A DNA stretch of 64,000 bases from Candidatus Hydrogenedentota bacterium (GTDB taxonomy: Bacteria > Hydrogenedentota > Hydrogenedentia > Hydrogenedentales > Hydrogenedentaceae), in contig JAOAHN010000099.1 of the NCBI GenBank assembly GCA_026415215.1, positions 1 to 64,000 of the forward strand, in the 5' to 3' direction. How positions within the stretch are numbered: position 1 is the stretch's first letter; every line of letters starts with the position of its first letter. The notes below the pieces were generated by a model that made no database searches, had not been told where the DNA came from, and saw only the letters and a list, made by a program, of their open reading frames with translations. Below, piece after piece: positions 1 to 64,000 of the stretch. The position numbers were made by a program, and so were the translations under genes.

Positions 1-281
1 TTTCGAGTTTAAGAGAAGAAAGAGGTATATCATTTTTTGTTGATTGTTGGTTATAATTTTAAGCGTATATATAGGGAGTTAAGATAGGTAGAGGAAATGC
101 ATGCATAGGGAAGGAAAAGAAGAAAAATGGGAAGTAAAAAATAGAGTAAAAAAAACAGATATAGCTGGAGAGACGGCTTTGCTTTTTCTCCTCTTATCTC
201 GTCATTTCCTGGAAATGGGAGTTCCTCCAAAGTGTATATCTTGCTATAACACCTCAAAAACTGTTTGTTCAGAGGTCTTAT
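1..281. other. left-edge stretch without a recognisable gene
   Basis: AT-rich sequence downstream of the response regulator at 282-710. A plus-strand reading frame ends in TAA at 54-56 and could be the last 17 codons of a gene lying outside the window, but those codons match nothing I recognise. A 68-codon minus-strand frame (51-257) is hydrophobic and lacks a ribosome-binding site. I see no hairpin with a T-run and no RNA gene. Confidence 0.4.
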
Positions 282-710
282 TTAATAATCTGGGCGGGAG
301 AAGAGGATTTTTTCCAAAAGTCTAATTAGTTCATCTGGTAAAAAGGGCTTTTCTAAAAAACCCTGGGGCGGAGGTACATTATACTCAAGAGAAATCCTCT
401 CTGGAGTCCAGGGTTCTCCTAATTCATAATCATTTACAGCGGTAAGAAAAACTATAGGTATTACAGAGAGTACTGGGTGTTTCTTGAACTCAACATATAG
501 ATTTACACCACTTCCGTCAGGCAGCATCACATCAAAGATACAAAGGTCGGGGAATTCCTTCTCAGCTATGGAAGTAGCAGATAAGGCATATTCGGTATGT
601 ATCATTCTTATCTTCTTTTCCTCGAATAGGAGCTTTAAGGATTCTAATACCTCCCTATCATCTTCTACTACGAGTACCTTTTTTCCCTCTAAAGTCTTAG
701 TACTTCCCAT
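282..710 (-). CDS. single-domain response regulator (CheY-like receiver)
   Basis: The protein is 142 residues and consists only of a receiver domain, with no output domain. Visible receiver residues are the acidic pair D17-D18, the phospho-acceptor D60 in FDVMLPDGSG, T90 in FLTA and K121 in LEKPF. Between T90 and K121 there is an extended loop, rich in Pro and Glu, longer than in CheY. That long loop occurs in stand-alone receivers of several deep bacterial lineages (family knowledge, not checked here). It starts at ATG 710 after a weak AGGAAA site. No kinase gene is adjacent, so its partner is unknown. It is divergent from the M24 peptidase gene at 796. Confidence 0.85.
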   Translation of the reverse strand: MGSTKTLEGKKVLVVEDDREVLESLKLLFEEKKIRMIHTEYALSATSIAEKEFPDLCIFDVMLPDGSGVNLYVEFKKHPVLSVIPIVFLTAVNDYELGEPWTPERISLEYNVPPPQGFLEKPFLPDELIRLLEKILFSRPDY

Positions 711-795
711 TTTCCTATACCTTTGAAAAGTTTATAAAATTAATGGAGTGTATAATTATATAATACTTTAATGCGAATATGAAAAGGAGAGTGAA

Positions 796-1998
796 GTGGA
801 CAGAAAAGAGCTTTTTTACATAAGAGTAGCATTACTGAGAATTTACTTAGAGAAAAATAACTTTGATGGTATACTGATCTCAAGAGTAGATAACTTTGCA
901 ATGGCTACAGGGGGGTGCAGGAATTACATCTGGAAGTATTCTGATTTAGGTGCAAACTCACTACTTGTAACTAAAGATGGTGAAGTTTACTATGTAGGAA
1001 ATAATATTGAGGAGAAGAGAATATTAGAAGAAGAATTAAACAATCTGACAGATAAATCTATATCCTTTTTGTGGTTCGAAGATTCACCACATGAGGTAGT
1101 ACTCAAACATTTTGGTAGAGATAAGAGGTTTGTCTCGGATGATGGAAGTATCGGGAGAAATGTAAATAACGATTTGAGTGTGATCAAGGCATTGTTAACT
1201 CCAGTAGAACTTGAAAAATATAAAAAAATTGGAAAACTTGCAAGTGAGGCTATGACTGCTACACTAAAAGAGGTTAAACACGGAGCAACTGAAGTTGAAA
1301 TATCTGCAAGGCTTGTATATGAGGGACATAAAAGAGGTTGTCTTGTGCCGGTAGCATTGATAGCCAGTGATGATAGAATCGAAAAATATAGGCATCCGCT
1401 ACCAACTGAAAGATTACTTTTGGATGACGATGATAGCAGGATGAAAAAAGTAGAAAACTATGTAATGGTTGTAGGTTGTTTTCTGAAAGAGGGTTTAGTA
1501 GTTTCCTTAACCAGATTTAAAAGAGTTGGGAAGATCTCAGAAGAGATAGAAGATGCTTACAGAAGAATATGCGGAGTAGATGCACTCATTCAGGAGAACA
1601 CATTGCCCGGAAGAACATTAGGAGATGTTTTTGAGGTAATTCAAAATTCGTATACGAAAATGGGTTTTCCGCCAAATGAATGGCATAACCATCATCAGGG
1701 TGGAGCTACTGGGTATGCGGGCAGAACTTGTAAAGGAAGACCAGGAGAAACTTTCCCAGTTTTAGATACTTTTTATTCTAAAGAAGTAAGTAAAATTCTG
1801 GGCAAAAAAGTTGAATTTGGTAGCGCATTCGCTTGGAATCCATCTGCAAAAGGAGTAAAATCAGAGGATACATTTATTTTGTACCCAGACGGCTATCAGG
1901 AAATAGTTACTATGACCCCTGATCTGCCTAATGTAAATCTTGAGGATGTCTTAGGAAGACACACGAAAGTTATTAAATCGGGAATGGCGATGGATTAG
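796..1998 (+). CDS. M24-family (Xaa-Pro aminopeptidase/creatinase-like) protein
   Basis: This 400-residue protein has the two-part layout of M24 proteins: an N-terminal creatinase-type domain (about 1-140) and a C-terminal pita-bread domain (about 145-385). Recognisable family stretches are LLTPVELEKYKKIGKLASEAM and HNHHQGGATGY. Active M24 peptidases bind two metals through Asp, Asp, His, Glu and Glu. The His-rich HNHHQGG segment is present, but the first Asp ligands are not evident: the usual D-x-G and S-D-x-T-R region reads VMVVGCFLKEGLVVSLTRF. It may therefore be a non-canonical or inactive relative. The start is GTG 796, preceded by AAAAGGAGA at a good distance. The gene stands alone on the plus strand, with flavodoxin following after about 60 bases. 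Confidence 0.75.
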   Translation: MDRKELFYIRVALLRIYLEKNNFDGILISRVDNFAMATGGCRNYIWKYSDLGANSLLVTKDGEVYYVGNNIEEKRILEEELNNLTDKSISFLWFEDSPHEVVLKHFGRDKRFVSDDGSIGRNVNNDLSVIKALLTPVELEKYKKIGKLASEAMTATLKEVKHGATEVEISARLVYEGHKRGCLVPVALIASDDRIEKYRHPLPTERLLLDDDDSRMKKVENYVMVVGCFLKEGLVVSLTRFKRVGKISEEIEDAYRRICGVDALIQENTLPGRTLGDVFEVIQNSYTKMGFPPNEWHNHHQGGATGYAGRTCKGRPGETFPVLDTFYSKEVSKILGKKVEFGSAFAWNPSAKGVKSEDTFILYPDGYQEIVTMTPDLPNVNLEDVLGRHTKVIKSGMAMD

Positions 1999-2060
1999 GG
2001 ATGAAATTTTAGTTTGATTAAGTTTGTTGTTCCTATTGCCCAAATATTAGGCATATATTG

Positions 2061-2579
2061 ATGAAGATACTTATACTATATGCGACTACTACAGGAAATA
2101 CAGAGTATGTAGCTCAAATAATAAAATCAGCACTAAAGGGCTGTGAGGTTGACTTAAAGAATGTAAATGATGAAGGGCTTGAAAATTTCAATGATTATGA
2201 TTTATTAATATTTGGCACACCTACATGGGGAGAAGGGACTATTCACAAAGATTGGAAAACCTTTATAGAAAATCTACAAGAGGATAGTCTAAAGGGTAAA
2301 AGGATAGCTCTATTTGGACTGGGAGATAGTCTAATGTTTCCCAAACATTTTGTAAATGGTTTAGGAGAACTATACAGTATGTGCCTTGCAAAAGGAGCAA
2401 ACATATTAGGAAGTTGGGAGATAGAAGGTTACAAATTTGAAAATTCTAAAGCATTGATTTCGGGGAAATTCTGCGGACTTGTTCTTGACCAGGAGAATGA
2501 GGCAGAGCAAACAGTTAGAAGAGTAAATGAATGGATAAGAAAATTACTTCTTGAAGCAGAGGAAACAGATTCTCGCTAA
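2061..2579 (+). CDS. flavodoxin (long-chain type)
   Basis: Flavodoxin is a small FMN protein carrying electrons in the cytoplasm. The 172-residue product has the phosphate-binding loop ATTTGNTE near the N-terminus, the Trp-containing 60s loop FGTPTWGEG, and the 90s loop FGLGDSLMFP. The length, the extra segment after that loop and the C-terminal FCGLVLDQEN fit the long-chain class. A TTG lies directly upstream at 2058, but ATG 2061 gives the expected MKILILYATTTG start. Its stop overlaps the stop of the convergent zinc-ribbon gene by four bases. It could serve flavodoxin-dependent enzymes as a ferredoxin substitute; no redox partner is encoded nearby. Confidence 0.9.
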   Translation: MKILILYATTTGNTEYVAQIIKSALKGCEVDLKNVNDEGLENFNDYDLLIFGTPTWGEGTIHKDWKTFIENLQEDSLKGKRIALFGLGDSLMFPKHFVNGLGELYSMCLAKGANILGSWEIEGYKFENSKALISGKFCGLVLDQENEAEQTVRRVNEWIRKLLLEAEETDSR

Positions 2580-3052
2580 TCAATTCTACCGAAGTGTTTT
2601 TTAAAAAATTCGGGGTCGTCAAGACACTTCAGGTCGTTTTCTATGAATTGTCTCACCTCTTCTTCTGTAATAGGATTATTAGGTACTTGAAACTCGGGCA
2701 AATTACCTTTTACAGAATGTAGCCCTCCACCCAACAATCGCTTCTTCTGTTCAGTTTCTCGAGAATCAAACTCATTTAAGGTATCTAAATTTTCCTCTAT
2801 ATTTTCGGAATGGGTTTCACCATTTTGCTTTGGTAAGGCCAATTCTAAAAACATCTCAATTATATTAGCGAGGTGTTCTATTTTCTCCTTTCGTGTTCCT
2901 CTCTCTATTATTTTACGATTCACTGGGATGGCTTTGTTTCTAAAAACTACACTGTATTCGTGGCAGGAGGGACAGGGTAAAATCATTACCACATCAGGAG
3001 GTAATCGCCCTGAACCAATCTTTTGTTGGTTACAATGTGGGCATAATATCAT
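2576..3052 (-). CDS. small zinc-ribbon protein, function unknown
   Basis: I do not recognise a named family. The N-terminus carries two Cys pairs, CPHC at residues 4-7 and CPSC about 22 residues later, which would form a zinc ribbon. The remaining 120 residues are charged and low in hydrophobics, with a possible helix (EHLANIIEMFLELAL), a Glu/Asn-rich linker and a C-terminal segment with PITEEEVRQFIENDLKCLDDPEFFKKHFG. There is no signal peptide or membrane segment, so it is probably cytoplasmic. It starts at ATG 3052 with AGGA-type sequence upstream. It lies between two unrelated genes, so context gives no functional clue. Confidence 0.6.
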   Translation of the reverse strand: MILCPHCNQQKIGSGRLPPDVVMILPCPSCHEYSVVFRNKAIPVNRKIIERGTRKEKIEHLANIIEMFLELALPKQNGETHSENIEENLDTLNEFDSRETEQKKRLLGGGLHSVKGNLPEFQVPNNPITEEEVRQFIENDLKCLDDPEFFKKHFGRID

Positions 3053-3181
3053 ATATTACAATCCTATCCTTTTTTTATGTTATCAAAGCGAACATGTGTA
3101 TCTCAAATAGGTGGGAAGATAAGAATGATATGTATCGCCAAGAATGAGATAAAAATGGGGAATATAAGGAGTGAATTAAGA

Positions 3182-4810
3182 CTAATCAAAAGGACAACCC
3201 CATTTTTCAGCCCATTGGGGATTCAAGTTCGCTTGTTTTACCCAGGCATCTAATATTGTCAATGCTACCATACTTTCCATAACGGGTATTGCACGGGGAA
3301 CTATACAAGGGTCATGTCTTCCATGTACCTTGATTTCCACATTTTCAAAGTCAGTATTTAAAGTCTTCTGCTGTTTCGCAATCGACGAAGTTGGCTTTAC
3401 GACTACTCTCATTACAATAGGTTCGCCAGTGCTAATACCTCCGAGGAGCCCTCCCGCATGATTAGTAAGAAACTTCCCGTCTTCCATGTTATCGTTTGCT
3501 TCACTTCCCTTCAGTCGAGCTAATTTAAAGCCGTCGCCAAACTCTACTCCTTTAACAGCGCCAATACTCATTATTGCAGAAGCTAAACGAGCAGAAAGCT
3601 TTCCGAATACTGGGTCACCTAAACCTGGTGGAACTCCATGGATTTCAATCTGAACTATTCCCCCTAAAGAGTCGCCTTCTTTTCTGACCTCTAAAATTTT
3701 CTTTTCCATTTCCTCTGCAGTCTCAATGTCTGGACATCTTACCGGATTTTTTTCAATGTTTTCATAATTGTCGATCTTATAGCAGGGAATACCTCCAATC
3801 TCAATTGAGTAAGCGTAAATTTTTACTCCTTTTTTCTCAAGTATTTTCTTAGCAATAGCTCCGGACGCTACTCTCGTAGCAGTCTCTCTGCCTGATGCTC
3901 TACCACCACCTCTGTGGTCTCTAATGCCGAATTTCATAAAAAAAGTATAATCTGCATGACCTGGCCTAAAAATATTTCTAATATTATCGTAATGGTGTGA
4001 TTTGGGATCCTCATTGTATATGAGCAATGTAAGTGGCGCACCTGTAGTTTTACCCTCAAAAAATCCGGAAAGTATATGTACTTTATCTGATTCTTTTCTG
4101 CGAGTGGTTATAGAACTTTGTCCAGGCTTTCTTCTATCGAGTTCCTTCTGAATGTCTTCTTCTGAGATTTCAATACCTGGAGGTAAGCCATCGATAACTG
4201 CCCCTATCGCAGGACCATGACTCTCACCAAATGTGGTAACCCTTATTAAATCACCAAAAGTATTAGGTGAGCTTACTCGGATAGAAATCTCTTCTGACAA
4301 TCTTTCTATTGTAATTTGAGTAAGTTCTTCTATACTTCCACTATTAGTATCTATAACAATATCAGCATAAGGTAGAAGTATTTCCTCACGCCTACTCAAT
4401 TCCTCATAAAAACTTTCTTCTGGATTAGCTGGATCTATCCATGGAGGAAGTCCTAAGTTTAGAATCCTATTCCATAAAACACTTTTATCTGCAGTGAAAT
4501 AAACCAAAATAGAATTTTTTCTCAATTTTTGTCTGTTCTGGGGATTCAACAGTAGAGAGCCCCCTGTTATTATAAGGCACCAATCAAGATTCGCTATCTT
4601 ATTTACTACATCAATTTCTAACTTAGAAAAGAACTCTCTCCCTTCTGTTTTATAGATTTGTCTGCAGTTTTTGTGGATACCAGTTTGTTCAGCATATAAA
4701 TGTTCAATCAATTCATCAGTTTCGTATAGTGGAAGACCTATAATCTTTCCGATACTCCTGCCGATTGTAGATTTTCCAGATGCTTTGGGTCCGTAGATTA
4801 CAATTCTCAA
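3182..4810 (-). CDS. shikimate kinase-chorismate synthase fusion (AroK-AroC)
   Basis: This fusion covers two steps of the shikimate pathway: phosphorylation of shikimate, and formation of chorismate from EPSP. Residues about 1-175 are a shikimate kinase with Walker [26 protein letters not shown] and TGGSLLL (family GGG reads GGS). Residues about 184-542 are a full chorismate synthase with [19 protein letters not shown], the [20 protein letters not shown] signature and a complete C-terminus. A frame open to GTG 4846 exists, but TTG 4810 sits 8 bases after a perfect AAGGAG (4819-4824) and begins just before the kinase fold, so I prefer it. It lies directly downstream of aroA, giving kinase, EPSP synthase and chorismate synthase in one unit. 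No internal stop or frameshift is visible. Confidence 0.93.
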
Positions 4811-4883
4811 GACAAATACTCCTTCTTTCTTATCAGATGATAACACTAAAGTTAGAGACTTTATTTTCTCATACTGCTTTAGT

Positions 4884-6164
4884 TTATTTATCTAAAACCC
4901 TTGTTTTTCCCCCGATAGTGTTAAGGCAATCCAAGAAAGTCGGAAAGGTTACATTTACAGCTTCATAACCATCTATAATAGTAGTGCCGGGAATCATTGT
5001 GCCTGCTATAGCTAAAGCCATAACAACCCTATGGTCTCCATGTCCATCTACTTCCCCAGGATGCATCGGAGACTCTTCTATTTCTAAGCCGTCTGGTAAT
5101 TCCTTTATCCTTGCACCGAGTTTAGAAAGTTCTTCACACATTACTTTAATTCTATCTGTCTCCTTCAAACGAGCTTGTGGGACATTAAGAAGTCTGGTAA
5201 CGCCACTTGCAAAGCACCCGACCACAGCCATCATGGGAAGGGCATCAGGAGTGGCATTCATGTCTACATCACAGCCTTTGAGTTGCTGTGCGGAGACTTT
5301 TATATCATTACCCTCTATGGTAACAGAGGCGCCCATCATTCTTAAATACTCAAGGACTGCTTTATCTCCTTGCGTATCATTTATGTCTAATCCCTGGCAA
5401 ACAACCTCATTATCTGGCAAGGCTCCTGCACATAAGAAGAAAGTAGCAGAGGAAAAATCTCCTGGAATACTTTTGTGAACTGGTTGATAGCGTTGCCCGC
5501 TATGAACTTTAAAATATCTCATATCAGAGTCATAACTAACCTTGATACCATTTTCTCTTAACCAAGCTAAAGTCATTTCTACATAGGGTCTCTCATTCAA
5601 TATTACGACCTCTATTTCTGTATCTATTTCTACAATAGGAGTATTTATAAGCAAGGATGTAAGATACTGACTTGAGATTGCCTCTAACTTTGTATTACCT
5701 CCTTTGAGAATCCCCTTAACGATAACAGGAGGAAGATTATTATTTCGAGAAGATTCAACTTTTGCCCCGAGGTCATTCAGTGACCTAATTAGTGGTCCTA
5801 CAGGTCTCCTCCTAACTTGTTCATCACCAGTCATTATCACTGTGCCTTCTTTTATAAGAGATGCACTACCGAGGCCTATACACATTGTAGTTCCTGAATT
5901 ACCTACATCAATTACATTTTCGGGAATTTGCCAGTTGCCACCAGTCCCTACTATTATCCATTTGTCCTGTTCTAACTTTATCTCCGCTCCTAAAGATCTG
6001 TAAGTATGAACCGCAGAAAGAGTATCAGAAGAGACAAGGGGCGATTCTATTATGCTTATCCCTTCTGCGAGAGAGGAGATTGCGACAGCACGAATAGTAT
6101 GAGACTTTGAGCCTGGAATTTTAACTGCACCTCTCAGATTAGAACCTTCTACGAGTAATTTCAT
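4884..6164 (-). CDS. aroA: 3-phosphoshikimate 1-carboxyvinyltransferase (EPSP synthase)
   Basis: EPSP synthase transfers the enolpyruvyl group of PEP to shikimate 3-phosphate in the cytoplasm. The 426-residue length is normal. Visible motifs are PGSKSHTIR (K20, S21, R25), GNSGTTM (89-94), TGDEQVRRRPVGPL, ATPDALPMMA with the catalytic-region Asp, LKETDRI, and GDHRVVMALAIA near the C-terminus. The residue after GNSGTTM, an active-site Arg in the best-known enzymes, is Cys95 here. The start ATG 6164 follows AGAGGT. The downstream gene is the AroK-AroC fusion, 73 bases away in the same direction. Assignment is firm; the effect of Cys95 is not known. Confidence 0.95.
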   Translation of the reverse strand: MKLLVEGSNLRGAVKIPGSKSHTIRAVAISSLAEGISIIESPLVSSDTLSAVHTYRSLGAEIKLEQDKWIIVGTGGNWQIPENVIDVGNSGTTMCIGLGSASLIKEGTVIMTGDEQVRRRPVGPLIRSLNDLGAKVESSRNNNLPPVIVKGILKGGNTKLEAISSQYLTSLLINTPIVEIDTEIEVVILNERPYVEMTLAWLRENGIKVSYDSDMRYFKVHSGQRYQPVHKSIPGDFSSATFFLCAGALPDNEVVCQGLDINDTQGDKAVLEYLRMMGASVTIEGNDIKVSAQQLKGCDVDMNATPDALPMMAVVGCFASGVTRLLNVPQARLKETDRIKVMCEELSKLGARIKELPDGLEIEESPMHPGEVDGHGDHRVVMALAIAGTMIPGTTIIDGYEAVNVTFPTFLDCLNTIGGKTRVLDK

Positions 6165-6328
6165 ATTAAAACCTCTTTTAAGATTTGCTTTTTTAGGGTA
6201 TTATATTACTAAAATTACACCTAATCCTTCCATATCTGGGAGTATAAAAGTAGTTAGCTTTATTGACCATATATAAGCAAGTGTAAACTGTTATACTTAT
6301 AGATGAAATAGTTTATAGGAGGCTCATA

Positions 6329-7741
6329 ATGAAGATAGGTAGAAGGGATTTTATATTAGGCTCTCTTTCTGTGTCATTAGCTAATCATTTGATTTGCGGG
6401 TTAGGTCATTGCCAAGATCAATCAAAAGAGGTTGGCGCACCTAATATAATAATAATCCTTGCTGATGACTTGGGTTATGGAGATGTAGGATGCTACGGAC
6501 AGAGCTATATACTTACTCCCAATATAGATAGATTAGCTAAGGAAGGTGTGCAATTTCTTGATGGCTATGCTGGAAGTCCTGTGTGCGCACCTTCTCGTTG
6601 TTGTCTTATGACTGGTTATCACACTGGTCATGCGAGAATCCGGGCAAATTCTACTATACCCCTAATGCCAGAAGACATAACAATAGCCGAAGTATTAAAA
6701 AAAGCGGGTTATGTAACAGGCTTGATAGGTAAATGGGGATTGGGCGAACCCGAAACCCCAGGAATTCCCAACTTACAAGGTTTTGATGAGTTTTATGGTT
6801 ATTTGAACCAAGTACATGCCCATAACTACTACCCCGATTATCTTTGGAGAAATATGAACAAAGAAAGGATTGAGGGTAATGTAATTTCGGATATTCCTGG
6901 AGTATGTGCTCAATGTTCCCAATATGCTCATGATTTATTGACCAAAGAAGCATTGGAGTTCATTAGGAGGAACGCATCTAACAAATTTTTCTTATACCTA
7001 AGTTTTACCATACCACATGCAAACAACGAGTTAGGAAACGCAAAAGGAAATGGGATGGAAGTCCCATCAGATGAGCCTTACTCTGACAGACCTTGGCCTC
7101 AACCACAGAAAAATCACGCAGCAATGATAACGAGACTCGATGATTCAGTTGGTAAAATATTGAGCTTACTTGAGGAACTTAGAATAGACGAAAATACTCT
7201 AATATTGTTCTCGAGTGACAATGGTCCACACAAAGAAGGAGGGGCAGACCCTGAATTTTTCAAAAGCTCTGGACCTCTCAAAGGATATAAAAGGTCTTTA
7301 TACGAAGGTGGAATTAGGGTACCTTTCATAATAAGGTGGAAGGGTAGAATTGAAGGTGGAAAGAAAAGCACCACGCCTGTGTCGTTTTGGGATATTTTAC
7401 CAACATTTGCAGAGCTCGCCGGAATAACCTCTCCTCAAAAGATAGATGGTATCTCCTTTGCGCCCTTATTATTTGGAGAAGAAAATATTGTTTCAAGTTT
7501 TATGAATAGGCCTTTATATTGGGAATTTTATGAAGGTGGTTTTCAACAAGCAATGAGATTAGGGGAATGGAAAATTATACTTAATAAATATGGTGACCCT
7601 TTAGAACTATACAACCTTGTAGAGGACATTGGTGAAAAGAATAACTTAGCGGGAAAATACCCTGATAAGACAAAAGAATTGAGTGAGATTATGAAACTCC
7701 AGAGAACTCCTTCACCTTATTGGCAAACACCTTTAGATTAG
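6329..7741 (+). CDS. exported arylsulfatase-type sulfatase
   Basis: This is a sulfate-ester hydrolase of the S1 (alkaline-phosphatase-like) family, probably periplasmic. The N-terminus carries a twin-arginine-like signal (GRRDFILGS, R5-R6) followed by a hydrophobic stretch, so Tat export is likely. The sulfatase signature reads CAPSR with C86 as the residue oxidised to formylglycine. Other metal and substrate elements are ILADDLGYGDVG (about 43-54), GKWGLG, and SSDNGPH. The fold ends at about residue 460, normal for the family. It starts at ATG 6329 with a strong AGGAGG. No sulfatase-maturing enzyme is encoded in the window. The substrate is unknown; sulfated polysaccharide or aryl sulfate are possibilities. 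Confidence 0.92.
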   Translation: MKIGRRDFILGSLSVSLANHLICGLGHCQDQSKEVGAPNIIIILADDLGYGDVGCYGQSYILTPNIDRLAKEGVQFLDGYAGSPVCAPSRCCLMTGYHTGHARIRANSTIPLMPEDITIAEVLKKAGYVTGLIGKWGLGEPETPGIPNLQGFDEFYGYLNQVHAHNYYPDYLWRNMNKERIEGNVISDIPGVCAQCSQYAHDLLTKEALEFIRRNASNKFFLYLSFTIPHANNELGNAKGNGMEVPSDEPYSDRPWPQPQKNHAAMITRLDDSVGKILSLLEELRIDENTLILFSSDNGPHKEGGADPEFFKSSGPLKGYKRSLYEGGIRVPFIIRWKGRIEGGKKSTTPVSFWDILPTFAELAGITSPQKIDGISFAPLLFGEENIVSSFMNRPLYWEFYEGGFQQAMRLGEWKIILNKYGDPLELYNLVEDIGEKNNLAGKYPDKTKELSEIMKLQRTPSPYWQTPLD

Positions 7742-7754
7742 GCAAGCTACTATA

Positions 7755-8552
7755 TCACTCACCCAATTGAAAATCTGTTAATGCAATATAATTTTTTATC
7801 TGGGTAAATTTTTCAAAGATAGTATCACTGGGTTGATTAGCACAGACGAAATCTACTCTCACTGTTCTGGAATCTATCTCGTTCCAAGTGTGGGCATCGA
7901 GACAAGCCAGAAGAGTCAAGCCGGCTGATTTGATTGCATCTTTAAATAGTTCGATGGGATGGATTCTTTGATAGACATTAGTCCATCCAACACCCTTAAC
8001 AAGTATGCTAAGAGTGGCTATTTTAGATTTTTCATTATAGGAGGACCTCCACAAAGTGTCAAAATCTTTGTAATTTTCTCTCCATTCTTTCTCTTTATAG
8101 TAGAGTTTCACCATTTGCTCAGTAACACAATCGAAATATATCAAACCTCCTGGAGCAAGAACAGATTTCATAGAACTCATCGCCTTAAAAATATCTTCAT
8201 CTTCCAAAAGAAAGTTTATAGAGTCAAATAAAGAGGACAATAAGGTAAATTTTGGGGAAAAGGGGAGATGACGCATATCAGCGAGGATAAAACTCGCTTT
8301 GGAACAGTTCCTAACAGCAATCCCAAGCATAGATGGAGAAATATCCACGCCTATAGAGTCCCATCCATATCTTGAAAGTCTCTGTATAAGAACACCTGTT
8401 CCACAAGCCACATCTAAATATTTTATTTTTGACCCCTCCAAATCAAGAAGCTGAGATAGTAATAACAGGTTATTCTCCCACTTGTCATACCTAACCCGAG
8501 TCATTATAGCATCGTAGTACGGAGCAAGAATATGAAATGTATCATTTCCCAT
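7755..8552 (-). CDS. class I SAM-dependent methyltransferase (YqeM-like by position)
   Basis: The 265-residue protein has the Rossmann methyltransferase motifs: motif I YLDVACGTG (about 44-52), the acidic ribose-binding end of strand 2 (IGVDIS), and post-motif LADMRHLPF. The C-terminal half is compatible with small-molecule or tRNA-modifying methyltransferases; the substrate cannot be read from sequence. In Bacillus-type genomes a methyltransferase (YqeM) follows nadD-yqeK-rsfS, and here it occupies that slot with rsfS missing. It begins two bases after the end of yqeK and is almost certainly co-transcribed with it. Confidence 0.8.
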   Translation of the reverse strand: MGNDTFHILAPYYDAIMTRVRYDKWENNLLLLSQLLDLEGSKIKYLDVACGTGVLIQRLSRYGWDSIGVDISPSMLGIAVRNCSKASFILADMRHLPFSPKFTLLSSLFDSINFLLEDEDIFKAMSSMKSVLAPGGLIYFDCVTEQMVKLYYKEKEWRENYKDFDTLWRSSYNEKSKIATLSILVKGVGWTNVYQRIHPIELFKDAIKSAGLTLLACLDAHTWNEIDSRTVRVDFVCANQPSDTIFEKFTQIKNYIALTDFQLGE

Positions 8553-8554
8553 GG

Positions 8555-9163
8555 TTAGATATCAGTGTTTTTTTCTCTCACCCAATTCAAAAAAGCTAAG
8601 GCTTGAGGCAGAACCGAGTGTTTTTTTAATGATAATCTTTGTTCAATACAATACAATAGAGTTTTTCGAAGCCCTTCATTGTCGAAAATCTCTCGGGCTA
8701 TGTGGGCTTGGGAATATTTTCTCAAAGGTTCCGAGAAATCTGCAATGTAAAGAATTATACCTATTAAGCCGAAATTTTCTTTCCCTGTAGTATGCCAATA
8801 GATAGCCTCGTATATATCCTCATCTATTCCATCAAAATTTCTCTTTGCTATCTCTGCGGATAAAGGACCATGGAGCAAAATAGGATTATGTTTCTCAGAC
8901 TCTCCGATTGGTATCCCGAGTTCCTGTGATTTCTTAAGCATTTCGTAGGGGGGTAACTCTCTACAAATATCGTGCAACAATCCGGCAATAATAAGTTTAT
9001 TTTCGAGGGATTGTTTTTCGATCTTCCTCGCTATATAAGAAGCATAAGAAGCGGTAGAGATGCTATGTCGCACTTTTGAGGGAGAAAGCCATTTTGCAAT
9101 TTCTTTAGCGTATGGTGCGTAGCAGTATAGGATTTCTTCAGTCTCTATATAATCCATTTTCAT
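8555..9163 (-). CDS. yqeK: YqeK-type HD-domain hydrolase (putative symmetrical Ap4A hydrolase)
   Basis: YqeK proteins are metal-dependent HD-superfamily phosphohydrolases that cleave diadenosine tetraphosphate to ADP. The sequence shows VRHSISTASYA (metal His), the HD pair in GLLHDICRE, the later HGPLSAEIA and the WHTTGKENFG motif typical of YqeK, and ILYIADFSEP with the final Asp. Length 202 is normal. Its start overlaps the end of nadD by 26 bases, so translation is probably coupled. Assignment rests on motifs and on the conserved nadD-yqeK order. Confidence 0.88.
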   Translation of the reverse strand: MKMDYIETEEILYCYAPYAKEIAKWLSPSKVRHSISTASYASYIARKIEKQSLENKLIIAGLLHDICRELPPYEMLKKSQELGIPIGESEKHNPILLHGPLSAEIAKRNFDGIDEDIYEAIYWHTTGKENFGLIGIILYIADFSEPLRKYSQAHIAREIFDNEGLRKTLLYCIEQRLSLKKHSVLPQALAFLNWVREKNTDI

Positions 9164-9749
9164 ATATATACCTTTCTACTTCAGGAGGAACCAATCCGGT
9201 GATTGCTTTCCCATTTTTTATGAGGGCTCTAATTTCATGAGAGGAAATATCCCTCGGTTGAAAAGGCAAAAAAATAGTTTTATTTAACAATATCGGAGAT
9301 ATTTTTTTATTTTCATTGTTCGATAATGTCCGTGAAGCTACCAGAAATTTATCTACCATCTCTATAACTTCTTCTGCATGGTACCAATTCACAACATCCA
9401 AAAAAGTGTCATATCCTAAGATTAGACCTATACTTGCGGATGGATATATTTCCCTAAAGTGCTTTATTGTATTTACGGTGTAAGATGGTTCACAATTCTC
9501 TATTTCATATTTTGACAGTTCGAAATAGTCTTTACCTTTCAGAGCGAGAGCAAGCATATTATACCTGTGTATAGGCTGGGCACAAACCGTATGTTTATGC
9601 GGTGGAATTCCCGCTGGTACGAAAATAACCTTGTCAAGTTTTGCATAGTTGTAGGCGGCCTCTGCTAATTCTAAATGCATAATGTGAACGGGGTCAAAGG
9701 TACCCCCACACAAACCTATTGAGATTTTGTTACTGTCTAATTTGTCCAT
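9138..9749 (-). CDS. nadD: nicotinate-nucleotide adenylyltransferase
   Basis: NadD adenylates nicotinate mononucleotide to deamido-NAD in NAD synthesis. The 203-residue protein opens with the nucleotidyltransferase motif GGTFDPVHIMHL (HxxH-type) and PAGIPPHKH, and ends with ISSHEIRALIKNGKAITGLVPPEVERYI, which contains the ISSxxIR motif. The start lies inside the end of proA (20-base overlap), consistent with one operon running proB, proA, nadD, yqeK. Together with nadX upstream (14210-15052) the window holds two NAD-synthesis genes. Confidence 0.95.
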   Translation of the reverse strand: MDKLDSNKISIGLCGGTFDPVHIMHLELAEAAYNYAKLDKVIFVPAGIPPHKHTVCAQPIHRYNMLALALKGKDYFELSKYEIENCEPSYTVNTIKHFREIYPSASIGLILGYDTFLDVVNWYHAEEVIEMVDKFLVASRTLSNNENKKISPILLNKTIFLPFQPRDISSHEIRALIKNGKAITGLVPPEVERYIYENGLYRD

Positions 9750-10998
9750 TGCCCCTGATTATAAACTTAAAAGTAGTTAAACCCTCGAGTGCCATTGGAC
9801 CCCGCCAATGAAGTTTATTAGTGCTGATTCCTATTTCCGCTCCCATTCCGAATTCATAGCCATCAGTAAACCTGGTAGAGGCATTTACATACACAGTTGC
9901 ACTATCTACTTCATCGAGGAATCTTTCCGCCGCAGAATAGTCATTAGTGACTATGGCATCCGAGTGATGTGAACCGTAGTAGTTTATATGTTGTATAGCT
10001 TCATCAAGAGAACCAACAATCTTTATCGATAGAATTTTGTCAAGATATTCTGTAAACCAGTCCTCTTCAGTAGCCGGTTTACATTCGATTAGCATTTGAG
10101 TTCGAGGGCAACCTCTCAATTCACAGCCGCCTTCGATAAGAGCTTTCGCAATTGGGGGTAACAAAATCGGAGCAGATGCTTCATGAACAAGAAGAGTTTC
10201 CATAGCATTACATACACCTGGTCTCTGAAGTTTGGCATTCATTACAATCTTCAAAGACATATCAAGTTCAGCATCAGCGTGGAGATAAGTATGGCATACC
10301 CCATCCAGATGGGCAACTACTGGGATGTGAGATTCTTCGTATATACGAGAAATTAATCCTTTTCCACCTCTTGGGATAATTACATCGATGTATTGGTCTA
10401 GCTTTAGCATCTCTCCTACTGCAGAGCGGTCAGTGGTGGATATTATCTGGAGGGAGTTTTCGGGCACTCCTACTTCAGTGACAGCATCACTGAAAATTTT
10501 AGCAAGTGCAATATTAGAATGAATTGCCTCAGAGCCACCTCTTAGTATACAAGCGTTTGATGACTTCAGACACAGTGAAGCGGCATCAATAGTAACATTA
10601 GGTCTACTTTCATAGATAATACCTACAACTCCTATCGGTTGTCTTATTCTCGCTATCTTAAGGCCATTGGGATGAATATATTGATCTTCAATTTTGCCTA
10701 TTGGATCCGGAAGACTTGCCACCACTCTCACACTTTCAGCCATTTCTTTGATTCTCTTGGGATTGAGCTCCAGCCTATCGATGAAAGCAGAGGTTTGCCC
10801 CTGAGTCTTCGCATTTTCAAGGTCTTTTCTATTTTCCCTTATAATCCATTCCGTGTGTGCCAAGATTTTTTCTGCCACATTTAATAATGCTTTGTTTTTT
10901 ACATCTTTTGAAATCTTTCGAAGCTGATAGGAAGCTACTCTTGCACGCTTTCCAATCAGAGCTATTTCTTCGGCAATGTTCATAATTCTATCTCCCAT
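9730..10998 (-). CDS. proA: gamma-glutamyl phosphate reductase
   Basis: ProA reduces gamma-glutamyl phosphate to glutamate semialdehyde with NADPH, the second step of proline synthesis. The 422-residue protein has the aldehyde-dehydrogenase-like fold with RQPIGVVGIIYESRPNVT, IPRGGKGLI, the catalytic Cys in QRPGVCNAMETLLVH and the C-terminal RFTDGYEFGMGAEIGIST. The start codon ATG 10998 is six bases after the proB stop, so the two genes are co-translated and the products may cooperate. No anomaly was seen. Confidence 0.96.
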   Translation of the reverse strand: MGDRIMNIAEEIALIGKRARVASYQLRKISKDVKNKALLNVAEKILAHTEWIIRENRKDLENAKTQGQTSAFIDRLELNPKRIKEMAESVRVVASLPDPIGKIEDQYIHPNGLKIARIRQPIGVVGIIYESRPNVTIDAASLCLKSSNACILRGGSEAIHSNIALAKIFSDAVTEVGVPENSLQIISTTDRSAVGEMLKLDQYIDVIIPRGGKGLISRIYEESHIPVVAHLDGVCHTYLHADAELDMSLKIVMNAKLQRPGVCNAMETLLVHEASAPILLPPIAKALIEGGCELRGCPRTQMLIECKPATEEDWFTEYLDKILSIKIVGSLDEAIQHINYYGSHHSDAIVTNDYSAAERFLDEVDSATVYVNASTRFTDGYEFGMGAEIGISTNKLHWRGPMALEGLTTFKFIIRGNGQIRQ

Positions 10999-11004
10999 AG
11001 TTAC

Positions 11005-13504
<2,500 letters not shown>

Positions 13505-13529
13505 TTATAAAAGAATAGACTTTAAACTA

Positions 13530-13814
13530 CTAATTTGTAGAAGCTTCTTTTTCAATAGTTTTCAAAGGAATAACATCAACACATTTTTTTCCGCCGGACA
13601 TAAATCTATATTTAACTAACCCCTCAACCAGGGCATATATAGTGTAATCACGCCCCAACCCTACATTTTTACCCGGCTTAATCTTAGTACCCAATTGGCG
13701 AACAATTATATTTCCCGGAATTACATGCTCACCCTCATATTTCTTTACACCTAAGTATTTAGGATTGCTATCCCTACCATTTCTTGCGCTTCCACCACTC
13801 TTTTTATGAGCCAT
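13530..13814 (-). CDS. rpmA: 50S ribosomal protein L27
   Basis: L27 reaches the peptidyl transferase centre with its N-terminal tail. The 94-residue sequence has the diagnostic start [38 protein letters not shown] and the [12 protein letters not shown] segment. It begins MAHKKSGG with no extra N-terminal peptide of the kind cleaved in Firmicutes. The C-terminus has a slightly long tail ([10 protein letters not shown]). It lies 24 bases after rplU in the standard order. Confidence 0.98.
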
Positions 13815-13838
13815 ACCTTTATCTCCCTTATCAAAATC

Positions 13839-14153
13839 TTAGTTGAGTTTTATCTCTTTAACTAAAACTTCGGTGTACCATTGTCTATGTCCATATGTCC
13901 TGTGATAATTTTTTCTACGCTTGTATTTGAATACTCGAATCTTTTTGTCTTTGTAATGTTTCAGAACCTCAAGCAAAACCCTTGCAGATTTCAGTGCAGA
14001 GGGTTCTATAATAATCTCGTTACCGGTAGATACAAGATAAATATCTTCGACTTCAACTATATCTCCCTCTTTTGCTTTTAACTTTTCTACTTTTAGCTTA
14101 TCATTAGGTTGAACTCTATATTGTTTATTACCACAATTAATTATTGCATACAT
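13839..14153 (-). CDS. rplU: 50S ribosomal protein L21
   Basis: L21 is an early-binding large-subunit protein contacting 23S rRNA. The 104-residue sequence begins MYAIINCGNKQYRVQPNDKL and contains the RNA-binding basic segment VFKYKRRKNYHRTYGHRQWYTEV characteristic of the family. It is the first gene of the rplU-rpmA-obg-proBA-nadD cluster on the minus strand. Its own upstream gap (to nadX at 14210) is 56 bases and could hold a promoter, but I cannot point to clear -35 and -10 boxes. Confidence 0.97.
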   Translation of the reverse strand: MYAIINCGNKQYRVQPNDKLKVEKLKAKEGDIVEVEDIYLVSTGNEIIIEPSALKSARVLLEVLKHYKDKKIRVFKYKRRKNYHRTYGHRQWYTEVLVKEIKLN

Positions 14154-14209
14154 TTCAGTAACTCCCTATATTTTTGTTTTAGGGCATATATTATATGAAA
14201 TATAGCAAA

Positions 14210-15052
14210 TCAATTACCACTTCTCTTAATAGGACAATACATACAATAGTTAATATAGTCCTCAGCCATTTGTCTAAGCTCCGCTATAGCAGAAAGAGAA
14301 GCAAGATAGCTACTTTTTATATTTCTTGGAGAGGGCAGGTTTACAGTAACTGTGTGCAAGCTTCCAAAGGCTCCTTCTGCATAAATCTCATGAGTATTTT
14401 GAGATGTCCGAGGATCAGCAACAATTCTTACCTTAGTTTCCTTTGGTCCTATTCCATAGTAGCTTAGGGCAACTGCTACATTCACATTGGCTGGAAATGC
14501 TTTTGCTGCCTCAATTGCGTTGCCCTCGAATAGAAGAGTAGGTTCTGTTATATTCGAGAGGTCTATATTATTCTCAAGTACATAGGGAGCTCCTGCAAGC
14601 GCTTGAGGTGGCTTCCGAGTAGTAAGAATAACCGTGTGAAGTCCGGCTTCCATAGCACTACGAACCCCATCTAAACCACAAATAGCACCCGAGGGAATTT
14701 TTATCCTAATGTGATTACTCCGTGCTTCTTGGAGCAAATCATAATTCTCCAATATCCCACTTAAGCTCATTATAAGACAGTCTTTCCTATATTTAATGCA
14801 ATTTTTAATTACACCCTCTACTGCGGATGCGGATGCACATTCTATTACAAAATCGGAATTCGATATAGCCTCTTCCAAATTGCAAATTTCCGCATCGAGC
14901 TTAAAAGTTTTTTTTAGTAAGGTTGCTTTCGATTCATCAATATCATGTAGAGAAACAATTTCAGCAGGAATAGTTCCTTTCTGAATTGCTATGCAGATAT
15001 CGGCTCCTATATTTCCACAGCCAATAAGAGCAACCCTGAGCTTACTCTCCAT
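14210..15052 (-). CDS. nadX: L-aspartate dehydrogenase
   Basis: NadX oxidises aspartate to iminoaspartate with NAD(P), feeding quinolinate and NAD synthesis in place of NadB. The 280-residue product has an N-terminal Rossmann motif ALIGCGNIGADI, VIECASASAVEG, the substrate region MSLSGILENYDLL, PSGAICGLDGVRSA and FPANVNVAVALSYYGIG, all typical of the aspartate dehydrogenase (DUF108) family. The frame extends upstream to 15106, but ATG 15052 is preceded by AAGGAT and gives the family start MESKLRVALIGCG. It lies upstream of rplU in the same direction; nadD is in the same cluster. Confidence 0.88.
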   Translation of the reverse strand: MESKLRVALIGCGNIGADICIAIQKGTIPAEIVSLHDIDESKATLLKKTFKLDAEICNLEEAISNSDFVIECASASAVEGVIKNCIKYRKDCLIMSLSGILENYDLLQEARSNHIRIKIPSGAICGLDGVRSAMEAGLHTVILTTRKPPQALAGAPYVLENNIDLSNITEPTLLFEGNAIEAAKAFPANVNVAVALSYYGIGPKETKVRIVADPRTSQNTHEIYAEGAFGSLHTVTVNLPSPRNIKSSYLASLSAIAELRQMAEDYINYCMYCPIKRSGN

Positions 15053-15238
15053 TGTTAGCTTATCCTTAGCGGAGTTGAAAGTAATTATAGTCACTAAAAT
15101 CCACAATTGCTGAGAGATTTCTATATCATAACAGTTTTAGTCTATTGATAACTAATTTCAGCATTAAGAGTATCGAGCCTTTGTCATTCTGGTAAAATAT
15201 ATCTTTGTGGTGTTAATTAAGCTACTGGAGAAACAGAT

Positions 15239-15652
15239 ATGAGAAGTTTCACTGAGTATTTAGAGTTTTGCACGAGAGAAAAAAGAGAATATATTAACAT
15301 AACATCTAAAGTTGAAGAGATAGTCAAAAAAAGCGGGGTACAAGAAGGGTTTGTATTGGTTTCAGCTATGCATATCACAGCGGGCGTATATGTAAACGAC
15401 GCTGAAGAAGGGTTAATAAAAGATATTGATGAATGGTTAGAAAGGCTTGCACCTTCAGGAAGAAGTTATCGCCATCATGCTACTGGGGAAACTAACGGAG
15501 ATGCCCATTTGAAGAGTCTTTTGATCCATCACGAGGTAATTGTGCCAATAACAAAGGGCAAACTTGATTTAGGACCCTGGCAGGAAATTTACTACGCTGA
15601 ATTTGATGGTCAACGAAAGAAAAGAGTAATAGTCAAGATAATAGGGGAATAG
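15239..15652 (+). CDS. YjbQ family protein (UPF0047)
   Basis: This family is small, trimeric and widespread; E. coli YjbQ has weak thiamine-phosphate synthase activity, and the physiological role is unsettled. The 137-residue protein shows the family signatures [29 protein letters not shown] and [18 protein letters not shown]. Conserved His and Glu residues in these motifs form the putative metal site. It starts at ATG 15239 and its stop is followed within five bases by the alcohol dehydrogenase gene, so the two are probably co-transcribed. Confidence 0.88.
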
Positions 15653-15697
15653 TAGGATGAATACTCTGATAGATAGTAGGATGAATACTCTGATAGA
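15649..15697 (+). repeat. in-frame 24-base tandem duplication over a start site
   Basis: A 25-base match repeats with a period of 24: AGTAGGATGAATACTCTGAT appears at 15651 and again at 15675. Each copy carries an AGG and an ATG, so the alcohol dehydrogenase gene has two equally placed starts (15657 and 15681) and the protein begins with MNTLIDSR followed by MNTLIEGL. The first copy also includes the TAG stop of the upstream gene. The perfect identity suggests a recent slippage event. Confidence 0.85.
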
Positions 15698-16835
15698 AGG
15701 TCTAAGTGAATTCAATTTTTACTTACCTACAAATATAATATTCAAGGTAGATGCTCTCAAAGATATAAGGTCTTTTGCACTGGGAGAAAAACCATTTATA
15801 GTAACTGGGAAAAATAGTTCAAAGAAGAATGGGGCCTTGGAGTTTGTCCAAAAATGCTTTCCCAATGGGGTCATATTCGACAGAGTAGAAGAAAATCCAT
15901 CAGCAGAGACTTGTGATACAGCAGGAAATCTTTGCAAAGAAGAAAAGTGTGATTGGGTTATATGCATAGGTGGAGGGAGCCCTCTTGATACAGGAAAATG
16001 TGTAGCTGGTTTAGCCACAAATGGGGGAAAATGTGCAGATTATTTCGGTAGGGATTTATTTAAAAATTCCCCATTGCCGATATTAGCTGTCCCCACTACA
16101 GCAGGTACGGGTAGTGAAGTTACTCAATATGCAGTGATAACAGATCGAAAAAACAACACTAAGAAAACCGTGGCAGATAGAAGGATTTTCCCTAAAGTAG
16201 CATTGGCTGACCCTAATCTAACATTGACTATGAACCGTGATATTACACTTTCTACCGGTTTAGATGCTTTAAGTCAATGTATGGAGGGGATAGTCTCCAA
16301 AAAATCTACTCCTATAACTGATACCCTTGCTTTAGAAGGATGTAGAATATTAAAGGAATATATTCCCAATGTGCTTAAGAATCCTTCCGATCTCCATTCA
16401 AGAACTATGGTAATGTATGCATCCCTATTATCGGGGATAGTGATAGCCCACACGGGAACTACTTTGGTTCATGCCCTGGGATATTACTATACATTATACT
16501 ATGGTATACCTCATGGAATTGCTAACGCATTATTTCTCATCCCTATGTTTAGAAGAAATGAAAAATATCTCCCTGAGAAGGTGAAAACTCTCTCAAACGC
16601 AATTTCTAATAATCCCAACTTTGGTACCATCACCAAAATAGAGGACAACCTAAAAGAACTTTTTAGCGAATTGGATTTTTCTTACAAGGCTAAAGACTGG
16701 GGAGTAGAAAGTAAGAAATTCCCTGAGTTTGCAGAAAATTTGGCTAATGACCCATACAGATTCAGAAATCAATATGGGACCTTCGATATGACCGAGTTGG
16801 AAAATATATTTGAGGAATCATATTTAGGTAAATGA
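15657..16835 (+). CDS. iron-containing alcohol dehydrogenase
   Basis: This is a group III NAD(P)-dependent alcohol dehydrogenase. The 392-residue protein has the cofactor motif CIGGGSPLDTGK, the family region PTTAGTGSEVTQYAVI, DALSQCMEG, and metal-ligand histidines in HALGYYYTLYYGIPHGIANAL. Length is normal. The N-terminus contains a duplicated octapeptide because of the 24-base repeat; ATG 15681 is a plausible alternative start. Its last codon overlaps the start of the histidine kinase gene by four bases (ATGA), so the kinase is translationally coupled. The substrate cannot be deduced. Confidence 0.9.
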   Translation: MNTLIDSRMNTLIEGLSEFNFYLPTNIIFKVDALKDIRSFALGEKPFIVTGKNSSKKNGALEFVQKCFPNGVIFDRVEENPSAETCDTAGNLCKEEKCDWVICIGGGSPLDTGKCVAGLATNGGKCADYFGRDLFKNSPLPILAVPTTAGTGSEVTQYAVITDRKNNTKKTVADRRIFPKVALADPNLTLTMNRDITLSTGLDALSQCMEGIVSKKSTPITDTLALEGCRILKEYIPNVLKNPSDLHSRTMVMYASLLSGIVIAHTGTTLVHALGYYYTLYYGIPHGIANALFLIPMFRRNEKYLPEKVKTLSNAISNNPNFGTITKIEDNLKELFSELDFSYKAKDWGVESKKFPEFAENLANDPYRFRNQYGTFDMTELENIFEESYLGK

Positions 16836-18925
16836 AACTAACTGCTAAAATCACCCTCATCTTTTTCCTATTTTGGCTATTTCTTTTAGTGAGTTCTTAC
16901 TTAACCTATGACCGCGTAGTAAAACCGGCAATATATGACTTTGAAAAGAGCTCTGCTAAAGAAAAGTTAGAAAGATTTAGTAGAACCCTAAAAAATGAAA
17001 TGGGATTTTTTCACAAGTTTTGTGCTGACTATGCAAGGTGGGATGATACTTATGAGTATATGAAAGACAAAAATGAAGAATATATCAAAAGTAACTTTTC
17101 AAAAGAAGCATTTACTGAAAATCAATTCAACTTAGCAATAATAGTAAATAATGAAGGGAAGGTGTTATTCGGAAAGTGGCTCGATTTAGAAACAGGGGAG
17201 AGCAAAAACTTGCCAATGGAACTGTCAACACCCCTATGGGCCCTGACCCATCCCCTTTTAAGATTCCCCGATGTTAAAGAGGGAAAAGTCGGTTTTTGGA
17301 AAACAACATATGGAATTTTACTTATATCTTCACACAAAATATTACCAAGTAAAGGAGAGGGCGCCCCAGCAGGTACTTTAATCTTTGGAAGACTCATTAC
17401 CCCTCAGTTTTGGGATAAAATCTCAGACCACACATTACTAAACTTAGATTTAATAGACTACTTGGAAAAAAGCAAATATATCAAAGATAATCCTAAGGAC
17501 GATGAGTTTCCAATATTTATATATGCTAATAACTCAGAAATCAATGTATATCAGATTATCTATGACTTATATAACAAGCCTCTATTAATAGTAAAAATAG
17601 TGCATCCATTAAATGTGCTCAAGGCTGGAAGATTATTGGAAACTCGTGCTGCTTTATATTTTTTAATAATAATAGGGGTAGGTTTAACAATAATGTGGTT
17701 AACTGTTCAAAGAAATATAGTTCTTCCGATACGAGAACTCACGAAACACATTCAAAACTCCGCTTATCAAGCGGTAATATCTACCTACCCTACTCCAGAG
17801 AGAAACGATGAGGTCGCCCTTTTAATATTTCACTTCAATAGAATGGCTCACAAAATCAATAAGTTAGTAGAGGAAACTCAAAGATGGAATAAGCTACTTG
17901 AAGAAAGGGAACGATACTTCAGAACATTATTAAATGTGGTTCCCTGCGGTATCGTAGAACTAAGCGAAAGAGGTGAAATTGAGACAGCCAATGACACATT
18001 TAAGGAACTAATCAATCTAAATGATAAAATGCAAAGTCTTGAAAAGATGTTAATTTACGAGGTCATAAAATCTCAACAAATTGAAAACTTTATATCGAAT
18101 AAAACAGGAGATTTCTTCGAATCAGAAGAAAGTATACAAATAGGAAACCATGGTGTTAAATACATTCATTATAAGTTTAAAAAAATTGAAAGGAACGAAA
18201 AAATATATTTCATAGGTTTAATATGGGACATTACGAATTTCAAAGAAATCCAAGAAAAATTGGAAACTCAAAAGAGACTTGCATTACTCGGCGAGGCAAG
18301 TGCAAGCCTTGCTCATGAACTTAGGAACATGGTATCAGCTGTCCAAAGTGGATTCATGCTTTTATTAGAAGAGACAAATATTGACAAGAGATCAGATATC
18401 ATAGAAGAGCTAAAAAGTTTAATATTCAGATTGGAAGATACGCTGAGGAAACTTCTTGATTTTACAAGAGTCTACAAGTTAGAAAAGAAAAAGGTTCCAG
18501 TAGGCTTAATTGTAAGAGAACAGTTTCAAAACTGTGTTATATCAATGGGTAGAACATCCAAGTATGAAATTGAAATCAACGGTGAGAGCGAGGTATATGT
18601 TGACCCAAGTCTTCTCTCAAGAGCGTTCTTTAACATCATTAAAAACAGCATAGAAGCAATGCCAGATGGGGGGAAAATCACAGTTTCAATCTTAGATAAT
18701 ATGGAGTGGGTGCAAATTTCAATAAAAGATTATGGAAAAGGTATAGAGCCTGAGCTAATTGAGAAAATAGGAAAGCCATTTTTCACTACTAAAAGCAAGG
18801 GAACCGGGTTAGGAATGGCGATAGTATTTAAGATTATCGAGTCTCATAAAGGAAAAATAGATATTGAGAGTGAGATAAATAAGGGCACAAAGATAACGAT
18901 AACACTTCCAAAATTGGAGGCATAA
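16832..18925 (+). CDS. membrane sensor histidine kinase (CHASE4-HAMP-PAS-HisKA-HATPase)
   Basis: The 697-residue kinase starts with a membrane helix (about 7-25), followed by an extracytoplasmic domain of about 245 residues. DYARWDDTYEYM in that domain is characteristic of CHASE4. A second helix lies at about 272-292, then HAMP (about 293-350) and a PAS-like domain (about 365-470). The catalytic core has H495 in SLAHELRN, the N-box NIIKNSIEAMPDGG, the G1 box DYGKGI and the G2 box GTGLGMAIV. The cognate regulator is almost certainly the NtrC-type protein three bases downstream. It overlaps the alcohol dehydrogenase stop, so both are in one operon. The signal is unknown. Confidence 0.92.
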   Translation: MKLTAKITLIFFLFWLFLLVSSYLTYDRVVKPAIYDFEKSSAKEKLERFSRTLKNEMGFFHKFCADYARWDDTYEYMKDKNEEYIKSNFSKEAFTENQFNLAIIVNNEGKVLFGKWLDLETGESKNLPMELSTPLWALTHPLLRFPDVKEGKVGFWKTTYGILLISSHKILPSKGEGAPAGTLIFGRLITPQFWDKISDHTLLNLDLIDYLEKSKYIKDNPKDDEFPIFIYANNSEINVYQIIYDLYNKPLLIVKIVHPLNVLKAGRLLETRAALYFLIIIGVGLTIMWLTVQRNIVLPIRELTKHIQNSAYQAVISTYPTPERNDEVALLIFHFNRMAHKINKLVEETQRWNKLLEERERYFRTLLNVVPCGIVELSERGEIETANDTFKELINLNDKMQSLEKMLIYEVIKSQQIENFISNKTGDFFESEESIQIGNHGVKYIHYKFKKIERNEKIYFIGLIWDITNFKEIQEKLETQKRLALLGEASASLAHELRNMVSAVQSGFMLLLEETNIDKRSDIIEELKSLIFRLEDTLRKLLDFTRVYKLEKKKVPVGLIVREQFQNCVISMGRTSKYEIEINGESEVYVDPSLLSRAFFNIIKNSIEAMPDGGKITVSILDNMEWVQISIKDYGKGIEPELIEKIGKPFFTTKSKGTGLGMAIVFKIIESHKGKIDIESEINKGTKITITLPKLEA

Positions 18926-18928
18926 CCC

Positions 18929-20335
18929 ATGAGCGGAAGGGTTTTAGTGGTTGAAGACGAAAAGTTAATTCGGTGGAATATAGTAGAGAAATTGCATTCA
19001 ATGGGGTTTCTAACTGAGGAAGCAGGTTCAGTTAATGAGGCAAAAAATATAATCAGCAAAAGGGCATTAGACATAGCTATAGTTGATCTGAGATTGCCCG
19101 ATGGTGATGGGATGGATATCCTGAAAGAAATAGTATCAAAACAACCTGGCATACCTGTGTTAATAATAACAGCATATTCAAGTATTTCTAACGCAGTAGA
19201 GGCGATGAAGAACGGAGCTTTTGACTATGTTAGTAAGCCGTTCGAAATGGATGAGCTCATAATGCGTGTTCAAAGGGCAATTGAACAATCTCATCTGCGA
19301 AACTCATTTCAAATAGGACTCCAGCAGAGCAAAAGGATTTTTAATTTAGAGCACATTATTGGTGAAAGTTCTAGGATAAAAGAGGCAAAGAAACTTTTGA
19401 AAAGTGTAGCAGAATCTCCGAGCACAACAATCTTACTTTTAGGAGAAAGTGGAAGTGGTAAAGACTTAGCAGCAAGGGTAATCCACTACGAATCAGAGAG
19501 AGCCCCTTATCCGTTTATGAATATAACTTGCACTGCTCTTCCTGAAAGTTTACTTGAATCTGAATTATTCGGGTATGAGGCTGGCTCGTTTACAGGTGCA
19601 GACAGATTAAAAAAAGGGTTGTTTGAGATTGCAAATAGGGGGACAGTATTTATGGATGAAATAGGCGATATGCCTTTATCTATTCAGGCAAAAGTGCTGA
19701 GAATACTTGATGAGAAAACTTTCAAAAGAATAGGGGGGAGTGTTGATATTCAAGTAGATGTTAGAGTAATAGCGGCAACAAATAAGAATCTCGAGGAAAT
19801 GGTAAAGAATGGTACTTTTCGGGAAGATTTGTTTTATAGGCTTAATGTTATCCCTATAGAAATACCGCCTTTGAGAGAAAGAGCAGAAGACATTCCTCTA
19901 TTAGCGGAACACTTTTTGAACCTCTTTAACAAGGAATTTAGAAGAGAAAGAAAAGGATTTACACCCGAGGCAATCAGAAAATTGCTTTCCTATCATTGGC
20001 CCGGAAATGTGAGGGAGTTGAGAAATGTTATAGAACGAGCAGTTCTTTTAGGAAAGGAAGATTTCATTCACGAAGATGAAATAATACTTGGGAGGGCAAG
20101 TTTAGCAAGAGGCAGAAGCTTCTCTGGTGCTGAATTGTTTCTCCTACCTCCTGGGGGTTGCTCTCTTGAAGAGGTTGAAAAGTCATTAGTAAAACAGGCC
20201 CTTGAGAGAACCAATTGGAATTTAACAAGGGCAGGTGCACTACTCAACATATCGAGAGATCAAGTCAGATATAAAATTGAAAAATATGGTTTGAAACCCT
20301 CAGCTAATCAAGATTTTACAGACCATAACGCATAG
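18929..20335 (+). CDS. sigma-54-dependent NtrC-family response regulator
   Basis: This 468-residue protein activates sigma-54 RNA polymerase when phosphorylated. Domains in order: receiver (about 5-118, phospho-acceptor D53 in VDLRLPDGDG), AAA+ domain (about 142-380) and a Fis-type helix-turn-helix (about 425-460, NLTRAGALLNISRDQVRYKI). The AAA+ part has Walker A GESGSGKD, the sigma-54 contact loop GSFTGA (Ser for the common Ala), Walker B VFMDEIGD and the R-finger region. It pairs with the kinase immediately upstream. I did not find a convincing sigma-54 promoter in the window. Confidence 0.95.
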   Translation: MSGRVLVVEDEKLIRWNIVEKLHSMGFLTEEAGSVNEAKNIISKRALDIAIVDLRLPDGDGMDILKEIVSKQPGIPVLIITAYSSISNAVEAMKNGAFDYVSKPFEMDELIMRVQRAIEQSHLRNSFQIGLQQSKRIFNLEHIIGESSRIKEAKKLLKSVAESPSTTILLLGESGSGKDLAARVIHYESERAPYPFMNITCTALPESLLESELFGYEAGSFTGADRLKKGLFEIANRGTVFMDEIGDMPLSIQAKVLRILDEKTFKRIGGSVDIQVDVRVIAATNKNLEEMVKNGTFREDLFYRLNVIPIEIPPLRERAEDIPLLAEHFLNLFNKEFRRERKGFTPEAIRKLLSYHWPGNVRELRNVIERAVLLGKEDFIHEDEIILGRASLARGRSFSGAELFLLPPGGCSLEEVEKSLVKQALERTNWNLTRAGALLNISRDQVRYKIEKYGLKPSANQDFTDHNA

Positions 20336-20350
20336 TATTAATTTCTCAAC

Positions 20351-20366
20351 AAGTTTATGTGAAACT
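20351..20366. terminator. weak hairpin at the convergent gene ends
   Basis: AAGTTT-ATGTG-AAACTT forms a 6-bp stem exactly at the end of the Ig-repeat gene and 16 bases past the end of the NtrC-type regulator gene. No T-run follows on either strand, so terminator activity is doubtful. It is the only hairpin in this 30-base convergent gap. Confidence 0.25.
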
Positions 20367-23300
20367 TATGTAGTGCGAGGACAAAAGCCATCTTCACTTC
20401 CTTCACAAACTCTATAACCACCCGAGTTAAAGAACTGGATGATTCGTAGAAGCTCTTGCAAAGAAATAACCCAATCTTGCGGTAGGTAATCTGTTGTGTG
20501 TGGAATACAAGAAGTATTACCGCCATACCCTGGAATATAGCCGTCTTCTGATAACTCAGAAGTAGAAGCGCAGTGGTAACCACCTGCATTGAAAAATTGA
20601 ATAACCCTAAGTAATTCACCAAGGCTAATTATGTAGTCTAAATTAGTGTCTGCGGAATGATGTGAAGTAGTTTGTCCTTCACCTTCTACAACACCTTCGC
20701 CTTCAATCATTCCTTCTGTAGTTCCCTCAACTATTCCTTCTATACCCCCTTCAGGTATTCCTTCAACTAAACCTTCTACATTACCTTCAAATGGAATTCC
20801 TTCTTCCTGCCCTTCAATTACTCCTTCAGCAGTTCCTTCACCTTCCACTGAACCCTCAACTATTCCTTCACCCTCTTGTGAACCTTCCGGAATAACAGGA
20901 ACGAAAATCGCAGTTATACTTCTATCCCTATCCATTGTTAGAAGTATTGAATTAGCTTTCTCCCCTTTGGAAATATCGCCTGACCATCCCCAAAACTCCC
21001 AACCTGGAGAAGGAGTTGCTGAAACACTCGCAATCTCTCTATCCCAAAATGGATAGGCCCCAGCAGGAGGATTGGTAGTGCCATTTCCTTCAACAGAGAT
21101 TGTAAGTGTCCTTTGAACAGTGTTCAACAGAATTTGACCTCTAATCTCTCCATTTGGGTAATTCTGTGAGCAAATTACGAGGTAATACATACCTACCGCT
21201 ATCTCAGCTGCCTTACCGTTTGTTATCTCAGAGTAGAATCCCAAGTTATTAACATTTGTAAAAGAGAAAACCACCGGACCTATTGAGCCGGGGAATCCTC
21301 TGTTTATAGTTATATTTGTGGGATTTACTACAGAGTGTGATCCAGATAGGTATAAATAATAATTGTCTGAGTTTGGAACAGGTTGGAGCAAACCAAAGGC
21401 TTGACCATAGGCAATTGTATTTACAGGAGGTACCATTTGGGATCCGTTAATGGGTAACACTATGACACCAATCCCATCCATCGGCAAGGGTCTTAAAACA
21501 TAGAGCCGAGCAGAAGCAGAGGGAGTAGTCTTAACTACATCAGTAGCTTCGCACCAATAATAACCTGCATTCGAGTATGATACATCTTGTAGCACGAGTG
21601 TGGGCGAGGTCACATTTAATGGAACTCCATCTTTGTACCACTTATAGGTAATAGTTCCAATACCACCTGTAGTCTGAACTTCAAAAGTCACATCCCCACC
21701 TACAAATCTATATTCTTCGGTAGGTTGTTTTGTGAATGTTAAAGGCTCTACCACAGTGAGAACAGCGATTTGAGATGTAACAGTTTCAAAGGCATCCTCC
21801 ACGACGCAGAAATAGGAACCTGCAGTTTCGTTTTGAACATTATGAAGCACTAAATTAGGAGAATTTACACCCAAGTTCAAATTTATGCTTCCAACTTTTT
21901 TATACCACTTATATGTGAGGTTGCCTAAGCCCCCATCGATAATTACCCTAAATGTGTGTGTTGAACCTCTGTATACTATTGCGGATTGAGGCTGTTGTAT
22001 GAAAGACATGTGGTTAGCTACTTGTAGCACAGCTGGAGCACTACTTGCTCCCGCGTTCTGGTCAGATACAAAACATACATAAGTCCCTGAATCAGAAGGT
22101 TGTAGATTTTCAAGAGTAAGCACAGGTTCTGTATAAGGCAAATTAACTCCATTCTTTCGCCACCTATAAGAATATGGTGGAGAACCTCCTGAGACTTGGA
22201 CCACAAATGTATGTGAATCACCTGTATATTTCATAGCACCTTGAGGTTGAATGTCAAAATTAAATGGAGGGAAGAGCTGTAGAGTTGCTTGCTCAGACAC
22301 AAGCTCCTCTCTGGCATCTCTTACAACACACCAATATGTTCCCTCATCTGCTTCACTCAAAGGATATAATAAGAATACTGGAGAATCAGGTCCTACCGGT
22401 GTCCCATCTCTATACCAGAAGTAGTGAACACCACCTAATCCGCCTGTAACTACAATAGTAAATGTATAGTCATATCCGAGTATAGCTCTACCCGATTGTG
22501 GTTGCTCAATTATTTCCATGTGCTCAGCTACTTCGAAGAAAGCTTGGTTAGACTCTATCGTAAACTGGTCGTCATAAATAACACATGTGTAGTAGCCCAT
22601 ATCATCTAATTGAGCATTTTCAATTGTAAGAGTAGAACCAGTTTCTCCCTCTATTACCTCACCGTTAAATTTCCATAAATACTTCAATTCACCAAAAGGT
22701 TCACCCACTACTATCGGAGAAAACACATAGGATTCACCAACATAAACTCCAGCATTAGGGAGAGGATAGGCAAATCTTATCCTATTTAGTATGGTAATAT
22801 CCGCGGAATTAGACACAACTTGTTCACTCCCACTGGTAACTAAGCACCTATATGTGCCACCATCTTCTAATCTAACAGGATTAAAACTTAAAATATTTGA
22901 AGTAGCTGAATTGATATCTGACCACGAGGTTCCATTCCATTTCTGCCACTGATATGCAGGAAGAGCATTACCACCCCGCACCTTTACTGAGAGTGAACAA
23001 CTATCTTCATCAGGAACTACATTCGCCACTGATTGAGGATGTTGAATTACTTCCAAGGGTATGTATTGCACTTCCAACTTTGCAGGGGGAGAACGGCGTG
23101 TCCAATAGGAATCACAAATTGTAACAGTAAAATATCTCGGCTGAGGGGTAGGTAAAGCATAAGGTATAACCAGCTTAGGATCATAGGTAGGTGAACCTAT
23201 AGTAGAGAAATCACTAATTTTAATTTCTTCCCATTTGTACCAGTCCGGAACTCCGTTATTGACTCCACCTACTTGATTCACTGTGAATTCTACTTCCGTT

Positions 23301-24349
23301 CCTGAGACAACACTTTGTGACTGTGGAGGCTGAGTTATCTTCAATGGTGGATTCTGTATGCTCTCATTTGTCATCCAACTCTGCCTATTCATATTTGCTA
23401 AGACATAAGAGGAGTAATTGGTTCTTGAGTCTCTGTTCAAGTCTCCTGAAGCACCTAATAATAGTGGATTACATCTAAACTTGGTGCAATTAAAGTTGCT
23501 CACAAACTCTTCAATGGACCTATCTATCTCTGATCCATAAATAGTTATGACTACTCTTTGTCCATTTAAGTCTAACTCTATTACTATATCGTCAGTTTTT
23601 ACATTTTCAAGAATTGTGGGTAAAACATCTTTTAATACTGTGTAAATTATTACCCGGAAAAGACTTTTCAAATGCCTTATACCCGTATCTTCGCCAATAG
23701 TCATATATCCTGCGATAAGATTAACCATAGCATTCTTAAATAAAGGACTTTGCTCCTCGAGTAACTGCCAGAGAGTAGGAACACCTTCAAAATCCTCTAC
23801 AAACTGGCTAACACACAGAGTCAAAACACCACCTCCCAATTTAACACACACATCTGGATCACCAGTAGTTATAGAAGTAGTCCCACTTAAAGAGCCATAC
23901 TGAACTTTGATGTTCCTAATAGTAATCTGAAGAGATTCAACAACAACTTTATTGTAGGCGAAATCACTTCTTATCTTTTGAACATCGTTAGAATTAAGGG
24001 AACCAAGAACATATTGAAGATGGCCATCGAGAACTGCTCCGAGTAGGTCAAAGTGGTCATTATCGTAAATGCCGTTCCCATCGTTATCCGCGTTGCTAAA
24101 ATACGGGCTTGTTTGATATTCCACCTGACGCCATGCTCCAGGAACAGGATTTCCATACTCATCGTAATGGTCTAACCAGGTAGGCAAAAAATCCACAATA
24201 ACTCTGTCGAGTGTAGAGAGGATAAAATCTATATCATATTGGTCCCTAAAACATTGTGAGTAAATAGGTGGATGAATTAAGATAAGTCCAGATACACAAA
24301 GTAATATTAACATTTTTCTGGTAGCGTTTATTTTTGGGAGTAAAAACAT
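20366..24349 (-). CDS. giant secreted Ig-repeat protein with CHRD-like, EGEG linker and dockerin-like C-terminus
   Basis: The 1327-residue product is exported by a signal peptide (about 1-30, hydrophobic LILLCVSGLILI). Residues about 30-340 are a unique region with an Asp-rich calcium-loop-like segment (NADNDGNGIYDNDHFD). About seven Ig-like domains follow (about 345-990), with Trp plus Y-x-C motifs such as GTYRCLV and GYYTCVI and QPQS linkers. Then come a CHRD/spondin-like domain (PNGEIRGQILL), an InlB-type bacterial repeat (GWSGDISKG) and an acidic EGEGIVEGSVEGEG-type linker. Two dockerin-like units (ELLRVIQFFN, ELLRIIQFFN) end it. The frame opens at 24379, but ATG 24349 follows GAGGAGA. 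A surface adhesion or scaffold role is inferred. Confidence 0.88.
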   Translation of the reverse strand: MFLLPKINATRKMLILLCVSGLILIHPPIYSQCFRDQYDIDFILSTLDRVIVDFLPTWLDHYDEYGNPVPGAWRQVEYQTSPYFSNADNDGNGIYDNDHFDLLGAVLDGHLQYVLGSLNSNDVQKIRSDFAYNKVVVESLQITIRNIKVQYGSLSGTTSITTGDPDVCVKLGGGVLTLCVSQFVEDFEGVPTLWQLLEEQSPLFKNAMVNLIAGYMTIGEDTGIRHLKSLFRVIIYTVLKDVLPTILENVKTDDIVIELDLNGQRVVITIYGSEIDRSIEEFVSNFNCTKFRCNPLLLGASGDLNRDSRTNYSSYVLANMNRQSWMTNESIQNPPLKITQPPQSQSVVSGTEVEFTVNQVGGVNNGVPDWYKWEEIKISDFSTIGSPTYDPKLVIPYALPTPQPRYFTVTICDSYWTRRSPPAKLEVQYIPLEVIQHPQSVANVVPDEDSCSLSVKVRGGNALPAYQWQKWNGTSWSDINSATSNILSFNPVRLEDGGTYRCLVTSGSEQVVSNSADITILNRIRFAYPLPNAGVYVGESYVFSPIVVGEPFGELKYLWKFNGEVIEGETGSTLTIENAQLDDMGYYTCVIYDDQFTIESNQAFFEVAEHMEIIEQPQSGRAILGYDYTFTIVVTGGLGGVHYFWYRDGTPVGPDSPVFLLYPLSEADEGTYWCVVRDAREELVSEQATLQLFPPFNFDIQPQGAMKYTGDSHTFVVQVSGGSPPYSYRWRKNGVNLPYTEPVLTLENLQPSDSGTYVCFVSDQNAGASSAPAVLQVANHMSFIQQPQSAIVYRGSTHTFRVIIDGGLGNLTYKWYKKVGSINLNLGVNSPNLVLHNVQNETAGSYFCVVEDAFETVTSQIAVLTVVEPLTFTKQPTEEYRFVGGDVTFEVQTTGGIGTITYKWYKDGVPLNVTSPTLVLQDVSYSNAGYYWCEATDVVKTTPSASARLYVLRPLPMDGIGVIVLPINGSQMVPPVNTIAYGQAFGLLQPVPNSDNYYLYLSGSHSVVNPTNITINRGFPGSIGPVVFSFTNVNNLGFYSEITNGKAAEIAVGMYYLVICSQNYPNGEIRGQILLNTVQRTLTISVEGNGTTNPPAGAYPFWDREIASVSATPSPGWEFWGWSGDISKGEKANSILLTMDRDRSITAIFVPVIPEGSQEGEGIVEGSVEGEGTAEGVIEGQEEGIPFEGNVEGLVEGIPEGGIEGIVEGTTEGMIEGEGVVEGEGQTTSHHSADTNLDYIISLGELLRVIQFFNAGGYHCASTSELSEDGYIPGYGGNTSCIPHTTDYLPQDWVISLQELLRIIQFFNSGGYRVCEGSEDGFCPRTT

Positions 24350-24485
24350 AATTATAATCTCCTCTTCATTTCCTGCCAATTATAAAAGAAACTTCTCAAA
24401 CCTATTTCTTCTATACATTCTAACATACAAAATTAAATAAAACAATACTCTCAGGAGGGTCGGAGAAGGGAAAATATTGATAAAG

Positions 24486-24561
24486 TGGTGGACCTGAGGG
24501 GATTCGAACCCCTGACACCCGCATTGCGAACGCGGTGCTCTCCCACCTGAGCTACAGGCCC
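24486..24561 (-). tRNA. tRNA-Ala (anticodon CGC)
   Basis: The minus strand folds into a standard cloverleaf. The acceptor stem GGGCCTG/CAGGTCC contains the G3-U70 pair that identifies tRNA-Ala. The D arm is GCTC...GAGC, the anticodon arm CCGCG-TTCGCAA-TGCGG has anticodon CGC (reads GCG), and the T arm is AGGGG-TTCGAAT-CCCCT. The discriminator is A at 24489 and the CCA end is encoded at 24486-24488. It lies alone between folE and the Ig-repeat gene. Confidence 0.97.
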
Positions 24562-24621
24562 ACGATATATATTTTAACACAAATACATTAGTGTGTAAAG
24601 TTAGCTAAAAACTATAGTCTG

Positions 24622-25185
24622 TTAAATTTTCCTTTGCAATAGGTCTAAGAATTCTTTCCTTGTAATAGCATCGTCATGGAAGCTACCTAAAACTGAGGAT
24701 GTTGTCATTATAGAATTTTGTTTTTCTACGCCTCTCATCATGCAACATAAATGTCTACATTCCATAACAACACCCACTCCTTCTGCTTGTGTATGGTCCA
24801 TAACAGCTCGAGCAATTTGAGCAGTCAACCTTTCCTGTATTTGAAGCCTGCGAGCGTAGTAATCAACTATCCTTGCAATTTTACTTAATCCTATTACTTT
24901 TGTCCTTGCTATATACCCAACATGACACCTTCCAAAAAACGGCAATAGGTGATGCTCGCATAGGCTGTATACCTCAATATCTCTTGAGATTATCATGTTA
25001 TTTGATTCTGCTTTGAAAATAGCATTGTTTATTATGGCTTGCAAATTTTGGCGGTAGCCAGAGGTTAAGAACTCGTAGGCTTTAGCCACTCTGTATGGAG
25101 TAAGTTTTAGGCCTTCTCTGTCTGGGTCTTCACCTATCTCTATTAAGAGTTCTCTAATTAGTTGAGCAACTTTCTCGATGTTCAT
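24622..25185 (-). CDS. folE: GTP cyclohydrolase I
   Basis: FolE opens the guanine ring of GTP to 7,8-dihydroneopterin triphosphate, the first committed step of folate synthesis. The 187-residue protein has the zinc-site segment [19 protein letters not shown], the [24 protein letters not shown] core, and [13 protein letters not shown] with the second zinc Cys, followed by the usual C-terminus. The start overlaps the end of folK by about 30 bases. It is the last gene of the HtrA-reductase-folB-folK-folE run on the minus strand. Confidence 0.97.
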
Positions 25186-25696
25186 CCAGAAACTCCTTCC
25201 ATATTAATTGTGTGTATGTACAATCTATTCTTAACAAGTGAAGTTTGTAATTTTCGGCGAAGTTTACTAAAGGTTCCTTGGACGGGAAAACGATTAGTTG
25301 AGGGTTTAAGAACAAAAGACCTGCAAAAACAAAATCCCTCTCGAAAACTTCAGGGGAGGGAACTCTCCATTCAGCAGATTCATATATGACATCATCAAAC
25401 AAAAGTATGTCTATATCAATTTCCCTTGGTGCATACTTATCTACCCCTCGTTTTCTTCCTAAACTTTCTTCTATCTTCCTGATAACCTCACACTTGAATG
25501 AAACTGGGGACATGGGAACTTTGATTGAGATTTCGATAACACAATTAAAGTAATCAGGTTGACTCATGCCCCCTAACGGGGGTGTAATGAACACAGGTGA
25601 AATATTATTTATGACCACATGTTTAGAAAGCATAGCTAAGGAATTTTTAATATTTTCTTTTGGAAAAATATTGGAACCTAAACTAAGGTATATCAT
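25154..25696 (-). CDS. folK: HPPK (6-hydroxymethyl-7,8-dihydropterin pyrophosphokinase)
   Basis: FolK transfers pyrophosphate from ATP to hydroxymethyl-dihydropterin. The 180-residue protein begins [15 protein letters not shown], contains [24 protein letters not shown], and has the family signature [23 protein letters not shown] with the catalytic metal Asp pair. The C-terminus after about residue 150 is longer than in many homologues and overlaps folE. It begins seven bases after folB, in the same operon. Confidence 0.95.
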
Positions 25697-25703
25697 AGCG
25701 TTA

Positions 25704-26081
25704 CTAAGTTTTTACTCGAGTTATTTCTACTGCCACACTTCTTGCAAACCTAAGAGCCCCAGGCTTATCAACAACTACAGAGGCTCCTTTTACACAATTA
25801 TCATCAAGACAAATTTTTGCTATCTCCTCCGCCAAAGTTTCCAACAAGTAAAAAGAGGAGTTTTCTACAAAGCTTAGAACTCGCTTTTTTATTTTCTTAT
25901 AATCTACAGTATCAGAAATATTATCAGTTACAGCTGATTTTTTAATGTCAGTATAAAGAGTAATATTAATTATGACATCCTGTTTTTCTTTTCTTTCCAA
26001 AGGCTCTATGCCGATTATGCAACGCACTACCAAGTCTCTAATATGAATTTTGTCATACTGTTCAATAGGCAGTCTGTCCAA
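25704..26081 (-). CDS. folB: dihydroneopterin aldolase
   Basis: FolB cleaves dihydroneopterin to hydroxymethyl-dihydropterin and glycolaldehyde. The 125-residue product shows DKIHIRDLVVRCIIGIEPLERKEKQDV at the N-terminus, the DTVDYKKIKKRVLSFVE segment with the conserved Asp-Tyr, LLETLAEEIAKI with the active-site Glu, and a final VVVDKPGALRFARSVAVEI with the conserved Lys-Pro. The frame is open to 26105, but TTG 26081 stands seven bases after GGAGG and is the more likely start; it overlaps the end of the reductase gene by 20 bases. Confidence 0.93.
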   Translation of the reverse strand: MDRLPIEQYDKIHIRDLVVRCIIGIEPLERKEKQDVIINITLYTDIKKSAVTDNISDTVDYKKIKKRVLSFVENSSFYLLETLAEEIAKICLDDNCVKGASVVVDKPGALRFARSVAVEITRVKT

Positions 26082-26802
26082 GTAGGAACCTCCCTCCGTC
26101 AACAAAAATTACTTGACCTGTTATAAATTCTGAATTTATAAGAAACAATACTGCTTTCACTATGTCTTCTTCACTTCCATGCTTGTTCAAAAGATTAGTA
26201 TGAACAAGTTTCAGGAGATATTCATAGTCTTCTCCTGGGGGAGGAAGTATCAATCCCGGAGCAATAGCATTTACTCTTATAGTAGGAGCGAATTCTAAAG
26301 CCATGACCTTGGTTATGCTAACTAACATAGATTTTCCTAAGTAGTATGAAAGATGTGCCCTATCATAACCCCAAAGCCTAGTATCTAAAATGTTTATTAT
26401 GCTCCCCTTATTACCCCTGAAATACATGCACTTCCCTAATTGAAAGGGTGTCCAAGCGTGAATATTTATTGAATCTACAAAATGTTTATATGCAATAGTA
26501 GAAATATCGTCTTTAGGGTAGATACTTGCATTATTTATAAGTATATCTATACCCCCAAAATTTGAGATTATGTCGTTAAAGAGTCGCTCACCTGCGGAAG
26601 GATCGCGTAGGTCCACCTGTATTGGAAAAATTTTAACTCCAACGCTCTCCAATTCGCTTTTAAGAGAACTCACCTGCGATTCCGAAGAGTTATAATGCAA
26701 AACTAAATTCGCTCCTTCATTTGCAAGAGCCACTGCAATGGCTCTTCCAATTCTAACCGCAGAGCCTGTAACAAGAGCTGTTTTCCCTATTAAGGTACTC
26801 AT
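26062..26802 (-). CDS. pteridine reductase-like SDR (FolM/PTR1 type)
   Basis: This 246-residue short-chain dehydrogenase has the motif TGSAVRIG (residues about 13-20), matching the T-G-x3-R-x-G signature of PTR1/FolM rather than the common TGxxxGxG. The usual catalytic Ser is Asp (INILDTRLWG), as in PTR1, followed by the YxxxK pair in YYLGK. These features, plus its place directly upstream of folB-folK-folE, point to reduction of dihydrobiopterin, dihydromonapterin or dihydrofolate. E. coli FolM does the first two well and the last weakly. A general SDR role remains possible. No dihydrofolate reductase is in the window. Confidence 0.8.
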   Translation of the reverse strand: MSTLIGKTALVTGSAVRIGRAIAVALANEGANLVLHYNSSESQVSSLKSELESVGVKIFPIQVDLRDPSAGERLFNDIISNFGGIDILINNASIYPKDDISTIAYKHFVDSINIHAWTPFQLGKCMYFRGNKGSIINILDTRLWGYDRAHLSYYLGKSMLVSITKVMALEFAPTIRVNAIAPGLILPPPGEDYEYLLKLVHTNLLNKHGSEEDIVKAVLFLINSEFITGQVIFVDGGRFLLGQTAY

Positions 26803-26830
26803 AAAAAGTATTCACATTCTCCAAATTAAG

Positions 26831-28882
26831 TTATTTTATTTGCACCTCTACAAAATAGATTTGATTCTTTCTAACAATCTTTATGTGAAAAATATTCACA
26901 TTTTCATCTCTCAGTTCCTTTAGGACCTCCTCAAATTTTAAGACTGAATCAATTGTTTTATCATTTATCGAAACTAATATATCTCCCTGTTCAATCCTCG
27001 AAAGCGCAGACCAGCTCCCAGAAACAACTTGCTCAATATATACTCCCTTGGTATCCGGAGATAGATTCAGTTCTACATAATCAGAAAAGCACAGATCTCT
27101 TACAGTTAGACCCAGCCAATCATCTTGAAACTTATCCATAAGATTTGGTGTGGAGGGTTCTTTTTCCAAAGACACCAAGACATCTAACTCTTCTGTCCCT
27201 CTAAGTACCTTCAATCTCACAGTATCACCTATTGGAAGGTTTCTAATTCTCTCCTTCCATTCGTCGTAGTCTTCTATTTTACTCGCAAAGAATTTTTCTC
27301 CATTCAGTTCTTTAATTACATCCCCCGTTCTCAAAAATCTCGATATCTGAGTAGTTGTATCGTACACACGAGTCACTAAAAAACCTCCCTCTGGAATACG
27401 GAGTTTTTCTGCTATTTCTCTGGTTAACACTTGAACCTCCACGGGAATCCAGGACTTAGAAGCCCCCCTAATTTTTTCCTGAACTTTGCTCTTAGATAGT
27501 TTTACAAAAGAATAGATTTTTTTACCTTTCCTTTCTATAAGGACCAAAGTCCCATATTCATTATTATTCGCCATTAATTCTCCAGTAATGGTTTCAACCG
27601 AACTCAAGTCAGTTACCTCTTTGCCCTCAACAGATAGGATTATGTCATTTTGCTGAAGAGGGGGTTTTGCCTGGGATGTAGGCCCTCCCATTTTAATGGA
27701 GGTGATGATAACCCCCTTTGTATCTCTCCTACCCAATACAGAAGCAGATAACCAATTTATATCTTTAACTGTGCATCCCCACTCAGATAATTCTTTCTCC
27801 AAAGGTGCGCTAAGATTATACTCATCTGGTATTAAAGAGACTTCACATTCTGTTGAACCTCTTAAATATTTCAAACTTATTGGCATTTGAATGGGGAGAG
27901 ATGTTAAAAGATAGTTAACCATAGGTATTTGCTCTACATACTTGATTTCCAATGGAGATTCATTTATTTTCAAAATTACATCCCCTGGAAGAAGTCCGCT
28001 CTTTTCAGCAGGAGAGTTGGGATAAACATGACGAATAAGAGCACCAGAAACAGAGTTTTTTATCGGAGGTTGAACTTCTACGCCAACCCATGACCTTTTC
28101 ACTTTTCCATAATTTATAATTTGCTCTGATACTCTTTTTGCAGTATTTGAGGGTATAGCTCCACCCAAACCATATTTAATTTCATTTATACCTATTATTT
28201 CCCCATTAAGATTTACGAGAGGTCCGCCTGAACTTCCCGAGGTTATTTCCGCACTATGCCCAATCCATATAACCAAACTTCCTACATTTTCGGTATCATC
28301 CGAAAACATATCATAACTATTGAGGCGATATGGAAGGGTCATTTGTGTGTTGCTCACAATTCCAAGAGTTACTGAAGGGCTTAATGCCATGGGAGAACCC
28401 ATTGCAAGCACATAATCACCTACCTTTACCTCATCAGAATTTCCAAATCTTAAATATGGAAACTCTCGTTTTGAATCTCCCACAACTCTAAGGACTGCAA
28501 CATCTGTTAAAGCATCTGTACCTACCAGCTCAAGTGGAAATTTTTCAAGGGAAGCAAAGGAACAATCACCGTAAAACATCTTACCAGCAACATGGTGATT
28601 AGTTATGATATAACCATCTGGAGAAATTACAACGCCACTTCCAAATTTCTCTTGCTTTAGCTCTTTACCTTCTGAATAATACTTTTCAACAACATGAATT
28701 TTTACAAGAGCAGGTTTCGACTTTTCTACTACATCCAATATTTTGGACTGAAGAGACGATGGTAACTCTGACGAAAAGCAGGAGGAACTTATTTCTTCTT
28801 TCTCCGCAAAGATGTATGAAAATGTAAAATTAACCAAAGATAAAAAGATTATGATTACGATTAGTAAATGTTTTCTGTTCAT
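26831..28882 (-). CDS. HtrA/DegP-type serine protease with four PDZ domains
   Basis: The 683-residue protein starts with a signal peptide or anchor (LLIVIIIFLSLVNFTFSYIFA, about 5-25), so it acts in the envelope. The trypsin-like domain (about 45-245) has the triad His in ITNHHVAG, Asp in ALTDVAVL and Ser in TSGSSGGPLVN. Four PDZ domains follow: about 250-345, 365-460, 470-570 and 585-680, each with a GDVI or GDIL-type helix start. DegP and DegQ have two PDZ domains. The stop is 28 bases before the reductase gene, so it probably heads the folate operon. A role in envelope protein quality control is inferred. Confidence 0.9.
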   Translation of the reverse strand: MNRKHLLIVIIIFLSLVNFTFSYIFAEKEEISSSCFSSELPSSLQSKILDVVEKSKPALVKIHVVEKYYSEGKELKQEKFGSGVVISPDGYIITNHHVAGKMFYGDCSFASLEKFPLELVGTDALTDVAVLRVVGDSKREFPYLRFGNSDEVKVGDYVLAMGSPMALSPSVTLGIVSNTQMTLPYRLNSYDMFSDDTENVGSLVIWIGHSAEITSGSSGGPLVNLNGEIIGINEIKYGLGGAIPSNTAKRVSEQIINYGKVKRSWVGVEVQPPIKNSVSGALIRHVYPNSPAEKSGLLPGDVILKINESPLEIKYVEQIPMVNYLLTSLPIQMPISLKYLRGSTECEVSLIPDEYNLSAPLEKELSEWGCTVKDINWLSASVLGRRDTKGVIITSIKMGGPTSQAKPPLQQNDIILSVEGKEVTDLSSVETITGELMANNNEYGTLVLIERKGKKIYSFVKLSKSKVQEKIRGASKSWIPVEVQVLTREIAEKLRIPEGGFLVTRVYDTTTQISRFLRTGDVIKELNGEKFFASKIEDYDEWKERIRNLPIGDTVRLKVLRGTEELDVLVSLEKEPSTPNLMDKFQDDWLGLTVRDLCFSDYVELNLSPDTKGVYIEQVVSGSWSALSRIEQGDILVSINDKTIDSVLKFEEVLKELRDENVNIFHIKIVRKNQIYFVEVQIK

Positions 28883-28969
28883 TTCACAATTCTTTAATTA
28901 ACCAAGTTTGCTATAATTTCCACACATAACAAGGAGTAAATTATATTAAATTAAAGTGGGGCTAAAACA

Positions 28970-30109
28970 ATGGAGTTAATACAAAATTTTAGTTTGAAAG
29001 ATTATATTTTTCTGATATTTTCCTTCCTTTTTGGTAGTGTGTTTGGGAGTTTTTGCAATGTATGTATTTACAGATTTCCAATAGGAAAGTCCATAATCAG
29101 CCCCGGATCCCACTGCCCCAAGTGCAACAACCCTATTGCTTGGTATGACAATATTCCTATAGTTAGTTGGATAATTTTGTTGGGTAAATGTAGACATTGT
29201 AAAGCTCCAATAAGTTTTCAATACCCACTTGTAGAGTTCTTGAGTGCTCTATTATTCGTAATTATTTTCTTGAGGTTCAAATACACCTTAGCTACATTAG
29301 TATACTGTGTTTTCTGCGCAGGTTTAATAATAGTCGTTTTTCAGGACCTATCAACATGGACAATCCCAAATGAGGTGACTCTTTTAGGTATGCCTCTCGG
29401 AGTGGGAATTGGACTGTTAGGGATGTTTTTCCCAAACCAGGGTATTAGACTGGAAGGACCTTTTGAAGCAATAGACGGAATAGCATTAGGAGCGTTAATC
29501 ATTTGTTTATTAGATTTAATAGTGGTCCTTCTAATGAGAAAGCCAGGAATGGGCTTTGGAGATGTAAAACTTCTAAGTATGTTAGGAGCATTTCTGGGTT
29601 GGGAAGGAGTTTTAGGTAGTCTTGTTATAGCCTCATTTATAGGAAGTATTATTGGGCTAATAGTAATGGGTTATTATAGCCTCTTTAGAAAAAAATTGAA
29701 CGAGGAAAGACAAAAAAATAAAGATGTGGAATCAAATGAAGATACTTCATATCCAGTAGATCCTGCGGAAGCCGTAATCGTTTTTATTTCAGGAGTATAT
29801 CTTCTGGCGAGAATACTTCAGTTTTACATTGCCTATACAGAAAAGGCTATTATTCCCGAAGAAATACTTAGGGGAATAACATTAGTCGGAGGAGGGGGGC
29901 TGTTATTTAGCATATTCATTGCTATAATTGCATATTATGTTTGGCAAAAAGAGAGGAAGGGAAAAAGTATAGAGAGTCAAGAAGAAATAGAGATTTCTCT
30001 TGAATCGCATTACATACCATTTGGCCCCTATTTATCGATAGGCGGTTTCCTTTACCTATTATGGGGACCAGAGATTGTGTCAAAATATTTGCAAGTTTTA
30101 TCTTTATAG
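28970..30109 (+). CDS. prepilin peptidase (A24 family) with an enlarged C-terminal half
   Basis: The enzyme cleaves and methylates type IV prepilins and pseudopilins in the inner membrane. It has the FGSFCNVCIYRFP start, the two zinc Cys pairs (CPKCNNPI and CRHCKAPIS), the catalytic Asp in VVFQDLSTWTIPN and the second Asp in GMGFGDVKLL. Typical members are about 250 residues; this one is 379. The extra 110 residues lie between the second Asp region and the final IPFGPYLSIGG segment. They comprise a hydrophilic stretch (NEERQKNKDVESNEDTSY) and two extra membrane helices. It stands alone, with no pilus genes adjacent. Confidence 0.92.
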   Translation: MELIQNFSLKDYIFLIFSFLFGSVFGSFCNVCIYRFPIGKSIISPGSHCPKCNNPIAWYDNIPIVSWIILLGKCRHCKAPISFQYPLVEFLSALLFVIIFLRFKYTLATLVYCVFCAGLIIVVFQDLSTWTIPNEVTLLGMPLGVGIGLLGMFFPNQGIRLEGPFEAIDGIALGALIICLLDLIVVLLMRKPGMGFGDVKLLSMLGAFLGWEGVLGSLVIASFIGSIIGLIVMGYYSLFRKKLNEERQKNKDVESNEDTSYPVDPAEAVIVFISGVYLLARILQFYIAYTEKAIIPEEILRGITLVGGGGLLFSIFIAIIAYYVWQKERKGKSIESQEEIEISLESHYIPFGPYLSIGGFLYLLWGPEIVSKYLQVLSL

Positions 30110-30145
30110 AAAAGTTTGAGTCAAGACTTTGGGGAACACAGTAAA

Positions 30146-31135
30146 ATGAAAATGGAAACTTTCTTACTATTTGATGAAGGATATTTTTATAGAACCTGGG
30201 GAAACTTTGCCTTTGTAGAAAAATTTCACAAACTTGCTCCACCAAATCAAAAAATAGGAGAAGCATGGTTAATATCGGACAGAGAGGAGTATGAAAGTAA
30301 AGTTACAGAGGGAACCTATAAAGGTAAAACTTTGAATGAATTAGTTAGGATGTTTCCGAAGGAGATTTATGGGGAGAATTTAGCAAAAAGGTATAAAGGG
30401 AAGAGATTTCCTCTTTTACTGAAACTAATAGACGCTAATGAAATTTTATCAGTTCAAGTGCATCCTTCGGATGAAATTGCCAAGAAATTAGGAGAAAGAG
30501 ATGGGGGTAAAACAGAAATGTGGTACATACTTGAGGCGAAAATGAATAGTTTTATATATCTTGGGCTTCAAAGGGGGGTAAAGAAAGAACATTTACTTAA
30601 GGAAATTAGAAATCAAGGAGATGTAGAAAGGCTTCTAAATAAAATATATGTTAAACCGGGAGATTATTTCTTGCTACCAGCAGGCACGATCCACGCAATA
30701 GGACCTGGAATTGTTCTTGCAGAAATTCAGCAAAACAGCAATATTACATATAGACTATACGATTGGAACAGAATAGATTCCGATACAGGAAAACCCAGAG
30801 TGTTACATCTGGATAAAGCTATGGAAGCCGTTAGTGAGGGGGGAAAATCTATCTCTGTTCCGAGGTTAGAGCTTCACCGTGAATTTGGATTAGAAAAATT
30901 TCTGTGTTCGTGTCCCTTCTTTAATGTGAAATTGTTTAATGTGGAAAAGCCAGCAAATATATGGGAAAGAAATGATTCTTTTCATATAGTTTTTGCGATA
31001 AGAAACACATTTTTAGAATATGATAACGAAGAAAAGATAGTTAAAATGGGCGAGGCGATATTAATTCCGGCTTTGTCCACAAGGGAGATAAGGGTAAAAA
31101 AAGGAGAATTTTTGGATTATTATATAAACGGTTAA
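30146..31135 (+). CDS. manA: mannose-6-phosphate isomerase, class I
   Basis: It interconverts mannose 6-phosphate and fructose 6-phosphate. The cupin-type sequence shows the zinc-site motifs LSVQVHPSD, GGKTEMWYILEA and AGTIHAIGPGIVLAEIQQNSN, plus YRLYDWNR near the end of the catalytic domain. The 329-residue length fits the short bacterial form. The frame extends to TTG 30116, but ATG 30146 gives a start near the conserved RTWGNFAFVE region and has a GGGGAA upstream. It follows the prepilin peptidase gene and precedes the ECF sigma gene, and could supply activated mannose for surface polymers. Confidence 0.9.
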   Translation: MKMETFLLFDEGYFYRTWGNFAFVEKFHKLAPPNQKIGEAWLISDREEYESKVTEGTYKGKTLNELVRMFPKEIYGENLAKRYKGKRFPLLLKLIDANEILSVQVHPSDEIAKKLGERDGGKTEMWYILEAKMNSFIYLGLQRGVKKEHLLKEIRNQGDVERLLNKIYVKPGDYFLLPAGTIHAIGPGIVLAEIQQNSNITYRLYDWNRIDSDTGKPRVLHLDKAMEAVSEGGKSISVPRLELHREFGLEKFLCSCPFFNVKLFNVEKPANIWERNDSFHIVFAIRNTFLEYDNEEKIVKMGEAILIPALSTREIRVKKGEFLDYYING

Positions 31136-31153
31136 TGTTCCATAATGGAACAT
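31135..31153. promoter_or_regulatory. perfect 9-bp inverted repeat upstream of the ECF sigma gene
   Basis: ATGTTCCAT-A-ATGGAACAT is a perfect palindrome with one central base, placed between the manA stop and the sigma gene start (31192). It contains GGAAC at 31147-31151, the core of many ECF -35 elements, about 16 bases before TGTTCA. A sigma-70-like TATAAT lies at 31176-31181. It may be an operator or part of an autoregulated ECF promoter. Confidence 0.5.
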
Positions 31154-31191
31154 AACGATACAAAAAAGGTGTTCATATAATCTAAATTAAT

Positions 31192-31767
31192 ATGAAAATG
31201 GAAAAACAAGAAGAAATAAAGCTCATAATTGAGAGTTTAGAAGGTAATGAAGAAGCATTTAGGGAGTTGATAATGGCTTATCAGAGAGCGGTTTACGCTA
31301 CGGGCTTAAGCTATCTAAAAGATGAAGAACTTGCAAAAGAGGTCGTTCAGGAAACCTTTATAGCTGCATATAGAAACTTATCCCATCTAAGAGATTTGCA
31401 AAACTTTGGGAAATGGCTAAAAGAAATAGCTACGCGGGTAAGTTTATCTTACAAAATTAAGGAAAAAAGGTATCAAGCAGAGAAGTTTACTGACAAAGTA
31501 GTAAGAATTTTGAGGGATTCTTTTCAAAATATACCTACTTATACTTTAGAGGAAATTATGGAATTAATTGATAAATTGCCCGAACGGTATAAATTACCTG
31601 TTGTCTTAAAATATTTAGATGGGATGAGCTACGAGGAGATAAGTAGGTTTACTGGAGAGCCTATCACAGAAATCAAAAGTATACTTCAGAGAGCAACTAA
31701 GGAATTAAGGGATATGGTGCTTTATAAAGAAGGAAGTTTAGAAAAATGGCAAGATGCTCAGAAATAG
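31192..31767 (+). CDS. ECF-type RNA polymerase sigma factor
   Basis: The 191-residue protein has sigma region 2 (about 20-90, AYQRAVYATGLSYLKDEELAKEVVQETFIAAYRNL) and region 4 (about 125-180, LPERYKLPVVLKYLDGMSYEEISRFTG), with no region 3, as in extracytoplasmic-function sigma factors. Its last 22 bases overlap the following anti-sigma gene. The pair therefore forms a classical sigma/anti-sigma unit. The target regulon is not shown by sequence; autoregulation through the palindrome upstream is possible. Confidence 0.93.
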   Translation: MKMEKQEEIKLIIESLEGNEEAFRELIMAYQRAVYATGLSYLKDEELAKEVVQETFIAAYRNLSHLRDLQNFGKWLKEIATRVSLSYKIKEKRYQAEKFTDKVVRILRDSFQNIPTYTLEEIMELIDKLPERYKLPVVLKYLDGMSYEEISRFTGEPITEIKSILQRATKELRDMVLYKEGSLEKWQDAQK

Positions 31768-33002
31768 AGCAAGAAATCCAAGCATATATTGACGGTGAGC
31801 TCGAGCGAGCAAAGGCTCTAATAGTGGAGGAACACATAGCAAGTTGTAATCATTGTAAGACCCTTTTTGAAGAATACAGAAAAATTAACGCCATACTCCA
31901 CGAAGCTCTATATCCATATAGATTATGTGAATCTTTAGATAAGAAAGTTATGGAGAAGATTCCTACTAAAGAAGACTCCTATGAAAAAGCTCACGCCCTT
32001 ACTCTTAGAGTTAAGGGGGAAGAGGAACCCAGTTACTTTTTTACAAAGGTTGTTCCATATTTTGCAGTGGCGTTGATGGCGGTACTGGGGACTTTCATAT
32101 TTATGAGATGGCCTTCTATCAAGGAACTATCCCCAATAACTATTGGTTACGCGGTAATTGTCGATGGGGAGGGCTTCCTTACTTCAGAAGGAAAACCTAA
32201 CAAATTAACCAAGGGAAGACCCTACCAGATTAAGGCCGGAACCAGTGTAGAGACGATTTCTCAAGGTCTTTGTATTGTGGGACTTAACGATGCTACTACA
32301 ATAAGATTAGCCCAAGATACCAGGATCCGAGTAATCACAGAACGAAACATAGAGTTGGAAAAAGGTAAAGTTTTGTGTGAGGTATCAAGAGGTTCAAGGT
32401 TATTCAAAGTTCACACAGCTCAAGGTCAAATCACCGTGTTTGGAACAAAGTTCCAAGTGGAGTTAATGGAGGGAAAATTAATTACCACTGTCATAAGTGG
32501 CGAAGTAAAGGTTGAGACTAATTCTAAATTTGCAGTATTAAAAGATAACCAACAGTTGGTAGTTCGAGATAAAACTATTTCAGAAAGTGTTAGAGAATGT
32601 GATGCAAAGTTAATTACAAATTGGGCTAATGAACTCACTTATCCAGCCATCCTTGAAAGTAGAAAAATCAACTTAAACGGAGTAAATCTATCTCAACCTA
32701 TTTCAAAGGTATATGTAGTTCCCATAGATCACAAGAAAATTTCTGAAATAATAGTTGAATGGGATATGTCAGTCCTTAGTGATTCAAATTATACAATCTA
32801 TGTATACGATGAAGCACTTAAACCGTTATTAAGATATAGACTTCCAAAAGAATTAATGACGCAATACAGAGGGAGCTTGACTATTCCAGTACCAGAGGAG
32901 ATTAAATTTGAAGATATGGGATTAATACATATCGAAATTTTATCGGATGATATAGATCAACCTAATTCTATGCCATTTACAAAAGTTTATGCTAAGAGTT
33001 AA
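31746..33002 (+). CDS. anti-sigma factor: zinc-finger HC2 plus FecR domain
   Basis: The N-terminus contains the zinc anti-sigma motif EHIASCNHC (H-x3-C-x2-C) preceded by YIDGEL, typical of ZAS-type anti-sigma factors that hold an ECF sigma. A single membrane helix lies at about 99-118 (VPYFAVALMAVLGTFIFM). The extracytoplasmic part has a FecR domain at about 150-285, with GFLTSEG, VSRGSRLFKVHTAQGQITVFGTKFQVE and a GEVKVE stretch. A further 130 residues are unassigned. It overlaps the sigma gene by 22 bases. FecR proteins usually relay an outer-membrane signal; no TonB receptor is present here. Confidence 0.88.
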   Translation: MARCSEIEQEIQAYIDGELERAKALIVEEHIASCNHCKTLFEEYRKINAILHEALYPYRLCESLDKKVMEKIPTKEDSYEKAHALTLRVKGEEEPSYFFTKVVPYFAVALMAVLGTFIFMRWPSIKELSPITIGYAVIVDGEGFLTSEGKPNKLTKGRPYQIKAGTSVETISQGLCIVGLNDATTIRLAQDTRIRVITERNIELEKGKVLCEVSRGSRLFKVHTAQGQITVFGTKFQVELMEGKLITTVISGEVKVETNSKFAVLKDNQQLVVRDKTISESVRECDAKLITNWANELTYPAILESRKINLNGVNLSQPISKVYVVPIDHKKISEIIVEWDMSVLSDSNYTIYVYDEALKPLLRYRLPKELMTQYRGSLTIPVPEEIKFEDMGLIHIEILSDDIDQPNSMPFTKVYAKS

Positions 33003-33040
33003 GAAATTGAAATATTTATATAATATAGTAGCTAACCCAC

Positions 33041-33160
33041 TCGGGAGATGCGAGGAGGTTAAACGATTAAACCTTAATCGTGCCAAGCTTCTGCCTCTCA
33101 TCACTCCTTCCCCAGAGATGCCTGCAGCTTTAACGGTCAGTCCCACCTCGTATCTCCCGA
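33041..33160 (+). ncRNA. candidate structured RNA element 1 (long-stem, upstream copy)
   Basis: TCGGGAGATGCGAGG (33041-33055) pairs along 15 positions with CCTCGTATCTCCCGA (33146-33160), with one G-U. Inside lie an 8-bp hairpin (ACGATTAA-ACC-TTAATCGT, 33063-33081), GTTAA/TTAAC (33058-33062 with 33130-33134) and AAGCT/AGCTT (33085-33089 with 33126-33130; base 33130 is shared by the last two). The large loop shows CTCCTTCC (33104-33111) and AGATGCC. The segment is much richer in G+C than its flanks. A weak TATAAT lies at 33019-33024. The plus strand is assumed because both flanking genes are plus. It matches no RNA family I recognise. Confidence 0.6.
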
Positions 33161-33177
33161 ATTTCTATAGCTTTAGT

Positions 33178-33274
33178 GGCGGGCTCGACGAAGTGGACGG
33201 CAACACTTCTGTCTCCTCTCTCCACTCCTTCCTCAAGATTGCCTACAACCCCCTGAGTTAGGGTCGAGCCCGTC
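33178..33274 (+). ncRNA. candidate structured RNA element 2 (long-stem, downstream copy)
   Basis: CGGGCTCGAC (33180-33189) pairs perfectly with GTCGAGCCCG (33263-33272), extendable by a G-U and a G-C pair. Directly inside is a hairpin GAAGTG-GACGGCAA-CACTTC (33190-33209); alternatively GGCAA (33199-33203) can pair with TTGCC (33239-33243). The loop has CTCCTTCC at 33225-33232 followed by TCAAGATTGCCTACA, aligned with the loop of element 1. No U-run follows, so it is not a simple terminator. The two elements fill most of the 330-base gap between the anti-sigma gene and the acylase gene. Confidence 0.6.
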
Positions 33275-33332
33275 CTAAAAATTTATTATTCTGATAAAAT
33301 AAGTTACATAAAGACTGGTATGATAAATAAAA

Positions 33333-36251
33333 ATGTCTATGGGAAATAATGTAATAGGGAAAATTACATTAGTTACAGGAGTGTTTCTATCTCACTTTCT
33401 CTCCTCTCAACAGATTTCAGATATATACTGGGAACAAATCGAGTTATATAGAGACAAATGGGGTGTTCCACACATTTTCGCAACCAATCCCCGAGCACTT
33501 GGGTTTGGGTTAGGTTATGCCCAGGCGGAAGATCATTGGGAATCCATGCTCCTTGCCTACAGGCTCGCCAACGGAAGACTTGCTGAGGTATTAGGAGAAA
33601 AAGAAGAAGAATCTGATAAGCTTTCGCTACAATTTGGACACAAACAGTTTGGGCTCTGGGCTTACCAAAACTGTGATTCTCTCAGCAGGGAGCTTTGTGA
33701 GGGATTCGCTGAAGGAGTAAACTCTTGGATATTGGAGCATAGGGAAAAACTACCTAACTGGGTAGATGGAGTTCAACCGCAGGATATCTTTGCTCTTTGG
33801 CATGCATTTATTGTCTCTTTGGCTCCCCTTGATACACCCGCCCTGCAGAAAAGACCTCCCGCAATAAAATCTGGATTTGCCTTTGCTCTTTCTTCTCAGA
33901 AGAGTAAAGAAGATATACCATTATTTGCCATAAGTGCTCATCAATACTACAGTGGCCCTTTCCGATGGTATGAGTGTCATCTTATATGTGGGGATTATAA
34001 TGTGTACGGATGCACTTTTTATGGCCTCCCCCTAATTCTCATGGGACATTCTCTAAGGCACGCTTGGGCTATAGTGCCTAACCAGTCTGATTTCGCAGAC
34101 ACATTTATAGAAAATCCCGCCCCATTCAAGGCTAATCCGAAATCGATATATAGAGATGATAATACACAAGAAAGGTCTCTTATGTTACTTAAATATATGT
34201 CACAGGTAGAGCCATATTATGTAGCTACTCCTGAGGGTATTCAACAAAGATTTGTTCCCTCTCATATAACATCAAAAGGACCCCTTTTGTTCTCGGGTGG
34301 AAACTTCTATAGCTGGAAAATAGGTGGTTTCGAAGATGTCGGGATTTTTACTCAATTGTGGGAAATGGGTAGAGCTAAGTCGTGTGAGGAATATGTAACA
34401 AGTGTTAGAATGCTTCAACTCCCTTGCTTCCACATCCTTTATATTGACAGTTCTAACCAAGTTTACTATTTTTATTCTGCCAAAGTGGGAACTCGAGAAC
34501 CTCCCCCAGGAATAGGAGAAAAAGAAGCGTTGGAGATTCAAACCATCAACTGGCGAGCTCCTGTGCAAGCGAGGTTTTACCCGATAGGCTGGAGGTATGT
34601 AATAGCACCTGAGATTTTGCCTTCGATACTGAATCCGCCTAATGGATTTATTCAAATATGTGGTGGACCTCCAGAAAGTGTAACTGATGATATACAGTTT
34701 CCCAACTATGAAATATTTAAAGAAAAATTGATAATGGATGTGGAAAATGTTGTTTCGAGAAGGATAAAAGGTTACCTGAGAACTGATAAAAGGTCTATTG
34801 AGGAAGTACAATCGCTATTACTTGATCCAGTAAGTGCGCTTGCTATTGAAATTGTGCCTAAAATAGTGATGATAGCAGAAAAACACAATAGAAACTTAGG
34901 AAGTTATCATCCGGACTTGCCTTATGCAGTGGATCTGATAAGAAGATGGAATTTATGGACGGAAACAAAGTCTATATCCCCTGTGATATTTCAGCTGTGG
35001 ACTTATTTTTTTACTAACGGTATAACAGTAATTCCAAGTATAGAGATGGAGCCATTTCTATCACTTATAAATAACAGAGAAGACATCGAGGCCCATTGTC
35101 TTGAATCATTGGCTGAATCAGTAAGATTTTTGAAAAACATTAGAGGTAGTATCGATGTAAGTTGGGGAGATATACACAAAATCAAAAGAGGTGCAAATGA
35201 ATATGCTATAGAGGGCAGTGAAATTATGGGGTGTTCATACTTAATGTCTGAAAACTCCCCAATCGGGGAGGACTGGGGTAGAGTGAATTACGGAATTGGA
35301 TTTGCTATGGTATGTATTTTGGGAATCCCAGTCCAATCTTATACTATAGTTCCGTTTGGGATTTCTGAAGAGCCCAACTCAAAACATTTCAACGACCAAT
35401 GGAGTTTATTTAGTCAAAGACAATTGAAAAAGACATATTTTCTACCACCTGAAATTTATAGCAATGCCCAAATTGGAATTGGAAGAAAGGTCGTATTATC
35501 CCCTGAAATTGGAATTGGAGAAATAAGATGTGTCTCAAGCTCCAAAATAAATGTAAGGATTCGAAGTGATATTACTCCCCCCGAAGAACTGCCCCAAGGT
35601 TTAATTAACTTTACTGCATTTCATTACCCTGATTATACTCCTTCTGATGCCACAGTAGAATTTTTTGTAAGGTTAGCAGTTCCTCCTGACCTTTGTGATT
35701 TGGAAAATTTCCCTGAACTTTCCATTTATGAGTTTAGAGAAAACTCAGGATGGAGAAAATTAGATCCTCAAAATTTTAGTCATGAGACAGGATTATTTGA
35801 GGGTAAATTAAGTGGAAAAGCGTTCTTCTGTGTTTTAGGTGAGGCAAAGTTCCTCAAAGAAAGATATAAATCACCTAAATCTAATACTGAACCAATCACC
35901 TCTTCTGATAGAGACTATCAAGGAACGGGTATTTTCTCTCGAGGGCTTCCAGGAGAAATACCTTTGGAAAAAGATGAGATTAAAACTGAGAAAAAAACTT
36001 TCTCATGGAAAGGCTCGCTACGCCCCGAGGTTTTACCCAAGCCCGAGATACTCCCGCCAATTGAGAAGGATAAAAACATTACAGATAACCGAGAAGTTTC
36101 GGAAGAGAAGATAAAAGATGCCAAGGGAACTGAAGAAAAAACTGACAAAGAAAACTCAAAATCATTTTTAAAATCCAAAAATAAAGATTCGAAAGATAAA
36201 AGATATGTAAGAAAAAACTTTACTGTGAGAAAAAACTCTATTAGTAATTAG
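33333..36251 (+). CDS. penicillin acylase family (Ntn-hydrolase) secreted enzyme
   Basis: These enzymes cleave amide bonds of acylated substrates (beta-lactam side chains, acyl-homoserine lactones, others) after self-cleavage into two chains. A signal peptide (about 8-26) is followed by KWGVPHIFA and GFGLGYAQAEDHWESM, typical of the alpha chain. The nucleophile is probably S180 in KSGFAFALS, with Gly where Asn is usual. Downstream, FRWYECHLICG, GLPLILMGHS and AWAIVPNQSDFAD fit the beta-chain start. Family homology runs to about residue 850. The last 110 residues are Lys/Glu/Pro-rich and probably disordered. The start ATG 33333 has no good ribosome-binding site. Substrate unknown. Confidence 0.85.
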   Translation: MSMGNNVIGKITLVTGVFLSHFLSSQQISDIYWEQIELYRDKWGVPHIFATNPRALGFGLGYAQAEDHWESMLLAYRLANGRLAEVLGEKEEESDKLSLQFGHKQFGLWAYQNCDSLSRELCEGFAEGVNSWILEHREKLPNWVDGVQPQDIFALWHAFIVSLAPLDTPALQKRPPAIKSGFAFALSSQKSKEDIPLFAISAHQYYSGPFRWYECHLICGDYNVYGCTFYGLPLILMGHSLRHAWAIVPNQSDFADTFIENPAPFKANPKSIYRDDNTQERSLMLLKYMSQVEPYYVATPEGIQQRFVPSHITSKGPLLFSGGNFYSWKIGGFEDVGIFTQLWEMGRAKSCEEYVTSVRMLQLPCFHILYIDSSNQVYYFYSAKVGTREPPPGIGEKEALEIQTINWRAPVQARFYPIGWRYVIAPEILPSILNPPNGFIQICGGPPESVTDDIQFPNYEIFKEKLIMDVENVVSRRIKGYLRTDKRSIEEVQSLLLDPVSALAIEIVPKIVMIAEKHNRNLGSYHPDLPYAVDLIRRWNLWTETKSISPVIFQLWTYFFTNGITVIPSIEMEPFLSLINNREDIEAHCLESLAESVRFLKNIRGSIDVSWGDIHKIKRGANEYAIEGSEIMGCSYLMSENSPIGEDWGRVNYGIGFAMVCILGIPVQSYTIVPFGISEEPNSKHFNDQWSLFSQRQLKKTYFLPPEIYSNAQIGIGRKVVLSPEIGIGEIRCVSSSKINVRIRSDITPPEELPQGLINFTAFHYPDYTPSDATVEFFVRLAVPPDLCDLENFPELSIYEFRENSGWRKLDPQNFSHETGLFEGKLSGKAFFCVLGEAKFLKERYKSPKSNTEPITSSDRDYQGTGIFSRGLPGEIPLEKDEIKTEKKTFSWKGSLRPEVLPKPEILPPIEKDKNITDNREVSEEKIKDAKGTEEKTDKENSKSFLKSKNKDSKDKRYVRKNFTVRKNSISN

Positions 36252-38077
36252 TTTGAAAGTGGCACTCCAAGCCATTCCTCAATGATTTTCTTGTAATTAT
36301 TCATATCACCGTTAGTTTCTCGGTATTGTTTTACATTATTTCTAAATGCAACATCAAAGAATCTTTTCGCCCTTTCCACCATAGTGGGATCAGTGTTCTT
36401 GGCTTTAAATTTTTCATCTCTTAGTCTTGCTCTTTCCATAATCGCATAATCTACATTTAATCTTACCAACTTAACTCTCTCCAAAAATTCCGGCTGTGTG
36501 GCTACTGCTTTTTCCGCCTTATCGAGAATTGCTTCTGCTTTTCTTAGCAATTCTTCACTTAAGTGCTTGCCTGTTGGACCTACCCATATATTCATGTGGA
36601 TATCTTTTCTGTGAACTGGTTTGTGAATCAAATCGAGGTATTCTTTAATATAGAGGGCAGAATCACCATAAAAAGCTTCTAAAAATTCATTAATTGCAAG
36701 ATTTTCATCATAGAGTGGGTCCCACAGAAGCCGAGCATTAAGGTAGGCACTGAGTTCGTTAAATTCACCGTGTAAAGTGGTATAGGTATCCTGTTCAAAA
36801 ATACCCTTGACACCATATTTTACAAGGAATCTAATATTTGGAGCCCTAACTTCAAGGTTAGGAAATGGAACAAGGTAATTGCTGAATGAAGTTACATAGT
36901 CCCAAACCCATAATTTATCACATATTTTTGACCAGCCTTCTACATCTTTTACAAAGTCTCTATTAGCCTTCGATAAACAACTTTCAAAAGGATGGGCAAA
37001 ACAACATTCTATGCTACATAACCTTATAATTACATTTGGCTCAGGTCTCATCGTTTTCGGAGGTTTTCTCGACCATTGATAAGCAAGTGTATCAATATAT
37101 TTGTCGGGGAATTCATCTCTAACTGCCACTGCAACTTTATTCACGAGATACAATAGGGGCCCCATTTGAGATTCTTCCGCTTGGGCGAGAGCGGAACACT
37201 TTTCGCACTGACAATAGTTACCCCAATCATTTTGAGAAACTGAAAAAACCTTTGCTTCTGAATGTTCCCGCATTAATCTCTTAACTTCCTCTGTTACTAT
37301 TCTTATCACATCCTCATTCGTGCAACAAAGTTGGGTCATATCTTTGATTCTTTGGCCATTAACCATTGAGAAATACTCTGGATGTTGGTCAAAATATTTC
37401 TCAGGTGGGACGAGATAATTGAAAGTATGTACAAAACCACAGTAGGTAATTTTTCCGCCGTGTTTTTCTGAGAGATTGCAGGAATTTCCATTAGCGCGAT
37501 TGCGAGCACACCAATCTCCATCTGAGAGAACATCCATAGTAAACGGTTCTCTGTATTCAAGTGGAGGAACATATATCTGCTCAAAATAGGGGAGAGCTAT
37601 CGTGTCCATTTTAGGAATACGGCTCACAGTAGGAGTGAACCACCTACAACCTAAATGGTCATCGAGTAAGCCATAAACTCCATAAAGAGTTCCTCTGGGG
37701 TCTCCGCCTGCAATTATCAATTTGTCCGGAGTTACCTTCAATACATACCCTTCTTCTCCAAGAGATTGCCAATCTATACTAATACCCTCTTCACTAAGTC
37801 TTTTGTTTTTCCCAAGAATAATTTCCTTACCTTGAGAGGGAGTAGAATCGGTGATAATTGGGAGTTCAGCACCCGAGATCTCCTTAACAAACCGCTGAAG
37901 TTCCTCACATGCATACTTTACAGAAGGGATAGAATCTTCTGGAATGACAATTGCACACATAGGCTTACCATCTTGAGCAATTACAAACATCTCCGGTTTG
38001 AGAACTGCTCTCTTTGCACAGCTGTTAGATAAAATCGACATCACAACCAACAGTAAAAATAATATGTTCTTTCTCAT
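36248..38077 (-). CDS. DUF4838-type secreted lipoprotein, putative glycoside-active
   Basis: The 609-residue protein has a signal peptide ending in SNSC (C20), a likely but not ideal lipobox. An N-terminal domain (about 30-150) resembles the alpha-glucuronidase/GH20-type accessory fold (YACEELQRFVKEISGAELP and RGTLYGVYGLLDDHLGCRWF). A DUF4838 core follows (about 185-500), with VSQNDWGNYCQCEKC and EQDTY. DUF4838 proteins have TIM-barrel similarity to glycoside hydrolases but no established activity that I know of. It starts at ATG 38077 after a strong AGAGGAGG. Its stop overlaps the stop of the acylase gene by four bases (convergent). Confidence 0.82.
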   Translation of the reverse strand: MRKNILFLLLVVMSILSNSCAKRAVLKPEMFVIAQDGKPMCAIVIPEDSIPSVKYACEELQRFVKEISGAELPIITDSTPSQGKEIILGKNKRLSEEGISIDWQSLGEEGYVLKVTPDKLIIAGGDPRGTLYGVYGLLDDHLGCRWFTPTVSRIPKMDTIALPYFEQIYVPPLEYREPFTMDVLSDGDWCARNRANGNSCNLSEKHGGKITYCGFVHTFNYLVPPEKYFDQHPEYFSMVNGQRIKDMTQLCCTNEDVIRIVTEEVKRLMREHSEAKVFSVSQNDWGNYCQCEKCSALAQAEESQMGPLLYLVNKVAVAVRDEFPDKYIDTLAYQWSRKPPKTMRPEPNVIIRLCSIECCFAHPFESCLSKANRDFVKDVEGWSKICDKLWVWDYVTSFSNYLVPFPNLEVRAPNIRFLVKYGVKGIFEQDTYTTLHGEFNELSAYLNARLLWDPLYDENLAINEFLEAFYGDSALYIKEYLDLIHKPVHRKDIHMNIWVGPTGKHLSEELLRKAEAILDKAEKAVATQPEFLERVKLVRLNVDYAIMERARLRDEKFKAKNTDPTMVERAKRFFDVAFRNNVKQYRETNGDMNNYKKIIEEWLGVPLSN

Positions 38078-38195
38078 AAAGGAACCTCCTCTCTGAATTC
38101 TTTTACGATAGATTTACTTGGTATATTAAAATACTACAATCTTATATTTTGTAAAAAATCCACAAGCTGTAATACCTTTTATAAGAAAAAGGGAT

Positions 38196-41100
38196 ATGGG
38201 GAAAATATTCTTCATATTAGTAACTCTGCCTGCAATAATCACTTCCCCTGGAAGTGCAAGAGAAAAAACTTTGCACTTTGAAAATGCGGATTTACCTCAG
38301 GTCTCTGTTAGCTGGGCAAAACCAATAAAAGGAAAACCGATAAGGATATTAGCAATACTACCGCAGTCGTCCAGCCAAGATGTATTAGCACTCAGAAAGA
38401 GATTAGATGCCGACATTGAGACAATATATACTGAGAATAGTTTTAATTTAGGTTGCGATCCACTCTGGGGAAGATGGTGCCCTGAATATGAAACAGGAGA
38501 ATACAAAAAAGAATTAGCACTTACCAAAATCAATCAAGAATGGGAAACTATAATAGTTGCGGGGATGGATATTAATACACTTCCTCCTGAATTTTGGGAA
38601 AAATTATTATCAAAAGTAAGAGAAGGTTCAGGATTGATACTGATTCCATACAGAAATCCAATTAGCCATCCGATAGTTGAGTTGATTAAATCTCTTGAAC
38701 AAGTCGAATTTCCAGTTAGAAGGTGGGAATTATTGTGCAGTGGTGAAGAGGACTCCTCTAAAAGAGTAAAGAACGATATCTTTATATATTGTTCACAATT
38801 AGAAAAAGGTAGAACTGTATACATAGAAAACTATTTAGATGGAGTAGATACTCACTCATTAATTCCTGACTTTCTCAAGGAAGATAAGTTTAGCTTATAT
38901 GAAAATGCCTGGGCAGGGTTGATCTCACTTATCATCTGGAGTTCAAGCAGAGACAAGGAGGGAAGGATTCTAAGTGTACAAGAGAATGTACCTAAAGGAC
39001 CTACGGAGGAAGAAGTTCCACCTGAGTTAGTAAGTGAGGACTCTCTAAAATTAGTCCAACCAGTTATGGGTAGCAGTCTTACACCATTTAGAATTGAGTA
39101 TCAAGTCTTAGGGAAAACTGATGCTAACAAAATTAGGGTAAGAGTCAGGCGTGAAGAATCTCCTTCTGGATACGAAGAATATGAGTTTAGGATTTTACCG
39201 AAGAGAAAAAACGAAATTGGATTTACCAATATCGAGTTGCCTATAGGATGTCCGGATTACTTTCTGGATGTGTGGCTCCTAAAAGATGGTAAAGTTCTCG
39301 ACTTTTTTACAAAAAGATTTTATCATTTTTCACATCCTTACATTGAATCGGTTAAAACTTCTAAAAATTTCGTATATCCGCATGATTCTACAATGCTGAA
39401 AGTAAATATAGCCCCTTCCCAAGTTGATAGGGGAGAAGCCAGCATTGTGGCTCAAGCATACGATCTTGTAATATCAAATCTGTTTCCGGAAGGAAGATTA
39501 GTAGCGGAGAATATAGTTTACATATCATCAAAAGGGGGAGAGGTAGATATACCCTTAAGATTTGCCGATTTATGCGGGAGTTATTTAAGAATCAAAGTCT
39601 GGGGAATACCATTCAAAATCAATAAGCTTGGTATGAATTATTCCTCCCTGTTTACCCTCAAAATCGTTGATTTACCGATTATAAGAAAGGTGTTGAAAAA
39701 AGAGTGGAATAGCTTTTTAGCAGTGAATAAGGTGGATGAAGTAAACAAGAAAATCATTATTCAAAAACTTTCTCAGATATTCGAGAGTGGAACCTATCTC
39801 CCAATTGAGAATGTTTTTGAAGAATCAATAACAAATCTTGGAAATCACTTATTTTTTCAAGTATGGAATGATTACAACTCTACATCAACAAATAGATGGA
39901 AAAGAATTCCTTGCTTTAATGATGACTATTTTCTTCAAAAATCACTTATAGAAATTCAGGAAAAGTTGGATAACAAGAACATTCCAACTCCTTGCGGTGT
40001 CTCATTAGGGTGGGATGCGTCCTTAACAAAATTAGAGGAACCAATTTGTTTTTGTAATTTCTGTTCAGAAAAAATCAGCAAAATTTGGAGAGAAGAACAT
40101 AATAAAGATATCACAGATATCTTAGTAAAGGTAAAGGAAGACTTATCTCAAGGGGTAGTAAGTCCCGAAGTTCTTTTTCATAGAAAGTTCATGGAAGATT
40201 CTTTTTTGAATTTTATTACGAGTCTAAAAAACAAGTGTAAGCTTAACTATCCAGAGGTTCCCACTGGATTAGGTATCTATGGAGGAAAAGAAATATACAC
40301 TGGGGTAAACTACGAAACTCTTTTGAATGTCGTAGATTGGGTTGCAATTGAACCATCTGAATTTTCATTAAGAATTTTGCCATCACTTTATCAAAGAAAA
40401 AGCGACCTTTACTATAAAATCAACTTTAATAATCCTGATGTTAGTGGTCAGTACCTAACTGATGTCCTCTGGAGAAGCTTATTAGAAGGAGGGAGGGGAA
40501 TATTTATTGAAAATGGATTGGCAACTAATGAAAATTCTACAGCCGTGAAGTTAATCAAAACCGAGGATAGACTAAATCCAGAGTTAAGGAGCTTCTTCTC
40601 ATATCTCCATGAACTAAAGTATTCAGGCTTGGCAGATTTATTCGGAAAACTAAAACCTGACTACAATGAGGAGGTAGCAATATATCTTTCCCAAGAAAAT
40701 ATAAATATTTCGAACCTTCTCGAAAACCTCGATTATAAAACTTCCACCATAAACTTTATGAGGATTCTAAATGGATTTGGAATTAATCCTTTAGTAATAA
40801 CCAAAAACACCATTGAGAAATTAAAGTCTCTAAGGCTCCTCATATTGCCATCATGCATATTCCTGAATAGTGAAGAAATAGAAGCAATTTCAGACTTTCT
40901 GAATGCGGGAGGATGGGTTATTGCTGATTATATGCCAGGTATAGTGAACGAACAAGATGACGATGCCAACATTATAGACATCTTCAAAAATTATAAACAA
41001 AATGATGTCTTGCTTAAAGGTGATGTTGGTGAAATAATTAAAAAATCAGAAGAGAAAAGGGTGGTTTTATTAGGAGGAGAAATTTCTAAAAAGTGGAGCG

Positions 41101-41750
41101 AAATTAATCCTACTATGCTAAGTAAGACTTTAGGAATATTCTCCGAGCTATTGAGCAGAGTGAACATAAGCCTCCCATTAGGGAAAAAAACTAAGTGGGA
41201 GTGGGCTAATGGGAAACTCTTTTCTTTTAATAAAGGACAAATTTATGCGTGGTACCCTAACGCTCATAGCACGATTGGTGAAAATACCTTAAGTAATAAG
41301 AAATTGGATTTAGGTGGTTTTAGTGAAAGATATGTTTATGATGTATTAACTGGGAGAATTATCAGCAAAAGCAAGAAGGGAAAAAATTTAGAGGTCAAAA
41401 GTGATAAAAATCAAATATTCAGCATTCTTCCATACGAAGTAATAGGGTTAGAAATAGAGATGGGGAGAGAATTTAAGGCAGGGGAAAGAATTACGGGGAA
41501 GGTGAAGGTATTGAGGAAGTCAGGAAATAAAAATGAAAATTTTATTAAACATTATATTTGGATAGTTCTATCTTCAGACGAGGAAGGTAAAAACAAGATT
41601 TATTCAGAATTAGTAGAAACCAATGAAGTAGGAGAAGCTCCTATAAATATTCCCACCTACTTAAATCAACCTGCGGGCTGGTATATCCTAAGTGGAAAAG
41701 AGATGTTCACATATAAAAAATCTATACTTTTCGTAAAAATCCTACCATAA
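38196..41750 (+). CDS. large secreted protein, GH42-like/GATase-like domains, function unknown
   Basis: The 1184-residue protein carries a signal peptide (about 1-21, ending SPGSA). Residues about 45-230 look like a GATase-type alpha/beta domain (IIVAGMDINTLPPEFW, GSGLILIPYRN). Residues about 290-500 are beta-rich. About 560-830 could be a TIM barrel, with a CFCNFC cysteine cluster and VVDWVAIEPSEF. Residues about 840-980 resemble the beta-galactosidase trimerisation domain (LLILPSCIFLNSEEIEAISDFLNAGGWVIADY), and the C-terminus is beta-sandwich-like. A glycoside hydrolase role is inferred from this layout only; I cannot name catalytic acids. It is divergent from the DUF4838 gene. Confidence 0.6.
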   Translation: MGKIFFILVTLPAIITSPGSAREKTLHFENADLPQVSVSWAKPIKGKPIRILAILPQSSSQDVLALRKRLDADIETIYTENSFNLGCDPLWGRWCPEYETGEYKKELALTKINQEWETIIVAGMDINTLPPEFWEKLLSKVREGSGLILIPYRNPISHPIVELIKSLEQVEFPVRRWELLCSGEEDSSKRVKNDIFIYCSQLEKGRTVYIENYLDGVDTHSLIPDFLKEDKFSLYENAWAGLISLIIWSSSRDKEGRILSVQENVPKGPTEEEVPPELVSEDSLKLVQPVMGSSLTPFRIEYQVLGKTDANKIRVRVRREESPSGYEEYEFRILPKRKNEIGFTNIELPIGCPDYFLDVWLLKDGKVLDFFTKRFYHFSHPYIESVKTSKNFVYPHDSTMLKVNIAPSQVDRGEASIVAQAYDLVISNLFPEGRLVAENIVYISSKGGEVDIPLRFADLCGSYLRIKVWGIPFKINKLGMNYSSLFTLKIVDLPIIRKVLKKEWNSFLAVNKVDEVNKKIIIQKLSQIFESGTYLPIENVFEESITNLGNHLFFQVWNDYNSTSTNRWKRIPCFNDDYFLQKSLIEIQEKLDNKNIPTPCGVSLGWDASLTKLEEPICFCNFCSEKISKIWREEHNKDITDILVKVKEDLSQGVVSPEVLFHRKFMEDSFLNFITSLKNKCKLNYPEVPTGLGIYGGKEIYTGVNYETLLNVVDWVAIEPSEFSLRILPSLYQRKSDLYYKINFNNPDVSGQYLTDVLWRSLLEGGRGIFIENGLATNENSTAVKLIKTEDRLNPELRSFFSYLHELKYSGLADLFGKLKPDYNEEVAIYLSQENINISNLLENLDYKTSTINFMRILNGFGINPLVITKNTIEKLKSLRLLILPSCIFLNSEEIEAISDFLNAGGWVIADYMPGIVNEQDDDANIIDIFKNYKQNDVLLKGDVGEIIKKSEEKRVVLLGGEISKKWSEINPTMLSKTLGIFSELLSRVNISLPLGKKTKWEWANGKLFSFNKGQIYAWYPNAHSTIGENTLSNKKLDLGGFSERYVYDVLTGRIISKSKKGKNLEVKSDKNQIFSILPYEVIGLEIEMGREFKAGERITGKVKVLRKSGNKNENFIKHYIWIVLSSDEEGKNKIYSELVETNEVGEAPINIPTYLNQPAGWYILSGKEMFTYKKSILFVKILP

Positions 41751-41889
41751 TCAATAAAATCACTGCTATAATATCGCATATTCAAAAAAATTCCCACTTT
41801 TTTTATTCAATGTGGTAAAATATATTCGCATTAACCTTTAATAGACTTTTATGAGATAAAAACACAACTCTAACAGAGGAGAGGGGCTT

Positions 41890-43911
41890 ATGAATACAAA
41901 GAAGGTAATGACAGTAGCTAAAAGACTTGTAATCGGATTTGGCCTTATCACGGTAGTCCTGGTCACAGTGGGCCTAATATCCATCTTCTTGGGAGTTAGA
42001 ATATCTAATATTTTTTCAAAGATGCATGATAGTTCTCTGCCATTGCGTAGGCATGCGTTTAACACATTAATCCAATATGCGGAAGTATATTCCGGTGAGA
42101 ATGCATTGTTATCTGTGGATATAACTGAAGAAGTTCGAGCATCCCAATATAATGTAAGATTCCCGGAAGCAGAAAAGGTTTTTAAGGAATCTTTCGAGAA
42201 TATAGAGAAAATTGAGAAGTCTTCACAACTCCAATCATTGTGGAGGGAATTTAAGCAACTACACGATAAATGGTGGAAAGACCATGAAAAATTTGTACAA
42301 ATAGCGAGGGAATTTGAACAATTCGGGATCCAGGACCCTTCAGCTTTAGAGAGAGATATAAACCAGTTTAAGTTTGACCACTCCATCCTAAAAACAAAAG
42401 TCCTCAACCTTATTACTAAAGGTGAAACTTTTGAGGGAGGTGAAGACCATACTAAATGTAATTTTGGCAAGTGGCTTACCACAGCAAAGATTAAAAGTGA
42501 AAAGATAAACAATTTATTGGATGAAATTAGACCTATTCATCAAAGATTCCACGAAGCTGTTAAGGAAATCAAGGCTATTGTTTTACAAGGTGATAAAGAA
42601 GGTGCTCTGAAAAAACTTGAATCCAATGATGAAACAATTAATAAGACCTTCGAGAAGTTCGACGAAATACTTACCATAGCAAAAAATGCAAAAGATGCTT
42701 ATCTGGCGATGTCAAACCAGGCATTAATAGAAAATGCCAAAAGTTATAGCCAAGCGAAAAATGCTATCCAAAAACTTGCAGACGAGACACAAAAAGAACT
42801 GGAAGAAGCAAGCGGAAACATTAGGCAATCTATTAGTTACACTATATTCGTATTAGCAATAGGAGTAGTATTAGGAACAGTAATAGCGATTGTCATTGGA
42901 TGGATAGTTATTCGAAGTATAAATCGGATATTGGGAAGTATTTCCACTCGAATAAAAGACGGTGCTACTCAGGTGGATTCTGCAGCGGAGCAGGTATCCC
43001 AAGCAAGTCAAACACTATCAGCCTCTGCAAGTGAACAGGCATCGAGCGTTGAGGAAACCTCTGCATCTTTAGAAGAAATCACATCTATGATTCAGCAGAA
43101 TGCATCTAATGCGGCACAAAGCGAACAGATGATGAAAGAGACTGAGCAAGCGATATTGAACTCAGTTAATGCGATGAGCAAACTTCTTGGGAATATGGAA
43201 GCTTTGAGGGAAGCCTCAGCAAATACTGCAGGAATTATAAAGAACATAGATGAGATAGCATTCCAAACTAATTTGCTTGCCCTGAATGCAGCGGTAGAGG
43301 CGGCAAGAGCAGGAGAAGCAGGCAAAGGGTTTGCAGTAGTAGCAGAAGAAGTCAGAAGACTTGCTCAAAGAAGTGCAGAAGCTGCGAAGAATACCCAACA
43401 GATGCTCGAAGAGGCAATGAGAAGAGCAGAGGAATCATCTGACATGTCTAAATCAGTGGAAGAGTTACTAACAAAGACGAAAGAACTCATTCAGAAATCA
43501 TTAGTTTTAGTTCAGGAGGTAAACACCGCCTCCAACGAACAAGCAAAAGGAATCGAACAGATAAATACAGCGGTTATGGAAATAAACAAATCTACCCAGG
43601 AAGTAGCGGCGAGCTCGGAAGAATCTGCTTCTGCAGCTGAAGAAATGAGTGCTCAAGCTAATGAACTCCTTAGCCTCGCAAATGAGTTAGAAACGATGTT
43701 GGGAAGGGCTACAGCCAACAATACTGATAGAAAGATTAATGAAGAAAGTAAATTTTCTAAACACAAAATAAGCAAATCCACTGGGCAAAGGGTCCCCGAT
43801 AGAAGAGCTAAAAAAACTGCCTTGCTCCCTCTAAAAAATAAAGAAAGCGTAACATTAGTTAAGCCTGAGGAGGTAATTCCTCTTGATGAGGAAGAATTAA
43901 AAGAGTTTTAA
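41890..43911 (+). CDS. methyl-accepting chemotaxis protein with extracytoplasmic CZB-like domain
   Basis: This 673-residue receptor has membrane helices at about 17-39 and 318-342. Between them, about 155-225, is a CZB-like zinc-binding motif: [18 protein letters not shown] and PIHQRFHEA supply the His, His/Cys and His ligands. The cytoplasmic part lacks a long HAMP and contains the signalling hairpin tip [29 protein letters not shown] with the EVRRLAQRS region. Gln/Glu pairs suitable for methylation flank it. The C-terminus ends [14 protein letters not shown], not the NWETF pentapeptide. It heads the chemotaxis operon after an AGAGGAGAGG site. Confidence 0.93.
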
Positions 43912-43994
43912 AAAGAATCTCTTGGATATATTTTTATAATCTAAGCAGGAAATAAGTTAGTATATAATATCTATACCTTTACGAGGGAGGATAT

Positions 43995-46796
43995 ATGGCT
44001 GATTTAGACATAAAATCAGTGATAGAGAAGCTGAGTGAAATGGTGGTTTTAGCTGGTCCTGGGGACCTACAGGAACTGGCTCAGATACATACACTTCTAT
44101 TAGAAGTTAACAACTGGGCTAAAGAAAATGGCTTAGGATGCTCTGCAACGGTAGCTGAAAATTCTGCTGATCTTATTGAGAAGGTAGTCTTACAAGAGGT
44201 TACTAACCCTAATGAGGCGCTAGAAAAAATTAGTAGAGTGGTGAGTGGATTTCAACAGGTAATTCTAATGAATTTTGATGAAAGAGAGGTGCAATACCCA
44301 GAGGATTTAGTAAAAAATAAGCCACACACAAAATGTGCGGAAAACATCTCAGAACTTTCTCTACCCAGTAATGTTGATCCAGATATATTTCAACAATTTT
44401 TACATAATCAAGAGTCAAATCTCGAAGAAATAGAGGCACTACTTTTAAGTTTTGAAGGGGGTGTAGAACAAGAAAAAGTCAGAGAATTAAAACGCAAAAT
44501 ACACACGCTGAAGGGTGAGGCAGGTGTATTAGGTTTGAATGATGTTCAAGAACTTTGTCATTTAGCTGAGGAACGGATTGAAAAAGGTATTAGTTCAGAG
44601 TTAATTGATACTCTGTTTGCATTGAAAGATTGGCTTAAATGTAAGTTCGATGCGTTCGCTGGAAAGGGCAGTATTCCGGGCTTTCCAGAAAAACTGAAGA
44701 GGGCGCTTGCATTAGAAGAAGAGTGTGTCCAAGACAAAAGTGAAGCAGGGGAGAAAAAATCTCAAGAAGTTATCTTTAAGCCCAAAGCACTTGAGGGCGA
44801 TTTGGAGTTAGTTAGAGACTTTGTTCATGAGTCCACAGAGCATCTTGAAAATTGTGATATACATCTATTGACACTTGAGACGGAGCCAGAAAATGAAGAC
44901 TCACTGAATGCGGTATTTAGGGCTTTTCATACGATAAAGGGAGTGTCAGGTTTTCTCGGATTAGAAGAGATAAAGCTTATATCCCACGAGGCTGAAAATT
45001 TATTAGATAAGGCGAGAAAGAAAGAGTTATTACTTGTGGGCGAGACCATAGATGTAGTATTTGAGGTAGTAGATGCACTAAAGGAGTGTATAAACAATGT
45101 AAGGAAGTCTTTAGCTACAGGCGAACCAATAATGCCGTTAGAAAATACACAATACTTGGTAGAAAAAATCCGTAGTGTGGCTAACAAGGGTAAATCAGGG
45201 ATAGCAATTGTAAGAATAGAAGGCGAACCAAAAGCAAAATTAGGTGAAATACTAATAGAGAATGGTTCACTAACCGAGGAAGGGCTTCAAAGAGCACTCG
45301 AAATTCAAAAATTACCTCCCCAACCAAAGAAATTAGGAGAAATTTTACGAGAAGAAAATATAATCACATCAAAGAAATTAGAAGATTCATTAAAGTTAAA
45401 AGAAGAGCAACCAGGTAAACTAATAGGGGAAGTGCTTGTTGAGGCTGGGTTTGTGAAAGAGGAAGAAGTTAACGAAGCTTTAAAAAAACAGAAGGAACCA
45501 CCAGAATCTCCAAAGTTAGGTGAGATATTAGTAAAGACAGGTGAAGTGGAGGCAAAAGAGGTAGTTCAGGCACTTCGAGCTCAAAGGGCACAATCTCTTA
45601 CTCCTATGCAGACAGCTGGTGAAGCAATTAAAGTAGATGCTAATCGCCTCGACCAACTCGTAGATTTGATAGGAGAACTTGTAATAGCGGAGTCAATGGT
45701 AGTACGCGAGGTAGAACTTAGAGGTGATATTTATAGTGAGTTAGCCAGACATGTAAGTCAGCTGGACAAGATAACGCGTGAATTACAATTTATGGCAATG
45801 TCGTTGAGAATGATTCCAATAAAGAGCACCTTTCAAAAAATGGCACGACTTGTTAGAGATTTGTCGAAGAAAACAGGAAAATTAATCGAATTCCATATGA
45901 GCGGAGAAGATACGGAATTAGACAAGACTGTAGTAGATAGGATTGGCGACCCGCTTGTTCATATGATAAGGAATGCAGTGGATCACGGGATTGAAGATAC
46001 GCCTGAGGAAAGATTAAAGAAAGGAAAGCCACCTGTAGGGAACATATATCTTAGGGCATTCCACTCTGGAGGAAATATTGTAATCCAAATTGAGGATGAT
46101 GGTAAAGGATTGGATAGGGAAGCTATAGTTAAAAAGGCAATTGAGAGAGGGTTGATAAAATCTGAAGAAGGGCTTTCAGATAAGGAGATATGGAATTTAA
46201 TATTTGAGCCTGGTTTTTCAACTGCAAAGATAGTTACAGAGGTGTCAGGCAGAGGAGTAGGAATGGATGTTGTAAAGAAAAATATAGAATCCCTGAGGGG
46301 ACAAGTGGAAATCCACTCTACTCCTGGAAAGGGAACAGTTTTTACTATAAGGTTGCCACTTACTTTAGCTATTATCGATGGGATGGTTGTGAGAGTAGGA
46401 ATGGAAAGGTATGTGATACCCACATTATCCATAGTCATTTCACTCAAGCCGGAAAAACAACATGTGCATACTGTAGCGAATAGGGGAGAGGTATTATCTT
46501 TTCATGGAAGGTTAATTAATCTTTACAAGTTAAGCAATTTGTTTGAAATTCCGGGAGCGATTGAAGATTACTCAGAAGGAACAGTGGTAGTAGTGGAATC
46601 TGGTGGAACACAGGTAGGTATCTTAGTGGATGAGATATTAGGCCAACAGCAAATAGTGATTAAATCACTTGGCGAACTCTTAAAGAATATCAATGGAATA
46701 GCGGGTGGGGCAATTATGCCAGATGGTCGGGTTGGATTAATTTTAGACATAGCGGGTATTATTAAATTAGCGGAGTCTATTCCATCACATGTATAA
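43995..46796 (+). CDS. cheA: chemotaxis histidine kinase CheA with two Hpt domains and MshEN-like repeats
   Basis: CheA autophosphorylates and passes phosphate to CheY and CheB. The 933-residue protein has a unique N-terminal part (about 1-110). Hpt1 follows with H170 in KIHTLKGEAG, then Hpt2 with H312 in AFHTIKGVSG. Four short repeats (about 413-533: KLGEILIENGSLTEE, KLGEILREENIITSK, LIGEVLVEAGFVKEE, KLGEILVKTGEVEAK) resemble the GspE/MshE N-terminal module. Then come the P3 dimerisation segment (DQLVDLIGELVIAES), P4 ATPase (VHMIRNAVDHGIE, GRGVGMDVV) and P5 CheW-like domain. A classical P2 is not recognised; the repeats sit where it would be. It is the second gene of the operon. Confidence 0.95.
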   Translation: MADLDIKSVIEKLSEMVVLAGPGDLQELAQIHTLLLEVNNWAKENGLGCSATVAENSADLIEKVVLQEVTNPNEALEKISRVVSGFQQVILMNFDEREVQYPEDLVKNKPHTKCAENISELSLPSNVDPDIFQQFLHNQESNLEEIEALLLSFEGGVEQEKVRELKRKIHTLKGEAGVLGLNDVQELCHLAEERIEKGISSELIDTLFALKDWLKCKFDAFAGKGSIPGFPEKLKRALALEEECVQDKSEAGEKKSQEVIFKPKALEGDLELVRDFVHESTEHLENCDIHLLTLETEPENEDSLNAVFRAFHTIKGVSGFLGLEEIKLISHEAENLLDKARKKELLLVGETIDVVFEVVDALKECINNVRKSLATGEPIMPLENTQYLVEKIRSVANKGKSGIAIVRIEGEPKAKLGEILIENGSLTEEGLQRALEIQKLPPQPKKLGEILREENIITSKKLEDSLKLKEEQPGKLIGEVLVEAGFVKEEEVNEALKKQKEPPESPKLGEILVKTGEVEAKEVVQALRAQRAQSLTPMQTAGEAIKVDANRLDQLVDLIGELVIAESMVVREVELRGDIYSELARHVSQLDKITRELQFMAMSLRMIPIKSTFQKMARLVRDLSKKTGKLIEFHMSGEDTELDKTVVDRIGDPLVHMIRNAVDHGIEDTPEERLKKGKPPVGNIYLRAFHSGGNIVIQIEDDGKGLDREAIVKKAIERGLIKSEEGLSDKEIWNLIFEPGFSTAKIVTEVSGRGVGMDVVKKNIESLRGQVEIHSTPGKGTVFTIRLPLTLAIIDGMVVRVGMERYVIPTLSIVISLKPEKQHVHTVANRGEVLSFHGRLINLYKLSNLFEIPGAIEDYSEGTVVVVESGGTQVGILVDEILGQQQIVIKSLGELLKNINGIAGGAIMPDGRVGLILDIAGIIKLAESIPSHV

Positions 46797-46831
46797 AAGG
46801 TTCTTAACTTGAAATAATAGGAGGAAAGATT

Positions 46832-47335
46832 ATGAGCGAGCAAGAAAGAAATGCAGTCAAATCAGAAATGAAGTCTTTAAGTGGAAAATATTTAACATTT
46901 AAGCTGGCAAAAGAAACTTATGGAATACAGATTTTGAAGGTTCAAGAGATAATAGGATTGATGAGTATAACGAGTGTACCGAGGACACCTGACTTTGTGC
47001 GTGGGGTGATAAACTTACGAGGTAAAGTAATACCTGTAATAGAGTTAAGGAAAAAGTTTGGGATGGAATCAATAGAAGACACAGATCACACATGCATAAT
47101 AGTAGTACAAGTAAATGGACCAAAAGGTTTAATTACTATGGGAGTTCTTGTGGACGAAGTATCAGAGGTAATAGACATAAGCGATGAGCAGTTAGAACCT
47201 GCGCCCTCTTTCGGTACTAATATAGACACAGCATTTATATTAGCTATGGGAAAATTGGCAGATGCAGTTGTAATTCTGTTAGACATAGACAAGGTTCTTA
47301 CGACGAGTGAACTTTCAAGTATAAGTTCTATATAA
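46832..47335 (+). CDS. cheW: chemotaxis coupling protein CheW
   Basis: CheW bridges receptors and CheA. The 167-residue protein shows KYLTFKLAKETYGIQILKVQEIIG, the SVPRTPDFVRGVINLRGKVIPVIELRKKFG core and MGVLVDEVSEVIDI, all standard for the family. It starts at ATG 46832 behind AGGAGGAAA, 35 bases after cheA. The C-terminus is normal. Confidence 0.96.
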   Translation: MSEQERNAVKSEMKSLSGKYLTFKLAKETYGIQILKVQEIIGLMSITSVPRTPDFVRGVINLRGKVIPVIELRKKFGMESIEDTDHTCIIVVQVNGPKGLITMGVLVDEVSEVIDISDEQLEPAPSFGTNIDTAFILAMGKLADAVVILLDIDKVLTTSELSSISSI

Positions 47336-47353
47336 GACAAAGGAGGACAGTGA

Positions 47354-47830
47354 ATGCAGATGAAAGTCGAAAACATAAATCCATTCATTGAGAGTGTATA
47401 TGATTTATTTTCCACAATGTTGAATGCAAAAACTGAAAGGAAAACAGTAGGAATAGCAACTACAGCGAATCCGAGAGACATAATGGCCCTCATAGGTATA
47501 AGTGGAAGGGTTCGTGGAGTGGTAGGACTCGCTTTTCCAGTATCCACTGCGTTAGCAATGGTAGGAAGACTTTTAGGTACCGAAATTAAGGTTATTGACG
47601 ACACCGTTTCAGATGCAATCGCCGAAATGGTAAATATAGTAGCTGGTGGAGCAAAAGCGAGATTGAACAAAGGTGATGAGCCTCCTTTAGATCTGAGCTT
47701 ACCTACTGTCATCAGGGGAGGAGATTTTTCTGTGGAGTTTCCCACAAATTCTGTTTGGCTCGAAATAAATTTTGAGAGTGAATTAGGTCCGTTTACTTTA
47801 AGGGTAACATTCGAATCTGAGAAGAAGTAA
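47354..47830 (+). CDS. cheX: CheX-type CheY-P phosphatase
   Basis: CheX belongs to the CheC/CheX/FliY phosphatases that dephosphorylate CheY-P. The 158-residue protein starts NPFIESVYDLFSTML and has the single catalytic-helix motif DAIAEMVNIVAGGAK, where the E-x2-N pair fits the family active site. The fold continues with VIRGGDFSVEF and a beta strand at the end. It lies between cheW and cheY. With no cheZ or obvious cheC in the window, it is the likely signal terminator of the pathway. Confidence 0.9.
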   Translation: MQMKVENINPFIESVYDLFSTMLNAKTERKTVGIATTANPRDIMALIGISGRVRGVVGLAFPVSTALAMVGRLLGTEIKVIDDTVSDAIAEMVNIVAGGAKARLNKGDEPPLDLSLPTVIRGGDFSVEFPTNSVWLEINFESELGPFTLRVTFESEKK

Positions 47831-47847
47831 AGATAGAGGAGTTAGTT

Positions 47848-48228
47848 ATGAAGGCGTTGGTAGTAGACGATTCTGCAGTAATGAGAAAAGTTCTAATAGG
47901 CGCATTGAGTAGAGTTAATATAACTGATGTAGATCAAGCAGGAGATGGAGTTGAGGCGGTTCAGAAAGTTCAAGAGAATGACTACGATATTATTTTGCTC
48001 GATTGGAATATGCCTAACATGTTAGGCATAGATGCGCTGAAAGCCATTCGGAGTATGGGGAAAAACATGCCGATCATAATGGTAACCACTGAGGCGGAGA
48101 AAAGTAGAGTGTTAGAAGCATTGAAAGCAGGAGCAACCAATTATGTTATAAAACCATTTGAACCGAATACCATAGTAAACAAGATCCAAGAGGTATTGAA
48201 TAAAGCGAAGGGTAGTAGTCTAACATAA
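47848..48228 (+). CDS. cheY: chemotaxis response regulator CheY
   Basis: This is a 126-residue single receiver with D7-D8, phospho-acceptor D52 in ILLDWNMPN, the Thr in VTTEAEK and the Lys in VIKPFEP. The Trp after the phospho-Asp (DWNMPN) is common in true CheY proteins. It lies 17 bases downstream of cheX, after GGAG. It probably carries the CheA output to its motor or pilus target. Confidence 0.95.
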   Translation: MKALVVDDSAVMRKVLIGALSRVNITDVDQAGDGVEAVQKVQENDYDIILLDWNMPNMLGIDALKAIRSMGKNMPIIMVTTEAEKSRVLEALKAGATNYVIKPFEPNTIVNKIQEVLNKAKGSSLT

Positions 48229-48237
48229 TTCCCAAAT

Positions 48238-48747
48238 ATGTCTAAAGAATTAGAAAAGTTGCCTGAGTTTTTTCTCGAGCCTGGTTACATTTACTTTTCT
48301 AAATCCCCCTTAAATTTGTATGCTGTGCTGGGTTCGTGTGTAGCAGTGTGTATATGGGACAAAAATTTAAAAATAGGGGGGATGTGTCATTTCCTTTATC
48401 CCAGGGTACCGTCCAAAGAAAAAAGAACTTCAAAATACGGTGATGTAGCTGTATTGGGACTAATAAAAATGATGGAGAACTCTGGGGCAAAGCGAGAATC
48501 CATGCTTGCTCAAATTGTAGGAGGAGCAAGTCCCCCTTTTATAAAGAACGATAATAATTCATTAGGTAAGGAGAATGCGGAGGTAGCAAGGAGTATTTTA
48601 AATAAGAAAGGCATAACAATCGCATCGGAAGATACAGGCGGTAGCATGGGGAGAAAGATAGTATTTAACACATACACAGGACATTTGATGGTACTTAAGG
48701 TCTACAAAATTCGAAAAGATGACTGGATATTACACTCAACAGAGTAA
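48238..48747 (+). CDS. cheD: chemoreceptor glutamine deamidase CheD (copy 1)
   Basis: CheD deamidates receptor glutamines and, in several species, binds CheC. The 169-residue protein has the catalytic Cys and His in LGSCVAVCIWDKNLKIGGMCHFLYP and the AQIVGGASPPF segment. The family Thr may be the one in SEDTGGSMGRKI. It begins nine bases after cheY. The second copy at 49580-50059 differs clearly in sequence, so the two are not a recent duplication. Confidence 0.92.
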   Translation: MSKELEKLPEFFLEPGYIYFSKSPLNLYAVLGSCVAVCIWDKNLKIGGMCHFLYPRVPSKEKRTSKYGDVAVLGLIKMMENSGAKRESMLAQIVGGASPPFIKNDNNSLGKENAEVARSILNKKGITIASEDTGGSMGRKIVFNTYTGHLMVLKVYKIRKDDWILHSTE

Positions 48748-48751
48748 TTAT

Positions 48752-49555
48752 ATGGATACTGCCACTTTTAACGATTTTAGAAAATTGATATATGGAGTTA
48801 GTGGAATCTCACTGAACGAGCAAAAGCGAGCACTCGTGGTGGGTAGGTTATCAAAAAGAATGCGGGCATTAGGGATAAATGATTTTAGGGAATATTATAA
48901 CTATGTATTAAAAGATAAAACAGGGACTGAAATCACAAAATTAATAGATGCTATATCCACCAATGTTACTCACTTTTTCCGTGAAGCAGACCATTTTACC
49001 TTTTTAAAGAACAAACTCTTAGAGTGGTATGATTTAGGGCAGAAGCGGTTCAGAATATGGTCAAGTGCATGTTCAACTGGGGAGGAACCATATACTATTG
49101 CCATGGTAGTGTTGGAAACATTAAAAGGACCAGATATAGATATAAAAATACTTGCTACTGATATTTCAACAAGAGTATTAGAACATTCTAAAAAGGGAGA
49201 ATATTACTCCCACAAAGTAGAAGATATTCCAAAACATTTACTCTTAAAGTATTTTACAAAGAAAAGAGAAGGTGATGACTGTGTATATGTTGTAAATGAA
49301 AAGTTAAAGAATATAATTAAATTCGCAAGGTTAAACTTAAAGAGTACACCCTATCCGATGCAGGGTCCTTTTGACGCTATCTTTTGTAGAAATGTAATGA
49401 TTTATTTCGATGAGAGTGTAAGAGAACTGCTCATCTCTGAAATATACAGACTGCTAAGGAAAGGGGGTTATTTATTCATAGGTCATTCTGAAAGTATAAC
49501 TTCTTCCCAGAACAAGCTCCAAATTTTAAAGCCTTCAATTTACTATAAACCGTAA
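48752..49555 (+). CDS. cheR: chemotaxis protein methyltransferase CheR
   Basis: CheR methylates receptor glutamates using SAM. The 267-residue product has the N-terminal helical domain (FRKLIYGVSGISLNEQKRALVVGRLSKR), the TNVTHFFREADHF substrate-binding region, the SAM motif IWSSACSTGEEPYTIAM, and DAIFCRNVMIYFDE. The reading frame is open to 48719, inside the end of cheD. ATG 48752 fits the family start better, but neither has a strong ribosome-binding site, so coupled translation from cheD is likely. Confidence 0.94.
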   Translation: MDTATFNDFRKLIYGVSGISLNEQKRALVVGRLSKRMRALGINDFREYYNYVLKDKTGTEITKLIDAISTNVTHFFREADHFTFLKNKLLEWYDLGQKRFRIWSSACSTGEEPYTIAMVVLETLKGPDIDIKILATDISTRVLEHSKKGEYYSHKVEDIPKHLLLKYFTKKREGDDCVYVVNEKLKNIIKFARLNLKSTPYPMQGPFDAIFCRNVMIYFDESVRELLISEIYRLLRKGGYLFIGHSESITSSQNKLQILKPSIYYKP

Positions 49556-49579
49556 GGATTACATAACCGGGAATATACT

Positions 49580-50059
49580 GTGTGGACAACAGTGAACATA
49601 TCCGACATGAAAGTATCCAAAAATCCAGAAGATGTCCTTATAACATATTCTCTCGGATCTTGCGTAGGAGTTACACTGTATGATCCTCTACAAAAAATAG
49701 GTGGAATGATTCACTGTATGCTTCCTCTATCAAAAATTGATCCTGTAAAAGCAAAGGAAATTCCGTTTATGTTTGTAGATACAGGTCTACCTCTTTTACT
49801 TCAAACACTTCTGGATATGGGTGCTGATAAAAAAAGAATCGTAGCAAAAGTAGCGGGAGGCGCAATGTTGCTTAACGATGATGGGATATTTAGAATTGGT
49901 GAGAGAAACTATATAGTAGTAAGGAAATTATTATGGAAAAATAACATATTGATATCTGCAGAAGATGTAGGTGGGACTGTGGCAAGAACTATGATTTTAT
50001 ACATTAATGATGGTAAAACAATTATAAAGAGTGCGGGAAGAGAGTACGAACTAAAGTAG
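49580..50059 (+). CDS. cheD: chemoreceptor glutamine deamidase CheD (copy 2)
   Basis: The second CheD of the operon has 159 residues. The active-site segment reads LGSCVGVTLYDPLQKIGGMIHCMLP with Cys and His in place; KVAGGAMLL and SAEDVGGTVARTM follow. It lacks most of the loop between the catalytic region and the Gly-rich segment seen in copy 1. The start is GTG 49580; an internal ATG ten codons later is possible. It may act on a different receptor class or serve as the partner of a CheX/CheC-type phosphatase. Confidence 0.9.
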   Translation: MWTTVNISDMKVSKNPEDVLITYSLGSCVGVTLYDPLQKIGGMIHCMLPLSKIDPVKAKEIPFMFVDTGLPLLLQTLLDMGADKKRIVAKVAGGAMLLNDDGIFRIGERNYIVVRKLLWKNNILISAEDVGGTVARTMILYINDGKTIIKSAGREYELK

Positions 50060-50069
50060 GAATTTCAAA

Positions 50070-50924
50070 ATGACAAAAAAATCAGAGATCTTAAAAAAGT
50101 TGGAAGAAATTCCAGCTCTTCCCACGAATACAAGTAGTATATTACGAAAAATCCAAGACCACGAAGTGCCGATGACTGAAATTGCGAAAGAAATTCAAAC
50201 TGATCCTACTTTGACATCTAATTTACTAAAGTTAGCAAATTCAGCCTATTTCGCAGGGCCTAAAAAAATAAGCACCATAAAAGAAGCAGTAGTAATGCTA
50301 GGAGTTAACCGAGTCTATCAAATGATAATTGCCTCTGCAATATTTCCACTTGCTCTCAAACCCCTAAAAGGATATGACCTTCCTGCAGGTGAGCTTGTGA
50401 GACATTTAGTAGGAACCGCGATAATAAGTGAACTCTTAACCAAAGAGATTAAGATTGTCGCTCCTCCTTATACTTTCACAGTAGGTTTACTACACGACAT
50501 AGGCAAAATAGCGTTAGGCACTTTCTTAGAGTTGGAAATAAAACTAATCATCCAAAAAGCATATGAAGAAAAAATATCTTTTGAAAAAGCGGAAAAAGAA
50601 GTATTAGGCATAGACCATGCTGAAGCAGGCGCTTTCCTTATGAAAAATTGGAATTTCCCCGATAACCTTATAGTTCCTGTATTATATCATCATGAACCTG
50701 AGAAAACGGTAGGGGAATACCAATTAGTAACAGATATAATTCACATTTCGAGTAATATTTGCATAGAATGTGGAATAGGAGCTGGAATCGACGGACTTAA
50801 CTACTCCAATAATCCTTCATCTATCGAAAGATTAGGACTCTCGTTTCAAAATGTAGAAAGTATAATATGTAAGTTCATATCAGAGCTCAATTCTGTATTT
50901 AAAAACTTAGATATGTCCGCTTAG
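50070..50924 (+). CDS. HDOD-domain signalling protein
   Basis: HDOD proteins are HD-related regulatory proteins that mostly lack phosphodiesterase activity. The 284-residue product shows IPALPTNTSSILRKIQDHEVPMTEIA, LLKLANSAYFAGPKKISTIKEAVVMLG and the HD-like VGLLHDIGKIALG; here the HD pair itself is retained. The C-terminal helices include LIVPVLYHHEPEK. It sits inside the chemotaxis operon between cheD copy 2 and a second CheY. HDOD genes often accompany chemotaxis or c-di-GMP systems; the precise role is unknown. Confidence 0.9.
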   Translation: MTKKSEILKKLEEIPALPTNTSSILRKIQDHEVPMTEIAKEIQTDPTLTSNLLKLANSAYFAGPKKISTIKEAVVMLGVNRVYQMIIASAIFPLALKPLKGYDLPAGELVRHLVGTAIISELLTKEIKIVAPPYTFTVGLLHDIGKIALGTFLELEIKLIIQKAYEEKISFEKAEKEVLGIDHAEAGAFLMKNWNFPDNLIVPVLYHHEPEKTVGEYQLVTDIIHISSNICIECGIGAGIDGLNYSNNPSSIERLGLSFQNVESIICKFISELNSVFKNLDMSA

Positions 50925-50934
50925 GAGATTTATA

Positions 50935-51333
50935 ATGGGAATTAATATTTTGGTGGTAGATGACTCACAAATAATCAGAGGAGTAGTTATAAAAACTCTT
51001 AGTTTATCAGGTCTCGAAATAGGAGATATATACGAAGCTAGCAATGGCAAAGAAGCTTTAGAAATTTTAAAAAACAACTGGATAGACCTTATCTTAACAG
51101 ATATTAATATGCCTGTAATGAATGGGATAGAGTTAATCAATGAAATAAGCAAAGATGAATTACTAAAAACTATTCCTATTGCCATCATTTCAACCGAGGG
51201 CAGTCGTAAGAGAGTAGAAGACCTGGAAAACAAGGGCGTTAAAGCCTACTTAAGAAAACCATTCACTCCAGAGTCCCTGAAGAATACAATCATCGATTTA
51301 CTTAAATTAGAGGGGGATAGAAAGAATGATTAA
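50935..51333 (+). CDS. second CheY-like response regulator
   Basis: This is a 132-residue stand-alone receiver with D9-D10, phospho-acceptor D56 in LTDINMPVMNG, the Ser/Thr position in IISTEGS and the Lys in YLRKPFTP. It differs from the operon's first CheY and is followed directly, with an 8-base overlap, by a CheX-like gene. The two may form a regulator/phosphatase pair that acts as a phosphate sink or second output. Confidence 0.93.
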   Translation: MGINILVVDDSQIIRGVVIKTLSLSGLEIGDIYEASNGKEALEILKNNWIDLILTDINMPVMNGIELINEISKDELLKTIPIAIISTEGSRKRVEDLENKGVKAYLRKPFTPESLKNTIIDLLKLEGDRKND

Positions 51334-51778
51334 TGATAAAACAATTAAACAGGTACTAAAAAGAGTAGCGGAGGAATTTGCATTTATGTTTACGGAAGAA
51401 GTTGAGGATACTGTTTATGAAATACCCAGTAATTTAGTTGAATCCGAAATGGAATTTTTCGGCCCTATTAGAGGCAAAGTTATTATGATAGCTCCTGAAG
51501 AGTTTTGCAAAATTGTAATTAGTAATGTTCTTGGAATAGAAGATATAGACGGAGAAGAGATTTCTGTAAGCGTTGAAGAAGCTTTATGCGAATTTTTAAA
51601 CATTTTTTGTGGAAACTTGTTAACTGAGAGCTTCGGAGAAGATGTAATATTTGACTTATACCCGCCTAAATCAGGAAAAACCGATTTAGAATATTGGGGA
51701 GAAATGCTCTCAAATGAAAAATTTATTTGTGTTTTAATAGAAGAATACCCTGTATATGTATGCATAAAAATTAAATAG
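51326..51778 (+). CDS. CheX-like protein (putative CheY phosphatase)
   Basis: The 150-residue protein resembles the CheX domain. The N-terminal helix is VAEEFAFMFTEEV, followed by a short beta sheet (GPIRGKVIMIAPEEF) and the helix EALCEFLNIFCGNLL, in which E and N are spaced as in the CheX active site. Overall similarity to the operon's other CheX is low. Overlap with the preceding CheY-like gene supports joint function. The assignment is moderate; it could be a non-catalytic adaptor. Confidence 0.7.
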   Translation: MINDKTIKQVLKRVAEEFAFMFTEEVEDTVYEIPSNLVESEMEFFGPIRGKVIMIAPEEFCKIVISNVLGIEDIDGEEISVSVEEALCEFLNIFCGNLLTESFGEDVIFDLYPPKSGKTDLEYWGEMLSNEKFICVLIEEYPVYVCIKIK

Positions 51779-51818
51779 GAACCACAGAAAATCATAGGAA
51801 CAAGCAGAGGAGAGATAA

Positions 51819-52907
<1,089 letters not shown>

Positions 52908-52942
52908 TTATATAATTAATAACAGAAAATTATTGTAATAAG

Positions 52943-52972
52943 AAAGGAGGTGATAAGAAGAAAATGAGTTAG
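52943..52972 (+). promoter_or_regulatory. perfect Shine-Dalgarno with two-codon ORF ahead of the riboswitch
   Basis: AAAGGAGGTGAT (52943-52954) is complementary over 12 bases to the usual 16S 3' end (ATCACCTCCTTT). An ATG at 52964 is followed by AGT and a TAG stop, a minimal Met-Ser reading frame that ends one base before the riboswitch P1 stem (52974). The spacing from AGGAGG to ATG is 13 bases, longer than ideal. It could be a leader mini-ORF or a ribosome standby site, or chance. Confidence 0.4.
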
Positions 52973-52973
52973 T

Positions 52974-53123
52974 CCACTAATGCTAAGGGAAGTGCGGTGA
53001 GAATCCGACGCAGACGCGCTGCTGTGACTGGGGACGAAAGCCACAAATAGTGCCACTGTCCTAAAAGGATGGGAAGGCGTGGTTAGTAGGGTGAGCCAGA
53101 AGCCAGAAGACCTGCATTAGTGG
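52974..53123 (+). ncRNA. cobalamin riboswitch (aptamer)
   Basis: P1 is a perfect 10-bp stem: CCACTAATGC (52974-52983) with GCATTAGTGG (53114-53123). Conserved core elements are visible: GGGAAGTGCGGTGAGAATCC, GCTGCTGTGACTG, GCCACTG and the B12-box-like GAGCCAGAAGCCAGAAGACCTGC. A loop ACGCG in GCAG-ACGCG-CTGC could kiss the loop CGCGG of the following hairpin (53137-53158). It binds a cobalamin and should repress the downstream gene when B12 is plentiful. It lies 66 bases after cheB and governs 53305-54645. Confidence 0.93.
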
Positions 53124-53304
53124 TAGTAGTTACTGTAACAACTCGCGGAAAAGTTGTTGCGGGAGTGGCTCCTTCCTGAGATGCCAAACCTGCCTGCTTT
53201 TCCCCCCTTTACTAAGATACCGTACCAAAGATCAATATCGTGTGTTGTATTTTTTATGTAAAACTTAAATGATTTAACAACTAACTATAGGAAGGAGTGC
53301 AAAA
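53124..53304 (+). promoter_or_regulatory. riboswitch expression platform with anti-Shine-Dalgarno
   Basis: After the aptamer, AACAACT-CGCGGAAA-AGTTGTT (53137-53158) forms a hairpin whose loop may contact aptamer loop L5. CTCCTTCC (53169-53176) is an exact 8-base complement of GGAAGGAG (53290-53297), the ribosome-binding site of the gene starting at ATG 53305. It can instead pair with GGAG at 53162-53165. This suggests translational control by alternative pairing. The sequence around it (CTCCTTCCTGAGATGCC) resembles the loops of the RNA elements at 33041-33274. Confidence 0.65.
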
Positions 53305-54645
53305 ATGTTCAGAATTCAAAAGCCCTTCTTTATTTTCTGTTTAGTCTTAGGCATCTGTGCTTATATAAGTGGTAGCTATGGGGAAAGAATTATTCATCTA
53401 ACTACTTTACCTCAACCAGCGCCTGGCAGTTACTTTATTACTTCTGCTCCTTTAGAAGATGGCACATATATAGTATGGAACGGTGACGATATTTACAAGC
53501 AGGTAAGTATGAATACCGACGAATTTGTAAAGATAGCTGAAGGCTACCAGGGGGACCCAGCTTTCATAGCCGTATCTCCGAATGGAGAAATAGCTATATT
53601 GGGGCAAGGTTATTTAGGGAACTTATATAGGCTCGATTTGCAAAACCCGCAAGACTTTGACCCAAGTTGTATTGTAGGAAATCTCTCACACTTTTATGGA
53701 GCATTTTTAAATGAAAACTTGCTCATATTAGATGTGGGAAAACCAGATTTTTCAGGAAGTGAAATACATGTACTGAGTATTTCAGGTGGAAAGAGTATTA
53801 GTAAACCAGTCTTATCCCGTATATTTATGAAGCCTAAAGAAATGATAATTGACAAACCTCCGTATGCCTATTCAGCTTCGGTAGCAGTTGACATATCAAG
53901 AGGATGGGTTTACATAATGGATGGAAATGCAAGAGAATTAAGAAAGTTCTCAATAGAGGACATTATCAACGCATATAACTCGAATGAAACCCTAAACTGG
54001 GAAGATGATGGAATACTAATAGGAACAGCAGGACGATATTTCAGTGGTGGTGTTTCAGGAATTACAAATGATGGTCTTCTGATAATAGGTGGTTCAGAAG
54101 GGTTTATGATGCCCGGGGGCATTCAAGAAGTAAACCCACTTACAGGTGAAATCCTAAAGGTATGGGATCCAGCAGGAAATCAGGGTTACTATTCAGCCTT
54201 TTATAATATTGTGGGAGATTCAATACTTGGAATAGTATCCAATCAGGGATACTTAATACTGAGGTCTTACGAAGAATGTCCGGATTGTCTCTTTGTAAGA
54301 AAATCTATATATGAAGCAGGGACTGATATATGCCTTGATGTATTTGGTATGGAAATTCCTGCGAACCCCACATTTAGGTGGAGTAAGGTAGGAGAGAATA
54401 TTGAGTTGAATCCGAGAATTTCAGGAATTAACTGTAAGAAGTTGTTCATTTATAATTCCCAGCCTGAAGATTCAGGAACATATATTTGCGAAATTGGGAA
54501 TGCAAAAGCAATATACCGAATCACCATAAAAGTGACCGATAAGAATGTTCCAGCTTCTAACTATTTTGGAATCCTAATTGGCGTCTTCTTTATAATCTTT
54601 ACGGGGATAGTCCTCCTACATAAGAAGGTTCGTGTAGCTCCGTAA
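53305..54645 (+). CDS. B12-riboswitch-controlled secreted protein: propeller-like, Ig-like, C-terminal anchor
   Basis: The 446-residue protein has a signal peptide (about 1-26). Residues about 30-320 have repeated beta-rich units (GEIAILGQGYLGNLYRLDL, GWVYIMDGNARELRKFSI, GLLIIGGSEGFMMPGG) suggesting a beta-propeller. An Ig-like domain follows (about 325-412, with FRWSKV and EDSGTYICEI). The C-terminus has a membrane helix (about 420-438) and a basic end (HKKVR), like a sortase-type sorting tail. The only functional clue is the riboswitch. In Bacteroidetes the B12-binding surface lipoprotein BtuG is also a riboswitch-controlled propeller, so a B12-capture role is a hypothesis. I know no named family for it. 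Confidence 0.65.
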   Translation: MFRIQKPFFIFCLVLGICAYISGSYGERIIHLTTLPQPAPGSYFITSAPLEDGTYIVWNGDDIYKQVSMNTDEFVKIAEGYQGDPAFIAVSPNGEIAILGQGYLGNLYRLDLQNPQDFDPSCIVGNLSHFYGAFLNENLLILDVGKPDFSGSEIHVLSISGGKSISKPVLSRIFMKPKEMIIDKPPYAYSASVAVDISRGWVYIMDGNARELRKFSIEDIINAYNSNETLNWEDDGILIGTAGRYFSGGVSGITNDGLLIIGGSEGFMMPGGIQEVNPLTGEILKVWDPAGNQGYYSAFYNIVGDSILGIVSNQGYLILRSYEECPDCLFVRKSIYEAGTDICLDVFGMEIPANPTFRWSKVGENIELNPRISGINCKKLFIYNSQPEDSGTYICEIGNAKAIYRITIKVTDKNVPASNYFGILIGVFFIIFTGIVLLHKKVRVAP

Positions 54646-54760
54646 TAAAACATCTGTCTCTAAAGTGTATATACCTCTAATTACTGCTAATTACTGCCAG
54701 TGAAATAAAAACATAAAATTTATGTAAAATGGGAGGAGTTTTTGATAAAATTTCTATGCC

Positions 54761-54794
54761 AACAATCTCTTCAGAGACAATACTTATTGTTTTT
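54761..54794 (+). promoter_or_regulatory. possible attenuator-like hairpin ahead of alaS
   Basis: AACAAT (54761-54766) can pair with ATTGTT (54786-54791), followed by TTTA; inside the loop TCTC-TTCA-GAGA adds a small hairpin. It lies 30 bases ahead of the alaS start. The arms are AT-rich and the T-run is short, so termination is uncertain. I see no T-box signature here. An adjacent direct repeat (TAATTACTGC twice, around 54680) is also present. Confidence 0.25.
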
Positions 54795-54820
54795 ACTATT
54801 CAATAGCGGAGGATTTCTAA

Positions 54821-57463
54821 GTGAAAAGTTATGAAGTAAGAAAAAAGTTTTTGGATTTCTTTAGAGACAGGGATCATATAATAGAAAAAAGCGATGCTTT
54901 AGTTCCCAGAAACGACCCAACACTTCTGTTTACAAGTGCGGGGATGGTTCAGTTTAAACCATATTACACGGGGGAGGTCCCTGTGCCATATAGAAGAGCG
55001 GCAACCTCCCAAAAATGTCTAAGGGCGGGAGGAAAGGCGAATGACCTTGAAGAAGTAGGAAAAACTTCAAGACATCTGACATTTTTTGAGATGTTAGGAA
55101 ATTTTTCATTTGGAGACTACTTCAAGCGGGAAGCCATCCATTGGGCATGGGAATTTTCCACTGAGATATTGAATATAAACCCCGATAGAATATGGATATC
55201 GGTGTATGAGGAAGATGACGAAGCTTACCACATTTGGAATAAAGAGATAGGAATCCCCTCAAATAGAATAGTAAGATTAGGGGCAAAAGACAACTTTTGG
55301 GGACCTGCTGGAGATAGCGGAGCTTGCGGGCCTTGTTCAGAATTGTTATACGATAGGGGAGAGGACATAGACCCTGATGCAACACCTGATAATGATCCTA
55401 AAGAAAGATTCCTTGAGTTCTGGAATTTAGTTTTTCCACAGTACGACCAGCAAAAAGACGGGACAAGACTTCCATTAAAAAATAGGGGTATAGATACCGG
55501 GATGGGTTTAGAGAGGATTTGTATGCTTCTGCAAGGAAAACAAACTGTCTTCGATACCGATTTACTGTATCCCATCATCGAGTATACAGAAAGCCTTGCA
55601 GGCAAAAAATACGAAAGCGCACCGGTTCCCTACAGAGTAATAGCGGACCACATAAGAGCCTTGTCCTTTATGTCTGCGGATGGAATATTGCCCTCTAATG
55701 AAGGAAGAGGATATGTGTGGCGTAGGATTCTAAGAAGAGCTTCAAGATTTGGTAGGGAACTTGGATTAAGTGAACCTTTCCTATTCAAAGTTAGCAAAGT
55801 AGTGGTAGACCTAATGGGAAAATATTACCCCGAACTGGTAGATAGTCAAAAACAAATAGAGAAAATCATAAAAATGGAAGAAGAGAGATTTGCAAGTACA
55901 CTTAAAAGGGGAATGGAAATACTATACGAAATTTTCGAAGAAATGGGAAAGAAGGGTGAAAAAGTTATAAGTGGTGACACACTTTTTAAGCTCCACGATA
56001 CCTACGGTTTCCCTTTAGACATAGCAAAGGATATGGCAGAAGAAAGAGGATATTTAATTGATGAAGAGGGCTACTTGAAATGTCGGGATAAACAAAAGGA
56101 AAGTGCTAGAAAGAGTTGGGTAGGCAGTGGTGAAGAAGAAGTAGCGCCAGTATACCATAAAATTTTGGCTTCATTTGGACCCACTACATTTGTAGGGTAT
56201 GAAAAATTTGAGGAAAATGGAAAAGTAATAGCACTACTAAAAGAAAATGAAAGAGTAGAAAAGTTGGTAAAGGGAGAGAAAGGTTTATTAATTTTAAATA
56301 CGACCCCCTTTTACGCGGAGAGTGGGGGACAAGTAGGAGACACTGGATCTTTACAAGGAATAACTGAGAATTTCTTAGTTGAGGTGACAGATACCAAGAA
56401 AGTTTTGGAGAAATTACATGTTCATCACATAGAGGTAAAAGAAGGAGAAATTAGAGAGGGAACAGAGGTAAAATCTTTAGTAAATATAAAACGCAGAGAG
56501 GACATTCAACGACACCACACTGCAACACATTTACTTCAAGCCGGGTTAAGAGACATACTTGGGGAGCATGTTCATCAGTGTGGTTCTTTAGTTACTGAGG
56601 ATAGATTAAGATTCGATTTTACTCATTTTGAAGCAACAGGCTACGAGAGACTTAAAGATATAGAAGATTGGGTTAACGAACAGATTAGAAAAAATCATAA
56701 AGTCCAGATTTTATACTTGCCTTTAGAAGAAGCCAAGAAAATGGGAGCAATGGCATTGTTTGGAGAAAAATATGGAGATGTTGTAAGAGTAATAAAAATT
56801 GACGATATAAGTGCAGAACTATGCGGAGGATGTCATGTATCAAGGACAGGTGACATAGGTGGATTCAAAATAATATCTGAATCATCAGTATCAGCAGGTG
56901 TAAGACGGATCGAAGCAATTTGTGGAAAACCGTTCATTGAATGGGTTCAAAACATAGATGAAACACTCAAAGGCTTATCCCAATTGCTTGAAACTTCTGT
57001 AGATAAAATATCAGAAAAGTTGGTTCAACTACTCAATGAAAAGGAGAAACTAACTAAGGAAGTAGATAAGTGGAAAAGAAAAGTCCTAATTGGTGAAACT
57101 AAGGATTTCCTATCAAATGTTGAATCTATAAATGGAGTAAAATATATTGTAGTAGAGTTAGAAAATGAGGATATTTCCCAGGCAAGAACACTTGTAGATC
57201 ACCTAAAAGAGAGGATCGGTTCAGGTATAGTGGTAGTAGGCATAAAATATCCTGACAAAGCAAGTTTTTGCGTAGGGGTAACAGAGGATTTAGCAGATAA
57301 GTACAACTCATTGGAGATTGTCAATCAATTAGCCCAAACCATAGGAGGAAAGGGAGGAGGAAGAAGAGACTTTGCCCAAGCAGGAGGAAAATTAGTAAAA
57401 AAATTTGAAGAAGCAATAAAAAATGTTCCTGAAATTATTAAAAAATCTACTAACCCCAGATAA
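54821..57463 (+). CDS. alaS: alanyl-tRNA synthetase
   Basis: AlaRS charges tRNA-Ala. The 880-residue protein has the class II core (RNDPTLLFTSAGMVQFKPYYTG, TFFEMLGNFSFGDYFKR, FWNLVFPQYDQQ), the tRNA-recognition region (about 240-460), the editing domain with HHTATHLLQAGL and CGGCHV (Zn site), and the C-terminal DHHA1 domain ending IGGKGGGRRDFAQAGG. Length is standard. The start is GTG 54821 with AGCGGAGGA seven to eight bases upstream. The gene end overlaps the start of the glycerophosphodiesterase gene by 41 bases. Confidence 0.97.
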   Translation: MKSYEVRKKFLDFFRDRDHIIEKSDALVPRNDPTLLFTSAGMVQFKPYYTGEVPVPYRRAATSQKCLRAGGKANDLEEVGKTSRHLTFFEMLGNFSFGDYFKREAIHWAWEFSTEILNINPDRIWISVYEEDDEAYHIWNKEIGIPSNRIVRLGAKDNFWGPAGDSGACGPCSELLYDRGEDIDPDATPDNDPKERFLEFWNLVFPQYDQQKDGTRLPLKNRGIDTGMGLERICMLLQGKQTVFDTDLLYPIIEYTESLAGKKYESAPVPYRVIADHIRALSFMSADGILPSNEGRGYVWRRILRRASRFGRELGLSEPFLFKVSKVVVDLMGKYYPELVDSQKQIEKIIKMEEERFASTLKRGMEILYEIFEEMGKKGEKVISGDTLFKLHDTYGFPLDIAKDMAEERGYLIDEEGYLKCRDKQKESARKSWVGSGEEEVAPVYHKILASFGPTTFVGYEKFEENGKVIALLKENERVEKLVKGEKGLLILNTTPFYAESGGQVGDTGSLQGITENFLVEVTDTKKVLEKLHVHHIEVKEGEIREGTEVKSLVNIKRREDIQRHHTATHLLQAGLRDILGEHVHQCGSLVTEDRLRFDFTHFEATGYERLKDIEDWVNEQIRKNHKVQILYLPLEEAKKMGAMALFGEKYGDVVRVIKIDDISAELCGGCHVSRTGDIGGFKIISESSVSAGVRRIEAICGKPFIEWVQNIDETLKGLSQLLETSVDKISEKLVQLLNEKEKLTKEVDKWKRKVLIGETKDFLSNVESINGVKYIVVELENEDISQARTLVDHLKERIGSGIVVVGIKYPDKASFCVGVTEDLADKYNSLEIVNQLAQTIGGKGGGRRDFAQAGGKLVKKFEEAIKNVPEIIKKSTNPR

Positions 57464-58361
57464 AACGGCAAATACCGATATTGTGTTTTGTGTCTTTTTA
57501 CTAATGTTTTTGTGTTTTTATGCCAATTCTCAAACTTTTGTTTGCGCCCACAGGGGGGATGCAAAAAATGCTCCTGAGAATACCATCCCAGCTATAAAAT
57601 CAGCCGTAGAAAAAGGAGTTCATATGATTGAGTTCGATGTTAGAATGACAAAGGACGGGCATTTAGTCCTTATGCACGATGAAACAGTTGATAGAACTAC
57701 TAACGGAAAAGGGAAAGTTTCTGAACTAACAAGTCACGAAATATATAGTTTAGATGCTGGAAGTTGGTTTAACGAATCATTCAGGGGTACAAAGGTCCCT
57801 TCAATGGCTGAGGTTTTTTCTGTGATTCCTTATGGGATACTGTGTAATGTTCATGTTTACGGAGATTCTTTCGTAACTAAAGTCGTAACAAAGACCTTAA
57901 AGGAATTGGGAGAGACTGGAAGATGTTTTATTGCCTGTAATACAGAGGACCAACTGGAAGCTATAAGAACAGAATATCCAGATATGAAAGTGTGTATACT
58001 TCCAAAACCAGGAGAGAAAAGAAGAGAATATATAGAGAGAGCAATCAAGTTAAATTCTGATTACATACAAATCAACTTTATTCAGGGAATAGATAATCTA
58101 AAAGAAGACATAGATTTTGCTCATCAAAAAGGGTTAAAGGTGAATTTTTTTAGTGCTCAGGACAGAAACACAATAGAAAAGCTTGCAAGAGCAAAGGTGG
58201 ATTATATTTTAACAGATGATGTAGATTTATGTATGGAAGTATTGAAAATGTTTGGGACTGAACCATTGAAAATAGATTTTAAAGAGGAACGAGAAGAAAT
58301 TAAGAAGCAGATTATCTCTTTACACAGATTTAGCACTATTATTAATATTATGTTAAATTAA
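57423..58361 (+). CDS. exported glycerophosphodiester phosphodiesterase
   Basis: GDPD enzymes hydrolyse glycerophosphodiesters to glycerol 3-phosphate and an alcohol. After a hydrophobic N-terminal segment (about 20-37, IVFCVFLLMFLCFYANS) the catalytic HRG-x9-EN (AHRGDAKNAPENT) appears, followed by EFDVRMTKDGHLVLMHD with metal Glu/Asp and the second catalytic His, and VDRTTNGKG. The 312-residue length is normal. The start ATG 57423 lies within the end of alaS, and no other start fits better. Substrate preference is not evident. Confidence 0.9.
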   Translation: MFLKLLKNLLTPDKTANTDIVFCVFLLMFLCFYANSQTFVCAHRGDAKNAPENTIPAIKSAVEKGVHMIEFDVRMTKDGHLVLMHDETVDRTTNGKGKVSELTSHEIYSLDAGSWFNESFRGTKVPSMAEVFSVIPYGILCNVHVYGDSFVTKVVTKTLKELGETGRCFIACNTEDQLEAIRTEYPDMKVCILPKPGEKRREYIERAIKLNSDYIQINFIQGIDNLKEDIDFAHQKGLKVNFFSAQDRNTIEKLARAKVDYILTDDVDLCMEVLKMFGTEPLKIDFKEEREEIKKQIISLHRFSTIINIMLN

Positions 58362-58375
58362 GGAATTTAGATATT

Positions 58376-59485
58376 ATGCCTTACCCTCAGTTTGACAGAA
58401 AAAAAATAAAGTTTAAGCCGTTATCATTGAGGAAAGATAAAGTTTACATCGAAAAGGATGCTGTTTACCCTGATGCGGAACCTTCCCGCGAATTAACTGA
58501 GAACGAAAACGAGGTCTTTGAATACCTATTGGAACAATTGATTAGTGCTAAAAAAGCCAACAAATCTCGTATGCTAACTTTCGGAGCTCATTCCATAAAA
58601 AATGGTTTGGCTCCGGTAATTATGCATTTAGTGGAGAACGGTTGGATAACTCACTTAGCAACAAACGGAGCGGGCATTATTCATGATTGGGAATTTAGTT
58701 ATCAAGGACACAGCAGTGAAGATGTGAAAACTAATGTCCAAAAAGGTGAGTTTGGAATTTGGGAGGAGACTGGCTTTTATCTAAATCTTGCTATTATTGT
58801 AGGCGCCTACGAAGGAAGAGGCTATGGGGAATCGGTAGGTACATTCGTCGAAAATGAAGGACTGTATATACCATCAAAAGAAGAGCTCATCGAAAAAATT
58901 AAAGATAGAGCAGAAGCGGAGCCCTATTATGCTTCGGCTTGTGCTGACCTCTTACACGCCATAAAAACATTTTCCCTAAGAGACGGCTTCTTAAAAGTTC
59001 CCCATCTATATAAGAGATTTGGATTACAAGCATTCGCATATAGGAAAGGAATTCCTTTTACAGCACACCCTATGATTGGACATGACATTATATATACCCA
59101 TCCCATGAACTGCTGTTCTGCTATTGGAAGAGCAGGGGAGAGGGACTTTCTTACTTTTGTTGAATCTGTGTACAATTTGGATGGAGGAGTATACTTGAGT
59201 ATAGGTTCTGCTGTAATGTCACCTATGGTATTCGAAAAATCTTTATCAATGTGTCAAAATTTAGCTTTACAAAATGGAAAACCCATTACGAATCACCTCA
59301 TAGTAGTTGTGGATTTACAAGAATCAAAATGGAATTGGGGAAACGGGGAGCCCCCAATGAGTAGACCAGAATACTATCTCAGATTCAATAAATCATTCTC
59401 GAGAATGGGAGGGAGGTTTTTCTATTTAACGATGGACAACAGAGACTTTCTTTTACACCTCGTCCGCAGGCTATGTAAAATCTAA
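58376..59485 (+). CDS. conserved protein of unknown function, possibly deoxyhypusine-synthase-like fold
   Basis: I do not firmly recognise the family. The 369-residue protein has no signal peptide or membrane segment. Strongly constrained-looking segments are ATNGAGIIHDWEFSYQGHSSED, GEFGIWEETGFYLNLA, HPMIGHDIIYTHPMNCCSAIGRAGERDF and LIVVVDLQESKWNWGNGEPP. Gly-Ala-rich turns, acidic pairs and the NAD-binding-like layout are reminiscent of the deoxyhypusine synthase superfamily, but I cannot confirm a catalytic Lys. It starts at ATG 58376, 14 bases after the phosphodiesterase gene, and is probably co-transcribed with alaS and that gene. Confidence 0.6.
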   Translation: MPYPQFDRKKIKFKPLSLRKDKVYIEKDAVYPDAEPSRELTENENEVFEYLLEQLISAKKANKSRMLTFGAHSIKNGLAPVIMHLVENGWITHLATNGAGIIHDWEFSYQGHSSEDVKTNVQKGEFGIWEETGFYLNLAIIVGAYEGRGYGESVGTFVENEGLYIPSKEELIEKIKDRAEAEPYYASACADLLHAIKTFSLRDGFLKVPHLYKRFGLQAFAYRKGIPFTAHPMIGHDIIYTHPMNCCSAIGRAGERDFLTFVESVYNLDGGVYLSIGSAVMSPMVFEKSLSMCQNLALQNGKPITNHLIVVVDLQESKWNWGNGEPPMSRPEYYLRFNKSFSRMGGRFFYLTMDNRDFLLHLVRRLCKI

Positions 59486-59842
59486 AGATAAAGATTCCTT
59501 TATTTTATAAGACTTTGTGATATTAATTACTCTATAAGTGGTTCTATTTTTTTGTATATGAAATATTACATCATAAGTCATATTAATAACACATTGTTTG
59601 TTAGATACTTATCATAAAAAACTAATATTTATTATCATATTTTTAGAGGACAAAAAAAATGATATTGTTTCATTTATCAAGGTTAAAAGACCCAATCCCC
59701 AGAGACGAATTTAAAGTTTTCTGCTATATTTTTACTTAACATAATATATATTATCGGACATATAATTATTCACATAAAAATCTATTACCATACAAAATAA
59801 CAACCAGGATCCTCCCTGATGAATTAGCTACTTTAGCTCTCG
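59486..59842. other. AT-rich gap between convergent genes
   Basis: About 350 bases of very AT-rich sequence lie between two converging transcription units. The only hairpin near a gene end is ATAAAG-ATTC-CTTTAT at 59488-59503 followed by TTTA, just past the stop of the plus-strand gene; this could be a weak terminator. On the minus side, past the ZapA-like gene, AGCTA-AAG-TAGCT (59825-59837) is another short hairpin. 6S RNA often follows zapA in other bacteria, but I see no long hairpin with a central bubble here. Confidence 0.4.
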
Positions 59843-60175
59843 TTAAGATCTGTCAATTCTCTTTTCTTCAGAATTATCCAACTGAGCTGTAATAGTATTA
59901 ATCCGATCGTTAACTTCTTCAAGAATGCTTAAAATATTCTTTTTCAGGTTTCTCAATTCTTCACTTAATAATTCCAATGAGACCAAAAAGTCATAAGCAG
60001 TCCTAATTGCAATCATTTGGGTCAGGAAAACTTGATACTCTTTATAAACACTGAACATGTGTTTTTCCAATTTCTCGACTAATTTCAAAGTCAATTCTTT
60101 CGACTGAAAAATAGGTATAATAACTTCTGTGTTAAATATTTTGACTGAGATGGTTTTGTTATTTTCCTCACTCAT
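59843..60175 (-). CDS. ZapA-like cell-division protein
   Basis: The 110-residue protein has a ZapA-like plan: a short beta-rich N-terminus (ISVKIFNTEVIIPI), a helical part (LTLKLVEKLEKHMFSVYKEY, MIAIRTAYDFLVSLELLSEELR), and a C-terminal coiled coil. ZapA cross-links FtsZ filaments. Sequence similarity to known ZapA is weak, so the call relies on layout and on position downstream of pheT, where zapA is found in many bacteria. It starts 14 bases after the stop of the other coiled-coil gene. Confidence 0.6.
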   Translation of the reverse strand: MSEENNKTISVKIFNTEVIIPIFQSKELTLKLVEKLEKHMFSVYKEYQVFLTQMIAIRTAYDFLVSLELLSEELRNLKKNILSILEEVNDRINTITAQLDNSEEKRIDRS

Positions 60176-60189
60176 ACATTAATCAAATT

Positions 60190-60498
60190 TTACTTAATTA
60201 AGTGTTTTTCTAAACTTGAGATAAGCTCTATCATCTCATCTACTTTAACTGATAAAAGTTTGCAAACTTCAGAAATACGGTCGTATTTTTCTTTGGATTC
60301 CATAAATTGAGAAATCTCGTCTTTCACCCTCGAAAGTTCAGAGCTCACCTCCCAATGTTCCCTAATTTGTTTTTCTAATTTCTGTTCTAATATTTTTCTT
60401 TTCTCAATAAGAGACTCTACAGAATTTTCTAACTTTTCCAAAGATGAGAACAAATTTTCAACTGCCCGATCCAATATTTTTTCATCGAATTTGTGCAT
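60190..60498 (-). CDS. small coiled-coil protein, possibly ZapB-like
   Basis: The 102-residue protein is nearly all heptad-like coiled coil, from about residue 12 to 98 (LENSVESLIEKRKILEQKLEKQIREHW, SSELSRVKDEISQFME). It has no signal peptide and no globular domain. Its start overlaps the end of pheT by 17 bases and it precedes a ZapA-like gene, so a division-related role beside ZapA is a reasonable guess. Any short coiled coil would look the same, so the name is tentative. Confidence 0.55.
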   Translation of the reverse strand: MHKFDEKILDRAVENLFSSLEKLENSVESLIEKRKILEQKLEKQIREHWEVSSELSRVKDEISQFMESKEKYDRISEVCKLLSVKVDEMIELISSLEKHLIK

Positions 60499-62875
60499 TA
60501 AATTTCTTTGTTAGAGTATTTATAATGGTTTCCATAAGTGAATTGATTTCTTCATCTGTGAGAGTCTTCTCATTTGAGCAGAAGTTAAAAGACAAAGCAA
60601 TACTTTTCTTGCCCTTAGGAACTTGGGAACCTTTGTAAACATCAAAAACATCTATTTTTCTTAGAACCCTCTCCCCTATTGGCTTCAATGATGTTATGAT
60701 ATCCGCGTAATCTACAGTTTCATCAACAAGTATAGCAAGGTCTCTTGATGTAGAGGGATATTCAGAAACTTCTTTATATATTTTTCGCTTAGGTGTGGAT
60801 GCAAGTAATTTATCTAAATAGAGCTCCGCAATGAAGGTGTTTTCTGAAATTTCGAGTTTATGTGAAATCTTCGGATTTAGCTTCCCTAAATAACCAGCAA
60901 TTTCGTTTTTAACAACCAACTTAAGAGATTGGCCTTTGTGGAGAATAGGGAAATCGGTTTTTTCTATTTTATAAGAGACTGAAATCTCATCCAAAAGTTC
61001 TTCACACAACCCTTTCAAGTCAAAGAAATCAAAGAACTTTCTATCTTGATAACACCAAAGTCTAGGCTGAGCGTAGCCCATCAATAGTAAACATAATCTT
61101 TGGGGTTCATCTGGCAAGATGTCTGTTGGATTTGGCAAGAATACTGGGCCTATCTCGAAAATAGCTAATCTATCCTCAAGATGGTTTTTCTGAGCTATTG
61201 ATAAAATATTAGGGATTATTGATGTTCTCATGGTTCGCAAATTCTTTGAAAGAGGATTCTGAATCTCAACCATTTTCAGGAAAGATTCAGGAAACCCTAA
61301 TTCCTCCACAATTTCTGGGTTAGAGAATGTCCATGAGAAACATTCTGTAAGCCCTTTATTTACGAGAAAGCTTCGTATGTTATGTAACTTTTTAAAAGTG
61401 GTATCAAATGTGACCTCAGTCTGTCTAACTTTTGGTAAAGTGTGAGGGATGCGATCATATCCATAAAACCTTGCTATCTCTTCAATTAAGTCTTCTTCCA
61501 AAGAGACATCGTGTCTCCATGATGGCACTTGAACCTCCACCTCTGTATTAGTCTCTCGTTTGATTGAAAATCCGAGATTTGTAAGAATAGATTTTTGATA
61601 TTGTTTTTCGACATCTACACCGAGTCGTTTTTTAGTTCTTTCATATCTTAGTTTAACTATTTTACTTTCCATCTTAACTGGGTATACATCGATGACACCT
61701 TTCAAAACTCTACCACCTGCTATTCTTTGAATTAATGAGGTAGCTCTGTTAATTGCCCAAATAACGATATTAGGATCGGCACCTCTTTGGAAATGTTGAG
61801 CAGCTTCAGTTAATAGACTGTGCGCCTTTGCAGTTCTTCTAATAGAAACAGGATTAAAATAAGCACTTTCTAAGAAAACATCTATAGTATTATTATCCAC
61901 CTCACTATCAGCCCCACCCATAATTCCAGCAAGAGCTTGGGGAATCTGCCCGTCCGCTATCACCATTTGGTCTGGTTTGAGTTCCCTGATTTCACCATAG
62001 AGAGTCCGTATAGTCTCTCCTAACCTTGCCAATCTAACTACAATTCTTTTTTCATTTAGTTTATTTAGATCAAAGGCGTGTAACGGATGTCCACATTCAA
62101 GTAAAACGAAGTTTGTAATGTCAACTACATTATTAATGGGTCTTTGACCTGCGGAAACTAACTTTCTTTCAAGCCACTCAGGAGATGGTGCTACTTTTAC
62201 ACCTTTAATTACTCTACCAGCGTATCTAGGACATAACTCGGGACATTCTATAGTAACATTAGAAATTGAGATAGCTTCTTCATCGTCCTCAAAAAATTGG
62301 AAAGAAGGAATTTTTAATGGGAGATTATAATAAGCACAAATTTCTCTTGCTAATCCTATGTAGCTAGCCCAGTCTCCTCTGTTGGGAGTAATCTCTATTT
62401 CAAATATTACATCATTTAATCCCAACACCTCTCTAATATCTAAACCTATGGGAGTTGACGGGTCTAAAATCATCAAGCCTTCAGCATCATCAGCTACACC
62501 TAATTCTGCAGGAGAGCACATCATTCCGAAGGACTCAACGCCTCTCATCTTTCTTCGAGTTATCTTAATCCCACCAGGTAGGGTAGCTCCGTCAAGAGCG
62601 GTTGGAACTTTATCTCCCACCTTCATATTTTTAGCACCGCAAATAATCTGTAAAGGTTCTCCTTTACCTATATCTGTTTTACAAACTACAAGTTTATCTG
62701 CTTGTGGATGAGGATTTATCTCAAGTATTTTGCCTACAACTACATTATCAATGTTTTTACCAGGCTCATGTATAGATTCTATTTCTAATCCAAGCATCGT
62801 TAACTTTTCAGCGAGTTCTTTAGGCGAGACTGGAATATCACAATATTCCTTCAGCCAGTTATAAGATATTTTCAT
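60482..62875 (-). CDS. pheT: phenylalanyl-tRNA synthetase beta chain
   Basis: PheT pairs with PheS as an alpha2-beta2 enzyme. The 797-residue chain has the N-terminal tRNA-binding OB domain (about 40-150, GKILEINPHPQADKLVVCKTDIG), the B3/B4 editing region, the B5 domain, the inactive class II-like B6/B7 core, and the C-terminal FDX-ACB anticodon-binding domain (about 705-797, SEYPSTSRDLAILVDE). All domains seem intact. It begins one base after pheS and overlaps the following coiled-coil gene. Confidence 0.97.
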   Translation of the reverse strand: MKISYNWLKEYCDIPVSPKELAEKLTMLGLEIESIHEPGKNIDNVVVGKILEINPHPQADKLVVCKTDIGKGEPLQIICGAKNMKVGDKVPTALDGATLPGGIKITRRKMRGVESFGMMCSPAELGVADDAEGLMILDPSTPIGLDIREVLGLNDVIFEIEITPNRGDWASYIGLAREICAYYNLPLKIPSFQFFEDDEEAISISNVTIECPELCPRYAGRVIKGVKVAPSPEWLERKLVSAGQRPINNVVDITNFVLLECGHPLHAFDLNKLNEKRIVVRLARLGETIRTLYGEIRELKPDQMVIADGQIPQALAGIMGGADSEVDNNTIDVFLESAYFNPVSIRRTAKAHSLLTEAAQHFQRGADPNIVIWAINRATSLIQRIAGGRVLKGVIDVYPVKMESKIVKLRYERTKKRLGVDVEKQYQKSILTNLGFSIKRETNTEVEVQVPSWRHDVSLEEDLIEEIARFYGYDRIPHTLPKVRQTEVTFDTTFKKLHNIRSFLVNKGLTECFSWTFSNPEIVEELGFPESFLKMVEIQNPLSKNLRTMRTSIIPNILSIAQKNHLEDRLAIFEIGPVFLPNPTDILPDEPQRLCLLLMGYAQPRLWCYQDRKFFDFFDLKGLCEELLDEISVSYKIEKTDFPILHKGQSLKLVVKNEIAGYLGKLNPKISHKLEISENTFIAELYLDKLLASTPKRKIYKEVSEYPSTSRDLAILVDETVDYADIITSLKPIGERVLRKIDVFDVYKGSQVPKGKKSIALSFNFCSNEKTLTDEEINSLMETIINTLTKKFNAQIR

Positions 62876-62876
62876 A

Positions 62877-63893
62877 TCAGAACTGCTCCAAAAACCTTAT
62901 GTTGTTATCAAATAGTAAATTTATCGAAGGTATAGCATATTTGAGCATAGCCATTCTATCTATACCGAACCCGAAAGCATAGCCCTGATATTTTTCATTA
63001 TCATAGCCAGCGTAACTGAATACCACTGGATGAACCATTCCGCAACCCAGAATTTCTAACCACCCGGTATTTTTGCAAATTCTACAACCTTTTCCCATAC
63101 AAACAGTGCAAGAAATGTCCATCTCTGCAGAAGGCTCAGTAAAAGGGAAATAATGTGGTCTGAATCTTACTTTTGTTTCTTCCCCAAAGAACTTTTTAAC
63201 GAAATACATTAGCGTTCCCTTGAGGTCAGCAAAAGTGACATCTTCATCTACCAATAATCCTTCCATCTGATTAAACATAGGGCTATGACTTGCATCGTTA
63301 TCTACTCTGTATACTCTTCCAGGAACTACGACAGCAACAGGAGGTTCAGTCTTTTCCATTACCCGCATCTGGACAGGTGAGGTATGAGTTCTGAGAACAA
63401 TGCCAGGCTTTATATAGAATGTATCATGAGTATCTCTCGCGGGATGGTCAGAGGGGGTGTTTAAACTTTCAAAATTATAATATTCAGTCTCTACCTCTGG
63501 ACCAGAAGCCACCTGAAAGCCCATTTGAATAAATATGTCTACTATTTCGTTCATTACACGGTTTATTACATGCATGTGTCCCTTACCAAGAGATCTTCCT
63601 GGCAAGGAAATATCTACTTTCTCGGTTTCGAGCTTTCTTTGAAATTCCTTCTCCAATAGTTCTTTTTTCTTTGTTTCAACTGCTTCGGTTATGAAATCCC
63701 TAATTTCATTTGCTTTATTTCCTACAATAGGTCTTTCCTCTGGGGGTAGAGAACCAAGTTTTTTCAAAATTTCAGTAACCTTGCCTTTTTTTCCCAAAAA
63801 CTCTACCCTTATTTGTTCCAAATCTTCCAATAGCTCTACAGTGCTTATTTTAGCTATAGCTGTGTGTTTTATATTTTCTAGTTCCGCAATCAT
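62877..63893 (-). CDS. pheS: phenylalanyl-tRNA synthetase alpha chain
   Basis: PheS carries the class II catalytic core. The 338-residue protein has the N-terminal coiled-coil arm (about 1-90), then GFQVASGPEVETEYYNFESLN, DTFYI, RTHTSPVQMR, VYRVDNDASHSPMFNQMEGL and FGFGIDRMAMLKY. The segment CTVCMGKGCRICKNTGWLEILGCGMVHP carries the extra Cys residues common in bacterial PheS. The frame extends to GTG 63908, but ATG 63893 with GAGGAT upstream is the better start. The operon continues with pheT. Confidence 0.97.
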   Translation of the reverse strand: MIAELENIKHTAIAKISTVELLEDLEQIRVEFLGKKGKVTEILKKLGSLPPEERPIVGNKANEIRDFITEAVETKKKELLEKEFQRKLETEKVDISLPGRSLGKGHMHVINRVMNEIVDIFIQMGFQVASGPEVETEYYNFESLNTPSDHPARDTHDTFYIKPGIVLRTHTSPVQMRVMEKTEPPVAVVVPGRVYRVDNDASHSPMFNQMEGLLVDEDVTFADLKGTLMYFVKKFFGEETKVRFRPHYFPFTEPSAEMDISCTVCMGKGCRICKNTGWLEILGCGMVHPVVFSYAGYDNEKYQGYAFGFGIDRMAMLKYAIPSINLLFDNNIRFLEQF

Positions 63894-63922
63894 TTTTAAT
63901 ATCCTCACATTACCATAATAAT

Positions 63923-64000
63923 CTACCCGAATATTGCTCTACCTAATCTCACTTCTGTAGCACCTTCCTCTACTGCAATTTCATAATCATCTGACATACC
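63923..64000 (-). CDS. YggS-family PLP-binding protein (C-terminal fragment, cut by window edge)
   Basis: The last 25 codons of a minus-strand gene run off the right edge. They read GMSDDYEIAVEEGATEVRLG and RAIFG before a TAG stop at 63923-63925. This matches the conserved end of the YggS/PROSC family of pyridoxal-phosphate homeostasis proteins (typically SxDxxxAIxxGxTxVRxGxxIFG). Nothing can be said of the rest. It is in the same direction as pheS and 29 bases ahead of it. Confidence 0.8.
   Translation of the reverse strand, partial: GMSDDYEIAVEEGATEVRLGRAIFG

Follow-up and report, generated by a model that had tools for sequence, protein, structure and literature searches.

BtuG, a B12-binding surface protein of Bacteroides that works together with BtuB, is a seven-bladed beta-propeller, and BtuG1 carries in addition a BtuH domain, both parts of BtuG1 being described as B12-binding (PMC10404256). 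In BtuG2, B12 is bound on a negatively charged face (PMC10404256). The B12 contacts of BtuH2 are Gln333, Asn399, His476, Tyr510, Trp511 and Trp577, with Leu578 and Phe401 lying beside the lower ligand (PMC8941943). In several phyla, exported jelly-roll proteins of the DUF4465/BtuJ type bind B12 and are linked to riboswitches (PMC13398666). Nothing relevant was found in the published literature on B12 uptake by Hydrogenedentota or on B12-controlled pilins.

A stretch of 64,000 nucleotides (i.e. the window) from a Hydrogenedentota MAG of the genus Hydrogenedens (a 3.3-Mb draft in 146 contigs) was analysed for a gene that an earlier sequence-only reading had described as a cobalamin-controlled, secreted and propeller-like protein, possibly capturing B12 in the manner of BtuG. 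The explanation we favour, and consider reasonably probable as a whole, is that the product of this gene is an anchored protein with which Hydrogenedentota acquire corrinoid, its synthesis being confined to times of B12 scarcity. The riboswitch itself was recovered by cmscan of the window as a full-length covariance-model match whose 87.8 bits far exceed the gathering score (31.5).

52963..53133, + strand: cobalamin riboswitch aptamer RF00174 (cmscan, 87.8 bits, E 2.6e-20, model positions 1-189)

The aptamer claimed earlier is thus present, with a start at 52963 and not at 52974, i.e. 11 nt earlier than proposed. From its end to the start of the open reading frame there are 171 nt. Each of the three other Hydrogenedens genomes has an orthologous aptamer in front of its orthologue of the gene. 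Searches with RF00174 and with a propeller profile were run over an identical set of 68 Hydrogenedentota genomes and the positions were joined. The propeller profile detected 33 separate loci in 31 of these genomes, and at 31 of the 33 an RF00174 aptamer lay on the same strand, 185-334 nt upstream of where the domain match begins. These riboswitch-linked loci span eight families of the order (f1, f2, f3, f4, f5, f7, f9 and f11). As only about 100 RF00174 aptamers are present in total across the 68 genomes, chance was ruled out as the source of the association; the loci share descent, and the link has outlived divergence to about 30% identity. The two propeller loci without an aptamer (in G044 and G050) are the most divergent copies, and both genomes also lack the BtuH-like gene described below. 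The cobalamin riboswitch is a conserved part of the propeller family across the phylum. Homologues detached from B12 riboswitches and B12-linked genes, the outcome named beforehand as counting against a B12 role, did not emerge, and the protein very probably has a role in B12 acquisition.

The leader between aptamer and gene contains the following elements, read from the sequence.

53137..53158, + strand: regulatory stem-loop directly 3' of the aptamer (AACAACT, loop CGCGGAAA, AGTTGTT)
53169..53177, + strand: anti-Shine-Dalgarno segment CTCCTTCCT, an exact 9-nt complement of the gene's Shine-Dalgarno
53289..53297, + strand: Shine-Dalgarno AGGAAGGAG, complementary to 53169-53177

The stretch CTGTAACAACTCGCGGAAA(A/G)GTTGTTG is the same in four Hydrogenedens leaders except for one base, and comparable stems are also present in more distant leaders. 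One leader (L005) has a 10-nt complement to that species' own, different Shine-Dalgarno, while two others (L004 and L006) have complements of 9 and 7 nt to their own Shine-Dalgarno at a slightly shifted leader position. An intrinsic terminator was rejected as the expression platform, there being no terminator-like site in the leader. From these four sequences, translational control would be the simplest reading: with cobalamin bound to the aptamer, the anti-Shine-Dalgarno would mask the ribosome site and turn translation off, and the propeller protein would be produced when cobalamin is scarce.

The controlled gene encodes a protein of several parts.

53305..54645, + strand: propeller, Ig-like and membrane-anchor protein of 446 aa (open reading frame, ATG at 53305 to stop at 54645; homologues in 31 of 68 Hydrogenedentota genomes)
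53305..53379, + strand: signal peptide without a lipobox cysteine, residues 1-25 approximately (from the sequence; the model has a hydrophobic helix at 6-21)
53386..54261, + strand: predicted beta-propeller domain, residues 28-319, with a net charge of about -16 and six blades, strand 28-32 closing the last one (AlphaFold strand list; Foldseek matches are propellers)
54307..54531, + strand: Ig-like domain, residues 335-409 (model; Pfam Ig_3 at E 8.9e-5, below the curated cut-off; also in other proteins of relatives)
54553..54630, + strand: C-terminal membrane helix and basic tail, residues 417-442 (model; comparable end in most complete homologues)

An AlphaFold model of the 446-aa protein, built with 25 homologues, had a mean pLDDT of 85.7, and its strand list points to six four-stranded blades, a count taken from that list and not from coordinates. 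Foldseek comparison with the PDB returned propellers, the best match (E 1.6e-11) being an archaeal surface-layer propeller. Target-normalised TM-scores were 0.65 for NHL and 0.64 for strictosidine synthase (six-bladed) as compared to 0.58 or less for the listed WD40 proteins; BtuG was not among the best 50 PDB matches. The guess of a propeller was therefore confirmed by model and fold matches, a non-propeller fold having been the outcome that would speak against it, and the signal peptide, Ig-like domain and C-terminal anchor proposed with it are likewise borne out by the model. Ig_3 reached 23.4 bits against a curated cut-off of 30, such that support for the Ig-like fold comes from the model. 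Apart from this sub-threshold hit, Pfam gave no match in the protein and NCBIfam gave none at all; the B12-regulated family is thus absent from every annotation library searched (i.e. Pfam and NCBIfam). A profile of the 25 propeller homologues had no significant match among PDB sequences. Membership of DUF4465 was rejected for the propeller protein and for its BtuH-like partner, neither having a Pfam match to it.

Cobalamin riboswitches also control B12-independent isozymes, and the better fold matches include six-bladed enzymes, e.g. strictosidine synthase. On these grounds the protein could be produced in response to a lack of B12 as an enzyme or a stress protein, for instance a B12-independent substitute, instead of a transport component. 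We regard this as improbable: no known enzyme family was detected with Pfam or NCBIfam, the reaction that it replaced would have to take place outside the cytoplasm, and the gene shares an operon with BtuH-like genes at 11 loci.

The distribution of the family was examined with several searches. Residues 10-315 used as a query matched 36 of 60 relatives at a loose threshold, some of these matches being to Ig-like domains only. An alignment-based scan of genome contigs gave 23 loci, almost every one of them on a contig with the label Hydrogenedentota or uncultured bacterium; a single-sequence scan, with patterns drawn from one divergent sequence, found zero relatives among the contigs. Average identity of the propeller domain among 25 members was 31-45%. 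The Ig-like part is not always present in the family and, together with the membrane part, recurs in other proteins without a riboswitch, indicating that the propeller domain is the conserved unit. Two proteins have double propeller domains (L009 1492-3609 and L021 1-1752, in G009 and G034), and one genome (G030) has a second propeller gene in tandem (L010 2703-3233). Family f10 is without the propeller; in its place stands a different secreted family under riboswitch control, with an Ig-like part and a C-terminal helix (L125 2306-3733, + strand, and 12 relatives). The PDB matches of this replacement family were Ig-type domains in its C-terminal part; it was rejected as a propeller homologue, no relationship being detectable (hhalign probability 2.5%). 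In the source genome, alaS lies downstream and a chemotaxis gene cluster upstream of the riboswitch gene, an order kept in congeners where contigs permit. The upstream cluster (window 47848-52907), also kept in congeners, comprises genes of the CheY, CheD, CheR and CheB types.

The location of the protein was considered from its two ends. Exosortase sorting of the C-terminal anchor was dropped as PF09721 is absent in the genus Hydrogenedens, and cell-surface sorting was for this reason not assumed. Given a signal peptide, a C-terminal helix with a basic tail and no sorting enzyme, the protein is placed by default on the inner membrane facing the periplasm; capture would by default be periplasmic, and a surface position like that of BtuG is not established. 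The C-terminal helix would hold the propeller on the membrane, with the Ig-like domain as a spacer. An OmpA-family protein suggests that an outer membrane is present.

No B12 uptake gene adjoins the propeller gene in the source genome, whose only other cobalamin riboswitch (G000:C47) lies on another contig and controls a 716-aa secreted BtuH-domain protein (L086 305-2452, - strand). Members of this BtuH-like family begin DPWAD and have a GxDFxVYSNAF motif. Homology to BtuH was detected with a single sequence (E 1.5e-11), a full-length profile (E 4.5e-21) and a profile of the N-terminal domain (E 1.3e-19 to 8blw_B, i.e. BtuG1 with its fused BtuH domain, and 4.8e-18 to 7biz, i.e. BtuH2). The best PDB fold match of the partner's AlphaFold model was also 8blw_B, with 7biz matched as well. 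Contact residues were mapped through the printed alignment, taking the chain number plus 100 as the BtuH2 number, a relation inferred from the tyrosine-tryptophan pair. Asn399 and Tyr510 of BtuH2 correspond to N115 and Y190 of the Hydrogenedens partner, both invariant in 26 of 26 sequences, and almost all sequences have F at the Phe401 position; the Trp511, Trp577 and His476 positions are not kept. Binding of B12 by the BtuH-like partner is, from these residues, likely but not certain. The family also matches NCBIfam NF033170 (the Leptospira lipoprotein LIC_13355) at E about 1e-9. Earlier work on LIC_13355 dealt with it as an adhesin (PMC11891782); it may contain a domain of the BtuH-like type.

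At 11 loci (in G004, G014, G019, G025, G032, G039, G042, G046, G060, G063 and G064) the BtuH-like gene lies directly 3' of the propeller gene, on the same strand and behind one common riboswitch. Another 30 BtuH-like loci are under their own riboswitch and five have neither in view. BtuH-like genes were present in 28 of 31 propeller genomes as compared to 17 of 37 others (odds ratio 11; P = 1e-4, a value that ignores phylogeny). The three propeller genomes without one are G044, G050 and G026, the last having a second riboswitch that runs off a contig end. The check for linkage to B12 genes in related genomes therefore returned an operon and regulon link to proteins with a domain of a known B12-binding family, and the riboswitch control common to the propeller and the BtuH relatives makes the propeller a probable part of a B12-scavenging system, in bacteria most of which are without the usual outer-membrane B12 transporter.

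All 25 propeller domains are acidic (net charge -10 to -31), as is common in secreted proteins; the charge is weakly consistent with a negative B12-binding face of the BtuG2 type. Direct binding of a corrinoid by the propeller domain is moderately favoured. Alternatively, the propeller may be a scaffold or docking platform in B12 acquisition for the BtuH-like protein or the pseudopilin, with BtuH the sole binder. The BtuH domain is indeed the only part homologous to a proven B12 binder, and the exchange in family f10 of the propeller for another riboswitch-controlled, Ig-like anchored protein argues that the exact domain is replaceable. Against this, B12 binding is ascribed to both members of the equivalent Bacteroides pair, i.e. 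to the propeller as well as the BtuH domain of BtuG1 (PMC10404256), and in the present family it is the propeller that is conserved while the Ig-like part is sometimes missing. A pure scaffold is accordingly considered possible but rather unlikely.

The BtuH-like gene is followed by the gene of a pseudopilin of about 290 aa with a prepilin N-terminus, 51-88% identical to the reference across families. The pseudopilin gene comes straight after the riboswitch in several genomes (G007, G010, G015, G020, G029 and G033). This pseudopilin subfamily, found behind cobalamin riboswitches either after the BtuH-like gene or alone (e.g. L084 5136-5993, - strand; L104 4585-5448, + strand; L140 2408-3307, + strand), has the highly conserved motifs GGYGYN, HFRHxGRxNVxWxDGHxxSE and GWFGPxNN. 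Tandem cobalamin aptamers precede a different pseudopilin-like gene at L117 (G048:C11 52302-52472 and 52649-52814, - strand) and at G062:C373. A weaker cobalamin riboswitch match (L148, G016:C19 48159-48460) lies in front of the gene for a PEP-CTERM protein, in which the stretch GADFAIFENGF resembles the BtuH-like motif.

The need of the lineage for B12 was assessed from marker enzymes. CbiC was absent in all 20 relatives examined, the genus being without detectable corrin ring synthesis, and the B12 domain of MetH was present in 19 of the 20. Since CbiC is absent while MetH is kept, the lineage probably relies on corrinoid from its surroundings, a single missing enzyme not being proof. Homologues of BtuF, BtuD and BtuC form one operon in the source genome, without a riboswitch; by analogy, this operon would transport B12 rather than iron. 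In four other genomes (G014, G020, G033 and G036; loci L111, L113, L130 and L094), BtuF and BtuCD genes lie directly behind a cobalamin riboswitch. The TonB plug domain was detected in 15 of 60 genomes and the TonB barrel domain in 21 of 68, neither in any of the four genomes of the genus Hydrogenedens, and no plug or barrel was found on riboswitch-bearing contigs. Among the 27 propeller genomes tested, seven had a plug. As a TonB receptor is undetectable, the genus is taken to have no BtuB, and the expected linkage to BtuB is missing. These observations raise the question of how B12 enters outer-membrane bacteria that need it and have neither BtuB nor another TonB receptor.

In the acquisition route proposed here, the acidic propeller domain would bind corrinoid, or would form a platform with the BtuH-like protein, and the captured ligand would pass to BtuF and then to BtuCD. 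For the outer membrane, a more speculative extension, which we consider doubtful, is a route free of TonB and BtuB in which propeller and BtuH-like protein capture the corrinoid and a pilus-like device of pseudopilin carries or admits it to BtuF. The support for such a route is co-regulation. If true, this would amount to a new type of importer for vitamin B12, and the co-regulated pseudopilin offers a testable handle on the missing outer-membrane step.

The parallel with BtuG drawn in the sequence-only reading was retained for the propeller fold, the conserved B12 riboswitch and the link to BtuH, and was lost for sequence relationship, blade number and linkage to BtuB; B12 capture accordingly stands as a role in acquisition, through riboswitch conservation and the BtuH link, and not as descent from BtuG. 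As with BtuG, the Hydrogenedentota protein is an exported acidic beta-propeller controlled by a cobalamin riboswitch, in a regulon with BtuH-domain proteins, and the type of control, the fold and the BtuH-like genes of the regulon would also fit a true BtuG orthologue acting as a lid on a BtuB transporter. That possibility is very remote and, for the genus, is refuted unless some TonB receptor of high divergence should come to light. Six blades were modelled as compared to seven in BtuG, and the profile of 25 homologues gave no BtuG match at E up to 1 among PDB sequences, including 8blw BtuG1. BtuG has an N-terminal lipid anchor, whereas the Hydrogenedens propeller has a C-terminal helix, no cysteine at the end of its signal peptide and an extra Ig-like domain. 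TonB plug and barrel domains are lacking in all four Hydrogenedens genomes, and the plugs of the seven propeller genomes are never on a riboswitch contig. The protein would thus take the part that BtuG has in Bacteroides, by means of a propeller of another kind and, within the genus, in the absence of BtuB.

The closer sequence relationship to a described system is that of the partner and not of the propeller. It is a BtuH homologue with the Asn399 and Tyr510 positions invariant and is likewise found under cobalamin riboswitches, extending BtuH-type B12-binding domains to the uncultured phylum Hydrogenedentota. It differs from BtuH in not keeping the tryptophan and histidine positions given above, in the place of its domain, which lies at the N-terminus of a protein of about 700 aa that has a membrane helix at the other end, and in being followed by a pseudopilin gene, whereas the Bacteroides gene lies beside btuB. 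Propeller and BtuH domain are thus combined under B12 control both in Bacteroides and, with another propeller, in the present phylum, which suggests that this capture scheme was invented repeatedly.
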